Positions 1 to 64,000 of a stretch of DNA of 64,000 nucleotides are shown one piece after another (within the stretch, counting starts at the first letter, position 1; each line of letters begins with the position of its first letter). Where the stretch lies: NCBI GenBank assembly GCA_034509925.1, contig CM067526.1, positions 8,700,244 to 8,764,243 on the forward strand, read 5' to 3'. Source of the stretch: Hirudinaria manillensis. Its lineage: Eukaryota; Annelida; Clitellata; Hirudinida; Hirudinidae. Below the pieces are notes generated by a model. It was not told the DNA's origin. It ran no database searches and saw nothing but the letters and a program-made list of their open reading frames with translations. Position numbers and translations under genes: made by a program.

Positions 1-1231
1 TTTTCAAGATAATTGTGATTGGGGATTCTAATGTTGGCAAAACATGCCTCACGTTTCGATTTTGTGAGGGTAGATTTCCAGATAAAACAGAAGCAACCAT
101 TGGTGTCGATTTTCGTGAGAAGAATGTACAGCTTGGCAGAGATATTCTAAAGGTGCGAAAATGACTTACTTATTTCGGTGATTGGTCAATTACTTGCTTT
201 AAATAATGGATTAATAAAATGATGGTTTGAATGAAACTATTATTAAGTATTTTTTAAAGTATAATGTTTCATTGTTTTCATGTAAAGGTGTTTTATCGAA
301 ATAATCATTTATTTTCAAATGGTACAAAGCTTTAAAGGTGATAGATTTTTACAATGATATCTGATAACTTTTCCATGGATGATTTTCATTTTTGGATGGA
401 GATATCCTTTTACTCTAGTTTGTAATTTATTGTGAAGAAACTCCCATTTAGTTAGGCTAATCAAAATTAGGCTAGATCATTATGTTTGATTTCAATGTTT
501 TAATTTTCAAGCCGTTTGGACTCTGCAAAGTATAATTATATAGTTATGCTTTAGCATTATTAGGTATTTTTGAAGAGAATCATAATTTGTTTTAGAACTT
601 TGAAGTGATTAATAGTGTTGTAAAAAAGAATCTCAAATATTTTAACAAGTGATTTTCAAGAAACCTGAAATTTTTATTCTTACCTATTTGTATATCTCTA
701 TAACGAAGGATGTTGAACAATACCTTAAAATCAACACATAATATTTCAAAATATTTTCAGCTTCAAATTTGGGACACAGCTGGCCAAGAGAGGTTTAGGC
801 GAAGCATGGTCCAACATTATTATCGGAATGCTCATGCAGTTGTGTTTGTCTATGATGTGACAAGAATGCAAACTTTTGAGAATCTTCCTGTGTGGATGGA
901 AGAGTGTCATACTAATGGTGTCAGTAATGATGTTCCAAAAATTGTTGTGGGAAACAAATGTGATGCAGCAGAGAAACAAGTAGTTCCAATAAGTCTCGCT
1001 CAGAGATTTGCAGATGGCCGACACATGCCCCTCTTTGAGACGTCGGCGAAAGACAACTCCAAGGCTGATCATGTTGAGTCTATCTTCATGACCCTTGCAC
1101 ACAAGCTTCACAGTTCTAAACCAATGACATTCAGTACCACATACTCTTCAGATGACACCAAAAGGCTTTCACATGGTGTTGCTTCTCCTGCATATGTGGA
1201 TAATGGATCTTCAAATGCTTGTTGGTGTTGA
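1..1231 (+). CDS. Rab33: Rab33-type small GTPase, 5' end cut by window
   Basis: Two exons are visible: 1-152 (already inside the gene, frame starting at base 3) and 761-1231, ending in TGA. The 608-base intron runs GTGCGA...TTTCAG and the join is in phase. Exon 1 begins at the G1 box (GDSNVGKT, P-loop) and includes switch I with the [10 protein letters not shown] effector motif. Exon 2 has WDTAGQERF (G3), VGNKCD (G4), ETSAK (G5) and ends in a prenylatable Cys-Trp-Cys. The run SMVQHYYRN followed by HAVVFVYD is characteristic of Rab33, which acts at the Golgi and in autophagosome formation. The first coding exon(s) upstream of the P-loop lie outside the window. A candidate AATAAA lies close after the stop, near 1240. 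I see no disruption. Assignment to Rab33 rather than another Rab is from recalled family sequence. Confidence 0.93.
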
Positions 1232-2159
1232 GCAACAAAAATAAATTGTCATCTAATAACATGAGTTCTTGTCATCATTCATTCTTAATAGCACCTGTTG
1301 GTCATGGCACTCACTCATTGTGGACATGCTGACAAAACAAAAATTTAAAAGACTTTTCATTTAATCTTGATTCTGATACCTTCAGTGAAGGATTAATAAG
1401 AATTAATCATTGCTGCGAATAATGTGATTGGTTTGTAATAATATTTCATGCTTTATTTTTTTTTTATTTGTGAGCACATTCCGATGACTAATTTTATCAG
1501 TTTAGAGTATTTGCTTTGTTTATTACTATGTTTATCAAAATCTTTGATGAAAATGTTTCTATTAAACATATTTCATGCATTTCACAAAATTGTCAATGCT
1601 CTGTTTTGTTTTTACTAATCTTGACCAGATGTGCACTACTTTTTAAATTACCAGATGGGGTTCACCAAAAACCGCCTTATTGTCAAAATTAAACCGTTGG
1701 GACACCCCGTAATTTCTCAATAACTCATGAGTTTGGTTTTGGGGAAATTTCAAAATGTTTTGTGTATTTTTATATACATATATTTCTGATTATCCCAGAT
1801 AATTTTTTCTTAATGTATTTAGCTCATTAATCTAGAAATTACAAAAAAGTGATTTCGAGGCACCTAAAGCCATGAAGACATTCTTTTCAAGGACTAATAA
1901 AATGTGAATTATGTCAGAAAATAGTGTTGTAAATAATTTTAGCCTATAAACCCAAAGATAAATAGAATTATTTTATAATTGGCATAAGAAGTAATTGTGG
2001 TAGGCCAAAGAAACTTATGATTTACATGGAATGTAAATGCCTTTGTGGGAAAGGCATTCGACATGTAAATTTTCAGCAAATCAAATTGAGAATTTGGTTC
2101 ATTTAATTATCTCCAAAAGTATAGCATTTGATTTACTTGAGATTTGGAGGTGTTTTATC
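1232..2159. other. Intergenic, no gene seen
   Basis: AT-rich sequence following the Rab33 gene, including its 3' UTR. I find no convincing exon or repeat. Confidence 0.5.
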
Positions 2160-2600
2160 ATATGAAAAGAGATTCAAGAATCCTGCTCTTAAAAACATCA
2201 CAAGTTGGCACTAGTGGAACAGTCCAAAACCATGTTCTCCAACAGAGGCACGTGGATTTTATGCTTTCACATGAGAAATTTAATTGTTGATATGCCCAAT
2301 GATCTCCACTAATGGCATAACTGCAGGTTACAAAAAGAAAAACTTCAGCAGATAATGATAATTACGTTTGATTATAGTGACATATTCAGGTGGACTTCAA
2401 AGCCACTGGAGGGAGCATGGGTAGCTTTCCCTGAAAAGAAAGGTTATAGTGTCTGATGATTATCTCCTATTCTTTGGGTAATGTTATTGTGGAAAAGCTT
2501 TGTTTTCCAGCTAGATAATGCTCCAATCCATATGTCCGAACTGGCGAAGGAATTTTACAAGTGTTTAAATTTGAAATGTTACCCGGCCAGCCTACAATAT
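2160..2600 (+). pseudogene. Decayed Tc1/mariner-like transposase fragment
   Basis: Near 2505 the plus strand reads FQLDNAPIHMSELAKEFY, the signature of the second catalytic Asp of Tc1/mariner DDE transposases (consensus FQQDNAPxH). It is followed by a hydrophobic stretch and KCYPASLQY, close to the usual WPAxSPDLNP. Upstream frames carry FRWTSKPLEG and earlier fragments broken by stops. No terminal repeats were found. It is dead DNA and may belong to the same Tc3-like family as the copy at 30.1-31.0 kb. Confidence 0.6.
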
Positions 2601-3988
2601 TTTTCTCTCCCGCATACACCTTAACACTGTCTTAACACTGAATTGCTCAGTTACAAATTTAATAATGTATGAACTTCTACTGAAAGTTTCCCTTTTGAGT
2701 TCCCGTGGAATGAGAATTCGCCGATCCTTCGATAGTTTTGCGGGTATCCCACTAAGATTTTTCTTAAAATATTCCTCTGGAGTTCTCAGAAAGTTTCTCA
2801 TGACAATTTCAAAATCTTGTAGCCCTATGGGAATATTGGAAATTGAATAATTTAGGTTGTTAAATGTCATAACTCTTGCTCAGTTGTGCTTTCTTTCCCA
2901 TGTTCTTAGAAGTTAAAACCTTTAATTTAATCATTTAATAATAATTGTAATTGATATACTTATGCATATCTAATAAAATAATTGACACTTCCCCCAACAG
3001 ACTCCCAACAAATGAATAATTATGCAAATATATAATCGTCCTTAAGACATGATGAACGCGTTGGCACACTAATTTGCATTTTCTGCCAAAACATCTAATA
3101 AATTAATAATAACTAATATCTAATAAATTTATAATAAGATTTCCTAGTGGTATTTAAATTATATATCAAGATTTTAGGTAAAATTCATATTTACAATATT
3201 TGTTAAATTCATGGTTGTTATCCAAGACAGTTAAAATTGTAACTAATAGTTATACTGAACCAAATTTAAAACGAAATGTACTAAATTGAACATAAAATTA
3301 TCTTCTATAATGCCAACCCTTTTAATTATTTTATTCATCCGCATCACCGCATTTTTTAAACGCAAAATATAATGGAAGCTTCCATGCGCAGAATCGCTCG
3401 TCGATCGCTAACTAGTAACCCACAAAACAACATTATTGTTTAATTTTAAAGAAATTGTGATATTTACTCGACAAGTACGAAGATAAAACCATCATTTAAA
3501 TTTTAGCCAACGTGTGCCAGCAACTTCATTTTGTTAGAGGTGGGTATCAGTGCATAGAATATTGTGCATAATTAATTTATTGGATTTTCTTTATTGTTGA
3601 AGATTGGAGAACCTAAAACTATAAATTTTCCAAAACTTTCATTTTGAAAAACTTAAAACACTATATTTTATAGTTATTCTTGGAATTTCCATCATTTTTT
3701 AGGATATCTCATATGCGCAGGAAAATAAATCAATCAATACATATCTAATTTCTGGACAAGGAATAAACAAATAAACAAGGAATAAACAATTTGCATAAAT
3801 CCAAACTTTTTTTAAAGAAACCATGAAATTTATCTTTATTCAAATTTTTTTGTTTACATCGATTCACTGCAAAAACAAAAATTGTTTTCAGAAGCAGAAT
3901 TTTGTAACAAAAAATGATTTCGCTAAATAATTTTAGGCGACTTTATTAGCACTAAGAACATTGAATTGCTTCTTTCTTTTCAATTCAT
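2601..3988. other. Intergenic and 3' flank of paramyosin-like gene
   Basis: AT-rich, no supported exon. The antisense open frames near 2592-2870 lie in opposite directions and lack homology, so I do not call them genes. Confidence 0.5.
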
Positions 3989-6900
3989 CTAACGAATAAA
4001 TCTTGATGTTACTTCTTTCGTTACGGACACGGCTCGTGGTCTGCCAAGGTTTCCACCAACACCAATTCCTCCACCAATTACTGTTGTATGATGGCGAACC
4101 ACTGCAGCATTTTGAGCCTCTGCTCTGTCAGCTCTTCTCTCCGCATCTTCGAGTTGGGCTTGAACCTTGCGATATTTGCTCATGGTGATGGCCAAAACTT
4201 CCTCCTATATTTGTAAGATATCTCAATCATGCGTTATAACTTTCGAGTTGAGTTTAAAATAATATCAAGTTACATTTTGTTCCAATTGGCTTTTTAGGGC
4301 TGCGAACTTTGCTTGCCAGTTATTGATGCTGTCCACATACTCAACAACTAGCAAATGGTCCCTCTCAGCCTGAACTTTCAACTCTTGCAGTTGTCTCTTT
4401 AACTTGGCAGCTTCGGCTGCAGAATCTTTCCCTCTTCTGTGCTCAGATTCTAGATCCCGTTCTAGTTCAGCAATCTGAAATTAATTATTAATTTGAATCC
4501 GATATTAATTATTAATATCATAATTAACCCAGCCAATAAGGACTTTAAAACCTTAAAGTTTTACATATTTTTTAAAGTGAAGGAAAAACTAAAAGCTATG
4601 ATTAATGAAATTTTAAACCTAGAGCATGAAAGATCTAAGACTCTTAATTTTGAAGTTAAAGACTAAACATTATTGTCATCATTAACATAATATAACCTTA
4701 ATAATAATAATAATAATTATTATTATTTTAGTGTTACAAGTAAGTGATGTGTCGCTAAATTTGGCTGTAAACTCTCTACAGAGTCCAGAAGTTTGGTATG
4801 CCAAAGCATAAGAACTTCCTATTTTAGATTGCATTGATATGACATACTCTGTTCTTATACTGATTCAGAGTCTTCCTCCCGTCTTTGGAGAATTCTGCAT
4901 CTTCCAATCGAATGCTGAGATCTCTTATGTCAACCTCAAGTTGTTTGTGACTGGACTGTAAGTTCGAATAATTCTGCTGTTCAGTTTTAAGTTGGTCGCT
5001 GACTCTTGACAGTTCAGTAGCTAATCTATCGGCTCGTTCTTCAGCTGCTTTGCGGGCACTATCAGCATCTGCCAGCCTGCATCATAGTAAATGCTTTAAA
5101 CGTTTGATATTTTTATTTCGTTCTGCAATTCATTTTTTTAAAATTATATAATATAATTTTATATTTGAGACTAAAATCTTTTGGAACAATGTCTTCTTGA
5201 TCAATTTTGAACCATATTCCAACTTTGTTCTATAAAGAGATTTCATGATTATTCGACTACTCAATTTAATCTATTGGAGCTATTGATATTCCTATTGACT
5301 GATCTAAGATACTAAGATATTTTCCAGATCGATACTAGCTATTTACTAGCCTGTGTTCATAATTGGCCAATTCTGACTCCAGTCTCTTACGGTCATTTTG
5401 CAGGTTGCTGATGGTAACGTTAATTTCTGTCATATGTTGAGAAGATTCTGAACTATCTGCTTCCAACTTCTTGCGAGCTCTTTCCGACTGATAGCATCAA
5501 TTATTTCATGATGTTTACAACTTAAATAAACTTTGAAATAAATAATAACTAACAGCTTCGTATAAAGTTTTCAAATCATCTAATTCCGAGAGAAGTGAAG
5601 TTATCTTTCTGTCAGCATTAGCTGCTGCATCTTTGGCATCACGAGAGACTTTTCTTTCCATATCCAGTGCTGCTTCGAGATCCTAAGATTACGTAGGAGT
5701 AAATATTTAAATTGGTAGCATGATTAAATTGACAACCATAATCTAAGTAAATATTGCCATTTGTTAATTTATAAATAATTTGAATAATATTTTTATACTC
5801 TGATTCTGTTAAGAGCTCCTTTTTTTCCTTTATCCAATTCCACGTTTGCGCGAGACAAACCATCCACTTGGAGTTGAAGCTCTTGAATTTCGGTTGCGAA
5901 TTTTTTCTTCAGACGTCCAGCTTCATTCTTCAATTTGTTTTCCAAATCGACAACTGTTGTCTGCAGCTCAGTTATTGTAGTCTGGCTCTTGTGCCTAATT
6001 TGTACAATTTATTTAAAATAAATATGTTTTGTGAGCGGGTGCTCGAATCTTAAAGTTCAGCGAATGATTAATTGAAACTATTAAAGAGTTTAGGAGAAGC
6101 GAAACCCTCTGTTATCATAATTCATTTTTGAAAAATTCTTCTATATTTAGTCTTATAAACTTTGAAAAGGCAGATAGTTGACATTTGTGATTTAACTTGA
6201 TTTGGATTTCAAATAATATTTTGCACCAAACAAAACACTGTAACAAATGCCTTATACTACACTGTGATGGAGCTTGCAATCAACAACAGTGGAAGATTTA
6301 AATTGATTTGAACTAGCAGTAGTGGGAAGTATACAAATGGCCTAGTGATCATTAATCGGAGTAAAATATATTCCGGAATCCAAGAGGAAATGTGTACCAA
6401 ATGTAAGTAAGCTCAGGTTGGCCCAAGGCACGATGGGCGTAAAAAACAAAAAAAAAATCATCGGGAGGGAAGCCCTTCCGAAAAAATTGAAATGATGTCT
6501 AGTTATGCATGAAATACCTATTCATTTGCTTTTTGCTACTCCGCTCTTTAAATCTATCTATCATATTTGAACTATTTTCAATCTCAATTAATTTTGTAAC
6601 ATATAATTATGCCTTAATATGTATTTTATTGAAAAATAAATTATCACAATGTCAGAAATGAAAGATGTCTCACTTATTCTACTTCAAATAAAAGTGAAAT
6701 GATGTTCACCTAATTCCTTCCAGTTCGGCATCTCTATCCCTGAGCTTGTTTTCCAGATCAATACGCAACTGGTTTGCCGCACCACCAGCGGAATCTAATT
6801 TGCTTAAGACAGCCTAAGATTTAGGAATTGAAATATTAGAATATCCGATTACTTCCATATTCTATCCCAACATTTCATAAAACCATCTTAATAAATATGC

Positions 6901-9900
6901 AATTGATAACCTTTTGTCGTACTTATAGCTAAACTACATTCGGTATCTAAAATATCTTTGTTTTACGCCAATTAATTATTTGCCTGATATTCGTCTTTAA
7001 GATCGTGAAGTTGGTTAAGGAGGTTATCTCTTTCTCCTGTAAGATCGTTTCTGACTGCGGTTAACTCAATAACGGTCCTGTTAAGATCTTTGAGGTTGTG
7101 ATCATGTTCTTTGTTAGCATCTAGGTTTGAAGTCAGTAAATTTGGATTATATTTAAAAAAAAAGACAATCACTACACCCATAGCCATTCAAAGACTCAAA
7201 ATTTGAAAAAGTCATTGTAAAAAATGCCTTATGCCAAGGGTTGATAGCCTAAAAGCACACTCGTTACTGATTTTCTCCGGCACGCAGAAGACAAATAAAA
7301 TATTGTAATAACCCTATCATCAAACGATTAAAAAATGTGCAAGACGATGCTACAGAATTAGCTTGCTCTTTTGAGCAATAGTGTAACAGTTTGATTACTT
7401 ACTGATTACTTTGCTAAATTAAGAAAGTAAGAGGTTCTTGGCACGATTTAAAAGTCTGACTTAGGCACCATGTCATTAAAATTTTAGTATCCCTGCCTTG
7501 TAATACACTTCGGAAACAATTACTCAAATCTATTCTAGAAACCGCTTTAATTTTTGTTTATTACGATAGTTACCTTATCATTCCCTTACCATTCTCTTCA
7601 GTGCTCAAAATCGACAAGTCATGCATTGGGACTCAGCTACATAAGCGGATCATAGAAGCTCCAGCTTATTAAATATGCGACTAGCAGTTGGCTGGCTACT
7701 ACAAGCTAGCCACCAATTTCTAGTTATGCTAGATATTGTTGCAAATCTAATTTGTTGGTTATAGCGCTGGTCTAGGCTAAATCAGGCTCCCCGTGTGCGT
7801 TGACTCGACCTTTCAGTAAAACCGAAGATTGTAGATCTTCATTCAATAAGCTAACCTTGGAGTTTGGCATTTTCTCGAGTCAGGGCATCGACTTTGTTTT
7901 GAAGATCTCCATTTACGCCCTTCAATCTAACAATTTCTGCCTGAGCATTCTGAAGTTCAGACGAATTTCTCTGCAAGTCAGAGTTCAATTCATCGTTTTT
8001 CTTCTGCAAATCATTTGTCAGATGTTCTAATTGCTTATTGCGCTTGAGGTTATCGTTGATGACGGCGTTTGCCTGAAAATGATTTACTATCATTTAGTAC
8101 AATTTTTAATCTAATAACTCCAATTCTTTTACATCTTCAAGTTGCAGTCCGAGATCCTTTATTTCTAGATTTAACTTTGTTTTATCTTTATCCAATCTGT
8201 TGTTTCTCGTTTTCAAATTTTCCAATTCGCCTTCCAATTCAGCGATTCTTGCGCTCAATTTTCGCCTACGAAAAAATACAATTTTTAATTTAATATCTTG
8301 GTAGTCTTTTCTATGATGCCAAGAGTTGCCGATCTTAGGTTTACTAATAAAAAATCCAAACCTGATTTCTTCTGCCTCATCAGCTTTACCAGCCAGGTCC
8401 TTCTCATATTTTGATTTTAGAGAAAGAAATTCTGCTTGCAGTCTCCCCAACTGCCCCCTTAACCCATCTGCAGACTCCAGCTCTTCTTCATATGCACTAC
8501 TCACTCTTTCGAATTCACTTTGCAACTGAGCAAGCTGATCTCCCGTGAGGTTCTTATTCTGAAATTTTTAGCCCTGATAAACTTATAAATTCAATATTAA
8601 AATTGATGATTAATGATAATTTTGATTAACGAACTCTTAATTCGTCCTCGTAACGACTTTTAAGATCTTCAAATTGAGTCTGGATCTGAGTTTTGGTGCT
8701 GCTGAACACTCCAAATTTGAGCTCGTAATCATGCACGGCTTTCGTCAGTTCGTCATTTTCTTGACTCAATTTGTTTTTAACAGCAAGCAATTCAGAGTTT
8801 TGTTTTGACAAATCGTTGATTTTGGAATTCAGTTTGCGCAGTTGGTCTTCGTAATCTCTGAATTTTTGGTCTGTAAAACTCTACAAAATAACTTCAGTTT
8901 AACTAAAGAACAGCAATAGTCTCATTAACAAATAAAAAAATCAATTAATGACTGACGGTAGCCTTTCCAGCTTGATCAAGGTTACTGTTAAGGTTTTCAA
9001 TTTCTAAGATGTAGGTATGCTTTTCCTTTTCCAATCTTGAATAATGATCGATCATTGCTAGTCAAACTGGAATGTATGTTTGGAGTCAATATCAATAAAT
9101 TACTTTGCTTTCTGCTGTCTAGTTCGCTCTAGCTGGTCCTCCAAGTCTTTAATGATATCCGTGAACTTTTTTTTCATGTTTGCTTCAGAAACTTCGTGGT
9201 TCGCTAGCAGAGTCTCATAATCCTTCTTCAGTTTCAAGTAATCTATCTCACCACGCCTGTTGGCGTCGATCTGTTAAAAGGAGACAATGCATGCCTCGTT
9301 TTTCCTCACAACCATAAGAAGAACCTACTTGAGCCTGTATTTCGTTGTCAGCCTCGTCGACTTTTTCTTGCGCTGCCACCAGCTGAAGATTCAAATCGGC
9401 GATTTGTCGATCGTACTGAAGTCAAACGTGAATTATGTCATAGCATAGAAATTCAACTAAAGTGTACCTTTAAAAATAACGATAAACAGTTTATATAAAG
9501 AGACTGCCTCAGCTATATCGGAAGATGGAGAAAGAGAAGGAAGAGGTCGTTTTGCCAACTTTTGTTAATGTTTTGCGATTATTGTGGATCAATAATAGGA
9601 TGTTGGTGGTCATGTTGGAATGCAGACTTAAAATTCTCAAAATGGAGGAACTTCCCCTATATGGTCCGAATCCATAATGACACGAAACGAAACGAAAGTC
9701 ATTAAACTATGTGCGACCGAATCAGCTGGGTTATTATTGCCTTATATTATTTATCAAACCTTCATAGAGGTGGCTCTCTCCTGTTCAAGTGCTTCCTCGA
9801 GTTCCTGGATTCTGTTCTGGATAAATGTTAATAATTACCGGCTTGAGTATCATTTTGTTTAGGCTCAGTATTCAAATATCATTTACTTACTACATTATAT

Positions 9901-10276
9901 TAACAGTTATATTTATTACGACAATTGTTGTAATAACAACCATTATTATTTTAAAATCGCACTTGGATCCTGTTAGCAGTAGTGGGCGACATTCCTCTAA
10001 AAACAGTGTAATTGCTTCCACCAATGAGAGCTGCGCTGGAAGGGGAGGGGGCGACGATGGTGCTGATGCTTGAACCGCCTGGTATGGTTCTCAAAATAGA
10101 GGACCCCCCGAAGTCGTCGTCATCATCGAGGACGGACCTGGCACGGAATTTAAGGCTCGTTGAAAAGTTAGATTATGACACTAAACATTGAAATCAATTA
10201 TAGCTAGCTCATATTCAGAAAGAAATAGTATTAACAGTCATTACTTCCTGACAACTCGCTTTGTAATCTTCGACAT
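3989..10276 (-). CDS. Paramyosin-like / myosin-rod protein, 18 coding exons, 918 residues
   Basis: Exons in coding order: 10276-10245, 10155-9963, 9816-9760, 9415-9329, 9270-9104, 9035-8957, 8880-8635, 8558-8362, 8265-8133, 8072-7856, 7120-6984, 6813-6710, 5994-5799, 5682-5554, 5487-5351, 5076-4848, 4474-4274, 4204-3989. Every junction keeps phase and the sum is 919 codons including stop, close to the ~870-885 residues usual for paramyosin. Residues 1-75 form a non-helical head with an acidic run (LDDDDDFGG) and Ser/Thr/Pro-rich sequence. From about residue 76 to 880 the protein is a continuous heptad coiled coil aligning throughout with paramyosin/myosin tail; examples are KLSQENDELTKAV, KADEAEEIRRKLSARI and RLKKKFATEIQEL. 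The last exon begins EEVLAITMSKYRKVQAQ, like the myosin heavy chain tail end, then a short Gly/Arg-rich tail. There is no motor domain. Expected role: core of muscle thick filaments. Two introns (after 6984 and after 5351) need a GC donor. A divergent paramyosin ortholog or a separate myosin-rod paralog are both possible. Confidence 0.85.
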
Positions 10277-12862
10277 GTCGGTGAGGAAAGAGAGACTGTA
10301 GGAAGCAGCTTCTAACGAGGAGACTTCGATCCTCGAAACGACCGAAACGTGAAGTAAGACGCAAGCACATATGTAGGCTATTTATATTTGCTCCTTTCCT
10401 AGCTAAAGAAAAAATACTTAGGTGCTACGAGAAACTTGTTTTGCAGGAAAGTTGCTGGGATTCCATGAGTTGAAAGAGGCCTGGTGAACTCTTACCGCAA
10501 CCGCTTCAACTCAAACTATTTTAGAGATAGAAAATTTAAACTTGCATCACGGTCTCATTTATCAGTCAATCATTCCATCAACATGTAAATAAAATGGATA
10601 TTTACCAATTGTAGATTCGGACCATTTCCTGTTAGGCAATATTTAGGCAATTTATCCACGAAAAATTAATTTACTCTGCTCGCACAGCTGTAACTTATTT
10701 TTAGAACGGCCCTCTCCATGATATCTCATGAGAGTTATTTCAGGCTGAACAAAACTCGTGCTGAGATATATCAAATTAATATACTAATTATGAAATTTCT
10801 TAGCTTCCTGAGCACGTCAATAGTGTTCCATGATGCTAATTTTGTCGAGTCTCGATATCGTATGAAATAAAATAATTTCAAGTCTCAATTTCGGGCTTCT
10901 GAACAATGCATAATTTGCCACTAAACTTTGCTAGCAGCCGCAAAGTTCTTGTCGCCACGAGCGTTCATGAGTCTTTGGATAAAATATGCTGACGTTAAAA
11001 GAACTATTGTCAGATTAGAAATATGTACTAGATTTAGAGCGGAATGACTTCAATATTTAATTGACTAAGTCAGGGGCCTTCAACTTTTAGAGCAATCGGG
11101 CCACATTTAAAAGTCTTGAGGTGTCTGTGGGCGGCACAAATAAAAATGTTGAAAATTCATACATGGGCATAAAAATACTTAATAATCATCACAACATTAC
11201 AGTTTAATGATCTCTAAATGGAGGTTAACAGGTGCCAATATTCTTCGGAAAAAGAGGAATCGAATAGCGTGTAGTTCTGATAAACTAATAAATGTATTTA
11301 ACAAAAAGTATACAATTCATAAAAAATGCACTTAAATTTGGTTAAAACAGCAATTTTGGTCAGACGGCAAAAATGCAGTTTATGGGAAGAACAAAGGAGA
11401 AATGACTGGGAGTTGTGGAGGATTGTCAAAATCAAGTCAACATATAAAGTGGTCTTTATTTTAAATATAGTCGTTATATGTACGATATCGATTCAAACAA
11501 AGTTTTAACATTTAATCACCCTTAGAGAATGATTTCTTATGCAGGAAACGTTGTTGGAAATTTTCATTACCTTAGATCCTTAAACAACCATTGCCTTATT
11601 TATGCCTGGTTTCGAAGAACGTTTTGGTTTATTTATCAAATAAAAGTTACACCTAGTGATTTGATTTGACTCTACACTGCATCACCTTTTGACAAATGCC
11701 TTTTCAAGTTTCACCAGGGCAAAAATTTCAGGATCAAATAATATTTATCTAGTTTTGTTGTTTCACTTTCAAACATTGGAATGAATAGCAATTCACGATG
11801 ATATCATAGAATTAATAGGACAATATTGTCCATATGGTTAGCGGAGAAAACATTCTACACAAATTTGCTCTTGAAGAAAATGTTCCATCTTTTACTTTGA
11901 GTGGTAGTGTTTTGAATTAATCCTAAAATAAAGTGGTTTTGTCGGGGATAAACGGCACTGGGCAAAAGCCTCATTTTCCTTCTGAACGCACTGTGCCATG
12001 TATGGCGTATATGAAGCATTACCTTAAAAATAACAAATACCGAAACTTTATCTAAAATAAAAATTTAATTATTCCAATACATCTTTCTACCTATACATCC
12101 ATCACTTATTATTCTCTTCACAACTATGAATAACATATAATTTTTACACGCCAATTATATTTGAAAGATCTTATTTGAATATTTTTATGAAGATTTAAAT
12201 AAAAACTCAATATTTATTCAATAAATTAGATCTTAACAGAAAAATACAAGTACATGTTGCAAAATGTCGACTGGTATGCAGTCCGTTGGACGGAGTTTGA
12301 TTTCTCATATGATTTCACTAATATGGTCGCTTCGGAAGGTTATATCAATAAATTAGCCACTTATCGGGCACTTCCTTGAATGCCAACGCTGCTATTACTC
12401 GGTCTCTTTCAAGATCTATGCAGAATCTTGACTTCGCGGAATTGCATTTTTTTAAAACTTGTGCTTCGCAGAGGCATACTTTCCTTTTTAGATACATATT
12501 TATTAAATCAAGCAAAATTACTCTCTGTAAATTTTCCAGGCTCTACCTTGAATGTTACAGAGGATGATAATAAATTTCACAGTTTATTTAAAACAATTTA
12601 TGTTTTATTACAAAAAGCTAACACATTTCCTTCTGTGTCAATGAGAACGTCTCATTAACATCAATAACCATTGCAGCGACATTTGCAAGCCCACAAAATC
12701 AACAAGTTTTCAAAGATATTTCTGATCGTATCCTTTTGTTTCGTCCAATACCTGTCCTCTGTTTTGGCTGTGCAGCTCTCTAGCACGATATACGATGGTC
12801 TTCAAGTTGACTTTGCACAATGTATAAGCGGTTGAGTGCAGTTCACTAAGCCATACCGAACT
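10277..12862. other. Intergenic, AT-rich
   Basis: Upstream flank and presumed promoter of the minus-strand paramyosin-like gene, then unremarkable AT-rich DNA. Around 11080-11140 a GGGCCACATTTAAAAG stretch resembles ends of hAT-type non-autonomous elements, but I could not define an element. The overlapping open frames at 12376-12658 have no recognisable domain. Confidence 0.4.
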
Positions 12863-12903
12863 ACCAGCGTGATAGGAGCCTGACAACAAAAGTGCGTGAG
12901 CCC
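12863..12903 (+). repeat. Left inverted repeat flanking the satellite block
   Basis: About 41 bp matching, in inverted orientation, the segment at 17008-17047. The match begins ACCAGCGTGATAGGAGCC and ends TGCGTGAGCCC, with one 1-bp indel. Similarity stops abruptly on the inner side. Confidence 0.75.
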
Positions 12904-12914
12904 TAACTCAGGAA

Positions 12915-15027
12915 ACCGATCAAAATGCAGCAGTTCCACTGAACCAAATTTAAAAATTAATACATCAAACGAATCATGAAACTATCCTCTACAATTTTCG
13001 TCCTTTACATTTTCTTGCAAATCCACCTATTTTGTTCACTATGTCAAAAACGACATGGACCCTTCCGCTTCATGTTGAGTCAACTTCGAACTCGAAAAGC
13101 ATCAGTTCCACCGAATCAAATTTAAAAAATTAATATATCATACGAATCGTGAAGCTATCCTCTACAATTTTCGTCCTTTACATTTTCTTGCAAATCCACC
13201 TATTTTGTTCACGATGCCAAATACGACATGGAGTCGGAAGAAATGACCTAGTTACAAGTTGAGGAAAAATCGCTAGCCGGCGATTATTCTAACTCGAAAA
13301 GCATCAGTTCCACCGAATCAAATTTAAAAAATTAATATATCATACGAATCGTGAAGCTATCCTCTACAATTTTCGTCCTTTACATTTTCTTGCAAATCCA
13401 CCTATTTTGTTCACTATGTCAAAAACGACATGGACCCTTCCGCTTCATGTTGAGTCAACTTCGAACTCGAAAAGCATCAGTTCCACCGAATCAAATTTAA
13501 AAAATTAATATATCATAGGAATCGTGAAGCTATCCTCTACAATTTTCGTCCTTTACATTTTCTTGCAAATCCACCTATTTTGTTCACGATGCCAAATACG
13601 ACATGGAGTCGGAAGAAATGACCTAGTTACAAGTTGAGGAAAAATCGCTAGCCGGCGATTATTCTAACTCGAAAAGCATCAGTTCCACCGAATCAAATTT
13701 AAAAAATTAATATATCATACGAATCGTGAAGCTATCCTCTACAATTTTCGTCCTTTACATTTTCTTGCAAATCCACCTATTTTGTTCACTATGTCAAAAA
13801 CGACATGGACCCTTCCGCTTCATGTTGAGTCAACTTCGAACTCGAAAAGCATCAGTTCCACCGAATCAAATTTAAAAAATTAATATATCATACGAATCGT
13901 GAAGCTATCCTCTACAATTTTCGTCCTTTACATTTTCTTGCAAATCCACCTATTTTGTTCACGATGCCAAATACGACATGGAGTCGGAAGAAATGACCTA
14001 GTTACAAGTTGAGGAAAAATCGCTAGCCGGCGATTATTCTAACTCGAAAAGCATCAGTTCCACCGAATCAAATTTAAAAAATTAATATATCATACGAATC
14101 GTGAAGCTATCCTCTACAATTTTCGTCCTTTACATTTTCTTGCAAATCCACCTATTTTGTTCACTATGTCAAAAACGACATGGACCCTTCCGCTTCATGT
14201 TGAGTCAACTTCGAACTCGAAAAGCATCAGTTCCACCGAATCAAATTTAAAAAATTAATATATCATACGAATCGTGAAGCTATCCTCTACAATTTTCGTC
14301 CTTTACATTTTCTTGCAAATCCACCTATTTTGTTCACGATGCCAAATACGACATGGAGTCGGAAGAAATGACCTAGTTACAAGTTGAGGAAAAATCGCTA
14401 GCCGGCGATTATTCTAACTCGAAAAGCATCAGTTCCACCGAATCAAATTTAAAAAATTAATATATCATACGAATCGTGAAGCTATCCTCTACAATTTTCG
14501 TCCTTTACATTTTCTTGCAAATCCACCTATTTTGTTCACTATGTCAAAAACGACATGGACCCTTCCGCTTCATGTTGAGTCAACTTCGAACTCGAAACGC
14601 AGCAGTTTCACCGAATCAAATTTAAAAATTAATACATCAAACGAATCATGAAACTATCCTCTACAAATTTCGTCTTTTACATTTTCTTGCAAATCCACCT
14701 ATTTTGTTCACGATGCCAAAGACGACATGGACCCTTCCGCTGCGTGTTGAGTCAACTTCGAACTCGAAACGCAGCAGTTCCACTGAACCAAATTTAAAAG
14801 TAAATATATCACAAGAACCATGAAACTATCCTCTACAATTTCTATTTTTTAAAATTTCTTGCAAATCTACCTATTTTGTTCACGACGCCAAAACGACACG
14901 GACCTTTACGCTGCGTGTTGAGTCAACTTCAAACTCAAAGCGCAGCAGTTCTACTGAATCAATTTTAAAAGTAAATATATCCGAATCCACCTATTTTGTT
15001 CACGATGCCAAAAACGACATGGAGTCT
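12915..15027 (+). repeat. Satellite array with a dimeric higher-order unit (173 + 202 bp)
   Basis: The phrase CTCGAAAAGCATCAGTTCCA or a close variant starts at 13091, 13293, 13466, 13668, 13841, 14043, 14216, 14418 and 14591, so spacings alternate 202 and 173 bp (dimer 375 bp). Type A ends with a CTTCCGCTTCATGTTGAG segment, type B with GAAGAAATGACCTAG and GCTAGCCGGCGATTATT. Dimer copies are nearly identical (one difference noticed near 13517). The array edges at ~12915-13090 and 14764-15027 are only ~172-bp A-type monomers and are clearly more diverged. This is the usual pattern of recent homogenisation in the middle with older edges. Confidence 0.95.
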
Positions 15028-16375
15028 CGCGCCCATCTTATATTTTCGAGATTATAAGAAAATCTATTCACTTTAGAAGTCCCAACTTCGGCTTTATCAT
15101 TCGTGCTTTTTATTATTAACCTGTTACCTGAATTATTTTAAATTTCATTTTTTTCATAATTTTCGAAATTGAGAAAAAGAGCCTATAGGGCGCAAACTCG
15201 AGTCACTCGACATGATCGCCGAACTCGATTCTCAAAAGTTGCGATGATCTGTTATTTCCAATTTACTCTAAAACCACAGCATATTTGGAGCCGAAAATTT
15301 GGTAATGAAGAGATACATTATTAAGACATAACATGTCTGAAAATGGGGTCAGAAAACCGTCTTAATACAAAGTATTTCAAAAGCTTATTTGTACTAAGAT
15401 GCATGACATTTAAAAATTATGAGAATGAAAATAAAGGTTTATGTTTCCTAATTTCGTTAATATTAAATTTCAAGTAAAATCAATTTTAGAAAAACATTAC
15501 TGACAATTAAATCTTTATTTTGAGTTATATAATATTAGTTTTGAATAAACTTCATATTTTAAATTAATCAGGCCGGTCCCCGACGAATTGTTTTCAAAAC
15601 ACGCCAGGGGTCGTCTGTAAAGAACGTTTGCAAAATTGCTCATTTTTACCACAAAACTTCGCTATTGATAGCAAAATGAACTTTTTGAAGATAGTTTATC
15701 ACACATTTTATCAAACTTTAGGTTTTAGAATTTTTAGAGTTTCGCGTCCATTTTATATTTTCGAGATTATAAGAAAAACTATTCACTTTAGAAGTCCCAA
15801 CTTCGGCTTTATCATTCACATTTCTTATTATTAACCTATTGCCTAAATTATTTTGAATTTAATTATTTTCTAATTTTCGTAATTGAGAAAAAGAGCCTAT
15901 AGGGCGCAAACTCAAGTCACTGGACTTGCTCGCCGAACTCGATTCTCAAAAGTTGCGATGCTTTGTTATTTCCAATTTACTCTAAAACCACAACAAATTG
16001 GGAACCGAAAGTTTGGTATCGGAGAGATATATGATTAATACACAACATATCTGAAAATGGGCCCAGAAAACCATCTCAATATATTAATTTGAGACTTAAA
16101 ATGGATCGCGTCCCTTCATTGAAATTCAAATAACTCGATATTATTTTAGTCTTTTTTCAAAAACTCTTACTTAATGCCTACTACATTTACTGGAAATGTA
16201 TCAAAAGCTTAGTTAGACCGAAATCTATGACATAAATGAATTTCAAAGTTATTGTTGCTGTAATTTAAAGTTTGTTTGATAACTCCATTATTAATGCATT
16301 TCAAACTACGCCGGTTTTTGAAAATATTACTAATAATTAAACCTTTATTTTAACATATCAATTGCTGGTTTTTGT
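15028..16375 (+). repeat. Two-copy direct repeat, offset about 714 bp
   Basis: The stretch 15028-15560 recurs diverged at 15740-16370. Landmarks shared are TATTTTCGAGATTATAAG (15041 and 15755), GAGCCTATAGGGCGCAAACT, and ATTTACTCTAAAACCACA. No long coding frame is shared. It abuts the satellite directly, and both lie between the inverted repeats. Confidence 0.85.
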
Positions 16376-16928
16376 TACAACTCCTATTTCGCAAATTTTA
16401 GTAGGTGAAATCATTGAAATTAGGCAGTAGTAGGCAGCTTTTCAAATGTAACAGCTTATAAAAATACAGTTGCTTGATTAGGGAGGGTTCTGGGACTTTT
16501 AAAACTTGCTATTTGACTCAAATTTGAGTTTGCCCGCAAGAACAATGGCGGACAATTGTTTATTTCTAGCACTCAGTCAGTTAGAAAGATGCGAAAGATA
16601 AATTCAGGCATTAATTGTGGTTTTCATATAAAACCCTTAGTACTTGTGCAATTACTCATTGAATATTTTCTCCTGGATTAATCAGAAACTTCCCCCAAAG
16701 TTATTATCATTTTAAAATCTTGGAGCTAAAATACTTTAAATATTTTTAAACAAAGGCTATCATTGAGCCTGCTTCATTCATGAACTCAAACAGGTTTATA
16801 AATATATATGTATTGTTTTTTTAAATTTTTATTTATTTATCATTAAAAATTATTTTCTGATCCACTTTGTTGTCGTGTTCGTATGACGCTGGTTATTTAC
16901 TTCATTATTTCAGGTCCGCCCTAATCAC

Positions 16929-16970
16929 ATGCAAATCACACCTCCGTCCTATGATTGGCTGTATGCAAAT
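16929..16970 (+). promoter_or_regulatory. Octamer-CCAAT-octamer cluster
   Basis: ATGCAAAT occurs at 16929-16936 and 16963-16970 with GATTGG (an inverted CCAAT box) at 16953-16958 between them, about 410 bp upstream of the UPF0547 start codon. Octamers bind POU-domain factors and CCAAT boxes bind NF-Y in animals. The cluster lies just inside the right inverted repeat, so it could belong to the repeat block instead of the gene. Confidence 0.35.
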
Positions 16971-17007
16971 AATTGTTTTTGTTTATTTTCTGATCCACTT
17001 TGTTGTC

Positions 17008-17047
17008 GGGCTCACGCATTTTGTTGTCAGGCTCCTATCACGCTGGT
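17008..17047 (-). repeat. Right inverted repeat flanking the satellite block
   Basis: Reverse complement of 12863-12903 with a 1-bp indel. A shorter related motif (TGATCCACTTTGTTGTCG) sits beside it at about 16990 and again near 16859, so this end carries sub-terminal repeats. Confidence 0.75.
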
Positions 17048-17382
17048 TACCGAACTTAGTTTACAACAGCTCCTCCTAAATTGCTCATGAATATTAAATA
17101 TCCGCAAAAACTGTCCAAAAAAGTATCGTTCTCAAGCTTGGACATTTATTTCTTATGTACTTATGCTTATATAATTATATAAATATTTATATATTATGTC
17201 AATAACAATTTTAATATTAATAAAAATCCCCCGGGTTCTGATTGTAGTTTTGATTGAACGTATCCAATTAAAGAAAATTAAGCTCGTGGCTCGCTGGTTT
17301 TCTGAAAACTGAACCTGTTTCTAAAACATATGAATCGTGTTTTGTCGTTGATTTGTTTGTTTGGACATTTAATATATCGTAT

Positions 17383-18964
17383 ATGAATAAAGGGAGGAAG
17401 ACAACAAAGACCTGCATTCAGTGTCTAAAGCAGGTGATTACTGCACAATAAAGTTGATTCTTTTTGAACGCTGTTGGTGTTACCGTATTTTTGGCTACTG
17501 ATCACGAAAATCATATAAAAATTGATCTATTTTAGGCTTATTTAAATCTTTAATATTATCCTGATTGCTATTTATTTTTATCCATTTTTGTAATTAACCT
17601 AAGAAATGTAGTATGGTTATATTCATTAATGATTCAGTAATATTAGTCAGGATGGAAGCTATTCAGTTGAAATATACAACTTGGAGGCTAGTGGGCACTC
17701 TCAACAGGCTGTAAAAGTAGCTTATATGCATAAATGATAGTAGACATTTTTTTAACTTGTATTGCTTCTATGTAACAATGTAATGTAACAAGCAAGATAA
17801 TAAATTATAAGGTTGAATGTTATAAGTAATGGTTGAATTATATTTATAAAGTATTGGTATCAATATTTCCCATCAATGATGTAACAGATTTGACACTTTC
17901 TGCTATTGTTATATAATGAACTTGTTAATATCAACTGTTTTAGCTATCTAGGGAGGTTTTTGGTTTTCCCTCCTACTTCCCATTGTTATCCTGATGACTA
18001 TTTCCTTCTGGAAAGCCATAACAATATTTATTTTCATAAGAATATGAAAGATCTAACTTTAGATTATGGCTATTAGCCAAATACTGTCATCTTATCATTA
18101 CTAGGGAAAGCTAATGTGTGGCAATCAAACACAATAGGAATCCTGCAGCATGGTTTTTTCTATAGGTTCCTTCTGCAAGGAAGTCATGCATTCATTGTGG
18201 CTTCATGTTTTCCATGGGAAGCAGCACGTCTGACACTAAAGATAGCACAGCTCCAGGTCACTCCTTCAAATTTTGATGTATTGTTCACAAACAACAGTTA
18301 GTTTTGAGACCTTAATTTTGTTGTTGATACAGGAAATGAGGGTTCCAAGTACGTTGAGAGTCGATCTAAGAGAAGATGCAGAGAGAAACCACATTACTTC
18401 GATTCTCTTGAATTTTATACTTCAGTCAAGGTCCCTAAAATTCGCAAAATGCACAAATCTGAATTCATCTTATGACAATGATAGTCTTTTGTTAACAAAT
18501 GCTGCTTTTACTTGCTTTCTAGAAACGAAAAACCCTCGTAAAGAAGCAAGGGAGTGCCATGAAGCCATTTGCCGAGCCGCTGAACGATGACAGCCATAAT
18601 CAAAAAAGTGAATCCACTGTTTGCATTTTAATCCCTTTCTTCTTTCACTTCTGCTATTTCAATACTGCAACTCCATGGCATCATTAAGAGTTTTCTCCAA
18701 CGTAAAAAGAAACATTGATTTTTTTTCACTGATTAAAGTATTTGATAATGTTTTTATCTAGATAATATAGAAGCCGAAGACAAGCCATCTAGTGAAGCTT
18801 CTGTCTCAAACTCAACAGAATCTAGTGAGTCCATCCTGCCCAGCATAAACAGGGATGAAGAGGTCAATCTAAGATTTTCAACTGAAAAAGCAACACATTA
18901 CTCCAACATTTTGTCAGAAATTAACCGAAAGTTGACATCAATATCCTCCCAACCACAGATATAA
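17383..18964 (+). CDS. UPF0547 (C16orf87-type) small zinc-ribbon protein, five exons
   Basis: Exons: 17383-17433, 18166-18256, 18333-18430, 18523-18607, 18762-18964; phases agree and give 175 residues (the human relative has 154). Exon 1 encodes MNKGRKTTKTCIQCLKQ and exon 2 continues VPSARKSCIHCGFMF. Together these give the two CxxC knuckles and QVP spacing of the family. The middle is basic and low in complexity (KRKTLVKKQG; acidic Ser-rich KPSSEASVSNSTESSES). The C-terminus has YSNILSEINRKL, matching the conserved AEINRK end of the family. The molecular function of the family is unknown to me. All introns are GT-AG. Confidence 0.88.
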
Positions 18965-21292
18965 TCAAGTGTCAAGTGACTGAGGGATGTTTAGTTTAAT
19001 GCATGCAACAGCTTAAGATATGTTTAAATGGAATATTTTTTATTAAAGTGTAAACTTGCAAAAGATCTAGAAAGTGCTTATTTTATGATATGTTATGTAA
19101 AATCAAAGTTTTGCAGTCCCAAGGTATTGGTTGGCCATCACCCTAAGGAACTTCCTTCTTCTAACTTTAATAATTTCTTGTAGTGTGTCAGGCTTTCTAT
19201 TGCTGTTGACCTCAGGAGATTTCATAAGCCTATGCTGTCAAAGCAAAACCGTTGAAAATGTTAGAATTTCTCTAGAAATCTTGAATATTTATAATGGCTG
19301 ATTTTTGTAAAAGAAAATTTTAATGCGAATCATGCTAACTGCAAAATAGAGTTTTTCAACCTCTGCACTCCTTTGATGGTTATCTGGAAAATATAATTTC
19401 AGATAAATTAATAAGCTCTAGGAAGATCAAAGGTTTGTGAAGGGTGACTAAACACTAACTAATGATAAGTTCTAGGATTGTAGCATCCCATATGTAGCTG
19501 TAATAGGAATCTCCCCCATCTAGAATTGGTCGCTCCAGAACACATTTAAAAGCTGTGGAGTAATCCACTTCATCAAGGAATTGACATATAACTGTTGCCT
19601 TAAAAAGTATTTTAGTGGAATGATTAATTCTGAATTGGATTTCAGTCTTAAAAATCTGAGACCTGCATGAAGCAATTTAGATGTATGCAAGCTTCGATCA
19701 TTCTCCTATATACCTGCAATATAGGAATATTCTCATGAGATCGATTTACAGAACAAAAATTGAGTGAGCATGCCTGGTCATCATAAGTGCTTCTAGTGAT
19801 GGGTTGCAAGAAATAGTCTGTTCCCACCATGCCCAGGTATATATAAAACCTCAGTGAGATGTGATACTGTTTTGATACTAAAGTAAAGTAAACATTCTTT
19901 GTATCAGAATTCCGTCACGAATGTCTGGATACTGAACAAGCAATTCATTCATACCAAACAAAAAATTATGAACAAAATCTAAAAGCTCCTCCAAATAAAT
20001 CAATTTTATTGAGATGGATTTGGGAAAATTTTTATGAGGTTGGGCTGTTTTATGGATAATTAAACAATAAAGTGATTTTGTATTCAACTTTGACTAGTTC
20101 AAATATCCAAATCACCAGAAAATGCACTTGTGAGTTATAAAAGCTTCGGGGTGCTCTATTGATTTGGTGATTATCTAGAAATTCAGATTCAATGGATACA
20201 TGAAATGATCATTAACTAGTTCAAAATGCAAATATGTTTTAATAGCTATTCTTTTTCCTTCATCATGTATCATATTATCCTACTGCATTTCTTAGTTGAT
20301 CTGCAATTTGTGCTGGCCAAATGCTTCTGCTGATGGGCCAGTTGCGATTGCGAGCACAACTGCTATCATCATCACTATATCAGCAGTATTCTAATGGCAG
20401 GCTGTGGTCAGATTTTAGAGGCCTAGCTAGGGCCAATTGGCTTCTGATGAATGCCCGGCACTCAGTGCTTCAAAGAGGGCCACCAGTCAGATCTAGTGAG
20501 CTGGGATGGTTAGAACTTGTAGGAAAGTAATTTCTCATTATGTACCATAATTAAAAAATAGGGAATATGTCTGATGTCTGGAAGACAAGAGAATAAAACA
20601 TGGATTGACCATTTCAACATTTACTCATACCAAATTTCAAGAAACTAACAATACAAAAATTATCATAGTTTGTATTAAGCAAAATACTTACATAATACTT
20701 ACATAAAATGTAACATTAACGTGTTTTTACAAAATTCAAAAAGCAGTCTTTTGATGATAAAAAATGATAGCAAATTAACTAGAAATGTTCAAAAATTTCA
20801 AATTATGAGTAGAAATCTCCACTTCTCACCAAAAAAAAGGTCAGCTTGAGTTCTTATCCATGAGCTGCTTTTATTGTTAACTGACATTGCCTGCTTGAGA
20901 ACACAATGAACAGCTTCCAAAATGGCACCTTTGTCCAACATGGTACTAATGCAAAAATAATTTTAAAAAATGTTGAGATTGTAAATAATTTCTCAAACAA
21001 ACTTGGTTATGGCACTTGGCCAAAGAACCACATAATCACTGAAAATGTCTCCACTCATGTTTTGATCAGCAAATCTGAGGAGTTTTGTAAGACAAGAAAT
21101 GAAGAGAGAAAGAATGGTCTCATTCTGCAAAGCAAGGCAAAAGTTAAACCTTTCAATCAATAAAATAGTTAACCAGTAACCAACACTTAATAGGGAAACA
21201 AAATTCAAAAAACAATCTTTTGTGATGACACCCTGAAGTGGTCTCTTTGAGGGAGTTGAAAATGTTAATGCAACTGAAATATTTTAACATCA
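18965..21292. other. Intergenic; dispersed repeat likely at 20300-20530
   Basis: No exon could be chained. The segment at about 20310-20530 is less AT-rich than its surroundings, and its minus strand looks like low-copy repeat sequence, but no family could be named. The open frame 20906-21163 has no recognisable features. Confidence 0.35.
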
Positions 21293-24113
21293 TTAGTTTG
21301 AACTTTCTAAAATAACTTCGTAAAATAACATCATACTAAATTCAATAAAGTTCCTTGCAAGTGTCCTTGCCGTTTTCAATTGATTTAGTTCCTTGCATAG
21401 ACCTCCAATCATATGACCAAACTGTAGTTGAGGATAATTAACAATCATGAAGTTCTAATTTAAAAAAAAACCATTGAAACATTTAAAAATATGAAGGACC
21501 TGCACAATCTCATTATTGCCAGATACACTAATCAAAAATTCCCATTCTTCATTGTTCAACAACTGCAGAATTGACAATCTCAATGATTCATGACTTGGTT
21601 GAAGATCTTAGAAATCAGACCACTAGTCAATATCAATAGCAACAGCCAAATTTGATAAATGATCTAAAATACCAGGCTCTAAGTGAACCGATGTCAAACA
21701 ATTTTTGGCTCTTTCAACAAGTTCTGAATTTTCTCTTGTTGTGCTATTCTGGATAAAAAAAATTGCCAGTCACATTAATTGATAATAATTCACTTATACT
21801 GAGACAAACTCTTGAGTTGAAACCAGCTGACATATCGATGGTAAGGATTTCCCATTTTAACAGTTTTACAAGCTTATAAAATGTTGTTTCTCTTAGCTTG
21901 ACATCAATGTAATTCAGTAACTCCTTGCTCTGTTTATACAACTTTGAAAAAACAGATGGGAATAATTAATTCACATTTCATTTTAGAATTTTTAAGAAAA
22001 TCAGTTAGTTTTTATCATTAGATAATTATTTATTCCTAACATCATAAAATCAATTTTTGGCTCATGCCCACTCGGAGTGAAACTAAATGGTATCACATCA
22101 TTGCTATTTATATACAATAACATTATAGCTAACACACTAATTATTATATTTTTCTTTTTATTAGCCAAGTCAAAAATTTAGTTCAAAATTGAATTGTTAA
22201 CTTTTTAGGTCTGACAAATCATATAAAATAAAACATTCCCAAGAAATATTCAGTTCAGTTCCTTTTGCCTTTTCTTATTTTCTAATCATTATTTTAAAAT
22301 ATCACCAAATTTTATGTGTCCCTTCAAAGTTTTGATGGAGGTCAACATGAGGAATCATTTTGAGACTCAGATCTTAGCAAGAAATGGATGTTTGTTTTCA
22401 ACATCTCATCAATGGATGTTGTTGAATACCTGAGAGTTTCTACAGATACATTTGCCAGCAGGGATCAGCTTTTGAGTTACTAATTAACTTTGTGAATTCT
22501 ATTTCAAATCATCCCATAGCAGCAAACATGCAATATTCTTCTTCATTCCATCTTGCTTTTGAGGAGAGAAGACCAGCTCTATTTTTATGACATTCTATTA
22601 AATGAATTCTGTTTCCATGGATGTGTTTATCTCTCACAGAAGTTTGTCACTGAGTGTTTACTATATCTACTAAGGTACAAAATCAATATCTGGGAGGCAA
22701 AGATGAATAGAGGCCACATATGCAACCACAGCTAGTCCTTCACGGTTCATAGTTAAGATTTTTTGTGCTTTATCCTTGTGTGGATGTGCCTAGTCAATGA
22801 CTGAGCAACCCCTTCTGCACAGTTGCTACAGAGCAATTGAGCTCTGTCATGCCAGGTTTCAACAAGCATCAGTATACTGATATTGTTTTTAGCTATTATA
22901 TTGGATTGAATATCAACTGAGTGAACATTGAGGAAACCAAGCTTCACAGTGGGACCACCAGTCACCTCAGTAAGGCCGTGTGGGCTGAGCATGTAAATAG
23001 AGGGTTGAGATTGATCAGAGTGATAGTTCATAACCAAGTTTAGGCAGCCAAATATGGAATAAAGTCTTTTAAATCGCCATAGGGACTGTTGCTCTTCAGG
23101 CAAAATCGAAAGATTTCAGCTGTTCAACTGTCTGCACTTTCATCACAAGGGTGGGATAGTGTCAAATGATGACAAAAAAATTCTTTCCTGACTTGAATGT
23201 GAAAGAAATGACAGTTGAGCCAATGTGCTATCTTTTAAGTAGCACATTAAAATTCATCCACACTTGTCTACCACTTGCCCCTGTTGTTAATATTATTATT
23301 ATTATGTGAAAAAAACCCACCTCAAGTTGTTGACACAATTTGGATTTAGCTATTAAGGTGTTGAATAAGCTTGACAAATGGATGTTATTGAGAGATATTG
23401 ATTCCAATGTTGTATGCAGCTCCATAGGAAGGTGCCACTACCAAATAATAATTGTATTAGAAATTTGAGAATTGAATGAAATTTAAAATAGAAATTACCC
23501 TATCTGAAAGAAACAAGAGGTTATATTTTCCAACAGCACCAACAAGTCCATAAAGATATTCATTCACTTTTGGAGCTTCATAGCACATCAGAAGCTTTTT
23601 TTCCAGATTGACAATCCTAGTGCCATCATCTGTTAAATGATAACAACTCTAATCATCAAACATAAGAATAATCAGTATTAACATATATGAACAAAGTGCT
23701 TACAAGAATCCAAACAAGAGAAGTTGCATTTGCTTATAAAATGTGGAAGAATTAAAGGTGACGACAAAAGTTTAGATTCATTTTCATTTACAAATTTCTG
23801 TAGTGGCTCATTTAGAATAACATTTCTGATGCCTGATATTTGTGGAAGTATCATGGACAGATATCTGTTTAAACATGAATGATGGTTATGTCAGATATCA
23901 TATTTATTTTGTGAATAGATGACTAGCAACAAACAAAAGAAACTCTTTTAAGTATGTCTGTTGAGAGTCTGTAATCTTCAAATAAATGTTACGACAGGAC
24001 TTTATGAAGTAGTTTATTGCATTGCTATTGATCACAATATTCTTCACAAATTGATTAGCCACCAGCTTTCCACTCAAGACTCTTCTTATTGTGTTAAGAG
24101 ACAAAACCTCCAT
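21293..24113 (-). CDS. Unrecognised helical-repeat protein, eight exons, about 346 residues
   Basis: Exons: 24113-23935, 23864-23704, 23629-23499, 23437-23321, 21941-21774, 21748-21700, 21606-21500, 21421-21293. Phases agree and the total is 347 codons with stop. The start ATG has an in-frame stop just upstream. The product is rich in amphipathic helices (IRRVLSGKLVANQFVK; EYLYGLVGAVGKYNLLF; ESLRLSILQLLNNEEWEFL), suggesting HEAT/ARM-type repeats. I do not recognise the family. The step from 21774 to 21748 would need a 25-nt intron; loss of one T from a T8 run would instead join the frames. A non-LTR fragment lies in the 1.4 kb intron. Phase also allows the upstream INTS7-like gene to splice in at 24129, so one long gene cannot be excluded. 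Confidence 0.6.
22753..23103 (-). mobile_element. Non-LTR retrotransposon endonuclease N-terminus fragment
   Basis: The minus strand encodes KLGFLNVHSVDIQSN and ISILMLVETWH, the opening strand and the ETW motif of apurinic-type endonucleases of CR1/Jockey-like elements. The match ends soon after, so the copy is truncated. It sits in an intron of the helical-repeat gene, in the gene's own orientation. Confidence 0.7.
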
Positions 24114-24129
24114 GTATAAGTTTTTCTTG

Positions 24130-26211
24130 CTAGATTAAAATCAAACCCCACATTAAATAACCAACAAATCGAAAAATTAAAAATAAAGATAAAGATGTGT
24201 CGTTGGAAAAAAGGAATGAGCAAACACAATTTCAGATTTAACAAGATACTCAAGAGTTCAAACTTGATCTAAAATTTATAAATAATTTTTCAACTATTTA
24301 TTTTAGACCTATGTAAAATATTTTAAAATGATGAAAAATCAGTAACTTTTTCTTAAGCAGTTTTTGATGTTGATTTCAAATCTGAAAATGGATTCTCTCA
24401 GGTCAAAGTTTTAAGATATTGTTGAATAAAGTTTTTTTTATTTGCTTAAGTGGAGAAATGTAGAAAGAATTAAAAACTCCATTGGTGGAGCATTAGTATG
24501 GAATCCTCAGAGGAGTGACTCTGTCTTTAAGCCTTCAGGTCCCAGGTTGGGTTATGTCTGATGATCAGTCGGGTGTCCCTGATAAATCCTTAAATTTTCC
24601 AGTTTCCTCCTTCTCAGGCCTTCTTTCTTCTTCCTTTCTAATCAACAATGCCTTTGGTCTCTTGCCTTACCTTGGCATATCTTTGCACTGGCCTTTTGGG
24701 AAGCTTCTTGATTTTGGTCTTCTATTAGCCTGCATGCTAATGGATGTGTCTTTTTGATCACAGCCAATGCAATGCAATTTCAGCCACCTCAAACATTCTC
24801 TTCATTGTGGCCTTGATTTCTTTGCTGGACAGGCCAGTTTCCCTAACAAAAATGTAGCTGGATTTGCCTACCAAGCCCCAATTTCTATGACATCGACCAT
24901 TACTAGTGCTATTATAATGTATCATTTGGTCAGGTCCACTTTGATTTGATGTTGCTAGTTGCTTATTATAATTGGGTTCTTCCTGAAATGGAGACTGTTA
25001 ACTCTAACATAATGATGGTAAATAAAGTCGTTTTACTGGAAATTTACTGCATCTGCTAATGTTCCAGAAATGTTCTCAGTTTGATTTTTAAAGGACTTAC
25101 TGAAGCATCTGGACTTCTCCATACAGTTTGCATCTGGTGTCCTCCATCATTCCCAATTTTTTCATGTTGTCACAGTGAAGCTCTGGCCAATGTGTGCCTG
25201 GAAACCCGCTGCATTTAACAGCACCTTCCATCATCGAAAACCTCTTGGTGGACCTGAGATTGTTGAGTGACTCCAGAAAGTCTCAATATTCTAATGAGTG
25301 ATTTGATTGAATTGGCTCGAGGAGATGATGAGTTTGAATGTGATTTGGAGCATTGCAAATTTTTCAGATGAAAACATTTTAAGTTTGACAGTCCTATGGG
25401 TTCAAATGTTATACAGCATTAACAAAGGTCCATAAAATCACTCTTGAAAAGAAATTTTGGAGGTCATTGAGGGCTGCCAATTTTTCTCTTAGTTCATCAG
25501 ATTTTCTTAAAGGGGAAACAAAATTGCTCAGAATGTGTTTAAATTCTAAACAAATACCTCCTATGCCTATGCAGTAGATTTCAAATGGATAACGTTATCT
25601 TTTAACAAAATAATGGCTCCACATCTCAATACCAAAAAAGGTTTACTTTGTCAAAGAATTCCTCAAATGTTTCAAATTTTTAAGCATTTTTGTGGAAAAG
25701 CATATATGATATTTTATGTGTTGATATGTCAATCAATCAAGTATATTCTAATGTTTTAGGCAAAAACCTAGCATTTTAGAATTGCAATAAAATGTCTAGA
25801 GGGGAGATGATAAAGTTGGACAATAAGAGGCTGAAACTCTTGTTGAAATCAATGAAAATTAAGTGTTTGAAAGTATCATTCAAAAAAAGAAATAGACATT
25901 ACACATTGTCACTTATTTATTTTAGATTTTAAACGTTTGTTTTAGAAAAATAAAGATTTTTGCTTTCATATGAGGTTCACCGACTTTCACTTTTTTATCA
26001 TATTTCCAGTTTTTTGCTTAAATTACAAAATATAGCCCAAAATCACTGAAATTAATATCTCCAAGTAGCTAAGACTGTCCTTTGCTATAAGTTTCTGACA
26101 TCTAAGTCCTTCATAAGCAAAGGTTAGGGCAGAAAATGAAAAAGATAAGACATGCTAATGGATAGTTTGATCACAGCCTGGCAGCAATTTCAGCCACCTC
26201 AAACATTCTCT
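24130..26211. other. Repeat-rich interval between two genes
   Basis: Contains two related segments, near 24735-24800 and 26150-26220. They share GATCACAGCC and CAATTTCAGCCACCTCAAAC and are probably pieces of one non-LTR family with the fragment at 26212. The minus strand at 25045-25250 has a 44-codon ATG frame, Cys-containing and transposon-like, which I cannot place. Confidence 0.4.
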
Positions 26212-26475
26212 TCATTGGAGAGAATTTCTTGATAGAGTTTCCACAAAAATGGTGAGGTGTTCCTCTAGTTCTGCTATGGAAGCAGTAAGAATCCCTGATT
26301 TTGGTGGTTCGAGCAGTAAACTCCCGTAGCGATATGGGTCTCTGAAAAATTCTTGTCTTACTTGCCTTCTTTTGTACCTCTTTTGTCTTGCCCTTTCTGC
26401 TTGACGAAGGATGTTGATTCTTCCTTTAACCTCCTCCCATAATACCATCAAACCAGCCTTTTCGGCCTCACCCAA
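26212..26475 (-). mobile_element. Non-LTR retrotransposon linker fragment
   Basis: The 87-residue frame contains ERARQKRYKRRQVRQEFFRD followed by PYRYGSLLLEPPKSG. This is the basic stretch that precedes the reverse transcriptase in some non-LTR elements (typically Arg/Lys-rich, then an FxxNPFxFxKxLL-like segment). A second copy on the plus strand lies at 29290-29385. Only the fragment remains. Confidence 0.6.
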
Positions 26476-27737
26476 TCTTTTCCATCCACTGCGAAGGACT
26501 TTCTTCTTGCTCTTTAAGCTTCATAGCTCGATCTGCCACCTGAATTCCTTAGGTTTTGTGGGGTGCTATGCCAGATAGTCCTGATAGATAGAGTTTACAA
26601 TCTGATTAATACTAATCGTATCATTTACTACAAAATAGTTTAAATTTTGCGGGCATGCAGGGCTCAAAGGGTTAACTCAAATGCATTCTATTTGGTCATA
26701 AAGTCAAGTAAAATTCTTTTAAAATTAACCCAGATGATGTAAGATTTCTTGAGTTATGAAAGGTAAAAAAAGGTTTATCCATAGGACAAAAAGTGAAAAA
26801 ATTAAAACCAGTGGTGGGGAGTATTTGAAACCAAGCATCCATTGAATAACTCAATTATTTGGATAGATCAGGTACATCTGTTCAATTTTAAAGCAGATAT
26901 TGTTCATTGTTCTACCTTTGTTAATATGTTTTTTAACTTTTGAGAACTTTCATAAAATAAAATACAACTTTACTCATCAGCTCCTATAGAATACTTATTA
27001 GCTCTGCAGAACTGATAGAAACTCCAAATAGAAATAGGTTAAAGGACAAGATTTTTGAAAAAATATTGTTATTGAAAAAAATAAAGATTGTCTTATGCAG
27101 TTGATTGTTATTAAAGCAAAAAGTCAGTGAAATGCGTACACGTATCCACCCCCAATAATTTTTTGATTTTCAAAATAAAAAATCATGATTTTGATTTGAA
27201 ATCATTGTAGCTGGCTTTGATTTGATTTTGATTTCAAATCACTCTGGTTGGTGAGGATTTTGATTTTAAATCACTATGCTAGTGATTTCCCCATCACTGA
27301 TTATAACTGATGATTTTTATAAAAGTGGGCAAAGCAAACTTCATCAATTTTTATACAAAGGAGATACTGGCAAATACCCAAATAATAAATGAATCTGGTT
27401 GTAAATTTCTTGTCATGTACTGAATGATGACTCCAGTCTTCACTGTCATCACAATATCTTAAGGTTGAGGGTATGTCATGGCTATGCTTGACAAATCAAC
27501 CAATGGGCATAAGGTGCTTATAAATATAAAAAGTGTGGTAAAAGTTTTCAGTTTGGAGGGGGATTTGAAGTGATTCTTTCAAACTAGTTGTTGGATAGTT
27601 TTAGTTGTTAGGCTTTACCTCCTTTTATTATGATTTTGAAATTATATCATATTTGTTTATCATAAATTAAGGGTTGCAGAAAGAGTGTTTTGCAATCATG
27701 ATAAACTTGTTACTTACCATCTTCAATAAGAAACAAA
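26476..27737. other. No gene seen
   Basis: AT-rich. Repeated GATTTGAAATC / GATTTTGATTT phrases at 27180-27290 form a short imperfect low-complexity repeat. Confidence 0.4.
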
Positions 27738-30700
27738 TTAAATGCACAAAACATCGAACCAAACACTATAAGACCTTAATTGTTCAGCCATTGCTCTGTC
27801 CTCTAACTCAAATCTAAAGCAAAGGGACAATTCCATCTTCTCTAAATCTTGGACAAGAGTTGAATTGAACTCCTTTGAAGAGTAAAAGTAATAAAATGTT
27901 TATAAATGGAAAATTACAAAATTGAGGCAAGGTATCCAAAAGCGAGGTATCCCTCTTTCAACCAAATCAAAGATCATCAAAGGAAATGTTATGAAACAAA
28001 AGTTATCTAAGAAACCTGGTAGTTGTTATCAAAGGATCTCTTTATTTGTTCATGAAGTGTTGGAGGGATATCAATGGAAACTTTTAGAACTCCCCTGCAA
28101 GCCCGTAAGTATCCATCAACTTTTGATGATGCTACTTTCACAAAGATTGGGCTATTCACCTGCAAATAAACATGCATCATAAATTTGTTTATTACAAAAT
28201 GTATCATTTAGTTTGAACAAATGAAAAAAAATAAGTTTAAAAACCTCAGCCAGTGATCGATGACAACATTCAAAGGCCGACAGTGCTGAAGGATATCTTT
28301 TTCTTAGAAAAAATAAACATCCTAATGCATATGAAGCCTACATAAATGTAAAGAAATGAATAAGTATAATCAAAATAGAATTCATCCTCATAAGAACTAC
28401 ATGCCTGGCAAAAGATTTCAGAAGATTGAATTCTTTGACAATGTGACCAATCACAAATGCCAGCTCCCTCCTCATCAATTTGTAAAGAAAAACATTTCAT
28501 TGTAGGCATGTCTGCCATCTCATGCCGAGATGTCAAAATTTTTTCAAGAAGGATTACATAATCCCCTTCCCTTTCCTGAAGCTGAAAAAAAAATCGCATT
28601 ATTTCATCTTCTGTCAAGATGTAGCTTGATTGCTAACCATTTTGAAAATAGATTCTTTTGTTGATGGTAAATTAGCACAAGGATCAAACAAACCTGGTCT
28701 AAAATTGGATTATGATCTTTAATCCATTGTAAATTCAATATGTAATTCCATATTAACATATTTATAAGCAAATTGCATATAATAGAATGGCCCAAAAAAA
28801 TTCAGTCTTTAATTGAACTAATTTCACTTTTAAATCATGTTGTTGACAACAGAACATTTGATGTCAATGGTCCAAATGCATTAATAATCTATCATGAAAT
28901 AATTTTTAAGAACATAGGTGTTATTATGGCATTCAAATCAACCAAAAGAGTTTTGTTTTTGCAAATGATGCCATTTAAGATAACTATCAATGACTGTCCA
29001 CTTACTATTTACAAATCCCAATAGTGGGAGAATACCCCTTTGGCTACTTCTCTTGATTTTTAAAAAGATCTTTTCCCCACAATGCAGGCTTTGACCATCT
29101 CTCTGAATCACAAAAAAAAACCTTATTGATCTGCTTAAGGGCATGCCACACTCAAGATGAATTCAAAGTCGACTTCAAACCAAAAGAAATCCTGCCTAAA
29201 TCTGTTATTGGTGAAATGTTGGTCTGATCTGATTTTGTCCATTTAAAGCAGGGGTCTCCAGCTCTTCTAGCACCTCAGACCTCATTCTAAGGTCTGAAGG
29301 TCCATGCAAAACAAAGGGCAAGACAAAGAGGTACAAGAGAAGGCGAGCAAGACAAGAATTTTTCAGAGACACATATAACCATAAAATATTTTCTTCATAT
29401 ATGTATGTTATTGTTTGTAGCTAGCAATATTGGGATTTTATGAAGATTCTTAAGGATAAAAGCTAATTCCTGACAATATGGCTGGTGAGGCACAAAAATA
29501 AACCAGAAAATGATCTGGAGGGCTGCACATAATGACAAATTTGTAGGGTGTCACTTGACAAAGTAGCTCTTTTATTATGTTTTGAAGTCTAAAAGAGGCA
29601 TTTCGACAACATTTTTCGAAATATTTTCATGGATGTCTGCTACCTGCTATTCCAACTTGCCCTAATTAAGGGCTTTGTTCGTATCTCATTCTTGTTTCAT
29701 TGTTCTCACTGATACTTTTGGGAGTGAGGGACATGATATACATTTCATATACAATGCTCATCATAAATATAGCCCAGGTTCAAGAACTACACAACCTCTA
29801 TCTCTATCTTTAAAATTACCCTTTAACTTTCATCAAAATGTTAATTACCACAATCACCATAAAGTAATTAATTAGTATTCAATAAAATTTAACATCAAAA
29901 TTTGAATATTGATGAGATTCCACCAGGAAATGCTTTTGATGTTGTTTCTCAGTTTCGGCAGTGGAGCATAGGGTCTTTTCCGTTGTGGAAAATAATTTTT
30001 TATTACTAGCTTCGTAAAAGTTTATTAATATAATAATACTCCTTGTACATCACTTGATGTCCTTAACTTAAATTCTTGCCTTTAAAGACTTGAATTTGTC
30101 AATTTCTGAAACTTCTAGGAGGTTGAATCACTCTAGAAAGATTACAAGATGTTATTTAACTGACTTTCAAAGTTTTGGAATAATTTGCTCCCCTGGAAGA
30201 CCAAAAAAACATGATGAATGCCAGAGATGAGTGAAGGGACTTAGCTCGACAAAGGACTTAAAAAATAGTTTAAGTATGAATGTCAATTGATCAACAATAC
30301 TGAAATGCCTTCATGGGATTGGTTTTCCAAAGTTTGTTTAACGTTAGCACATGCCACTTTTGACTGAGGCCCACAAGAGATTCCCACTAAATTGGACAAA
30401 TGAGTTGTTGAATTTAGAGACAAATTGGAACTCTGTTATTTTGTCAGATGAAAAGAAATTTAGTTTAAATGGTCCAGATGACATCAAACATCATTGGCAT
30501 GATGTCAAAGGATCCAAGGAATCATTTTTTAAAAGGAATTTTGGAGATGGCTCAGCAATGGTCTGTGTTGCCAATTCCACTCGAGGTTCTTCAGAACTTG
30601 CGTTCTTAAAGGGGAAGCAGAACTTTACAAAATACAGCCAAACTCTCAACTAGCAACAGTTCATGCTTTTTTTTTAAATTATGTGACAAATTTAGAAATG

Positions 30701-33700
30701 AAAGAGTCATTTTCCAGCATGACAATGCCCCTTTATATGCAGCAAGGTTAACTAAACTTTTTTCTAGGGAAGGAATTTGGAAAATGGCCATCTCACCCCC
30801 ACAGATCTGAACCCCCATCAAAAATGTTGTTGAGAAGGTGGCACTGGTCTTTCTTATTATCGGCTTCTCCTTTGGAACACAACTTTTCAACACGCACGAC
30901 CCCCAGCGGCCTCTTGTCATGTCTGCAGATGGAGGTGTCTGTAGATTGCCCAACTAATTTGACAACTCAGCATATCAGTTCTCTTTGGTGACCAAGGCTC
31001 CTTTCCCGATGATATAGACGAGATGGCAGCTCTCTGCAATTCAACCCTCGTAGATGTGATCAACTCACTTCTTCCAAATTTACATCTCATCCCTTTAGAT
31101 ACAAGCAACCCTTGTTTGATGTCAAATAGCTGATGGGGGAAGTGACGTCTCGCAAGGTTCAGAAGAGTTATGACGTCTCAGGCATTCAAACTCATTCATA
31201 TCTAAAGTTACTGTGCTCAAAATGGCGAACCTACTATACAGAGCGAATAAGTGAGGTGTGTCACCCCAAGAGACACTGGAAACTTATAAAGGAGGCAACC
31301 GGTTCGGGGTGAAACCCTCAGAGATTGGTCGCACCCTCTCCCAAAGATTTTTCCAGCTATCTCAATCCTCCTGGATTTTCTAACTTAACTGAACTGAACC
31401 AACTTGGTCCAACCTCCATTGATGAGATGGTAATGCTGATCCATTCACTTCCCAATAAGCAGTGCGGTCTTGACTCCATTCTAAATCTCCTCAAAAAACT
31501 TTTGTCTGTGCTTGGACCATTCCTAGTGCATCTCTTTGATATCTCCATTTCTACACTTTCATCCTTCAAGATTGCACAGGTACATCCCAAACTCAAGAAA
31601 GCAGGCCTTGACCTTGATCAGTGTTTGCCATATTGACCCATCTCAAATCTCAGTGTAATGTCCAAGCTTCAAAGACAACTTGTTAACTAGCTTGATTGCA
31701 ATGCCTTGCTTCCAGCAACACAATCTATTTATCATCTACATCATTCCACTGAGATGGCAGTTCTGAAAGTTGTTTCAGACATTTGCAGTGCAGTTGATCT
31801 CAGCAGTGTTTCTCTACTCCTCCTCCTGGACACGTCTGCAGCATTCGACACCGTGGATCATGGAATACTCCTAAACAGGTTATAAAAATAATTCAGAGTG
31901 CATCAGGTGGCGATTGGATGGATCACATCTTACCTTACCGGAAGAAAATGAATAATATTATCAACTGGTGGTCACAACATGGTTACTGAGGGCATCTCAA
32001 GTGGCTTTCCACAGGGCTCAGTCCTCAGACCAATTCTCTTTTCTCTTTATGTAACAGATACAGAGCAAATTGTTAAGCAACATGGCCTTGACAGTAACCA
32101 ATGTGCCGATGACATCCAAATATAAGGTTACTCCAAACCAGATGATGTTACATGTCTTCTTCAGCAGAATGCAGAGTGCTTCTGTGAGATTGCTGCTTGG
32201 GCATCCTCCAAGCATCTCCATCTTAACTCTAATAAAACGGATGTAATATGGTTTGGTTCTGAGTCAAAACGACATCTTATCCCTACAAAACCTTTGCATC
32301 TTACCCGAGCTATATTTATGAAGAGCACTATATGTTTTGTATGAATCGATATTCAAGATTATATGCCATGTTGAAATCTAAATCTTCAATGCACACATCA
32401 TAAAAAGTTCAACAGCACCACTGAATGATCCAGCAATGAATTTTCCAGATACCAGAACAATCATTTAATAGTTTATCTAAGGTTATTTGACATTCTTATT
32501 TTCAGAGAATTTTATATTCAGGGTATCCCTTTTTTGTCAACTTTGTAATATCATGAACTCTTTGAGCCATATTAGGCAGGAAACTCCTAAAATAATTGAA
32601 AAAGCCTATGATATACTTTACTAGCAAATCTTTTACAAACTGGGGCTTAATTTCCTTTGCCAAGGAATATTTTGATGGGGTTTGATGGAGGTCATGGATA
32701 ATTACCCTGAAGTCAATAACATGTCCCAGAAAACTTACTCCCAATTAAACAACTGTTGTAAATTAGCAATAGGTCTGGCTACTTGATCACTTTAAAGACC
32801 ATCATCAAATGTGATAAATGTTCATCTCAAGTTGAATACATAGCAAAATTATCAACAAATGGTTCTGCAAAGGCTCTGAATTCTTGGAGTAATTCTTGGT
32901 TGTAAGACCTTTATGATGGCCTACATAAAAGTATTTCCTGATAACTTGACACCAAAGGGTAACCTTCGAAACTCGAAGAGCCCTTCCTTGGCTGAAAATG
33001 CCATGAATCAATGAGATTCAGACTTTATGGAGATCTGCCAATATCCACTTCTGGCATCAAAACAATTTATATATTGAGCATCACTAACCTTTTGCAGAAC
33101 ATCAGGGATGCAAGGTAATGGAAAACAATCCCTTTCCATAAATTTATTCACATGTTAATAGATGATATGCCATTTAAAGTTGCTGACCATACTAGAGATC
33201 TTGGTGGTATCATCGACCCAGATATGAAACTCTAGCTCTATATTGATCACATTACTCTCAAAACATTCAATTCTATCAACAAAAATTAGTTCCAAGAAAG
33301 TCCTGGCAACCCTTGTGGGACTTAATCAAACAGAACCACCAAAACAAGAAAATCAAATTTTAGAAGACACATCATCACAGGTCCCCACAATATCTAGATG
33401 AACTTCTCAATATTACATCTTCCAAATAAAGTAGGCTATTGCTCCAAGAATTCATCTTGTACAGAGTTTCCATCCCCATAATGCCACATTGAGGAAAATA
33501 TGGAGCCCAAGCTCAAAAACTTGGATGGTGGGAAGACAGAAGATCACTGCGAGCCAGACAAAAGCAGTAGAAGTGAAGGTAGAAAATGAGTCAGTTAAGT
33601 TGTAAAATGACACAAAGGATGCAAACAAGAGCTTTCAAAATCGTTCCAGTTCTGGACGTTGAAAGCCTCCTATAGCCTAAAAGTAATAAAGAAGAGAATA

Positions 33701-35214
33701 AATAGGGAAATCTGGCCAATCATTGAACTACATACCAGACTTTATCTATTGTTGATCTTGATTTAATCGAATTCTGCAAAATTAGCAGGCTCCTTGGAGT
33801 GTTAGTATAGAAAGTTTGATTTTTACTTAATGATTTTATCACAGTTTTTGAATCACAGTTTCCCATGAATTGGAAAAAAATGAGCCCATGTGCACTATAA
33901 ACAAACAAGCAAATAAATAATTCTCATATAAATCTTGGACCATTCTATAACAAATAAATACTTAATTATTGAATAATTACATCTGAACATGAGGAACTTT
34001 AGAGGGTTTCAAAGGCAAACTTTCTTCTACAATAAGCTTCAGACTCCTGTTCATAAATATATGAGATTACTTCAAAGACCTCAGTATGTGAGAAATCAAA
34101 ACTATAGTTTATATGTATATATAACCAGCAGCAAAAAAGATTCAGAGCAAACAAGGTGGCAGGACTCATCGAATCCACATGGAGATCAGGCCTCATTAAT
34201 TGAATAAAATCACTTTCAGAAGTTAGTTTAACCAGGGATACCATTAGTATGTAAACGTGGTTTGCTGGTACACTGAAAGAATTTATTCAGAATAAAATAT
34301 TAAAATATTGCAAATGACCATTTTAAAATATTGTGCATTTCAAATTATTTATATGGCATAAAATTAGGGTAAAAATTAATATGTTAACTTGGCATAACCA
34401 AAAAAAAATATAGATCAATCATAACGTGTGAAATATATAAAATTCATCCATACCAACTAACAAGTTCCCTATTCAGTTTTTTGAACAACTACTTTGTAAT
34501 TTGAAAATGCAACTAGTAAATCAACCAAAATTTGTTTATTTATTAAAATAAAGTGATTTAGCTGCCTTTCCAGTTACCAATTTACAACAAAAGGATTGAA
34601 AAGGACAAATAGGGTTTTTGCTCGGGTTTTTGTAAACATGAGTTTGCATGTCGGACTAATTAAATCATGCATACTATGTGAATTTTAATACTTTATAAGA
34701 GATACATGATTTGAGCAGACCTGCACTGATAAATGTGAGTGGCAGGACAGGCTGGACTTGAGCAAAAAATTTCAGCCCATGCAGCTCTAATTCTTGCATG
34801 TGGCAACAATGTCAATAAAGCAACAGTCATAACGCATTCACAGCTCAATAGTTTCCATAGAAATGTAGGAACAGCTACTGATTAAGTTACACTAAAAATG
34901 AATCAAATGAAAATTATATAAAGAAGCACCAACAATTTGTAAAGATAGTCTAAATTCCATGACGTATGTGAAGCAGCCTTTGTAGCTAGAAATTTCAAGC
35001 ATCTAATTCTTTTATTTTCGGAGTTTTCAGATACTTCAACTAAAGCATAAAAAAGATATTAAACAGATTTATATTAAATTTCTTTTAAAAAATATATCCA
35101 CATTACTTTCTCCAAACAAATTTTCAGAAGATCTGATATCTCTTAAAATTCCAAGTGAAACATCAACTTGATAAAGGAATGTTGATATAAGAGTGGCTGT
35201 TTGCAAAACATCTG
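27738..35214 (-). CDS. INTS7-like (Integrator complex subunit 7) gene, 5' exons not found
   Basis: Phase-consistent exons in order: 35214-35107, 35039-34930, 34891-34842, 34792-34721, 34272-34126, 33894-33736, 33669 to about 33610, then after a transposon-filled gap 29102-29013, 28888-28848, 28698-28638, 28581 to 28405 (GC donor) or 28342 (GT donor), 28159-28016, and 27872-27738 ending in TAA. Resemblance to Integrator 7 rests on three places: KRIRCLKFLATKAASHTSW (family: KR...LKxLAxK...HTW), an AHG segment followed by TILKALVCIL, and KVDGYLRA...VLKVSIDIPPTL (family: KVEGVVQ...VxLNVSSTL). Integrator processes snRNA 3' ends in the nucleus. The protein is helical-repeat in character. Upstream exons were not recognised, one or more exons may be missing between 33.6 and 29.1 kb, and the C-terminus is shorter than I would expect. 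Confidence 0.45.
29290..29385 (+). mobile_element. Second copy of the non-LTR linker fragment
   Basis: The plus strand reads TKRYKRRRARQEFFRDTYNH, nearly the same as the minus-strand fragment at 26212-26475. It is flanked by a GCAGGGGTCTCCAGCTC phrase at 29251 that looks like a repeat end. Confidence 0.55.
29800..30060 (+). repeat. Dispersed repeat, copy 1
   Basis: Matches 44690-44930 with divergence. Shared landmarks are TTTAACTTTCATCA, AATTAGTATTCAA, GATGAGATTCCA / CATGAGATTCCA, CAGTTTCGGCAGTGGAGCAT / AGTTTTCGCAACGGAGCATG, and TTTTTATTAC. Non-coding; family unknown. At 44.7 kb the other copy lies between two hAT pieces. Confidence 0.7.
30120..30990 (+). pseudogene. Tc3-like transposase pseudogene
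   Basis: The frame 30351-30653 reads ILSDEKKFSLNGPDD then KHHWHD and FKRNFGDGSAMVC. This is the core of Tc3-like DDE transposases (SDEKKFNLDGPD, first block with the catalytic Asp). Beyond 30650 the reading continues only through several stops. No terminal repeats found. It lies inside the presumed INTS7-like transcription unit, in opposite orientation. Confidence 0.75.
30990..32320 (+). mobile_element. CR1/Jockey-type reverse transcriptase remnant, 5' part
   Basis: Successive plus-strand frames give SNLSVMSKLQRQLVN, HHSTEMAVLKVVSDI, LLLDTSAAFDTVDHGILL (RT block A), GFPQGSVLRPILFSLY (PQGS block) and NQCADDIQI, in place of the catalytic YADDTQIY. Several in-frame stops and the Y-to-C change show it is inactive. 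The matching C-terminal piece (TRDLGGIIDPDMKL) appears only at 33175, after an unrelated gypsy fragment. Confidence 0.85.
32480..33170 (-). mobile_element. Ty3/gypsy pol fragment nested in the non-LTR element
   Basis: On the minus strand: PLPCIPDVLQKVSDAQY, DARSGYWQISIKSES, GLFEFRRLPFGVKLSGNTF, then SFLGHVID and FFNYFRSFLPNMA. These are consecutive blocks of Ty3/gypsy reverse transcriptase and its connection to RNase H, in the right order. Frameshifts and stops break it. No LTRs are seen at its ends. It separates the two halves of the plus-strand non-LTR reverse transcriptase. Confidence 0.85.
33175..33290 (+). mobile_element. CR1/Jockey-type reverse transcriptase remnant, 3' part
   Basis: VADHTRDLGGIIDPDMKL and HITLKTFNSINKN correspond to the thumb region that normally follows block E (RDLGVxxDSxLSM). 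It is the continuation of the element broken at about 32320. Confidence 0.7.
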
Positions 35215-38200
35215 CTTGTGGTTTTGATAAAATGAGAAATTTAATGTTTGCAACTTAAACTTTATAATTTAGGTAATCCTATAACTAATGGGTGAAATAT
35301 AAAATAGATGCAATTTCAATTGAATTTACATAGTTCCACCTATACAAATCCATAAAACAAGGATCCCTAAATATGTTTATTGTTTATATAAAAAACAATT
35401 AAATCTATATCTGATATTTATTTTGCGTTTTAATTATGGATTAAGTTATAGATAATTTAGATAATTATTTTTAGGTCCCTTTTGGCAAAGGACTTGAAAA
35501 ATCGACATTGTTTAAGGGTTGCCCACCAAAATTTACTTATTAAAAATGATTTTAACCCTTCTTTCCCAAACTCTTTTTACATTTTGTAATGACAATGTGG
35601 TTTTATTTTCTACTCATGCTTCTTTTTTTTATTTTTTCAACATCCTTCATAAATATATTTACAAATTCCAAACAAATATTTTTTATACTTTAATGTGTAA
35701 TGTAGACCAATTAGCCCATGCAAAAAGCCTATCTTTTTTGGCCTATTTGAAATTCTAACATGCATCTAAAACACTACCTATCAAGGCTCTTCCAACATTC
35801 AATTTTGCTTGAAGTTTTGTGTAAGTCATTGACCTTTGGTTCTCAGGCACATACTGAATTTTTATTTTGGTTTATGATAACAAATACGGAAAATTCTCTG
35901 ATTTCCATTGTTATAATTCTGATGACACTTTACACCTGTCCATAATTAAGAGGCTGGAAAAGTGAAACATTTTTTAGCCAGTGAATTATGTGAATGTCCA
36001 TAAAAGACATCTAGGAGAGGAGTAAAGGAGACTAGAAGCAAAAGTTTAATATTGTGGATAAGGAGAAAGGAAGGTCTAGAAAAATACGGACTTCCATAAA
36101 GTTTAATAAATTAAACAGTTATCAAAAATTTTAATGGTTTGGTGGCAAAATGAGGGTGCAACGGATAAAGCCAAAGACGGACTTTTGCAGACAGGGAATG
36201 TCTTTTATGGGTGATACTTTCATGAATGTATAAAAACTTGGTTCATTATTTGCCTAGACGTGACTCGAAGTTACTTTTAGGTATTCCGTATTCTTTGAAC
36301 GTAATTTCGAATTTTTGTCAGCCTAAATGTTAATACAATTTATAACTAAACTTTATAAATAAAATTCACCCGTCAGTCATTCGATCCGCTACTCACCCGC
36401 ACTATTCTCTAGCTGCTTTTCCAACAAATCCCTATCAAGTAAATATTTAAACCAGGCCGTCGCTGAGTTAACCCCGCTCGCGTCCATTGTTTACGTTTCT
36501 GAGCTTTTTGAAATAAAAAAAGTACAACTGATTTATGATACAAGAAAACCAGAGTTGTATTAATATTTATAAAATTTAATAACATTTTAGTATTAATAAT
36601 GCGTAAACTAAAGTCTTCTGAGACCTATTATAAAACCATGATAAACTAGGTTGATGAAGCTATATGATATAGCCTATTTCATTTGAATTTGACTATTTAC
36701 TGCCATTTATTACATTGCTAATTGCCGGAATCTCTGCAAAGTCAGTGACCGATAAACATAAGGAACTTTATTATATATATATATATTCAATGTATTGTAC
36801 ATATAGGATAATTCATTGATATGCGTAACTGGACCAATGAAACTATTTTTGGATTTTTGTTGTCTAAACGAAACTTATGTCACATATAAGGACATATGGA
36901 AAGTAAATATAAAAATGAACACAGACTATATATGGGAACAGCTAGATTTTGAAAAATCATGTATGAAATATTTTTAACTTAGCTCCATTGTTAAATTTTT
37001 TTGAACCACATATAATGGCGTTTTTCCATGTCTCTGTGCAAGGTTATTTTTGAATTTTTACTATATTTGAGCAATTGCAACAAACACCTTTTAAAATTAA
37101 CTAACTGCTTTTTACTTTTTTTGTTTCTATAAGTTAGTTGAGTTCGCCATGCATACACATACAATTTTGTTTGTGGTTTAAGTATGATTGGGAATGGGCA
37201 GTCTTTCTTTCAGACCGTGTGATCTATGGGGCATTTCAGAGTGACAGGGTGGGGTGCCTTGGTTCAAGCAAACTAAAGTCTATGTGATGAACCACTTTTT
37301 TCAATTCAGCAGCCTAATTTCGAAAGCGCCATTTTAAATATTTCTACGGAATCTGAAAACACGGCCCCCCCTTCTCACTTATTCTACAAGCCAATTGCTC
37401 TTTCATTTCAAGTAACTTAAAGATATGACAAGCAAATACATAACAGAAAATGGACTTTAGAACATATCTCCAAAAATTGTTACCATATATACAGAATAAA
37501 TTTCCATGTTAACTTTACTTTATATATTAATTTTTGTATCAAATAACATATCCATTTGGGTTTTATAAAATAATTTTGTCAAACATTAGCTCAAAAAATC
37601 ATCACCCATTTAAAAATATGACTAATCCATTACAGTAATAGAATTAGAAATACTCATTAATGCTGGTTGCAGATGAAGTTGGTCATCCCTATTTCACATG
37701 CTCAATTAGATTTACAATTTTAGATTGCTAAAAGGCAGATTTAACATCTCAACTACATATGCTGGATGAGAGATAAGCAGGTGATGAGATAGATGATGAT
37801 CATAATATAATAAATAATATACACAGCACCACAAAAGTGAGCATCTTGGTTTTGTTAAACTTATTTGTTATGTAACTACATTATTAAGACAGTGACAGAA
37901 ATCAGACTCATAAGAACCACACTCCAAAAATATGACTTTGGTCAAAACATAGTGATTTTTTATCACCTCAGTGAGGATGGTCTCAAATTACACAGAATGT
38001 TTAGAACACTGACAATCCAATTATATATAACAGATATAATTTACATGTATAAATTTTGATTGCATCAAAATTATGAAAATAAGCTTATTTCATGAAGCCT
38101 GCTTTAGAAGAAAGTAAGCACTATGTAAAACAAACTGAAAAAAAATTGAAAAGCTTTTTATGAATGAAAGCCACTTTGGGAATGATTAGCTTATGTATGC

Positions 38201-38300
38201 GTTCATTACAAATGCATGAATCACAAACATGCAGGATGAAAGAAAGGAAGGCAATAAATAATTATGAGATTTAAACATAGTGTAGCAAAATTTTTAGCTG
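35215..38300. other. Intergenic, AT-rich
   Basis: No exon could be supported, though 5' exons of the INTS7-like gene probably lie here. A short (TA)n run is at 36772-36786. The open frames 35519-35758 and 35760-35945 are AT-rich hydrophobic frames without homology. Confidence 0.4.
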
Positions 38301-41300
38301 TCAACCAAATAGCCTGTCAAAGCATTGATGACAATATGGCTTATTTTTGTGCTCTCTAAAGGTACCTTGATAAATGATTTGCATACAAAATGTACAGGTA
38401 AAATGGTCTGGATGATACTTTTTCCCTATAGCAGTAATGGATGGCCCAATAATCATCTGATTACAAGAGACACAAAATCCCTTCTTCAAAATGTTGAAAT
38501 GTTGTTCACAAAATGGCTGCCCACCATGATCATAAAAGCTGCCTGAAGTGAAGGGTTCTTTGCATTCCTGAAGTAAATGATGAATGAGAGGTTTTATTGA
38601 ATTGGGTAACGGTGAATATAATTCTTACAAAACACACGAAACAGGCAACATGCCACTGGTGATGAAGAGCTGTAATATAGCCTTCTATAATGGCTTTTCC
38701 ACATCCAAAACACTTTGGGGCAAAAAGGTTATAAAAGTCCTGGCTGCAAGTTTTACAAATTTAAAAAAATTGGAGCCTCTGCTATAATTCAATGGCCAAA
38801 AGTTAAAAGCCATTACACAATAAATTAAAACAAAAACAATATAATTATATAATGATATAGTTTCTGCCTTAAATTAAATATAAGATCCTAATTCCTACTT
38901 TTGAAAATAAATTTAATTTCTAGTCCTAAAATATAACTTTTTAACAATCAAATTTGAATTAAAATTTTTTTTAAATGTTTGCCAAAAAGCACTTAATGAT
39001 GTAAAAGTGATTATGTTGGAGGCATTCCTTGAAGGACTTGTCCAATGCAGAAAATATTTCCATTTTATTGGCTTTTCATTTTAATCATTTTCCTAAAACT
39101 GCAGTCTTGGCCTTAAAATTAATTGAATGAGAAAACTTGTACATATAGTAAAACCTGTCTCTGGACAGCAGGATTTTGCATGAAAATAGTGTTCCTATAG
39201 GCAGGTTATCTCTTTTATCAGGTGTTAAACTAAAGTAAAAGAGAAATGAAGTAACTAATCTACCTACAATACAGATTCTATGTTATTAAATTGAATATGA
39301 TGTACAGTCTTTGATAACTGTAGTTGAAAAATTCAGTGACTGGAATTTTTACATCTAGAAAAAACAAAGTAAGCTCAAAGAATTTTGAAAGCCAACCTCT
39401 TTGGAAATAGAACAAATATTAAAAAGTGTGAATTTTTTAAGGTTTAGCTTTATTTTAGAGAATTGGCCAATTGGCAATCTTCATCTTTTATTGTACTGTA
39501 CCATACAAAAAACTTTTTCTCCTGCCCTATTTGTAAAATTGCATAAAATATTATTGAACCATGTTCTTTATTGTTATTAACAAGCACAATGATGTGATAT
39601 TATAAAGATTAAAAATAACATTTCCCTAAATTGAATATGTATAATATCAATTCCTTATAAAGATTTTTAGAGAATTTCCAATAAAAGTCTAATGAATTTG
39701 ACCTTAAAGTAACTATAACTTTGATATAGTAATTGTAACTGTAACTAGGTACATTTGTGAGTAACTTTGCCATCGCTGCATGATAACCTTTTATTGTATC
39801 TCCCAAAAGTCAGTGATTTTAGGGGCAAGCATGATTCACTGATTCTAACAAAACCCAAAAATATATGAAAGAAAAGAAATCACCTATAGGTTTAAAATAT
39901 TTTCAATAATATTTTAAGAGATGTGACAAATTAGGAGTTATTGGGACTGGTTTAGGCAATAAATTATTCCAATAGAGCAATAGATACTTCTACAAATTTA
40001 TCAATGAGTACTTAGAATATGTGGAAGATGTCATTATTTCTTAATAATAATTAAATAAAATGGATGCTTCATGTTTCTTCCTAAATAGTTAGTTTAATCG
40101 TGTATAAGAAAAGGTTACCTGCAATAAGCCAAACCATTCATTTCATGGTAGCTTTCATCACCAAATTGCTGTTTACAATATTGGCACAAAAAATGATGCA
40201 CATGCCATGACTTGTTCAATGCAACAACACAATTCTGCATAAAACAACCATCATTAAATTGACATGCACCTAAATAAGAAAAATGCAAACCTCTAGGATT
40301 GGCTCATCACAAGCTGCACATTTTGGAGAGAAATTGTTGATATAATCATTTTCACAGTAAGCCCTTCCATCTGCTTCATAGAATATGCTTGTGCCTAATG
40401 GAACACCACATTGGTTGCACATGAAATGATCCAAATGCCACATTTTTCCAAGTGCCATTAGGACCTTAATAATTTATTAAGTTATATTAAGTTCATGTTT
40501 TTTTTTCATTGAAATAAAGATTAACTTCTACTTAATTTAGAGAATACAATTAAACCTGCCTATGGGGATAGAATGAAAAAATATCCCTATGGGCTGGTTG
40601 CCCATTTTATGTTAAACTAAAAATAAATTGGTTCCTAGAAAAGACAACTCTAAGGATAAATTTTACCCTATTCTTCTATGATCTGTTCAAAGGTTTTATT
40701 GCATATGTAAAAACAAGCAGCCTGCTCTAAAATATAATTTTACCTGCCCAACAATTTTTTCACCACAAGCTCCACAACTTCTTTTTGATAAGTTCGAAGC
40801 ATTAATTAGGCTTTCATTTTCCTTAAATGAGAGGCTTTGTTCAAAATGTTATTCAAAAATTCTAAGTTCGTTATGTTCTAACATTAAAACCTGAAGTCTT
40901 CTTAGCTGGTACTGTTAATTGGCACCTCTCAGATTTACAAGGAAATGTTGGCTGCCAAGAATCAGAATATTCAGATTTCTCTTTTAAAATTGGATTTGAA
41001 TGTCTATCACACAGAGCCAAAGTTTTGGAATCATGCGAGCCATCATTTCTGATAAGTTGTAGATCACTAGATATCTAAAAAAAATTATTATTATTATTCA
41101 CATACAGAAAATATCAAACTTAAGTGTTGCTTACATGAATTTCATCTGACAAAGCCTTAATGATTTCTTCGATATCCGTTGATTCATGGTCACTGGTTTT
41201 ACATTTTTTACTTTTTTTTCTAGAAAATTAATTATGTTTCAAAATCAGATAAATTAAAATCAAAATTATGCATATCATCGTTCTCATTCAAACTATGAAA

Positions 41301-41687
41301 GTCAAGATACCCCAAAACATAAAACTCTTTAAAGTGATTGCAAGATCCATCACATGTCTTTTCATGAAGCAACTCATTGCTTTCTTTGGATGAATTACAA
41401 CCAGATTTATTTCTGTTAAGGCATTCTTGAAGGCAGTTATTACTTTGCACTGATTGATTGCTGCCCTCATGAGGGTTATTTTGAGGAAATGTGTCTGGAT
41501 CCCTGTCAAGTGCTGATCTATTTTCACCAGTTTTATAAAACAGTTTATGTCTTGAAGCATTGAAATAGTTATTGAAGCTGTTATTATCAAAATCATCATC
41601 AGAAGAAATTTAAAATTTTTAAAAGATGATAGATCACTTTGTTAGAAATTCCCGATAGCTGTTTCTCGTCCATCCAGAAGATGCCAT
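38301..41687 (-). CDS. PXN: Paxillin-type focal adhesion adaptor, nine exons, 447 residues
   Basis: Exons: 41687-41638, 41577-41311, 41219-41135, 41074-40883, 40821-40744, 40464-40291, 40234-40119, 38743-38629, 38567-38301. All phases agree; total 448 codons with stop. Four LIM domains with complete Cys/His zinc ligands follow the paxillin order: CGACGEKIVGQ... (LIM1), CAACDEPILENCVVALNKSWH (LIM2, given in part), CFGCGKAIIEGYITAL (LIM3, with the typical WHVACFVC) and CVSCNQMIIGPSITAI (LIM4), ending KPYCHQCFDRLFG. Paxillin links integrin adhesions to actin and signalling. The N-terminal half (about 220 residues) starts MASSGWTRNSYREF, not the usual LD1-bearing start, and shows one weak LD-like helix (IEEIIKALSDEI, about residue 124). 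It could be a paxillin, Hic-5 or leupaxin relative. Start chosen because exon 1 joins exon 2 in phase over a 60-nt intron. Confidence 0.88.
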
Positions 41688-43088
41688 CTCCCCGGAAAAA
41701 TTAAGAATACTAGAAATTCGTGTATTTGTTTCTGTGAAGACTTTTAAATGTTCCTAATGCAGAAAGCTGCAGAGGAATTTTTCACCTTTCCAAATTATTT
41801 ATGTTTTCTAAATTTAGAGTATTGCAAATGAAGTCCATTATAAGCAGATACAAAAATTAACTTTTTAGCAAATTTGTTCCAATGGATGCAATTGAAAATA
41901 ATTATATAGTTAACTTTTAATCAAATAATGAGCATCAGCACAAGTAATTAATGCTTGAGTTGGTGCGAATCACGAGAACGTTACTTGGCATTAGCTCCTT
42001 CATTAAGAGTCAACATAATTCATATGTATAACCACTCATGTCAAGTCGACCCTAATCCTGGAAAAGCCTAAACTAATCGTTCTTTGCGCGAGTAATACTA
42101 ATTTTATAACACTGAGGAAAAGTTCCTCCGCAAAAAATGCGCTGAAATATGCTGAAAAAAATGGGTAAATGCCGCAATAAAGTTAAGTTATTGAGATCCA
42201 GCGCTTATTCCAATCTAAGGTAATTTGTGGTCATATCTCGCAACAAACATTTGCACAACCATAATGTATTATTTTAAGTCAAAAATTAATCTGAAAAAAT
42301 TTACAAACCCACATAATACCAGTCACATTCCAAGCTCCAACGAAGATCCCAAGATGTAGCTGTGAAAAGCAGCAATATAAACTCAGCACGCGAGCCTGAT
42401 GGAATAATGTGAATGGGTATTACAACAACTAGGCGCTGAAATATTCCAATTATATCTTTGTTTGTATCTTACTATTCACGCAGAAGTCTCAAGTTGATGT
42501 AAATGCCAACCATTATTATTTAAATAAACAATTTATAAGAAAATTATGTTTTTCAAGATATATGCATGTACACAACTTTATTTAGATCAAACATTCCAAA
42601 CGCATTTTAACGTAGGCAACAGGCATTCTTTAAATATTTTACGTAAGAATCCCTTTTTGACGGAAAGTTACTAAATTTACCGGTGATTGATGATGCTATT
42701 TTATGAAAAAATAAACCTGATAATAATGCTGTGTTCGAAAATCATTTGAGGTAAAGACTAACGTATATCGGACAGATCTGCTCCATAAGTCTTTTCCATA
42801 CAAACCCCTTAGGAGCGGGCTTCTATAGCAAATGTCTGGTTCCTAAACTATTGCAGGTAACATTGGACTGAGCACTTCCTTGGGTCAGATTTTGAACAGT
42901 TTTGCTTTGGATTTAAGCCCTTCTCGAAGTAAAGCTACCCAGCAAATACATCCCGGGGAGCCCGCGAGGGAATGCAAAAGATAGATGAGCTGGAAGTCGA
43001 AAGTGAAAATTAAATGCCGATGAACAAACGATTTTTGTAAAAAAAAATTTTTATTTGTAAATAAACATGTAAATAAACAATTAGTTCT
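41688..43088. other. Intergenic, upstream of paxillin-type gene
   Basis: Presumed promoter of the minus-strand paxillin gene at its left edge. No other gene or repeat recognised. Confidence 0.45.
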
Positions 43089-43570
43089 TTAGTCAATAGT
43101 TGTGGCATTCCCAAACCATTTGCAAAACCCATTCTGCAAATCTTGGATGGCGGAGATTGATGTGTTTGGATTCTTCTTCGCTTCACCTGATTAAGATAAG
43201 CAGAATATGGTTCAATGCTATAAAATGTATGACATTAAAGCCATCTGACTAACCAAACACAACTTTCATCATCTCAGATTGTCCAAAGACATTTTTGTCA
43301 CAGTGCCCCACGAGGCTAAATGATCAGGCCATATCCTCAGTCATAAAGTGCTTCAATTATCTTTTTTATTGTTGTATCTAGGTCATAGCTCCTATTGATA
43401 CATAAAGCAGAAATCTGAATAAAAAATGAAAAATTATTAAACAAATATTAAAATGTTACCCTTACACTAACCAAATGAGATTTTATAGCAGCATCCTTTA
43501 AAAGATCCTTGAAGGCTAAAAATGCAGTCATCTCGAACTGGAAGATGCACTCCTTCTTGGAAATTTGCAT
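43089..43570 (-). pseudogene. Small three-exon gene or pseudogene, weakly TPRKB/CGI-121-like
   Basis: Exon 1 43570-43472 (MQISKKECIFQFEMTAFLAF...), exon 2 43414-43254, exon 3 43186-43089 (ends CKWFGNATTID, stop). GT-AG introns at both joins. Exon 2 starts in the frame reading ISALCINRSYDLDTTIKKI but ends in another frame (SLVGHCDKNVFGQSEMMKVV). Stops lie between the two frames near 43330. The start (MQI...FLAFKDLLKDA) and a VxGH...EMMK segment faintly recall TPRKB/CGI-121 of the KEOPS tRNA-modification complex, but much of that family's middle is missing. I treat it as broken; the family name is a guess. Confidence 0.4.
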
Positions 43571-43969
43571 TTATTATTAATATTAATAATATTCGCTGAA
43601 TGTATAAACAGATTAATAAAGGATGTATTATATAAAGTTAATTTATTGTTTATTTACATGCATATCTTGATGCGTGATAGTCCTGATGCTCGTTTTATTC
43701 GAAACTTTTTAAACAAATCGTAAAAAGTGCGTATTATAGCCGTCTGTGACACACGATCGCCTGCGTGTTAATTTCGTGAAAATACGGTATGTATCTTATT
43801 GTATGCAATCCTAGACCCAGATTTATTAGAACAGTTATAAAATTAAGTCCATTAATTCATCTTCCAGGGTTGGTATAGGTATCGCGGCGTTAGTATCGCC
43901 GAGACTTTTTTTGCGAAAGGATCGATATAGCCAATACTTATAGCTGCCAGTATCGAAATCAGTATTGCC
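43571..43969. other. No gene seen
   Basis: AT-rich spacer between the small broken gene and the hAT pair. Confidence 0.4.
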
Positions 43970-44640
43970 TAGTGAACGACCGGGGACCCCGGACCCGGCT
44001 GAACCCCGGCCTTTTTTACCACCGGGGTCCCGGCCCCGGTCCCGGCTTTTTAACATTCCCCGGTCCCGCCCCGGCTTAAATTCAACCGGGGGTAAACAAA
44101 AGTCGAATTTTTAGCTTTGTCAACTTAAATAAAATTTATTCATCATCCGACGAATCATAAAATATATCGTTCGGAGAGTTAAAGTCCTCAGGTACAGCCG
44201 GAAAATTAGTGGAGTACGATAGAGCTCTTAAGTTATACTTAATGAATACTAAAGTTTCAACATTTTTGGGCAACAGTCTAATTCTTCCTTTTGAATAGAC
44301 TGTGTCACTTTAAACTCCCGTTCACTATCATTTGAACTGGGAGGTGGGCTTAGGTAAATCCTTGCCAGCTTCGCCAAGCCTGGTAACTCGCTCCTGTAAA
44401 TTTTCCAGTAGGCCAGTGGGTCATCCGTTCTATTTATGTGCTTTTTTGAAAGGTAAGCCTCCAATTCCCTCTCTGCTTCGGGTGCTTTCTTTCCCGTAAT
44501 TTCGGAAGCTTCTTCTCTCAATACTTCTTCCCACAGGTCGTTGTCCTTGCTTGAATGACCCTCCTCTGTTCCTGAACAAGATACAGGCACCCTCCCATCA
44601 AAAGGAGCCTGAGAAAGTTTCCTTAACTCGATGGAGTTAA
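43970..44640 (-). mobile_element. hAT transposon 3' part with dimerisation domain, frameshifted
   Basis: The minus-strand frame 44590-44249 contains DPLAYWKIYRSELPGLAKLA and YLSPPPSSNDSEREF, the C-terminal hAT dimerisation domain (consensus PLxWWK...ARxYLxxPxSSxxSER). The frame ends early at LDCCPKMLKL: an A5 run (near 44262) where the opposite copy has A6 shifts the downstream VFIKYNLRAL frame. The element's outer end at 43970 reads TAGTGAACGACCGGGGAC, a plausible hAT terminus, followed by CCCCGG-rich sequence. No N-terminal transposase sequence is present. Confidence 0.8.
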
Positions 44641-44689
44641 ATAAACATCATCGGCTGGAACCTGGAATGATGTCCTTAAAACTATGAGT

Positions 44690-44930
44690 TTTAAAAAAAT
44701 TACCGTTTAACTTTCATCACTATGGCCTTCACAAAACAGTAATCAATTAGTATTCAAAAAGATTTGATTTTCATGAGATTCCATCAACGATTTAATGTTT
44801 TTCTAAGTTTTCGCAACGGAGCATGGAAAAGTTGTCGTTGTGAAAATTTTTTTTATTACAGGTTTTACAGAATCTCTTTGACATAATAAGCATACTTATA
44901 TATTATTTGACGTTTACAACATGTTTAGAG
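44690..44930 (+). repeat. Dispersed repeat, copy 2
   Basis: Diverged copy of 29800-30060, same orientation, located between the two hAT pieces. Confidence 0.65.
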
Positions 44931-44959
44931 AATAAAAGCACCGTTAGTTAACGTTATTA

Positions 44960-45350
44960 TAGATGGCCTCCCCAACCCCGGCCCCGGCTAACCCCGGCCG
45001 CCTGAACCCCGGTCCCGGCTGCCCCCGGCAACCGCTCCCCCTACCCCGGCCCCGGCCAAAAAATGTTGAAACTTTAGTATTCATTAAGTATAACTTAAGA
45101 GCTCTATCGTACTCCACTAATTTGCCGGCTGTACCTGAGGACTTTAACTCTCCGAACGATATATTTTATGATTCGTCGGATGATGAATAAATTTTATTTA
45201 AGTTGACAAAGCTAAAAATTCGACTTTTGTTTACCCCCGGTTGAATTTAAGCCGGGGCGGGACCGGGGAATGTTAAAAAGCCGGGACCGGGACCCCGGTG
45301 GTAAAAAAGGCCGGGGTTCAGCCGGGTCCGGGGTCCCCGGTCGTTCACTA
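44960..45350 (+). mobile_element. hAT piece, inverted relative to the 44 kb copy
   Basis: Bases 45056-45350 are nearly the exact reverse complement of 43970-44269, including the frame KNVETLVFIKYNLRALS and acidic end FYDSSDDE, and the terminus CGTTCACTA. Its inner 5' side (44960-45055) is a run of CCCCGG/CCCGGC motifs that looks like the other end of an internally deleted copy. The flanking octamers GTATTGCC (left of 43970) and GTAGGTAG (right of 45350) do not match, so the pair is not a single transposed unit. Confidence 0.8.
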
Positions 45351-47689
45351 GTAGGTAGGATGTTTGTAGACAGAATGTTTGGGCATAATTTTCTCTACAA
45401 TTTATCCAGGTTGATTTTTGTTGAGTCTTTTATTCAAAATTCATATTATAAACGCAAACCCCAACAGAAAATATATCCGCAACGCAAAAGCAATGTCCAC
45501 AAATTCGAGACTCGACCGAACTCCCCCAAACGCAACTCACCCGTCTCTGTAACTGCACTCCCTCGTGCGACCACAACAATTTTAATAACGAAATTTTCAA
45601 CTTTTAAAAATTAGAGGCCCCTACATTCACGCATATGTGAGAATCACAGTTGTGATTGGGAGGAGGGACAAAATCAAACAAACACGGAGGAAGTTTAACA
45701 ACATGGTCAAAAATAAATTTATTGGTCTAGTGGGAAATGCAGATTTCCACGTGAGTGGTTCAAGCTTAAAGCTGAATTTTGATGTCAAGGTTAGATTTTT
45801 TGCAAACATCCTTTGTGAATGAGCCCTTTTGTGTTGACACTTGGTAAGGTAAAGTCTCCCTCCTAGAATCCGAAGGAAAACCTGCACCTATCGCAGAACG
45901 ACTCCTCCACGACTAGCTACCCTTTCCACCGGGGCACTTGAAGCTGTATCACAAATAGCAAGCTCATCATTACTTTTATTTTAATAAATTATTCAACTTC
46001 ACTTGCACTTGTGATTAAACACAAATTCACGAATTCCATTAACAAAAGTTCTGATGATGGCAGAAGTCAAAACCACCCAAGTGTGCTTATTTAAGCACCT
46101 TTTCAAGGTACTGGTACAAGAGTAATCAACAATTAGCTATCTTGGGTATCTGGCATTCGTATGTAGCACCAGGATACTGACCATTTAATGCTATGTAATA
46201 TTGAGTAGTGGTACTTGAAACAGAGTAATAACCAACTATTCAAAACAAAGCTAATCAGATATAAGAACATTTTTGATATCATGTCAAATTGAGATATTGA
46301 TGGACCATGGAGATTTGCCTGGACAAATTTATTTCATTTCCTACAAGTAAAAGTTGAAAAGTATTTCTAAACATGTTTGTACTTTGATAGGTACACCTGG
46401 AACTGTTGTTGAATCAATTTGGTAAAGAATGTTATTTCTTGATAAACTTTGTCAGTTTATAGGTTTTTTTATTCTCAGAATCATTTTTGATTAGAGCAAA
46501 AGAACAGTGAAAGTTTGCATAAGGCACTAATGGAAATGCAATCTCATTTCACACTGAGAGTCAAATATCTAGAAGTGGGTTATTAGAATCTGTTTCCATT
46601 TGCACCTTCCTCGAAAATTTAAAAAAATTCAAAATGATTGCTATTCATTAGAACAATAGTTGCCTCTATTTAAAAATGCAAGCAATTATATTTATTCACA
46701 AAATCAACAAAAATATAAGTGAAGAAGGATGACTTATCAATACTCACCACATATGATCATTTCATAGTTCTATATGGATTTAAATTAAAACATTCTGAAA
46801 CAAATTTTATTAAATGAGACAAAACTGACTATAATGTGCTCAAGTAATATTCAAAACTTATGGTGACACATTACCATGTGTAATGCTTGAGGAACCCTCA
46901 GTTTGACATTCCCAATGTCAGGCAATCTATAGAAGACATACAAAAACATGACAGTAATAACCAGAAAATATCTTAAATATTTGAAAATAATATTAACATT
47001 AAAATATTCAAACATATAAGTTGCACCTCAATCAATGAAAGATTAGCATAATGAACAGAAAAATATGGGATCATCAAATACAACTCTTGAATTCAATTCA
47101 ATTCCTCCAATATTTTAAGTGCCTTTTTTATCCAAGTCCAAGGATGTCAAGGCACTGCCGACGCACATTAGGATAGACACAACTGAGCACAACATAATGA
47201 AATAATGAGAACAAAAGACAATTTAAAAAAAAATATGCAAACTAAAATATTTAAGAATAACATTGAATAAACAAGTGAGTCTTTGAAGCTTCAAAGATCT
47301 TTGAAACACAATAAAGCAAGTATGGAATCCATGCGAGTGGAGTCCACGGGTTTTAGAAATGAGAAAAAGTATTAGAATGACCTGGCATGCAAGAAAATGT
47401 TTATCCAAGAACTTCAGGAATTGGCCAAGAACCATCCAAAAGGAATGTATTTCAAATCAAATACAATTATAAGAAGTAATAATAAACATAAAGAATGTTG
47501 GCCAAACTAACAAAAACTTAACAGAAAATCCACTTACAAGCATATTTGTTATAATATAATATTGTTATCTGAGCACATCTTAGAAGAATGAATCGTTTTT
47601 ATTTTCTAACTAAGTTAAATAACTTGATGGATCGTTAACATATGCTGTGAGCGTCGTGCTTCTGTGCGACTTTAAATGTTTCTTTATAG
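45351..47689. other. Intergenic; possible zinc-finger remnant at 45740-45920
   Basis: AT-rich. On the minus strand 45740-45920 carries broken frames with Cys/His pairs (CDRCRFSFGF; KCQHKRAHSQRMFAKN) that could be a dead C2H2 finger. Nothing else supported. Confidence 0.3.
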
Positions 47690-48300
47690 TGATGAGGTTG
47701 GCTTGCTCTTGAAGAAGGCGTGCCACTTGGGAAAATTTTACCTGCTGGTCATGAAGACTTTGGCTGGTGGTTTGAAGACAGTCTTTGGATGGGAGCCGGA
47801 ACTGGGAGAACTAGGCCGGCGCTGGCCTTGCAGCTGGGTGAACCGCTGGCGGGAGTGGGCAACTGCCGGGGGTGGTGGGCGGTTTTACCGCGGGAGGAAG
47901 TGAGCTCCGTTGGTGCTGCACTATGATTCAGGCCTAAAGGCCAAGGGGCGCGCATCAGTGTAGGTTGCGGGGGGAAGTGAGCAACTACGCGTGCCGCGGG
48001 AGTGTGAGAGCAACTGTCATTGCTGCGGGAAAGAGCAGCTGAGTGTGCTATGTGGGGAAGAGAGTGGACGTGGGTGCCGCGAGAGAGAGTGGGCTCCAAT
48101 GGAGCTACTCTTTGGTCTGGGCCCAAGGACCGGGAGGCGGGCGACAACGCAGATTGCGGGCTGTATCGAGCAAATACGTGTGTCGCGGGGTTGGGAGAGC
48201 AACTGTCATTACTGCGGGACAGAGCAGCTAAGTGTGCTTTGTGGGGGGAGAGGGGACGTGGATGCCGCGAGAGATAGTGGGCTTCTAAGCTTTCTAAGCC
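47690..48300 (+). repeat. GC-rich island with ~188 bp tandem repeat
   Basis: GAGAGCAACTGTCATTGCTG at about 48007 recurs with one change at 48195. The surrounding ~188 bp is repeated about 2.3 times, counting a partial unit starting near 47900 (GTGAGCTCCGTTGG vs GTGGGCTCCAATGG). Base composition is far more G-rich than anywhere nearby. Overlapping open frames exist on both strands simply because GC-rich DNA has few stops. Origin unknown: satellite, repeat element or CpG-rich regulatory island. Confidence 0.7.
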
Positions 48301-49091
48301 TAAATTCTAATCTGTCCAGCAAAGGCTAATATGGCTCAATAAGATTATTGGTATCTCAAACTGACCAACATAAAAAAAATCATATTAAATTTAATCAGAT
48401 CAACTCGATGTACGTAAATCTGTGAAAATTTATGCCAACATCATTAAGACAAAAATATAAAAATCTAACAGAGTGACATTTTACGACAGAAATGGCCCCT
48501 ACCTGTAGACTTGCACGAATTTCCATCTACACCCCATCTCCACTGCACAATCCACCTCCATCCCAATACAAGTTTCCATCTCCATTTCGTCCCCAATTGA
48601 TAAAGTAATGAAGAACATTAGTTTCGTTAAAACATTTACACGTAATATACATAAGTATTTTGAAACTAAACATGCAAAACACTCAAGGTTTGAAATAAAA
48701 TCTGTCGAATAACTATTTCATTAGGGCAAAAAATAAAGAAAACGAGACACGAAATCAACAAGTACTCAACTTGTGTATCGGCTTAGGCGAAGTTCAAATT
48801 ATTATGAAATGATGAAAATGAAGAAATAAAATGATAAAGCTGATTTTTAAACAATTTTAGTTAAAAAAATATATTTTATTAATATAACTGAAACGATTTT
48901 AACAGAATTTGCAATAAACACATATTTAACGATTTGCAAAATTAAATTTAATATGTAATATTTATTAAATCCCATTTTTTATTTAGCTAAAATAGAATAT
49001 TTAGCAGAAAATACGTTTTACTATTACACTACAAACATTCTTCCTTTTGGGGCAGTTTACATTTTTCCTTTTTCGTTAACTTCCGTTGAAG
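48301..49091. other. Intergenic and RPL14 promoter / 5' UTR
   Basis: AT-rich. Just before the gene, 49037-49091 holds pyrimidine-rich tracts (TTCTTCCTTTT at about 49039, then TTTTTCCTTTTTCG) typical of the TOP starts of ribosomal-protein mRNAs. Confidence 0.5.
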
Positions 49092-50044
49092 ATGGTAAGT
49101 TAAGCTGCAGCACGTTGTTCATATAAACCATATTGGATTACTATTTTTTTTGGAGACCGAGGACTTAATTTTGCTTTTGTTTTAGACCTACACCAAGTTT
49201 GTAGAAATCGGGCGTATCGCCTACGTTGCTTTTGGGGCCGATAAGGGTAAGCTGGTCGCAATCGTCGATGTCATCGATCAGAACAGGGTAAGTACATACA
49301 CTGTAATTTATTATATTTATGTATGACTGACGTATCCTATGCATGTAGGTACTTGTCGATGGACCAGTCACAGGAGTAGCAAGGCAATCAATGAACCTGA
49401 AACAACTTGAGCTCACCAAGTTCGTCATCAAGTTCCCCCATTCTGCCAGAACTGGGATTGTTAAGAAGGCTTGGGAACTGGCTAAGGTTGACCAGCTCTG
49501 GAACGAAACAGCATGGGCTAAAAAGCTAGAAGCTAAAGAGAAGGTAAGTGAAGTGAATAATACAATTTAATTAGATACATCACGTAAATATTTCATTACA
49601 TTTTGAACAGAGAAGCCTGATGACAGATTTTGATCGTTTCAAGCTGATGAGAGCTAAGCAGGCCGTTAGTATAATTATTTTATTACTTGATTATTACAAT
49701 TGCCTGGATGATGAACACGAAACATAGGAAGTGCCATCTGATAAAAATATGAAGATGTGTTTTAGCTGACAGGCCAATATTATGATATTATAATTGTCTG
49801 GATGAAGAAGACATACAAGGAAGTGCCGTCTTAAAAATATATGACGATCTGATTATTCAGACAGACAAATTTTTCAATAATTTTTATTGGTTTGATAGTT
49901 GCCATTTTAATAATGATTGAAATTGTTTTATATCAGAGAAACCGCTTGGTCAGAGTAGAGTTCAACAAGCTCAAGAAGTCTGCCAAGAAGAACCCTCTGA
50001 AATCAACCAGGAAGCCAAACAAGAAAATCCACAAAGCTTTGTGA
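49092..50044 (+). CDS. RpL14: 60S ribosomal protein L14 (eL14)
   Basis: Exons: 49092-49094 (the ATG alone), 49186-49287, 49349-49543, 49611-49664, 49937-50044; 153 residues. All phases fit, introns [24 protein letters not shown], then [16 protein letters not shown] and [17 protein letters not shown] are diagnostic of eL14, a component of the large cytosolic ribosomal subunit. The basic C-terminus is short, without the Ala/Lys-rich extension of vertebrates. An intron directly after the start codon is common in ribosomal-protein genes. AATAAA follows at about 50058. Confidence 0.97.
49700..49777 (+). ncRNA. Box C/D snoRNA candidate, copy 1, in the fourth RPL14 intron
   Basis: C box ATGATGA at 49708-49714, D' box CTGA at 49738-49741, C' box ATGAAGA at 49749-49755, D box CTGA at 49766-49769. 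A terminal stem pairs TTGCCTG (49700-49706) with CAGGCCAA (49770-49777, one bulge). Length ~78 nt is normal for the class. The guide before D' would be AGGAAGTGCCAT. Host intron in a ribosomal-protein gene is the usual setting. Target not assigned. Confidence 0.65.
49793..49870 (+). ncRNA. Box C/D snoRNA-like candidate, copy 2
   Basis: Tandem relative of 49700-49777: TTGTCTGGATGAAGA (C box with one mismatch at 49802), AAGGAAGTGCCGT before a degenerate D' (CTTA at 49830), C'-like ATGACGA at 49841, D box CTGA at 49849-49852, and CAGACAAAT (49862-49870) able to pair with ATTGTCTG. The stem is offset from the D box by nine bases, so this copy is weaker and may be decaying. Confidence 0.45.
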
Positions 50045-53043
50045 ATTTGACATGTCAAATAAAGTTTATGACATAACTGCTTTTTTTTTAAAAAGTCAAG
50101 ATACCTAAAGTGTTCCTTGAAAGCATAGGTTTCTGTCAAATTAGATTGTTATGTATTATTTGAGGTTCACTGAGCATATGTTTATGTGATTGTCCTGAAA
50201 CATTTCATTCATTGACCGGATGATCTGTCAAGTTGCCGCAGGTTGGATTATATTTTGTTAGAATGAGAAGGTGATGCTGAGATTTGGCAAGGAATGGTGT
50301 GAAAGATGGGAGTTTAATGTTTCCTGTGGGTGCAATTAATTACTGCAATATGGTGGGAGAATTATACCACAAACAATTATTGTAACGTCTGGATGCAATA
50401 GGTCTCAATCTCTCTAATAACAGGTCGACTTCACGTATACCGTTATGGTTGCGTGGGCGAGGGGCATGTCGAGCGGCCTGTGACAGATATTCTGTTAAAT
50501 TTTGTGAAAGGCCAAATTTCAGGTTAAAAAGACGACAATTGCCATTTATCACTAGGGAATACAAGTATTGTTCATGCATTCAAATATCGTTTGTTGCATT
50601 ATTAATTGTGGCAGATACACAATTTGTAACGTAACATTAACTAAACATGTTAATTATAAATCATTAAGTGGATACAATTTTTAAGTTTCTTCCACTTATT
50701 TTTATGTATTTTATTTTATTCATTTATTTATTGTATCTTGATATACTATGAGAGATGACTTAAAAATACACTTTACCTAGTTAAAGCCAGTACTGATACA
50801 CGACAAAAGGGGTAATTCAAAGCACATATTTTGTAAATATTAAGGAATGGTTTGTAGTTTACTTATCTTTTGCCAGCCGACCGCCGAATAGTTCTGGTCT
50901 GTGCCTAGCTTTTCGACATCTTTAGATTCACCGGCCATGGATGCCATGTCCGAAGAAGTCATGGAGGCGTTATTTGACGAAGTGGTCTTGGATGCGTTTT
51001 TGGGTCACGAATGCTACTACAGAAGTGCAAGAGATGTGATCACAGAAGTCCCAATCGAGATCCGGAATAACAAGGTTCCTCTATAACAGAGAAACTACTA
51101 TAGAGGGGAGTGATCACACATCACCTTCTAGCATTAGGAATAGGAGGAAATAAGTAAGGCTGCTTCAGGTAGCTGAATACTTGGTAGAAAAAAGTCCTAT
51201 TAGATAACTGTACGGGCAGGCCAGATTTGCATATTTCACTTTTAATATCAATTAAATAACATTTCTAGAACGATTCAACCTTCTAGAAATCTCAAAAATG
51301 AACAAATTCGAGCTATTCTATGGGATGCATGATTCGAGCGCGCCGGGGCGGCATGGGCAAAAAAAATCGGCCCGTGCAGGTCTCTATTTCCTATGGAGCA
51401 ATCTTGCTCTGCATGCACGCTTTGAGGAAATCTCGGCGAATAAGATTTCGTTGAGCATTTATTTTTTAAAATCATTTTCTTTAGTTTCCAAGATTGCTTT
51501 TAGTCAATAAATTATTTTCTCGAACCGACAAATTATTTGATTGGAAGTCATCCGTAAAACATTTGTAATAAAAGTAATCCGCACTAGGAGGATGAAAGAT
51601 TAGACTCAAAAGTGGATTTTTGCGGACAAAGGTTTAGCAAATTATAGATTTCAGCAAACAAGTTTAATGAATTAAATGTCTTAAAAAGTTTTATTGGTTT
51701 TGTGACAAAATGCGGATATCCGAACGATTGAGCTCAACTCAAAAGCTGATTGTTACTAACAAGGGGAAACGGGACAAAAGTTTTACGTTTCCTTTAGAGT
51801 TGGTACTTGGTGCAATAAAATCCCCCCCCCCCCCGAAATTCTGAAATGCCGCCCGGAATCTGGAAAAAGCCTGGGCAATGGGCAAAGGATTCACTCTATT
51901 TATGAATGCACGGAGACAATTTAACATCCAATCAAGTTTGCACCTATTCCTCTGAAAGTTCAACGATTTCTTTTGATCCGATGAGTATATATTGAATTTT
52001 AAGTTTCAGTGTTACATAAGCTGGAAACCTTAAAAATAAACCTTTTTGTATCAGCTGAAAACCCATTAAATACTGAAATTTTATATAAAAAAGAAATCAT
52101 TTAATTGACTCCAACATTTTCAAAGTTGATACATTTCCTAGACAATTTTACAATAATTATAATTTTCATTAATATATGGAAATTTATCCATATCCTAAAA
52201 AAAAACGAACAAGTCCTTAATGAGAGAAAGTTGGAACAGCAGGTAACAATCATCAATGAAACTATTTTGAAAAAATGCTATGCTAAGTAAGACTTAAAAA
52301 TTTAAGAAAAGATGGCAAAAAGATCTGCATTAAATAATGAATAACAGATGAGGGGCTTGATTCAAAATTTTATCATTTGATTGAATTTTGTTTAAAATAA
52401 ATTCTTTAAATATATGCGTGGACAATTATAATTCGACGAATTTTCCGTGATTGAAGACCCGTCAAGGGAGGTCTCTTATATTCTATGAGGTTGTAAGCAA
52501 AGAATAAAACAAGTCTTTCCTCCAGTTGAATCGACGTGTTACATGTCTCTGATATTGTATTTTAAATTCGAAATTAATTAAATATAAATAAACTTTTAAA
52601 TGATATCTATTATTTTACTATTATTCCTTGTTTCCTGTCGAGTGCTTCTTTTAATCGGGTGACCCTTTTCACCCCTGGTCACCTGGCCAGGTGTGCCTGC
52701 AAACCACAAAGGAAAATAATTTATCCGAATGACCTATCAGTCGGACACAATTCTTGGCGTACATCTGTTGCTAAGGAGATATTAATAGATTATTAGACAT
52801 AAGCTGTAGCACTATATCAACTTTCTCACTATGCTTATTTTTATAAAATTATAAAATTATAAAAATTAAAAGAATGTAAAATCAATTATTTTTCAGTTTT
52901 GTTAGTTCTTCTAGTTCAGAAAGATGTGAAAATAAGTGAAATACTCAAATTAAGCACACAATCACCGCAATTCACCGAACCACAGAAATCATGCATCCAT
53001 GCACACTCCTCACATACAAATCCCGCATCAAATCTAGCCAACG
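50045..53043. other. Intergenic between RPL14 and the nuclear receptor
   Basis: Mostly AT-rich. A run of 13 C bases is at 51822-51834. A candidate exon lies at 50901-51086 (listed separately). Bases 50390-50560 are locally GC-richer with open frames on both strands but no recognised homology. Confidence 0.4.
50901..51086 (+). CDS. Candidate exon of an unknown protein
   Basis: Open frame MPSFSTSLDSPAMDAMSEEV..., rich in acidic residues and helical in look (VMEALFDEVVLDAF). A possible acceptor (CATCTTTAG) at about 50926 and donor AAG/GTTCCT at about 51074 are present. It is less AT-biased than its surroundings, suggesting coding use. No family recognised and no partner exon found. Confidence 0.2.
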   Translation: MPSFSTSLDSPAMDAMSEEVMEALFDEVVLDAFLGHECYYRSARDVITEVPIEIRNNKVPL

Positions 53044-53058
53044 TTCACCTTTGACCTC
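53044..53058 (-). promoter_or_regulatory. DR1 nuclear-receptor element
   Basis: TTCACCTTTGACCTC; on the minus strand GAGGTCAAAGGTGAA, i.e. AGGTCA-A-AGGTGA, a near-perfect direct repeat with one spacer. DR1 elements are preferred sites for COUP-TF, HNF4 and RXR. It is 1.0 kb upstream of the COUP-TF start codon. Confidence 0.5.
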
Positions 53059-53117
53059 TGCGGCTACTGTTACCAAGACGACGGCCTGCAGGATCGATAG
53101 TTGAAGCAGGCCAGGAT

Positions 53118-53221
53118 AAGGTCACGCCTTCGAGGCGGAGTTTGTAGAAGAAGTTCGTTTGCCATTGGTCTTTCTGGTCACTAATGGGTTACAATGATTG
53201 ACAGGTGATGACCTAGGGTCA
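53118..53221 (+). promoter_or_regulatory. Cluster of AGGTCA-type half-sites
   Basis: AAGGTCA at 53118-53124 and the compound AGGTGATGACCTAGGGTCA at 53203-53221, which contains an inverted pair with no spacer and an everted pair with one spacer. Together with the DR1 at 53044 this is a dense cluster in 180 bp. Confidence 0.4.
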
Positions 53222-54078
53222 ACGAATGGAGATTCGCAGATGAAAAGAAAGGAAGAAGATTGCTTATTAGATTTGTTGTTATAAGCTGCAATTTATGTGA
53301 TGTACAGCAAAACATTGTATCCAACATCATCTTCGATTGAGAAACAGATCCGAACAAATCTGGAAATTAAATGTGAAACCGGAGGTCGTGTTGATGCACA
53401 TCTTTTGCGAGACTCACACAGAAATACACTGACCGGTCTCGCGGTGGTCTTATAACCTTCAGCACGAGATGCGGGCGATTATAATGGCGATGAATTTTGA
53501 ATATTTCTTCCTGCTTTGAAAAGATTCCTTCTGCGCTGGCGCCTTGGTCGAATTCGATAAGACCACAAGAGGTGCAGCCTGAAACAAAGATGCTGCAAAT
53601 CATTGCAATGCAGTTCTGCCTCGTGTCAATTTTCACAACTTTTCGCAAAAGGATATAAACGTTCTATTTCTTCTAGACATGTGACGCGCAATGTTTATAA
53701 GTGAGTTGTCTTTGGTGTCCCGGCAGGACTGTAAGATCAATAGCATCCGTAATAGGTCTTGATTCGTACTCACCAAATTACATTTTAGCAAATAACAGAG
53801 GAATATCTACAGGGCAATTCGTCTTGTGGTTGCGGGTGATGGATGCACGCATTGATATGTACTAGCATTGCGAGCCGGCATCATACTCGCATGCAAACGC
53901 TTGAGCCACACGGGCAAGTCGAAGTTTATTCGCTGCTCACTCGTCTTTTCTCAGCAAATCGTTGCGGGACAAAAATTCACCGTGGAGATCGTCTTGCTGA
54001 TGGAATGACGGACATGGATAATTCTGGCCAAGTGGAAGATAACTCGAGTCGACGTACTTTATCAAATTAAATAACATA
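53222..54078. other. Upstream region / probable 5' UTR of the nuclear receptor
   Basis: Less AT-rich than the regions around it. The short open frames here (53367-53648 minus, 53843-54070 plus) lack recognisable domains and I take the area as promoter and leader. Confidence 0.4.
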
Positions 54079-57003
54079 ATGGCTTTAACGGTCCTCGGAA
54101 ATTCGTGGTTAAGTCACTCTAACCTACAGCCCTGTTACCCAACAAACTCCGATGACCCTGCGAACTTTCGCTCCACAACAGAGTTCAAATCTTCATCTTC
54201 ATTCATGGCAACAAACTCTTCCTCAGGTGCAATCACCACGTCTACCCTGATTGGATCCAACGATGAATTTTTGCATCACACTTTGTTTCCTTTCCAGCAG
54301 CATCCTCTTCCGCAACTTTCCGACAGCAACGTTTCTCAGGATCAGTTTGGCCACCACCAGCAGTTTGCATCATTGGAACCAAGACAGCACGAAAATTCCT
54401 TCCAAAGTTCTTCTGCCTTCACGACAATTGGAGACATATCTCACTCTCCTCTCAATAATCCATCCAGAAATAAAGACAAACAACTGGTTACTGATTCAAA
54501 ATGCGCCAAAAATGCTTCATCGACAAATGTGTCATTACAAAAACCGACATCGACGTCAAATATTCGTAAAGATCCCGACTCGACTTCGAGTAAACGTCAA
54601 CAACCGGCTTATGCTTCCTCTACCACGGCTTCCCCTTCCACGACCAATCCCGGAATAATTGCAGATTGTGTCGTTTGCGGAGACAAAAGTTCAGGAAAAC
54701 ATTACGGACAGATCACTTGCGAGGGTTGCAAAAGTTTTTTCAAGAGATCTGTGAGACGTAATCTTACTTATAACTGCAGAGGTAATAAAAACTGCCAAGT
54801 TGATCAGCACCACAGGAACCAATGTCAATATTGTCGTTTGAAGAAGTGTCTCAAAGTTGGTATGCGCAAAGAAGGTTGGTCAAAATGTAATGAGTTTGTG
54901 AGGCATGAATACTATGAATTATGAAGCCATGTAATTAAAAGTCAAAATTTGTAGAAGATTAATTGCTAAATTAATAGCTTTCTAATCAATGTAATTTTTA
55001 ATTAAAAAATTAAAATTGGATTGAGTTTAGAATAAATTCAATCATTCAATTAACACACATATATATATATATGGTCGTAAGTCATACAGGTGATATATAA
55101 GGTTTACTCGTGGAAATCTTTCTAATATATTCTCGCTATAATTTTTGTCAGTTAATTTTATTTAGCTCAAATTTGTCCGAGTTACAAAAATTAAATTGCA
55201 GCTGTTCAAAGAGGTCGTCTTCCATCAGCAAGCTCGCACACAACATCGACATCTCCCGGCTGCTACCCCATGATGTTCGCTCCAACGACCTCAGCTTCTT
55301 CTGCAGCCTCATCTTCCTCATCCAACCTTATGGGTTCCGTCAGTTCTCTAAATCCTAATGAGGTGCCGCAGAGCCATATTGCACACCATCCCAATTATCC
55401 ACCTCATCATTATCCGAGTGGTTTCATATCTATGCTTCTAAGGGCAGAACCCTATGCTACCTCAAGATACGGCCAATGTCCTCAACTGTCCAGCTCGAAT
55501 ATTGCAGGCATTGACAATGTGTGCGAGCTGGCTGCCAGACTCTTGTTCAGTGCCGTAGAATGGGCAAGAAACATTCCATTCTTTCCTGACCTCCAGCCAA
55601 CAGATCAGGTTCAAATGATTTTGTTGACACCATCTGTTTTGTTATTACATTGCATTTAAGCAACAATTAAAATCCTGCTTTCAATTAAAAATGTTTTCGG
55701 TCAACGAGGGTATCTAATCATCTAATAAATCATCTAGTACCTAACTATGTACCTTTTTTAACGACTTAACATGTTATTTTAAATTTTAGCAGCCTCTAAC
55801 ATAAATGCATTTGGTCCCCAAAATAATTCGTATTAAAATGTATGTATGTAGCTGTTATTTATATCATATTTTGTCATTATCACCGAATCATCATCACATA
55901 GTTCAGTGTCATTGTGGAAGATGTTAGATTTATTATTCTATTTCGTCATAAAGGTTCATTTTAAAACAGAATAGCATTTATTTATAAATAACTACCTAAA
56001 TAGAAACCTTTACACGTCAGTCCTTTTTAAAACAATGGAAATGTCAAATTCTGGATTAAAAAAAGGTTCATATGCCATATTTAACTGAAATAACTGAATT
56101 ACGAAATCAGATGCGAATAATTGGTGAGTAATTCTTATGAGCTACGATATCTACAAGCACAATTTCAAAATTTCAAGTAAAAGATTTTATTATATCCCTA
56201 ATTGAATTCGTATTGGTATTCATTTATATTAAGAAACATTTAAAACTTATTTCATTATTTCTGTATTTGCTCAATGCTAGGCCAACCTATTTAATGTTGG
56301 TATTCTTTATGAACTCACTCTTTTAGATGCGATTTTTACTCCACTAGGGTTGTTTGTTATATAATTCATATTTTAAATTTAACTTGATCATAACTTTGAT
56401 ATGTTTTGTTAGGTGTCCTTGTTGAGAGTGAGTTGGAGTGAATTATTCATCTTAAATGCTGCCCACTGCTCTATGCCCTTGCACGTGGCACCCCTATTAG
56501 CAGCTGCCGGGATCCATTCTAGCCCCATGCACGCTGCAGATAGAGTTGTTGCTTTCATGGACAACATTAGGACTTTTCAAGAACATGTCGAAAAATTGAA
56601 AAGCTTGCAAGTTGATTCGGCAGAATACAGCTGTTTGAAAGCAATTGTTCTCTTTAATTCAGGTTTATTTCAATCTAATTAACAGCCACTAGTAACCATT
56701 TGATTAAAAGCGATTGAATCTCGTGCAGAGGCAAGTGGCTTGTCCGATACATCTCACATTGACAACCTGCAAGAACGCTCTCAATGTGCTCTCGAAGAAT
56801 ATGTGAGGTCTCAATATCCAAGCCAACCTACACGCTTCGGAAAACTTCTGCTGAGACTTCCTTCTCTGAGGACCGTATCACCACAGGTCATCGAGCAATT
56901 GTTCTTTGTGAGGCTTGTTGGCAAGACTCCTATTGAAACTTTGATCAAGGATATGCTACTTAGCGGGGGGTCATTTAGCTGGCCTTACATGAATCTACAG
57001 TAA
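54079..57003 (+). CDS. svp: COUP-TF / Seven-up orphan nuclear receptor (NR2F)
   Basis: Exons: 54079-54874, 55202-55608, 56413-56662, 56729-57003; phases agree, 575 residues. Residues 1-193 are a low-complexity Ser/Thr/Gln N-terminus. The two-zinc-finger DNA-binding domain follows ([21 protein letters not shown]-box [28 protein letters not shown]). After a Ser-rich hinge comes the ligand-binding domain ([59 protein letters not shown]), ending in the AF-2 helix region [19 protein letters not shown]. This is almost identical to fly Seven-up and vertebrate COUP-TF over both domains. It is a transcription factor for neuron and photoreceptor fate that binds AGGTCA repeats. The A/B domain is longer than in vertebrate COUP-TFs. 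Start: first ATG of the open frame; an upstream non-coding exon is possible. Confidence 0.97.
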
Positions 57004-60000
57004 TAATGTATTAAAATATATTTAGCGATATTTTTATTCATTGCTTTTTCATCGTAATGCGTTTGTATATTCTAATTATTTTTTAGTAAGACCTCGTAAA
57101 AATTGTTCGAGATAACAGAGCAGCTATTGGACACGCTTTAAATTATGGACAACCTATCAGAACGTTGAAAACGTCTTCTTTAATGAGGAGTAAAGGACCA
57201 TCTGTCGTTTTTATTCCGTTGTCATCGGTTATGCCTGGAACGGAAATTTTATTGTTTTTTTTTTATATTTACTAGATTTTATTGAAAATTTCGGAATAAG
57301 TCGATTGAAGATGCACTTGTTTCAACTGTTCGTATTCTAATCATAATAGCTAAGAATGAACAGGTTGCGGAAATAGCATCTGAACTTGATGTGATGTTGG
57401 AATAAATGGTGCCCGTAATGATGCTTACAAGGTCATCTCAAGCGACGGGACATGAATGGAGAATGAAAGCCCGGATTAGCTTCTCATGCCTTCCTAATCT
57501 TCCATCGACCAAAATGTCCGACCCGGGTTGGTTTTTCGCGTGAAAGCTTGTTGAACATCAAAAGGGGAGGAAATTCGCCTTTCTTTTTTATGCATCCTCT
57601 CTTTGCTATACGAATAGTGAACATTTACCGTTCGACCAGTTGTGAAGATATTGTGCTTATGTGAGTTGTGCTGAAGAGCCAATGATGAGATACGGTAGCC
57701 GATTGGTCAGCGAGGTTGAGCATGCGATAATTTGCATTCAAGCAGAGCGGCCAGGAAGCTTTGTGAGCCAATTCAGTCATCCGAGTGTGAGGGGGTTAAG
57801 CTGGGCGTCCGTCCGTGCACTCTTCGATTGTACGTGATTAGCCAAGATTAACCCTAACCACATAAACCCACGAATGTAAACTTTTATTATTTAACAAATT
57901 CGAACCAGGAAGACTTCTCACCAAGGAATTAACGGAACGAAAATCGTTTATCGATTTGTCGGGAACAATTCATCTGTTTTAGTCGAATTTAAAAGACAAA
58001 ATTTTGGTTATTTATCATTAATATTGGTTATTAACAATTACGCACAAAAAGGCACCTGTGGCAGCGTCGTATAATATGTTATATTGATAGATCACATTGA
58101 TAGAGTAAAAATCAAATGATGAGTCGTCAAATCACGAGTGCTACGAGAAATAAAATAGAGGTTTTTAATCAATAAAGTTTAATTCAAAACTAGACCAAAT
58201 CTGAAATGAATTTAAATGTAATGTTTCTCGAAGATGTAACTTTCAAAATTATTATTAATATTTAATTACCTATTATTAATTTATGAGAGTCCTAAACAGT
58301 AATACCATTAATAAGAATTTAATAAGACTTTATCATTTAAGTAAAAAATCTGCTTTGATTTGAATGAAATACATAGTCATGTAAATCTTAATTAAAAACG
58401 ATGAAAGAAGATTTCAATTTTTCTTCGTATTGAACATGTTACATTGAAATATGAAATGTTGGATTAGAGAAAATATCCGCCGAAATCCATTGAAATTAAC
58501 CACAATTAAAAGAAGTCTCAGTCGACTTCTCCATATTTAAACTGCCCTCTCTAGGTAAATGCTTAGAAAGGTACGAAGTGAGACTAAATGTATTTTTATA
58601 TCGTACTTTGCGAGTCATAATATTGACCGAAGTATTCTTTTTAGATTAATCTTTTTAAATGCAGTAAACCGTCGTATATTGCGGAGGTTTCACCCGCGAT
58701 AGCAGAATATCCACAAACTAGATTTTGACCAATCATTGCCAGAATTATGCACCGCTAAAATTTGACCAGTGCGGTTCTAGAACAGGAGGGTTAAAAACGC
58801 GGCCCACAAAAGCTACCGCGGCCCTCATAAATAATTCTAAATCGGAAGAGTTTTTGATGTCTAGTTACAAAAATTTATAGAAATTGCCAGTAGTAAGTGA
58901 AAAGTTAGCTCATTTCTCTATGTACAGAGAAGTAAAGACATTGAGTCTGAACTTAGCTTTGCTAAGTGTAAGAGTCAGTTGGAGCTATTACAAAATGAAT
59001 TTCAGGATTAATTTATTAATTTTGCAGTTCTTGAACATCAACTCGTGTTATTTTTTTTGGCCTTTCGCTTTTGCCACCAAAGTAGCAGAAAGCTTACAGG
59101 TGGAATTACCAGAATGTTGTCAGATACTTTACTCAGAGCCAAATATCTCGAAGAGATACCAGATTTCTCTACTTATCTGCCTGGGAGAAACCTGAGAAAG
59201 TTTACCGCTTGGTGTCATTGTTTAGTGATCTATCTACAAATCTCAGGATAGCGTGAAGTAATAGTAAATAGTTATTTTAGTGAAAAATGGCTGCAACTTA
59301 GGAATCATTTGTGAAGTCTTCATGACTACCCATCGTTACCCATGCGCCCCTCTGGTGACCGTGAGTTTGATATGCCTGTCCTAAAGCACCTAGGAAGGCA
59401 ATATTTATATTAAATATGCTAATTTAAGGCATTATTCGGCCGACAGACTTATTGTTTGATTTTAATGCTTAAAAGGATATTGTCAACTAAATTCCCGTAA
59501 TCAGCTTTAAGATAAGTTCGTCCAAAGATTATTTGTTGAATTTTAGAACATTATTCCGATAACATAATAAAGTATACTTATGGAACATTTCAAAGTGGGC
59601 ACTCCTGTTCATAGTTTCTAAGTAATGAACTTTTGCATTTCCCAGATATATTTCCCATTACTTCACTTACGACTTGCTAATCCAGATTTACAACTGCATT
59701 CAATTTCGACAAAATCAAAGATGGTGATGATGTCAGTTAATTGGAATTGGAATGACTCTTTTTGCCAGCCAATCTTTTAAGTTCTCGGTTAAGGGTGGAA
59801 GTTATTAGTCGATCGCCATTTGTATAGCGCCCCCTAGAGATATAAATAAAAAAATTGAAGCTCGTTTTATTGGTGCTTTTGTTCATTAATTTGTTTGCTT
59901 TTTAAAGATTTCAAATTTTTGTTTTATTTTAACTCTTAATAATTTTAATGCAAAGAACTATATAGCTGTTTAAAAAGCTATCGTCAGTTAAATAAGTAAG

Positions 60001-61338
60001 TTAATAAGCCATTTTTGAACGTAATCGCATCCCTTTCCACCATGGCAATGGTTTAATTTGGATTGTGACTTACCGAATAAATTTCTTATATTGATAATTT
60101 ACTAAATCGGCCATTACGTCTGAGAAAATCATGGATGCTCAGATATGAATACCAAAGGAAGATTTAATTGAAACTGCTGTTCAGTCTTTAAAATAATTTA
60201 GCTATATGCGCGATAGGTACAAATTTTAGAAACAGATACAGATTTTAGAAATTTCCCATCATAAATATCTATATTCCACGACTTTTGTCGGATCTGTCGG
60301 CTTCAGACAAATGAAACGGACCGGCGATTAAAAAATAAAGCGAGGGCTTTGGCGGACCATTATGTTCTCGGTCCGGATTTCCATATTTTGAAAGTACTAA
60401 GCATCCAAATCACTTCCATTTTAACTGTCTTGCGATCAAGAAAATGACTTAATACATAAAGTTGAGTAATGTTGGATTTATATTAATCAGAAAATTGTAG
60501 GGTGTCCGCTACAGTTCCAATTCATCAGCTACTCAGTGTCCTGCAAAATTATCGAAATTATTTGACATATCAAATAATTTGACATCGCTGACAAAACAGA
60601 AGTAATGCATGCGTAGTATGATGAGGTTTACATATACGTGTCTTTGTGTATAGAACCGATTGGCCCTGACAATCTGGATTTTCTACTATTGCGATGGAAG
60701 TCACTTTGAGTCAGAAATGCCATCGCTCTCTCGAATGGTGCGTAAAATTAATTTTTAATTTTTTTTGCCGTTGAAAGATATTTATATGGATATATGTTTA
60801 AAACATCTGAAATATTTCAAGCTCCTCCCTCCCTGGCTATCTAGTAGGTACCGAGCACGAAACTGTTGTTAGTGATCGACCGGGATCAATTTTAGTCGAA
60901 GCCGATAAAATAATAATGGATTGATAAAGAGGGGAAGATGTGTTGGAGCAATTTAAAAGATTTTGTAAAAATAAAGATTTTTGTAATTCTTATTTTTTTT
61001 TTAGGCAATGCTTCCAATTTGTCCATCATCTAAACAAAGAATTTGACGTAGATGTTTCCTGTTAATGTAACATTGAAGTTTACTTTAAGCTCATCAGAAA
61101 TCATTAGACTTTCAGATGAATAGGTTCAAGCTTGATCGGAGGTGAGACACAGCGCAGTCAGAAGTAGAGACTAAGGCTTTTGCTCAATCGGATTAACCGA
61201 TAAGCAGGGCGGGCATAATTTTGTTTTAGGATTGAGAATAATAACTATCGACCGTTGTCACAATGTGTCACATAATGTTTTTATATTCCCTTAGTTTTGA
61301 AAAAAAAAACAATTTAAACAAATTCAACTCATCTATAA
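57004..61338. other. Intergenic, no gene supported
   Basis: 3' flank of the receptor gene, then AT-rich DNA. At 59045-59251 a plus frame contains GGITRMLSDTLLRAKYLEEI, which looks protein-like, but it has no partner exon or recognised family. Other frames are weak. Confidence 0.4.
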
Positions 61339-61342
61339 ATAT

Positions 61343-61631
61343 TGTTGGATCCCTAGAAATTGAATAATCTTTAAAATTATATTGCCGATTAATTAATTTA
61401 ATAATTAATTAAATTTAGTGGCAATATAATTTGAGAATTAAATTGGTGCTATTCAGACTCTTTGGTTATGTACCTTGACAAATGGATTTACCTCGGAAAG
61501 TAGAGCGAGAGTAATAGAAACAGCAGATTTCAAGACTTAATCAATTAAGCATTTTACATCTTCCAAGCCATCTGACAACTTTCAATAAACCTGACCTTCT
61601 ATAATTAGTTTGAGGACCCCGGGTTATTACA
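61343..61631 (+). repeat. 5' LTR (289 bp)
   Basis: Begins TGTTGGATCCCTAG and ends GGGTTATTACA. It contains a near-palindrome of ATTAATTAA units at about 61388-61418 and an AATAAA at about 61590 as a possible poly(A) signal. Confidence 0.95.
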
Positions 61632-61632
61632 T

Positions 61633-61650
61633 TGGTGTCAGGAGTGGGAT
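61633..61650 (+). promoter_or_regulatory. Primer-binding site, tRNA-Leu
   Basis: TGGTGTCAGGAGTGGGAT, one base after the LTR. It is a perfect 18-nt complement to the 3' end of animal tRNA-Leu of the ...ATCCCACTCCTGACA type plus CCA (recalled sequence). Confidence 0.85.
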
Positions 61651-61712
61651 TTAGAGTTAAAGGGTGTCCAAAAGTAACTAAGGTAGAAGCTTGTTTAGTT
61701 GAAAAGTGAAGG

Positions 61713-62750
61713 ATGCCGAAGTACTTGGATGAATTGTACGTGCCTCGATTGAGACAGGAATTGAGAGATCGTGGCCTGGATTGGAAAGGCACGAAAGCTG
61801 AGATACGGGAGCGACTTGGGGCATGGCTGACAGAGAATGGCCATGACCCGGAGGAATACGAATTTGAGAATCCATCCGATAAAAAAAAGGAAGAATTTCG
61901 TGATCTTCTGAGAAAGTGCACAGAGGATTTTAGGGAGTGGAGGAGGAGTATTAGGGGCAATTTGGAAAACACAGCGGTTCCATGTCAGGATGTCTCTTTG
62001 GTTTCTGGTGGAAACTCTACTGAGAAGAGTTCTGATGTTCCAAGTACCGTTTCTGGCAGCATTGGGATGGAGTCATTAGAAGACACACCCGACCACAGTG
62101 CGTGCGTGTCTCCAGAAACTCTGTGCGTGATGGCAGACTTAGAGAACTCGACGTTAGAGCCCATAGAGTTACCAGATCAGGTCGAGTCGTCGGCAGGGCT
62201 CGGGGAGCTCACGGAGGTGTTAGTGGAGCAAGTGGAGCTTTCGGAGGAGCCCGTAGGTTTGCCGGTGGATCATGTGGAGTTATTGGTGCAGCCGGAGGAA
62301 TTACTGATGAGTCACGTGGAGTTGCCGGTGGAGCGCACGGATTTGATGGTGGAACAAGTAGAGTCTACAGAACAGCCCATGGATTTACCAGCGGATGTTT
62401 CGGCTCTATTGGAAATAACAGAAGGGAGTGCTCGGGATTTCAGGAGAGTGCCTAGCATGGAAAGTGGAGCAGGTGATCCTGAGGAGAGTCTGGGATCTGG
62501 CGACATCGTGGAGCAGGAGAGCGTGCATAGAAATGGCGATGTTCCGCGGCTGAAACTTGCGGGACGCAGAAGTAAAAGGGAGGAGACAGAAATCCCAGAA
62601 GATGACAAAGCAAATGGATCTGGGATTTGCAGCCATGAGATTGTTGGAAGATCGGATCCTATTCCGAGAGTAAAAATGAAAATGGGAATAGATGTCTGTT
62701 CGGGACGAACAGATTTAAGGAGGGGGCAGTGTTGGATCCCTAGAAATTGA
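61713..62750 (+). CDS. SAP-domain ORF of the mini-LTR element, 345 residues
   Basis: Residues 4-40 look like a SAP domain (LYVPRLRQELRDRGLDWKG, then TKAEIRERL), a helix-linker-helix fold that binds DNA or RNA and occurs at the N-terminus of some retrotransposon Gag proteins. It is followed by a charged helical stretch (KKKEEFRDLLRKCTEDFREW). Residues ~145-230 are a run of degenerate acidic units such as VEQVEL, PVDHVEL, HVELPVE. The C-terminus is basic (LAGRRSKREETE). No zinc knuckle, protease, RT or integrase is present. The stop lies 21 bases inside the 3' LTR, so the last residues are read from LTR sequence. Intact, consistent with recent or continuing activity. Confidence 0.85.
   Translation: MPKYLDELYVPRLRQELRDRGLDWKGTKAEIRERLGAWLTENGHDPEEYEFENPSDKKKEEFRDLLRKCTEDFREWRRSIRGNLENTAVPCQDVSLVSGGNSTEKSSDVPSTVSGSIGMESLEDTPDHSACVSPETLCVMADLENSTLEPIELPDQVESSAGLGELTEVLVEQVELSEEPVGLPVDHVELLVQPEELLMSHVELPVERTDLMVEQVESTEQPMDLPADVSALLEITEGSARDFRRVPSMESGAGDPEESLGSGDIVEQESVHRNGDVPRLKLAGRRSKREETEIPEDDKANGSGICSHEIVGRSDPIPRVKMKMGIDVCSGRTDLRRGQCWIPRN
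62717..62729 (+). promoter_or_regulatory. Polypurine tract
   Basis: AAGGAGGGGGCAG directly before the 3' LTR: the primer for plus-strand DNA synthesis. It lies within the ORF. Confidence 0.85.
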
Positions 62751-63018
62751 ATAATCTTTAAAATTATATTGCCGATTAATTAATTTAATAATTAATTAAA
62801 TTTAGTGGCAATATAATTTGAGAATTAAATTGGTGCTATTCAGACTCTTTGGTTATGTACCTTGACAAATGGATTTACCTCGGAAAGTAGAGCGAGAGTA
62901 ATAGAAACAGCAGATTTCAAGACTTAATCAATTAAGCATTTTACATCTTCCAAGCCATCTGACAACTTTCAATAAACCTGACCTTCTATAATTAGTTTGA
63001 GGACCCCGGGTTATTACA
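62730..63018 (+). repeat. 3' LTR (289 bp)
   Basis: Same length as the 5' LTR, with no difference found by eye. Confidence 0.95.
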
Positions 63019-63022
63019 ATAT

Positions 63023-64000
63023 TTACAACTTGTTTACAACTTATTAAGCTAGAGATGATACTTAGTTATCCATTCTTAAAAATAGTGCAATAGCGCTAAT
63101 CCAGCAATGTATCATTGTAACACATTACAATTATTCATTAGCTGCTAGCGGGCTAACATAAACGTTTGAGAGATTACTCATTCTTTGGCAAAAGCCGAAT
63201 GCCATACAACGGGACAGAATTGAAACCGGGTCGGGATTTTTGACTTGGTTATCGGTAAAATCGCTGACCCTGTCACCCGTTGACCGAGACCCGATTCCAT
63301 CCTGGCAGTCAAACATTTTTGGCCTAAAGGATCGTCGATGCTCTCAATCAACGTACAACTTCAGAGCGGTTTGCTTTTCAGATTACTTGCCAAGTAACTG
63401 GCCAAGTAACTGACGACTTTGTTCACAAACGATAGGTTTTGATAATTCTGCTTCTAATGAAGGTTAAACTTTTCTACAAAACATTAATATTTTCCGGTAA
63501 TTTTATTCCCTCAGAAAATAGACTCAAAGTTTTAGGACTTTCAATAATATTAGACCTCTGCTTTTTATACCAACCCCCACAAGCATGTTAGATGCAAATG
63601 TTATGCAAACACCTTGACATCAAATCGCTCAATTATGAGCAAATGCTCACCCCTTCATTTTAAGACCTCAAAATATTTAGATTTGAAGGCCGATATATCG
63701 ACTAAAATGTCGCGATATTTTTTCCGATAATTATCGATGTTATCCTTGTCATGAATAAAATCGACATCTTTTATTGGTTTGCTCATTTAATTCACATTTA
63801 CAAATTCACTGTTTATAATTCATTCCATAGATGAATAATTTGCTTTTACCAACCCCTTTCTCGATCCCATTTTGATAAAATGTAGCTGAAATATTGTTGA
63901 GTTTCTTTTCATTTTTTTTAACTTTTAACAAAAATGGACAATATAACCAATTATTGAACTATTTCCCTGTCTTTTAAAGCCCAAAGATGCCAGTTTTCAT
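63023..64000. other. Window end, no gene seen
   Basis: AT-rich. The minus frame 63131-63316 lies in a locally GC-richer patch but has no recognised homology. Confidence 0.4.

Follow-up and report, generated by a model that had tools for sequence, protein, structure and literature searches.

Structure of the element

The window, the whole stretch of 64,000 nucleotides that was analysed, carries a short LTR retrotransposon at positions 61343-63018, hereafter the mini-element. The structure described in the earlier note, a young LTR element with a SAP-domain open reading frame (ORF) and without pol, is borne out at this locus, and its parts are as follows.

61339..61342, no strand: 5' target-site duplication ATAT (read from the sequence; copy comparison)
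61343..61631, + strand: 5' LTR, 289 bp, TGTTGG...ATTACA (sequence, LTR alignment, copy comparison)
61633..61652, + strand: primer-binding site TGGTGTCAGGAGTGGGATTT, tRNA-Leu type (also in the gypsy partner copy read)
61713..62750, + strand: ORF, 345 aa, with its stop at 62748-62750 within the 3' LTR (ORF list)
61731..61817, + strand: SAP domain, residues 7-35, homologous to the partner Gag N-terminus (Pfam, PDB sequence matches, model)
61878..61967, + strand: predicted long helix, residues 56-85, with a coiled-coil-like stretch at the same place in the partner Gag (model)
61986..62372, + strand: acidic region, predicted disordered, residues 92-220 (composition, model, copy alignment)
62696..62712, + strand: hairpin CTGTTCG-GGA-CGAACAG with a 7-bp stem (in the block identical in the gypsy partner)
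62717..62729, + strand: polypurine tract AAGGAGGGGGCAG, inside the ORF (read from the sequence; copy comparison)
62730..63018, + strand: 3' LTR, same sequence as the 5' LTR (LTR alignment)
63019..63022, no strand: 3' target-site duplication ATAT (read from the sequence; copy comparison)

The two LTRs (61343-61631 and 62730-63018) are identical at 289 of 289 bases in pairwise comparison. The element is identified as an LTR retrotransposon by its direct terminal repeats with TG..CA ends, together with primer site, purine tract and target duplication. A single spacer T separates the 5' LTR from the primer site, and the last codons of the ORF and its stop lie inside the 3' LTR, the purine tract being part of the coding sequence. 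The structure is not a product of chance, since it recurs in 46 two-LTR copies, 44 of them with exact 4-bp target duplications. The 345-aa frame is the sole long ORF of the window copy and there is no pol, so that the mini-element is not an autonomous Ty3/gypsy retrotransposon, which would carry gag-pol with reverse transcriptase and integrase.

The primer site had been called perfect, and it is so only against a common animal tRNA-Leu 3' end; it differs at one base, where a G.U pair is possible, from the single tRNA-Leu(CAA)-like gene of this genome (identified by eye) to which the comparison was confined among the isoacceptors. An exact search for GGTTCGAATCCCACTCCTGACA gave no matches. Intron-bearing genes of this tRNA-Leu(CAA)-like kind, identified by eye, form a tandem array with a 246-bp period from C1:4489177 onward (L078); the tRNA 3' end pattern had 321 reverse-strand matches genome-wide, and among the matches listed all lie in this C1 array stretch. 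In bacterial mode, ARAGORN reported tRNAs neither in the window nor in the array unit, and an Rfam search returned no matches. Elsewhere the window contains a tandem repeat array at 12923-14981, with periods of 375 and about 173 bp, and an open frame at 54043-54924 on the + strand with a nuclear-receptor DNA-binding domain that by eye resembles COUP-TF/seven-up.

The encoded protein

The Pfam SAP profile matches residues 7-35 with an E-value of 2.6e-6 and 27.3 bits, above the cut-off of 23.9, and PDB sequence matches to SAP chains were obtained with 1zrj (E 0.001), 2kvu (E 0.007) and, weakly, 2do1. A single-sequence AlphaFold model predicts SAP helices at residues 4-19 and 28-41, followed by a long helix at 56-85 that fades at its end. 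The mean pLDDT is 46.8, with moderate confidence confined to about residues 1-80 and a low, disordered-looking remainder; block means are 77, 83 and 69 over residues 51-80 and then 48 for 81-90. Profile match and two-helix SAP fold together make this a SAP protein. In a Foldseek search with the ORF model, SAP structures rank first at E 1.7, which is not significant.

Residues 92-220 contain 30 aspartates and glutamates and 2 lysines and arginines. Repeat modules differ between copies within this acidic region and just before it, and over residues 54-300 their arrangement is a mosaic from copy to copy, the pattern that template switching between co-packaged RNAs would produce. The flanks of the insertions are 74.7% AT, compared with 65.3% in the window, and a SAP domain at the front of Gag is a possible link to AT-rich chromatin.

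Copies in the genome

At least 126 mini-element loci are present in the genome, 117 from a protein search and 9 more from DNA and LTR searches, in which the best 117 of 909 (protein), 40 of 1220 (DNA) and 40 of 1414 (LTR) candidates were scored. A single-copy artefact, which would have counted against the earlier note, is thereby rejected. In the protein search, 115 of 117 loci have no stop in the matched stretch; such a list may favour intact frames, and the frame statistics were therefore taken from DNA-found, fetched loci alone.

The sample comprised 50 loci, namely 40 from the DNA search (39 plus the window) and 10 others from the LTR search, eight of which were chosen for having no ORF in the protein list, together with L059 and L064. 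Ten further LTR matches, left out of the sample, each have a stop-free open frame in the protein search. Five loci were dropped: L027 and L042 for a damaged 5' LTR, L028 as 5'-truncated, L068 as unreadable to its end and L075 because its second LTR was not found. Among these, L027 has an intact frame, L042 an in-frame stop and L075 a 193-codon frame only, while L068 could not be judged. As L073 yields two copies, 46 two-LTR copies resulted; selection by rank of similarity to the window copy leaves old copies under-represented.

The ORF is intact in 44 of the 46 copies, with lengths of 336-601 aa, and the randomly broken ORFs that would have spoken against the earlier reading do not prevail among the copies sampled. 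Copies without an ORF were considered as a major class and rejected, the eight LTR matches without a listed ORF belonging to the same family where readable. LTR pairs are identical in 38 of 46 copies. In L018, L023 and L071 the LTR pairs differ strongly although the target duplications match, which suggests later gene conversion. In all three older relics examined, the frame is interrupted by stops or shifts. Another young mini-element (L035, C1:8767460-8772460) lies beyond the window end, about 4.7 kb from the window copy on its downstream side, and after it comes an old relic of the family with a shifted frame.

A gypsy family with a SAP-domain Gag

A gypsy family of the same genome, the partner, was read in pieces at the two ends of its Gag-Pol (L042, L076, L077). 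At L042, a mini-element copy has as its neighbour the final part of a gypsy pol ORF, which contains a match to an integrase zinc-binding domain (Integrase_H2C2) and is followed by a purine tract and an LTR. This partner and the mini-element agree at every position of a 32-base internal block and of the first 12 bases of the LTR, with a single differing base between the two. A 53-base pattern spanning the junction, with up to 3 mismatches allowed, occurs at 67 places in the genome, of which one or more belong to mini-elements; the same pattern reversed, as a control, occurs at 0. Among the 40 of these 67 junction sequences that were printed, 38 have the partner's own LTR start, one is a variant and one is of mini-type; no closer autonomous relative with a mini-like LTR was found among them.

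The partner copy at L076 has a 224-bp LTR directly followed by the primer site that the mini-element shares. Its Gag starts with MGPKILDELRVPDLRRELRDRGLD 80 bases behind the LTR, compared with 81 bases for the mini-element ORF, and contains a SAP match of 46.1 bits; 44 of 76 N-terminal residues are identical to the mini-element protein. The SAP domain is followed by a long stretch resembling a coiled coil and, after that, by a segment judged capsid-like by eye, with a PNMA match (E 0.012) below the cut-off. Homology stops near mini-element residue 77; the 500 partner bases read beyond this point, which include the capsid-like part, gave no significant match. In a search with the partner Gag N-terminus, 150 of 573 candidates were scored, many in frames of 1600-1749 codons. 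Towards its end, the mini-element ORF reads the pol 3' tail in another frame, giving VCSGRTDLRRGQCWIPRN where pol ends in PVRDEQI.

In 44 of 46 mini-element copies the same 33 bases precede the 3' LTR; the partner shares 32 of these bases, and this block takes in most of the hairpin. A 23-base piece folds at -6.8 kcal/mol (z -1.95), whereas with longer flanks the hairpin does not stand out from shuffled sequences (mini-element z -0.89, partner z -0.69). Four variants of the primer site occur, in 23, 19, 3 and 1 of the 46 copies. Target duplications follow xTAx in 43 of 44 mini-element copies, ATAT in 20 of them, and the partner target sites, seen on one side each and not as a pair, are CTAT at the 5' side (L076) and ATAT at the 3' side (L042).

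A full-length relative with the LTR, primer site and SAP sequence of the mini-element, as the earlier note envisaged, is found in this family as regards primer site, LTR ends and SAP N-terminus, but not the LTR interior, which is mostly unlike; the LTRs agree at 58% over aligned columns, mainly in the ends and an AT-rich block. Because of the shared LTR termini, primer site, 3' hairpin and purine tract, and the homologous first 77 or so Gag codons, the mini-element is a non-autonomous, gag-derived relative of the SAP-Gag gypsy family and hence a Ty3/gypsy derivative. The suggestion that the SAP-domain ORF derives from Gag is supported, and it is not a normal Gag truncated in the window copy alone. 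The acidic tail stands where the partner has capsid and pol.

Retention of the reading frame

Across the 46 copies, none of 296 substitution events created a stop in the ORF frame, where 8.5 would be expected (P 2e-4); the remaining five frames gained 73 stops in total against 59.6 expected. The antisense frame a2 of the ORF (61713-62750) also has 0 stop gains against 5.2 expected, by chance or antisense constraint, which somewhat weakens the contrast. Indels are multiples of three in 12 of 14 cases in the ORF, compared with 0 of 11 in LTR and leader; the exceptions are two 1-nt changes in one copy each (L015, and L017 by elimination). Several large ORF indels come from differing numbers of a 156-bp unit and cannot count as independent events; with 7 in-frame indel events, Fisher's P is still 5e-4. 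The frame has persisted across cycles of replication, an indication that it is of benefit in cis.

Constraint on the residues themselves is weak and not significant. The 44 intact ORFs hold 229 nonsynonymous and 101 synonymous events, which at a neutral ratio of 2.58 corresponds to an omega of about 0.88 (one-sided P 0.15). The SAP domain has 13 and 9 events in 53 codons (omega 0.56, P 0.13), residues 54-91, where alternative modules were aligned, 43 and 10 (omega 1.52), and the ORF without these residues 142 and 72 (omega 0.78, P 0.054). Mean pairwise pN/pS, a measure that ignores transition bias, is 0.40 for SAP and 0.56 overall, and shared and singleton changes do not differ. Of the dN/dS expectation in the earlier note, a kept frame holds, and for purifying selection on residues the result is not significant, neither the ORF nor the SAP value being significantly below 1. 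An omega near 1 together with a kept frame is evidence for an open frame and not for residue conservation.

These data bear directly on the alternative that translation as such is needed and not the protein, ribosome passage stabilising the RNA or coupling its packaging, so that any long frame would suffice. Translation-coupled stabilisation or packaging has been reported for some defective viral RNAs, and near-neutral residue drift within a kept frame, like the wide length range of intact ORFs, speaks for this alternative. It fits less well with the SAP domain, which varies less per codon than any other part of the ORF and equals the partner Gag at 36 of 53 positions, and we consider it rather unlikely. 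Between the SAP domains of mini-element and Gag, synonymous sites have reached saturation (pS 0.81) at a pN of 0.22, which favours protein over translation alone, and from these sequence comparisons we lean towards a benefit that would come from the SAP-helix protein; part of the similarity may stem from constraint that acted on Gag lineages before there was a mini-element.

A second alternative is that the ORF is a passive Gag remnant, open only since the copies descend, recently, from a small number of intact masters. The many identical LTR pairs, the omega near 1 and the broken frames of the old relics agree with it, yet most of the 296 substitutions should predate insertion, judging from the mostly identical LTR pairs, and none created a stop; the predominance of in-frame ORF indels and the retention of the frame in several diverged lineages also oppose it, making it improbable. 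Capture of a host SAP gene between LTRs, with the protein as a transduced passenger, can draw on an acidic tail for which Pfam, up to E 10, detected no relative (SAP models alone matched), but is very improbable given an N-terminus homologous to the partner Gag at nearly equal distance behind a shared primer site.

Proposed mechanism

The explanation we favour as probable is a gypsy-derived element that is mobilised by its partner and keeps its open frame for a cis-acting mini-Gag or for the translation of it. Mobilisation in trans by the partner family is most likely, dependence on it for reverse transcription and integration following from the shared ends and kind of target site. RNA driven by the LTR would direct the synthesis of a mini-Gag made up of SAP domain, helix and acidic tail, enter particles of the partner family, be primed by tRNA-Leu and be copied by the partner reverse transcriptase, and the partner integrase would insert the cDNA at AT-rich xTAx sites. 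Copies whose RNA cannot be translated through would leave fewer descendants, making the mini-Gag or its translation cis-acting. The most likely role of the SAP-helix module would be to attach the RNA or its cDNA either to the Gag of the partner or to AT-rich chromatin. Against this explanation, both broken-ORF copies have identical LTRs, and transposition with a broken ORF may thus be possible.

We also propose, tentatively, that the mini-element is a retrotransposon parasite in which the nucleic-acid-binding tip of Gag would act as an adaptor in cis, the open frame being selected in each cycle while the acidic tail drifts and swaps modules by template switching. Parent and dependant families with many young copies in one genome form a compact natural system in which the reasons for gene retention by a non-autonomous retroelement can be studied. 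The frame is strictly retained under weak residue constraint, an unusual combination that sets a need for protein apart from a need for translation, and the distinction is directly testable.

Comparison with known systems

In the open-access literature searched, a mini-Gag strategy of this kind in animals was not found, nor anything relevant on SAP domains in Gag. To our knowledge, TRIMs are small LTR elements without coding capacity and have no such ORF. The mini-element resembles them in being small, LTR-flanked, non-autonomous and in an animal, but with its 345-aa ORF and kept frame it is not a TRIM; animal examples, according to excerpts of the reports, are PbTRIM of an ant (PMC3532108) and a TRIM of Echinococcus (PMC4558846). 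The Ty3/gypsy SAP-Gag family of the same genome is like the mini-element in primer site, LTR ends, 3' hairpin and purine tract, SAP Gag N-terminus and, from two one-sided observations, the kind of target site, and unlike it in encoding a capsid-like Gag segment and pol and in its LTR (224 bp at L076), the interior of which is mostly different.

The view of the earlier note that non-autonomous LTR elements usually carry no intact ORF has to be qualified, plant TR-GAG elements and pol-less Athila being precedents in the extracts considered (PMC8704663, PMC2410132). TR-GAGs, as excerpted, are non-autonomous elements with one Gag-derived ORF and an autonomous relative, and are reported to transpose in Arabidopsis ddm1; one of them, AT5TE33540, has a full-length GAG of 562 aa (PMC8704663). 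The mini-element is likewise non-autonomous with a single Gag-derived ORF. It differs from TR-GAG as there described in keeping only SAP and helix of Gag, with no capsid, an acidic repeat tail and an animal host, and it lacks a full-length Gag as judged on the partner Gag read through its capsid-like part.

In pol-less Athila of Arabidopsis, according to the passages considered, whole families keep intact ORFs through replication, with omega for gag and env of about 0.19-0.38 (PMC2410132). The mini-element is similar in lacking pol and keeping its ORF intact through replication. Unlike the residue-level constraint given for Athila in those passages, its omega is about 0.8-0.9 and its signal lies in frame retention. 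Going by these partial accounts, plant TR-GAG and pol-less Athila are the closest known systems, and what sets the mini-element apart is a Gag without capsid.
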